Positions 1 through 8,700 of a stretch of DNA of 8,700 nt are shown here, piece by piece. Location of the stretch: positions 1-8,700 of the forward strand of contig CAMOGO010000037.1 of NCBI GenBank assembly GCA_946614075.1, given 5' to 3'. The notes beneath the pieces were generated by a model. The model saw only the letters and a program-made list of their open reading frames with translations, was not told where the DNA came from and did not search any database. Source of the DNA: an uncultured Lachnospiraceae bacterium. GTDB lineage: Bacteria; Bacillota_A; Clostridia; Lachnospirales; Lachnospiraceae. Each line of letters opens with the position of its first letter. The stretch's first letter is position 1. The position numbers and the translations under genes are program-made.

Positions 1-2
1 TA

Positions 3-1757
3 CTGGATCTGATTACAAATGCTCTGGAAAAGGGCTTTGTGGAAAATGGCTACGATGCCTCCTATGCGAAGGTGACGGTATCCAATCGTCCTGACCTTTG
101 CGAGTATCAGTGCAACGGAGCCCTGGCAGCAGCCAAAAAGTATCATAAAGCGCCGATGGTGATTGCTCAGGAGGTTCTTTCTTCGATGCAGGAGGTACCG
201 GAGTTTGAAAGCATCACGGTTGCCGCTCCGGGCTTTATCAATATGAAGGTTGGCGCCGGCTTCCTTTGCAGCTATATGAATGAGATGGCTCAGGATGAGA
301 AGCTGGGCGTCGAGGAGGTCGCGGAGCCCGAGACCGTCATGATCGACTTTGGCGGAGCCAATGTGGCAAAGCCTCTGCACGTCGGACATCTGCGCTCTGC
401 CATCATCGGCGAGAGCATCAAGCGGATTTACCGCTTTAAGGGCCACAAGGTGATCGGCGATGTACATCTGGGTGACTGGGGCCTGCAGATGGGGCTCATT
501 ATCACCGAGCTGAAGGAGAGAAAGCCGGACCTGGTCTATTTCGATGAGAGCTATGAAGGAGAGTATCCCGCAGAGGCACCGTTTACGATCAGCGAGCTGG
601 AGGAGATATATCCGGCAGCAAATGCCCGCTCAAAGGTGGACGAGGAGTTCAAGGAGCGTGCCCGCAATGCGACCTACCTGCTGCAGAATGGCTGCCGCGG
701 CTATGTCGCCCTGTGGAATCATATCCTGAACGTCTCTGTGACCGACCTCAAGCGGAACTACGACAATCTGAACGTGACCTTTGACCTCTGGAAAAAGGAG
801 AGCGATGCACAGCCTTACATCCCGGACATGGTACAGCGTCTGAAGGATGAGGGCTATGCCCACATCAGCAATGGCGCCCTGGTCGTCGATGTCGCTGAGG
901 AGACGGACACGAAGGAGATTCCTCCGTGCATGATCCTGAAGTCGGACGGAGCGACCCTTTACAATACCACCGATTTGGCAACCCTGGTCGAGAGACGGAA
1001 GCTTTTTGATCCGGACCAGATCATCTACGTCGTGGACAAGAGACAGGGCCTCTACTTTGAGCAGGTCTTCCGCTGCGCACGTAAGACCCACATCGTACGT
1101 GACGGCGTCAAGCTGACCTTCCTCGGCTTCGGCACGATGAACGGAAGCGACGGAAAGCCTTTCAAGACCCGCGATGGCGGCGTCATGCGCTTAGAGCACC
1201 TGATGAAGGAGATCAACGACGCGGTATACGACCGCATCATGGAGAACAGGACTGTCCCGGAGGAAGAAGCCAGGGAGACTTCCCGCGTGATCGGACTTGC
1301 CGCCCTGAAATACGGCGATCTGTCCAATCAGGCTGTCAAGGACTATGTATTTGATGTCGACCGCTTTACCTCTTTTGAGGGAAATACCGGCCCGTACATC
1401 CAGTACACGATCGTCCGTATCCGCTCGATCCTGAAGAAATACGAGGCACTTCCGGATGCGAAGGAGGCCGTGAAGATCCTTCCGGCTACCTCTGAGGCAG
1501 AGCGCGACCTGCAGCTGAAGCTTTCCAAGTTCAATGAGCTGATCGAGGCTTCCTATCAGGAGAATGCGCCGCACAAGATCTGCCAGTACATCTATGAGCT
1601 GTCGGATGTGTTCAATCGCTTTTATCATGAGACCAAGATCCTTTCCGAGGAGGATGCTGACCGCCGTGCAGGCTATATTGCCCTGCTGAAGCTGACGGTC
1701 CGTGCCCTGGAGACCGGCATCGGCCTTCTGGGCTTTGACGCTCCGGAGAGAATGTAG
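3..1757 (+). CDS. argS: Arginyl-tRNA synthetase, 5' end cut by the window edge
   Basis: Class I aminoacyl-tRNA synthetase that charges tRNA-Arg with arginine in the cytoplasm. The reading frame is open from base 3, and family members usually begin a few residues before an LDLI-type stretch like the one seen here, so only a handful of N-terminal residues should be missing. The GTG at 39 is therefore not the real start. Domains in order: the N-terminal tRNA-recognition domain (bases about 3-300, including SNRPDLCEYQCNGALAAAKK), then the Rossmann catalytic domain with the HIGH motif HVGH at 378-389. The KMSK-loop equivalent GKPFKTRDGG is at 1152-1181. Many ArgRS enzymes have such a divergent KMSK loop, and a lysine just before HIGH (KPLHVGH, present here) is thought to compensate. 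The C-terminal helical DALR/anticodon-binding domain begins near NTGPYIQYT (from about 1383) and ends in the usual PERM tail. The next gene starts 17 bases downstream. Confidence 0.97.
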   Translation: MDLITNALEKGFVENGYDASYAKVTVSNRPDLCEYQCNGALAAAKKYHKAPMVIAQEVLSSMQEVPEFESITVAAPGFINMKVGAGFLCSYMNEMAQDEKLGVEEVAEPETVMIDFGGANVAKPLHVGHLRSAIIGESIKRIYRFKGHKVIGDVHLGDWGLQMGLIITELKERKPDLVYFDESYEGEYPAEAPFTISELEEIYPAANARSKVDEEFKERARNATYLLQNGCRGYVALWNHILNVSVTDLKRNYDNLNVTFDLWKKESDAQPYIPDMVQRLKDEGYAHISNGALVVDVAEETDTKEIPPCMILKSDGATLYNTTDLATLVERRKLFDPDQIIYVVDKRQGLYFEQVFRCARKTHIVRDGVKLTFLGFGTMNGSDGKPFKTRDGGVMRLEHLMKEINDAVYDRIMENRTVPEEEARETSRVIGLAALKYGDLSNQAVKDYVFDVDRFTSFEGNTGPYIQYTIVRIRSILKKYEALPDAKEAVKILPATSEAERDLQLKLSKFNELIEASYQENAPHKICQYIYELSDVFNRFYHETKILSEEDADRRAGYIALLKLTVRALETGIGLLGFDAPERM

Positions 1758-1774
1758 GTTCTGGAGACAAGAAT

Positions 1775-3091
1775 TTGAAAAATATCGTAGTGATCGGCGC
1801 GGGTCCTGCCGGCATGATGGCCGCCTACTCGGCGGCTCAGGCAGGATGCCGCGTGGATCTGATCGAAAAAAACGAAAAGACGGGGAAGAAGCTCTATATC
1901 ACCGGGAAGGGCCGCTGCAATGTGACCAATGCCTCGGAGATCGCCGATTTTTTCCCGAAGATCGTGACGAACCGGAAGTTTCTGTACCATGCGCTGTACG
2001 CCTTCACCAATGAGAATCTGATGAAGCTTCTTGCCGAGAATGGCCTGACGTTAAAGACGGAGCGTGGAAACCGTGTTTTTCCCGCGTCGGACAAATCCTC
2101 GGATGTGATCCGTACGGTACAGAGGATGGTGGAGCGCGCCGGTGTGAAGATTCATCTGAATACCGAGGTGCTTTCGGTCGAAAAGGACGAAGATGCCGGT
2201 CTTTTTACGATTCGGACCAAGAAGCTCATCCCGCGTGGGAGTGCTGCAGGGCAGGAGAAATCAGATCCGGGGAAGGAGAAAGCAGATCCCGCTGAAAAGA
2301 CCTTTACCGCGCAGGCGGTCATCGTGGCAACGGGAGGGCGGTCTTATCCCTCGACCGGTTCCACCGGCGACGGCTATCGTATCGCTCGTGACTTCGGCCA
2401 TAGCGTGACAGAGCTTTCCCCGGCTCTGGCGGCCTTTGTGACCAAAGAAGCCTGGGTGGCAGACCTGCAGGGCCTGTCCCTGAAGAATATCGAGGTTACG
2501 ATCCGAAACGGGAAAAAGAAGCTTTATCAGGAATTCGGGGAGATGCTTTTTACGCATTTCGGCGTCAGCGGCCCCGTGATCCTGAGCGGCAGCAGCATCT
2601 GCGCGAAGGCTTTGAAGGAAGGGCCGCTCAGCCTTTCTATCAATTTGAAGCCTGCCCTTAGCGTGGAGCAGCTGGATGCCCGGATCGAGAGGGAGCTGGC
2701 GGTCAATCCGAAGAAGCATCTGAAAAATGTCCTGCAGACGATGCTTCCGGCAAGGCTGGCCGCGGTATTCGCGTCGATTTCCGGGATCGGGGAGGAGCGT
2801 GAGGCGGCATCCCTTAGCGCCAGAGATCGGGAGCAGATCCGCGATCTTCTGCGGAGCTTCCCCATGACGCTTACCGGGCTTAGAGGCTTTGAGGAAGCTA
2901 TCATCACACAGGGCGGCGTTACGGTGAAGGAGATCGATCCAGCCACGATGGAATCCAAGAAGGTTCCGGGGCTTTATTTTGCCGGTGAGGTGCTTGACGT
3001 GGACGCCTGCACAGGAGGGTATAATCTCCAGATCGCCTGGTCGACCGGCTATACCGCCGGCACCGCGGCAGGTCAGGACGAGGAAGGATGA
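1775..3091 (+). CDS. HI0933/YhiN/BaiN-family FAD-dependent oxidoreductase
   Basis: Cytosolic flavoprotein of 438 residues, normal for the family. The N-terminal dinucleotide-binding motif GAGPAG is at residues 8-13. The family-typical TGKGRCNVTN follows at 43-52, ATGGRSYPSTGSTGDG at 185-200, and the C-terminal FAD-contacting block GLYFAGEVLDVDACTGGYN at 399-417. The start is TTG at 1775, chosen because GGAG at 1763-1766 sits 8 bases upstream and the Rossmann strand begins right after it. One family member, BaiN, is linked to bile-acid 7-dehydroxylation in clostridia, but most members are conserved housekeeping proteins of unclear substrate. The neighbourhood here (argS, cmk) gives no hint of bile-acid metabolism. 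Oddity: residues about 151-175 form a Lys/Glu/Pro-rich linker containing a 7-residue tandem duplication (EKSDPGK then EKADPAE). The stop overlaps the first possible cmk start as ATGA. The family call is firm; the substrate is unknown. Confidence 0.93.
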   Translation: MKNIVVIGAGPAGMMAAYSAAQAGCRVDLIEKNEKTGKKLYITGKGRCNVTNASEIADFFPKIVTNRKFLYHALYAFTNENLMKLLAENGLTLKTERGNRVFPASDKSSDVIRTVQRMVERAGVKIHLNTEVLSVEKDEDAGLFTIRTKKLIPRGSAAGQEKSDPGKEKADPAEKTFTAQAVIVATGGRSYPSTGSTGDGYRIARDFGHSVTELSPALAAFVTKEAWVADLQGLSLKNIEVTIRNGKKKLYQEFGEMLFTHFGVSGPVILSGSSICAKALKEGPLSLSINLKPALSVEQLDARIERELAVNPKKHLKNVLQTMLPARLAAVFASISGIGEEREAASLSARDREQIRDLLRSFPMTLTGLRGFEEAIITQGGVTVKEIDPATMESKKVPGLYFAGEVLDVDACTGGYNLQIAWSTGYTAGTAAGQDEEG

Positions 3092-3780
3092 GACGGAATA
3101 TGACTATGAGAAGAAATATCGCAATCGATGGCCCGGCAGGAGCCGGCAAGAGCACGATCGCCAGACGCCTCGCGGCTATGCTCGGACTGATCTATGTGGA
3201 TACCGGGGCGATGTATAGGACCATGGGGCTTTTCTGCAGCCGCCTGGGCGTGGATGTAAAGGACGCCGGCGCGGTGGAGGCCGTGATGGATGAGGCTAAG
3301 ATCACCCTGGACTATGTGGATGGCGTCCAGCAGATTTTCCTGAATGGAGAGAACGTCAGCACGGCAATCCGCCAGCCGGAGGTCAGCATGCTGGCATCCG
3401 ACGTCAGCGTTCATCCGGGTGTCAGAGCCAGACTGGTGCACATGCAGCAGGAGATGGCACGGGTGAAAAACGTGGTCATGGATGGCCGCGACATCGGAAC
3501 CGTCGTCCTTCCGGACGCCTTCCTGAAGATCTATCTGACCGCATCTGTTGAGGAGCGCGCCCGCCGCCGGTATGAGGAGTATCTTGCGAAGGGGCAGGAG
3601 GCTGACCTTTCTCAGATCGAGAAGGAGATCGCCGAGAGAGACCACCAGGATATGACCCGTCCGGTTTCGCCTCTGAAGCAGGCGGAGGACGCGGTGCTCG
3701 TCGATTCGACGACGATGGGGATCGAGGAAGTAACCGATACCATCAAGGCACTTTACGAAGAAAAATGCCGTCAGGCTTGA
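3088..3780 (+). CDS. cmk: (d)CMP kinase (cytidylate kinase)
   Basis: Phosphorylates CMP and dCMP to the diphosphates with ATP, a pyrimidine salvage and recycling step in the cytoplasm. Numbered from the first ATG (230 residues), it has the P-loop GPAGAGKST at 15-23 and VDTGAMYR at 37-44. MDGRDIGTVVLPDA follows at 131-144, the LID arginines RARRR at 157-161, and RDHQDMTRPVSPL at 184-196. These match the bacterial Cmk family end to end. The start is uncertain: ATGs at 3088, 3100 and 3106 are all in frame. The first overlaps the upstream stop as ATGA, which favours coupling, but AGGA at 3081-3084 lies only 3 bases from it. AAGG ending at 3087 is 12 bases from the ATG at 3100. The ATG at 3106 gives the usual family N-terminus MRRNIAIDG. 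Placement before ispH and rpsA follows a common Firmicutes order. Confidence 0.97.
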   Translation: MRRNMTMRRNIAIDGPAGAGKSTIARRLAAMLGLIYVDTGAMYRTMGLFCSRLGVDVKDAGAVEAVMDEAKITLDYVDGVQQIFLNGENVSTAIRQPEVSMLASDVSVHPGVRARLVHMQQEMARVKNVVMDGRDIGTVVLPDAFLKIYLTASVEERARRRYEEYLAKGQEADLSQIEKEIAERDHQDMTRPVSPLKQAEDAVLVDSTTMGIEEVTDTIKALYEEKCRQA

Positions 3781-3803
3781 TGCAGATCGAGGGAAACGAA
3801 AGT

Positions 3804-4652
3804 ATGAGAAATGTGACAGTCGCAAAGACAGCCGGATTCTGCTTCGGTGTGAAGCGGGCGGTCGACCAGGTCAATGAGCTGGCCCAGGACAAGTCGCGCC
3901 GGATCCTGACCTATGGGCCGATCATTCATAATGAAGAGGTTGTCCGGGAGTTTGAGGAGAAGGGGGTCCATGTCCTCGACGAGGACGATGACCTGAAGAA
4001 CGTCAGCGGAGCCACGGTTGTGATCCGGTCTCATGGCGTCGGACCGCAGGTTTATGAAAAATTAATCAAGGCCGGATGCGAAATCGCAGACGCCACCTGC
4101 CCCTTTGTCGAGCGAATCCATAAGCTTGTCCGAAAAGCTTCTGAGGAGGGAAAGACCGTCGTGATCGCCGGAAACCCGGATCATCCCGAGGTTCAGGGTA
4201 TCAGCGCTTTTTCACTGACTCCCGTTTTCTGCATCGAAACCGCAGCGGATATTGACAGATTGTCCATACCGAAGGACAAGCCTGTTTTTCTGGCGGCACA
4301 AACAACATTTAATTACAAGAAATTTGAAGATATAGTTGAAAAGTTCGAAAAAAAGGAGTATGATACTCATATTGTAAACACTATCTGTAACGCTACTCAG
4401 GAACGGCAGGAAGAAGCCAGGAGAATTGCGCAGCTTTCAGACGTTATGTTTGTCATCGGTGGGAAGAGCAGTTCAAACACGCAGAAACTTGTTGAGATTT
4501 GCAGGAACGAATGCGCTAGTACCTATTATATACAGACAGCAGCAGATATCCGGACAGATGTTTTACATGATGGGGAAAACGTAGGCATAACCGCTGGTGC
4601 ATCGACCCCGAGGAATATCATTGAGGAGGTCAAAACAAAATGTCAGAATTAA
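3804..4652 (+). CDS. ispH: 4-hydroxy-3-methylbut-2-enyl diphosphate reductase (IspH/LytB)
   Basis: Last enzyme of the MEP isoprenoid pathway. It reduces HMBPP to IPP and DMAPP with a [4Fe-4S] cluster in the cytoplasm. The protein is 282 residues. The three cluster cysteines are present: C13 (GFCFGVKRA), C99 (DATCPFV) and C195 (TICNATQERQEEA). The substrate pocket is also complete: H42, H77, H127 and E129 (NPDHPEVQG), T167/T168 (AAQTT), S223 and N225 (GGKSSSNT), and S267 (GASTPR). The start at 3804 is preferred over an in-frame ATG at 3765 because GAGGGA at 3789-3794 lies 9 bases upstream and the family N-terminus begins here; the longer version would run into the cmk end. Codon use shifts: by hand count, 4261-4620 is about 43% GC (bases 4321-4380 only 25%), versus about 67% for 3841-3900. 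The last 13 bases overlap rpsA in another frame. Some Clostridia carry IspH fused to S1; here the two are separate. Confidence 0.97.
   Translation: MRNVTVAKTAGFCFGVKRAVDQVNELAQDKSRRILTYGPIIHNEEVVREFEEKGVHVLDEDDDLKNVSGATVVIRSHGVGPQVYEKLIKAGCEIADATCPFVERIHKLVRKASEEGKTVVIAGNPDHPEVQGISAFSLTPVFCIETAADIDRLSIPKDKPVFLAAQTTFNYKKFEDIVEKFEKKEYDTHIVNTICNATQERQEEARRIAQLSDVMFVIGGKSSSNTQKLVEICRNECASTYYIQTAADIRTDVLHDGENVGITAGASTPRNIIEEVKTKCQN
4336..4364 (+). promoter_or_regulatory. Candidate sigma-A promoter inside ispH, upstream of rpsA
   Basis: TTGAAA at 4336-4341 and TATGAT at 4359-4364 are separated by exactly 17 bases, each matching 5 of 6 consensus positions. An A-rich tract lies in the spacer. It sits in the most AT-rich 60 bases of the ispH region, where codon choice departs from neighbouring G/C-ending codons. 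Transcription would start near 4371, giving rpsA a leader of about 270 bases and a supply independent of the upstream operon. Chance matches are more likely in AT-rich DNA, and the protein sequence constrains some of these bases. Confidence 0.5.
4624..4629 (+). promoter_or_regulatory. rpsA ribosome binding site embedded in ispH
   Basis: A full AGGAGG lies 10 bases before the rpsA ATG at 4640 and is itself translated as part of the last ispH codons. The spacer is an A-rich single-stranded-looking stretch. It fixes the rpsA start and implies that ribosomes finishing ispH (stop at 4650-4652) are already over the rpsA initiation site. Confidence 0.85.
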
Positions 4653-5815
4653 GTTTTGAACAGTTATTGGAAGAGTCTTTAAAAACAATCCATACGGGGG
4701 AGGTCGTAACCGGTAAGGTGATCGATGTTAAGGACGACGAAATCATCCTGAACATCGGCTACAAGTCTGACGGAATCATCAGCAAGAACGAGTATTCCAA
4801 TGACAGCAGCATCAACCTGAAGGAGGCAGTCAAGGTCGGCGATGAGATCGAGGCTAAGATCCTTAAGGTCAACGATGGCGAGGGCCAGGTATCTCTTTCT
4901 TACAAGAGACTGGCTGCAGACCGTGGAAACAAGAGACTGGAAGAGGCATTCAACAATCAGGAAGTACTCACTGCTACCGTAACGCAGGTACTTTCCGGCG
5001 GTCTTACTGTTGAAGTCGAGGGAACCAGAGTCTTTATTCCTGCAAGCCTGGTATCGGATACTTATGAGAGAAATCTCGAGAAGTACAATGGCCAGGAGAT
5101 CCAGTTCGTCATCACCGAGTTCAACCCGAAGAAGAGAAGAATCATCGGCAACCGCAGACAGATCGTTTCCCAGCAGAAGGCAGCAGCTAAGGAAGCTCTG
5201 TTCTCCCGCATCCAGGAAGGCATGACTGTCACCGGTACCGTAAAGAATATCACCGATTTCGGTGCATTCATCGACCTGGGCGGCGCAGATGGCCTGCTTC
5301 ATGTTTCCGAGATGAGCTGGGGCCGCATCGAGCGTCCGAAGAACGTCTTCACCGTAGGTCAGGAAGTTACCTGCTTCATCAAGGAGATCAAGGGTGAGAA
5401 GATCGCCCTCAGCTGCAAGTTCCCGGGAGAGGATCCGTGGGAGAAGGCAGCCGTTTCCTACGCAGTCGGCAATGTCGTCAGCGGCCGTGTTGCCCGCATG
5501 ACTGACTTTGGTGCATTCATCGAGCTTGGCGACGGTATCGACGCTCTGCTTCATGTTTCCCAGATCTCCCGCACTCGCGTTGAGAAGCCGTCTGATGTCC
5601 TGAAGGTCGGCCAGATCATCGAGGCTCAGGTTGTTGATTTCAACGCCGAGAGCAAGCGCATCAGCCTCAGCATGAAGGCTCTGGAGCAGCCGGCTCGCCA
5701 CGAGGAGGCAGCACCGGTTGAGATCCCGTCCGCACCGGAAGTTGCTATGGAGCAGCCGGAGTCCAATACGATGGCAGCTGCTTTAAGCGCAGCAATGGAG
5801 AGTGCTAACGACTAA
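4640..5815 (+). CDS. rpsA: Ribosomal protein S1 homologue, four S1 domains
   Basis: RNA-binding protein of the S1 family, expected to act with the 30S subunit in mRNA binding and translation initiation. The 391-residue length and four OB-fold S1 repeats are the Firmicutes pattern; proteobacterial S1 has six. S1 repeats lie at about 19-90, 107-175, 193-261 and 277-348. Repeats 3 and 4 are the most canonical: each has TDFGAFI-L and a GLLHVS/ALLHVS block. Repeat 2 is divergent, with VFIPASLV instead of the HVS box. Residues 349-391 form an Ala/Pro/Glu-rich, probably disordered tail. The start at 4640 is set by AGGAGG at 4624-4629. Codon use is strongly biased (ATC, AAG, GGC, CGC), fitting a highly expressed gene. 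The gene ends 22 bases before a strong terminator. Firmicutes S1 homologues are sometimes not tightly ribosome-bound, so the exact role may differ from E. coli S1. Confidence 0.95.
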   Translation: MSELSFEQLLEESLKTIHTGEVVTGKVIDVKDDEIILNIGYKSDGIISKNEYSNDSSINLKEAVKVGDEIEAKILKVNDGEGQVSLSYKRLAADRGNKRLEEAFNNQEVLTATVTQVLSGGLTVEVEGTRVFIPASLVSDTYERNLEKYNGQEIQFVITEFNPKKRRIIGNRRQIVSQQKAAAKEALFSRIQEGMTVTGTVKNITDFGAFIDLGGADGLLHVSEMSWGRIERPKNVFTVGQEVTCFIKEIKGEKIALSCKFPGEDPWEKAAVSYAVGNVVSGRVARMTDFGAFIELGDGIDALLHVSQISRTRVEKPSDVLKVGQIIEAQVVDFNAESKRISLSMKALEQPARHEEAAPVEIPSAPEVAMEQPESNTMAAALSAAMESAND

Positions 5816-5837
5816 TCCAGTCTGATAATCAAAAGTA

Positions 5838-5875
5838 AAGCCCTGGCGAGTAATCGCCAGGGTTTCTTCTTTTAT
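5838..5875 (+). terminator. Rho-independent terminator after rpsA, probably bidirectional
   Basis: CCCTGGCG (5841-5848) and CGCCAGGG (5855-5862) form a perfect 8-bp stem with loop AGTAAT. The stem can extend by 3 weaker pairs. The + strand continues with the T-rich TTTCTTCTTTTAT. Read on the - strand, the same stem is followed by CTTTACTTTT, so it can also stop transcription of the convergent nuclease gene. Confidence 0.93.
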
Positions 5876-5928
5876 GCGCACGGCCGCCTCAAGGAAAGTG
5901 TTGCCTTACGGCAACAGGCGGCCGGCGC
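5876..5928. repeat. Nested GC-rich inverted repeat between convergent genes
   Basis: Bases 5876-5889 pair with 5916-5928 in 13 base pairs, interrupted only by an unpaired A at 5880. Inside, GTTGCC (5900-5905) pairs with GGCAAC (5910-5915) around a TTAC loop and abuts the 3' arm of the outer stem. All unpaired bases (CAAGGAAAGT, 5890-5899) are therefore on the 5' side. No T-run follows on either strand, so it does not look like a simple terminator. It could be a REP-like dispersed repeat or a structured RNA end. No known family is recognised. Confidence 0.7.
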
Positions 5929-5930
5929 GG

Positions 5931-5962
5931 CGAGCAGGAGGAGGTTTGCCGACTCCTGCTCG
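5931..5962. repeat. 10-bp perfect inverted repeat at the nuclease 3' end
   Basis: CGAGCAGGAG (5931-5940) and CTCCTGCTCG (5953-5962) pair perfectly around a 12-base loop. It begins 9 bases past the stop codon of the leftward gene, where it could protect the 3' end of that mRNA. No U-tract follows on the - strand, so termination more likely happens at the 5841-5862 hairpin. Loop bases TTGCC (5946-5950) are complementary to GGCAA (5910-5914) in the neighbouring hairpin, so an alternative pairing is possible. Confidence 0.7.
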
Positions 5963-5970
5963 ATTGGAGT

Positions 5971-7059
5971 TTAAAATGTCTTCAGGAAGCCGTGTAAAAG
6001 GGCTTCTGCCTGGGTGGGGGTGATTTCCACGCCTTCCTGCCAGGAAAAGTAGTAGTTCCGGTCCTTGCGTGTGGTCTTGAACTCGGGGAGGATGATGCTT
6101 CCCGGCTGCGGATAGAAAAAGCCATCCTTTCGCACACAGCACTCATCCGGGGACACCTTTGTGCGGTAAGCCGGGTCCACGGAGGAACCGATGCTCTTGG
6201 GGACGATGCGCTTCTCCAGGGTCAGGTAATAGTAATCCTTGGGATTGGGAAGATAGTGTGCCAGTGTGTCCTGACGGGGGAGCAGGAACAGCGACAAGGT
6301 ATTCCGGCGGCCGTCGATCCGGAAAAGCTCCGTGGAGGAGATAAAGGGCCGGGGGAGGTGGCAGGGACCGGAATAGTGAAGGCATAAAGCCGGCGCATCC
6401 CCCTCCTTGCTGCGGGAAAGGTCGATGGTGCTTTGCCCCTCGTAATGCCAGGGGAGTGAAGCCAGGTCCAGATAGGTCAGGATCGGCAGGAGCTCGGGCA
6501 TACCCATGACATCCTCTTCATTGTGCAGCATCAGGTCGTGTTCGTCCGCGTCGGTCGGACGGTTCAGAAAGCGGTGGTAGACCTCGATCAGCTCCCCGCC
6601 GGTGAAGACATCCTCGCGGTCAATCCCCAGGAAGCGTTCGATGGTTTTCAGCTTGACATTCTCCAGGGAGAGGAGCTTCTTGACCGGGCGGCACAGCTTG
6701 AGCAGATCCGTGCTTTCAAAAAGAGGAAAGGGATCTGACAAGGAATAGTGGGAGAAGCGTCCCTTTAAAAAAGGAATGTCAAAGGTATCTCCGTTAAAAT
6801 GGACGATCCGGTCAAAGCCCATGAGGAAAGCACTGAAAGCCTTCAGGACAGCCGCTTCTTCGAAAGCCGTATCGGCGAACCACTGGATGAAATGCCAGTC
6901 CTGATCCTCATACCAGGTCGCTCCGATCAGGTAAACCTGATGATAGCGGCTGGAGAGTCCTGTCGTTTCGATATCAAAAAACAGGCTGCGGCCGGGAAAT
7001 CTCCGGAAAAAGGCTTCACAGTCAGCCTGCGGGCGGTAATTCTTCTCAATCACCTTCAT
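5971..7059 (-). CDS. YprB-like RNase H-fold protein, putative 3'-5' exonuclease
   Basis: The 362-residue protein carries an N-terminal DEDD-type exonuclease fold. Motif I is FFDIETTG, with acidic D29 and E31. Motif II is HFNGDTFDIPFL at 86-97, with N88, D90 and D93. Motif III is HNEEDVMGM, with H178 and D182. Between them lies the family-typical TDLLKLCRPVKKLL...LGIDREDVFTGGE region. All expected metal-binding acids are present, so an active nuclease is plausible, but the substrate is unknown. Residues about 190-362 are not a domain I can name; they contain a Tyr-rich segment (DYYYLTLEK) and a C-terminal helix-like end. Similar C-terminal extensions occur in Lachnospiraceae homologues as I recall them. 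The ATG at 7059 is supported by AAGGAG 9 bases upstream. It is divergent from ruvAB across 231 bases holding LexA-like boxes and convergent with rpsA. No membrane segment or signal peptide is seen. Confidence 0.88.
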   Translation of the reverse strand: MKVIEKNYRPQADCEAFFRRFPGRSLFFDIETTGLSSRYHQVYLIGATWYEDQDWHFIQWFADTAFEEAAVLKAFSAFLMGFDRIVHFNGDTFDIPFLKGRFSHYSLSDPFPLFESTDLLKLCRPVKKLLSLENVKLKTIERFLGIDREDVFTGGELIEVYHRFLNRPTDADEHDLMLHNEEDVMGMPELLPILTYLDLASLPWHYEGQSTIDLSRSKEGDAPALCLHYSGPCHLPRPFISSTELFRIDGRRNTLSLFLLPRQDTLAHYLPNPKDYYYLTLEKRIVPKSIGSSVDPAYRTKVSPDECCVRKDGFFYPQPGSIILPEFKTTRKDRNYYFSWQEGVEITPTQAEALLHGFLKTF

Positions 7060-7060
7060 G

Positions 7061-7075
7061 AAAGGTTACTCCTTT
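7061..7075 (-). promoter_or_regulatory. Ribosome binding site of the nuclease gene in a small hairpin
   Basis: On the - strand, AAGGAG (7074-7069) lies 9 bases before the ATG at 7059 and decides this start. The same bases can form AAAGG-AGTAA-CCTTT, a 5-bp stem that ends just before the ATG. Weak occlusion of the site is possible but the stem is short. Confidence 0.6.
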
Positions 7076-7081
7076 ACAAAG

Positions 7082-7122
7082 CCATGAACGTACAAATCCA
7101 TGAATGGATATAGTCCATGAAC
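7082..7122. repeat. Three direct repeats CCATGAAC/T in the nuclease leader
   Basis: CCATGAAC (7082-7089), CCATGAAT (7098-7105) and CCATGAAC (7115-7122) occur at 16- and 17-base steps. On the - strand they read GTTCATGG, ATTCATGG, GTTCATGG. The copy at 7115 runs into the LexA-like box. The copy at 7082 supplies another GAAC half-site. ATGGA/TCCAT pairs within the array could also form small RNA hairpins. Confidence 0.7.
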
Positions 7123-7131
7123 ATACGTTTA
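7118..7131. promoter_or_regulatory. LexA/DinR box candidate for the nuclease gene
   Basis: TGAACATACGTTTA matches the Bacillus subtilis LexA consensus CGAACRNRYGTTYC at 12 of 14 positions, with an intact GAAC-N4-GTTT core. It lies immediately downstream of the - strand -10 candidate (7137-7142), over the expected transcription start, a good position for a repressor. Confidence 0.6.
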
Positions 7132-7136
7132 GGAGC

Positions 7137-7165
7137 ATTGTAACCGATCTAGGCGCCGAAAACAA
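7137..7165 (-). promoter_or_regulatory. Candidate promoter for the nuclease gene
   Basis: Read on the - strand, TTGTTT (7165-7160) and TACAAT (7142-7137) are 17 bases apart. The -10 matches 5 of 6 positions; the -35 only 3 of 6. The start would fall near 7130, giving a leader of about 70 bases and placing the LexA-like box at 7118-7131 over the start point. Confidence 0.45.
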
Positions 7166-7184
7166 GCATACACGCACAAAATAC

Positions 7185-7198
7185 CGAACAAATGTGCG
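7185..7198. promoter_or_regulatory. LexA/DinR box candidate in the ruvA/nuclease divergent region
   Basis: CGAACAAATGTGCG matches the palindromic Firmicutes LexA operator CGAACATATGTTCG at 12 of 14 positions. The left half CGAAC is perfect and the right half has one change (GTGCG for GTTCG). ruvAB is a known LexA target in several bacteria, which supports the call. It sits about 20 bases upstream of the best ruvA -35 candidate, so direct blocking of that promoter is less obvious than at the other box. Confidence 0.6.
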
Positions 7199-7218
7199 GC
7201 ATACCCTTGCGTTTTCTT

Positions 7219-7247
7219 TTGACTCATGGTATCGTAGCGGGTAGAAA
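7219..7247 (+). promoter_or_regulatory. Candidate promoter for ruvAB
   Basis: TTGACT (7219-7224, 5 of 6 matches) and TAGAAA (7242-7247, 4 of 6) are separated by 17 bases. The start would be near 7254, giving a leader of about 37 bases. TATAGT at 7266-7271 is a closer -10 match but has no -35 partner and lies too near the ribosome binding site. Confidence 0.5.
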
Positions 7248-7290
7248 AAAAGACGAAGCCTTTTTTATAGTACAGAGGAAATAGGATAAG

Positions 7291-7893
7291 ATGATAGCAA
7301 GTATTCATGGAGAGCTTCTGGAGGTGTCCGAGGAGGGCATCGTCGTAGAGGCCGCCGGAGTCGGATATAATATTATGGTGCCGGGCACGGTCCTTTCGGA
7401 GCTGCCGCGCGTGGGACAGGAGGTCCGGATTTACACGCACCTGTCGGTCCGCGAGGACGCGATGAAGCTGTATGGCTTTCTCGACCGGGAGGAGCTGGAG
7501 ATTTTTCGCCTGCTGATCGGCGTCAGCGGGATCGGCCCGAAGGGAGCCTTGGGGATCCTCACGGCTTTGACGGTCGATGAGCTGCGGATCGCTGTCCTCA
7601 CCGATGATCTGAAAACCATCGGAAAGGCGCCCGGTATCGGGAAAAAGACCGCGCAGAAGCTGATCCTGGAGCTCAAGGACAGGATGAAGCTGGTCGACGA
7701 GCAGTTCCTGAAGACGGAGAGCAGCGCCGCACCGGCAGGATCCGCCGAGACCGGACGAGACGAGGCGATCCAGGCTCTGATGGCACTCGGGTACTCAAGC
7801 TCCGAGGCATTGCATGCCATCCGAAGCGTGGAGCTTGGTCCGGAGGCAACGGCGGAGGAGTGGATCCGGGAATCCTTACGGTTCCTTTCCTAA
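7291..7893 (+). CDS. ruvA: Holliday junction branch migration subunit RuvA
   Basis: RuvA tetramers bind four-way DNA junctions and recruit RuvB motors for branch migration during recombinational repair. The 200-residue length is standard. The N-terminal OB-fold domain I starts MIASIHGELLEV and covers about 1-62. Domain II carries two helix-hairpin-helix motifs, GVSGIGPKGAL at 77-87 and APGIGKKTAQKLILELKDR at 113-131. A flexible Ser/Ala/Gly linker covers about 136-155, and the RuvB-contacting domain III (156-200) contains RDEAIQALMALGYSSSEA. The ATG at 7291 matches the family N-terminus. Upstream purine-rich bases (AGAGGA near 7274, AGGA at 7283-7286) make an imperfectly spaced ribosome binding site, which would fit modest expression. 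ruvB follows 24 bases after the stop, so the two form one operon, probably SOS-controlled given the LexA-like boxes upstream. Confidence 0.98.
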   Translation: MIASIHGELLEVSEEGIVVEAAGVGYNIMVPGTVLSELPRVGQEVRIYTHLSVREDAMKLYGFLDREELEIFRLLIGVSGIGPKGALGILTALTVDELRIAVLTDDLKTIGKAPGIGKKTAQKLILELKDRMKLVDEQFLKTESSAAPAGSAETGRDEAIQALMALGYSSSEALHAIRSVELGPEATAEEWIRESLRFLS

Positions 7894-7917
7894 TCCCACG
7901 AAGAGGAGGTTTTTCAT

Positions 7918-8700
7918 ATGCCTAAGCGTGTGATCTCGACGGAGGTTACCGACGAGGATCTTGTCATAGAGAATCATCTCCGGCCTCAGAAGCTGGATGA
8001 CTATATCGGCCAGAAAAAGGCCAAGGAGACCCTGAAAATCTACATGGAGGCTGCCAAGAGCCGCCAGGAATCCCTGGACCACGTCCTGCTTTACGGACCT
8101 CCGGGTCTTGGAAAGACGACGCTGGCCGGCATCATTGCCAATGAGATGGGAGTCAATCTGAAGATTACCGCCGGACCCGCGATTGAAAAGCCGGGTGAGA
8201 TGGCGGCGATCCTGAATAATCTGAAAGAGGGCGATGTCCTTTTCGTCGATGAGATCCACCGGCTGAACCGCCAGGTGGAGGAGGTCCTGTATCCAGCGAT
8301 GGAGGATTTTGCCATCGATATCGTCATCGGAAAGGGAACGGCGGCCCGCTCCATACGGCTGGATCTGCCGCATTTTACCCTGGTCGGTGCTACAACCCGC
8401 GCCGGCATGCTGACGGCACCGCTGAGGGACCGCTTCGGCGTCGTGCACCGGCTTGAGTTTTATACCCCGGACGAGCTGATGGAGATCATCCGCCGGTCGG
8501 CGAAGGTTCTGAAGGTGGAGATTGACGACAAGGGAGCAGCGGAGATTGCCGCGAGATCCCGGGGAACCCCGAGACTGGCGAACCGCCTGCTGAAGCGTCT
8601 GCGTGATTTCGCCCAGGTCAAGTACGACGGCGTGATTAATGAGGAAGTCGCGAATTTTGCCCTGGATATCCTGGATGTCGACAAGCTGGGCCTTGACCGC
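7918..8700 (+). CDS. ruvB: Holliday junction branch migration helicase RuvB, 3' end beyond the window
   Basis: AAA+ ATPase that forms hexameric rings around DNA and pumps it through the RuvA-bound junction. The frame is open from the ATG at 7918 to the window end (261 codons of a family length near 330-340), so most of the C-terminal winged-helix domain is missing. Seen motifs: the N-terminal [12 protein letters not shown] at 21-32, Walker [10 protein letters not shown] at 60-68, Walker B with DEIH at 111-114, sensor 1 GATTRAG at 157-163 and the arginine-finger segment APLRDRFG at 167-174. The sensor 2 region [13 protein letters not shown] begins at 215. All expected catalytic residues are present. 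The start is fixed by a strong AGGAGG at 7904-7909, 8 bases upstream and much better than the ruvA site, so RuvB may be made in excess. That fits its hexameric use, but this is inference. Confidence 0.98.

Follow-up and report, generated by a model that had tools for sequence, protein, structure and literature searches.

A predicted LexA operator of ruvAB in the spacer shared with a divergent MrfB-like exonuclease gene of a Lachnospiraceae-type bacterium

The 231-bp gap between the divergent yprB and ruvA genes of the DNA stretch analysed here (8,700 nucleotides, hereafter the window; Table 1) probably holds a LexA operator of ruvAB, placed between two divergent promoters, with the exonuclease gene sharing the spacer. 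A sequence-only reading of the window had proposed two 14-base LexA-like boxes between a YprB-like protein and ruvAB, and both boxes and their flanking genes were found where it put them. Each box agrees at 12 of 14 positions, by count, with CGAACRNRYGTTYC, which we take to be the Firmicutes LexA operator, and each keeps seven of the eight positions of the GAAC-N4-GTTY palindrome core; both fall within an 81-base span and their sequences, TGAACATACGTTTA (7118-7131) and CGAACAAATGTGCG (7185-7198), occur in one copy each.

Table 1. Genes, predicted promoters and LexA-type boxes of the window
Feature	Position	Strand	Details
argS	3-1757	+	
HI0933-like flavoprotein gene	1775-3091	+	
cmk	3088-3780	+	
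ispH/lytB	3765-4652	+	
Four-S1-domain protein gene	4640-5815	+	
YprB/MrfB-like DEDD exonuclease gene (yprB), 362 aa	5971-7059	-	PF13482 (RNase_H_2), E 4.4e-35
LexA-like box TGAACATACGTTTA	7118-7131		On predicted yprB transcription start; second-best matrix site of window
Predicted yprB promoter	7137-7165	-	-35 TTGTTT, 17 bp, -10 TACAAT; consensus match only
LexA-type operator (predicted) CGAACAAATGTGCG	7185-7198		8 bp upstream of predicted ruvA -35; top matrix site of window
Predicted ruvA promoter	7207-7235	+	-35 TTGCGT, 17 bp, -10 TATCGT
ruvA	7291-7893	+	RuvA_N, HHH_5 and RuvA_C domains
ruvB	7918-8700	+	RuvB_N, E 7.1e-83; continues past window end

The nearest relatives of the window place its source among Lachnospiraceae-type bacteria. 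Closest of the genome loci is L001, from a MAG of roe-deer rumen with the title Lachnospiraceae bacterium (YprB 46% and RuvB 87% identical), and a search for a closer relative among 397 genomes of the family of G001, one of the reference genomes described below, returned none above the genome of L001 (335 bits; next 270). Proteins at 99% and about 51% identity (P0001-P0003) were present in the protein database. Within L001 (2998-5478), yprB has the opposite orientation to that in the window, and two open reading frames (4083-4928 and 4925-5239), azlC/azlD-like by eye, separate it from ruvA. A plasmid collection yielded 37 records, none reaching 80% query coverage, and among the matches listed only the ruvB part was covered. 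The Rfam scan of the window gave a single chance match (E 0.83, 26.6 bits against a curated cut-off of 50 bits).

Reference operators were collected from 16 Lachnospiraceae-type genomes (G001-G016), chosen from those behind 80 yprB/ruvA loci. These relatives carry lexA with operators of the type that the sequence-only reading had assumed: lexA and recA were both found in 16/16 genomes, and a perfect GAAC-N4-GTTC core (8/8) stands upstream of recA in all 16 and of lexA in 15. A perfect core was present upstream of just 6 of 15 uvrB genes, which were therefore omitted from the scoring matrix. The latter is symmetric and was built from 77 lexA/recA boxes with at least 7/8 core matches in the 16 genomes; since its training boxes were selected by core similarity, it is not blind to the motif, but it is blind to the yprB-ruvA locus. 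Further boxes at 7/8 core accompany the lexA genes of the relatives, and GTTT serves as a half-site in many of them. In L081-L096 the region upstream of lexA holds two to five clustered LexA-type boxes, each matching 7 or 8 of the 8 core positions, with CGAACAAAGGTTTG and CGAACATATGTTAC among the recurring forms.

Over the whole 8.7-kb window, the best site by this matrix is 7185-7198 at 14.3 bits, followed by 7118-7131 at 12.6 bits. With a uniform background the same sites score 14.0 and 11.7 bits, so that 7118-7131 lies just below the 12-bit line of the conservation counts, which use uniform-background scoring. The probability of two such sites in a 231-bp gap is about 5e-6 to 6e-5, according to matrix and background.

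Conservation was assessed in the 56 of 80 loci in which ruvA and yprB are divergent within 700 bp. A site of at least 12 bits is found in 35 of these 56 gaps against a shuffle mean of 0.22 (50 rounds; the species are not independent), and a site of at least 10 bits in 38 against a shuffle mean of 0.94; 21 gaps are without any site of at least 12 bits. The conserved box is carried, for example, by the culturable relative Lacrimispora algidixylanolytica SPL73 (L077). Such 12-bit sites are concentrated inside the gaps, with 36 in 10,076 positions versus 10 in 500,023 positions outside. The commonest form in the relatives is CGAACAAATATTCT, which recurs with its spacer included in 22/56 gaps. Exact CGAACAAATATTCT is present as one copy in each of 8/16 genomes, always beside yprB by coordinates, and CGAACAAATGTTCT, one base off CGAACAAATATTCT, lies upstream of recA in 8/16 genomes. 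The proposal of a LexA-type control site at ruvAB is thereby upheld for 7185-7198 at the level of sequence conservation, and a predicted site of this kind, often conserved at ruvAB in Lachnospiraceae relatives, is ordinary.

The position of 7185-7198 matches that of the CGAACAAATATTCT-like sites of the relatives and of CGAACGTCTGTGCG upstream of ruvA in L001. The latter locus reads CGAACGTCTGTGCG (10.3 bits), 8 bp, TTGCGT, 17 bp and TAGGAT before ruvA, a layout resembled by that of the window (CGAACAAATGTGCG, 8 bp, TTGCGT, 17 bp, TATCGT); no site was found in the 400 bp upstream of the L001 yprB. In the window, TGG stands before the ruvA -10 and by eye makes it an extended -10. Automatic promoter selection chose a different pair for ruvA there (TTGACT-17-TAGAAA), and we prefer TTGCGT-17-TATCGT, as a matter of judgement, because it is placed as in L001 and in 24/38 relatives; comparison promoters are TTGCGT-17-TAGGAT in L001 (by eye) and, for example, TTGCAT-17-TATGAT in relatives. 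A scan of 6900-7400 predicted one promoter and one terminator, where shuffled sequence gave 0.7 and 0.6. Box 7185-7198 sits upstream of both predicted -35 elements and over neither promoter. A site upstream of the -35 rather than over the promoter is less usual for a repressor.

Spacing was compared in 38 relatives, namely the divergent gaps with a site of at least 10 bits. By automatic picks, 7-9 bp separate the box from the best-scoring ruvA -35 in 24/38 (22/38 with a wider range). Distances to the yprB -35 scatter more: the fullest 3-bp bin (6-8 bp) holds 14/38, again by automatic picks. With equal search ranges on both sides the best bins compare as 24 (or 22) against 14 of 38.

Loci in which the two genes are not side by side indicate which gene the site accompanies. 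A site of at least 12 bits is found at 7/22 such ruvA genes and 0/24 such yprB genes (Fisher p 0.003, kinship ignored), and one of at least 10 bits at 9/22 and 2/24, respectively (Fisher p 0.015, kinship ignored); 15 of the 22 ruvA genes not seen beside yprB are without a site of at least 12 bits. Some of these pairs may in fact be neighbours, since several stretches end at contig breaks (yprB in L019, L041, L046 and L052; ruvA in L209 and L214). L041 and L214 are possibly neighbours across such a break. The ruvA search covered 20 genomes and gave no match in two. Because it is conserved, resembles the recA box, keeps a set spacing to the ruvA -35 and follows ruvA rather than yprB, 7185-7198 is best read as a predicted LexA operator of ruvAB.

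The second box, TGAACATACGTTTA, starts five bases past the predicted yprB -10 (7137-7142, minus strand) and hence covers the predicted start, a good place for a repressor. To this extent the idea of a box over the nuclease's own start site holds for the window, but it has no counterpart elsewhere: a second separate site of at least 10 bits was found in 0/56 divergent relatives, the apparent pair in L036 being two overlapping readings of one site, and none was found in L001. The scan of orthologous yprB-ruvA gaps proposed along with it hence recovered one box (35/56) and not the other (0/56). The GAAC half of 7118-7131 lies in a CCATGAAC direct repeat, with CCATGAACGTAC at 7082 and CCATGAACATAC at 7115. 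The yprB leader (7075-7126) carries imperfect direct repeats of TACAAAGCCATGAA and CCATGAACGTAC, and by eye the minus strand has a reading frame of about 14-16 codons that ends on the yprB ribosome-binding site and is without an RBS of its own. Direct SOS control through 7118-7131 is possible as a lineage-specific trait. As a general statement, placing the nuclease under the same control as ruvAB does not hold, given the 0/24 yprB against 7/22 ruvA genes with a 12-bit site away from their partner; from the sequences compared, SOS control of the nuclease appears possible in the window's lineage and no family trait.

The nuclease itself (residue numbers omit the start Met) is modelled over residues 21-196, with high confidence, in the fold of polymerase-type DEDD exonucleases, and its best-scoring solved structure by profile is MrfB (PDB 8un9, E 1.1e-15, profile positions 20-189). 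Residues D28, E30, D93, H178 and D182 are invariant across 22 aligned sequences. By alignment and structure model, then, the protein has the DEDDh catalytic residues in an RNase H-like fold that mark an MrfB exonuclease. All 16 related genomes carry an MrfB-like nuclease, RNase_H_2 giving one strong match (>100 bits) per genome in 16/16 and the remaining matches staying below 33 bits. NCBIfam returned only weak exonuclease matches, well below the cut-offs. In both models the C-terminal 160 residues fold into a beta-rich domain (pLDDT 91.9 in the model of the piece), for which neither Pfam nor PDB gave a convincing match. It stands in place of the TPR domain that MrfB has, and no Pfam TPR match was found in the window nuclease. 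Motifs KSVGExVD, CYT and FLPQ make up the C-terminal consensus of the relatives, from which the window copy deviates in part. The MZB domain, which marks the MrfA helicase, was found in 5/16 related genomes, three of the five in open frames below 900 aa, which suggests that most of these MrfB-like nucleases are without their known partner MrfA; its absence from the other 11 is not certain, as some genomes are draft assemblies. Neither neighbour of the nuclease gene in the window is an MrfA-type helicase.

It is conceivable, if somewhat doubtful, that both genes are SOS-controlled, LexA repressing yprB through the start-site box together with the shared box and thereby tying the exonuclease to recombinational repair. 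The second-best matrix site of the window does fall on the predicted yprB start, and its GTTT type of half-site recurs in the lexA boxes of the relatives and in C. difficile operators; yet its GAAC half is part of a local direct repeat and the divergent relatives offer no second site of at least 10 bits. In 20/38 relatives the best-scoring yprB -35 is 5-10 bp away from the shared box, a spacing that is nonetheless looser than that to ruvA. Divergent pairing in 56/80 loci and the DNA-repair role of MrfB in B. subtilis would also suit joint control, against which stand the yprB genes apart from ruvA (0/24 at 12 bits, 2/24 at 10 bits) and that of L001, where none was found.

An operator of another regulator, or a fixed upstream promoter element of ruvA that resembles a LexA site, would account for the box lying upstream of the -35 and for CGAACAAATATTCT being unchanged, spacer included, in 22/56 gaps, whereas lexA boxes vary. 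The boxes of the relatives are asymmetric in form and vary less than lexA boxes do, so they may be under some further constraint. We nevertheless consider a non-LexA element improbable: CGAACAAATATTCT is one base away from the recA box of 8/16 genomes, the palindrome type is kept in the window and in L001 with the other half-site weakened, and the C. difficile ruv operon is a LexA target. Chance resemblance is more improbable still. A loose scan with GAACNNNNGTTY allowing one mismatch is weak evidence for the boxes, since it finds 21 matches in the window where 11.2 are expected (2/200 shuffles reach 21), but matrix ranking, conservation and enrichment inside the gaps all speak against chance. 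Chance may still account for 7118-7131 taken alone, which is not conserved and for which 0.003-0.011 sites are expected by chance in a 231-bp gap.

With 7185-7198 taken as the ruvAB operator, we infer as follows how LexA would bind and repress, how induction would come about and how yprB might be affected. The intergenic region would consist of two back-to-back promoters with the LexA operator between their -35 elements. LexA on 7185-7198 would repress ruvAB in undamaged cells; upon damage, activated RecA would promote LexA self-cleavage, and the induced ruvAB products would drive branch migration of recombination junctions. The operator would belong to ruvAB by descent. Bound LexA may in addition lower yprB expression from upstream, because the gene for the MrfB-like exonuclease lies on the same spacer, and in the window's lineage alone the weaker box over the yprB start may contribute direct repression. 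A larger scenario, which we regard as unlikely, is that the MrfB-type exonuclease of Lachnospiraceae no longer belongs to the MrfA excision pathway and acts together with RuvAB on recombination intermediates, having acquired a C-terminal domain of no recognised kinship. In this scenario the two genes would share a divergent promoter region under LexA control, and the nuclease gene of the window's lineage would have picked up a LexA box of its own.

A likely form of the LexA operator is now available for a large gut-bacterial family, and ruvAB can be placed, as a prediction, in the LexA regulon of many Lachnospiraceae relatives. The locus also offers a clear test of whether a nuclease of the MrfB type belongs to the damage response where MrfA is missing; should ruvAB alone respond to damage, the locus would be ordinary. 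A literature search of one library found, among the papers listed, no description of a yprB-ruvA LexA locus or of a Lachnospiraceae SOS regulon.

Among known systems, the exonuclease family, called poorly characterised in the sequence-only reading, is so only in part nowadays: B. subtilis MrfB (YprB) has been characterised as a DEDDh exonuclease that acts in mitomycin repair (PMC11194089), in a report whose main text does not contain the words SOS and LexA. Its residues D107, E109, D172, H258 and D262, as given there, are spaced like D28, E30, D93, H178 and D182 of the window nuclease to within one residue. The B. subtilis protein has a TPR domain and its gene adjoins mrfA, whereas the window nuclease has a beta-rich C-terminal domain and its gene adjoins ruvAB; unlike the 3'-5' exonuclease domain of family B DNA polymerases, it is encoded by a stand-alone gene without a polymerase. 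In a B. subtilis DNA-damage transposon screen (PMC6051672), ruvAB is among the genes of lowered fitness and yprA and yprB are in the hit table, which fits a repair role for the nuclease and is silent on its control. The closest parallel for the operator comes from C. difficile, for which one study (PMC4234289) reports LexA interaction with the ruvCA operator by SPR and, likewise, a GAAC-N4-GTTT/C box upstream of the ruv operon. That operon starts with ruvC, whereas the window has ruvA and an exonuclease gene diverging from each other, with the box located upstream of both -35 elements.
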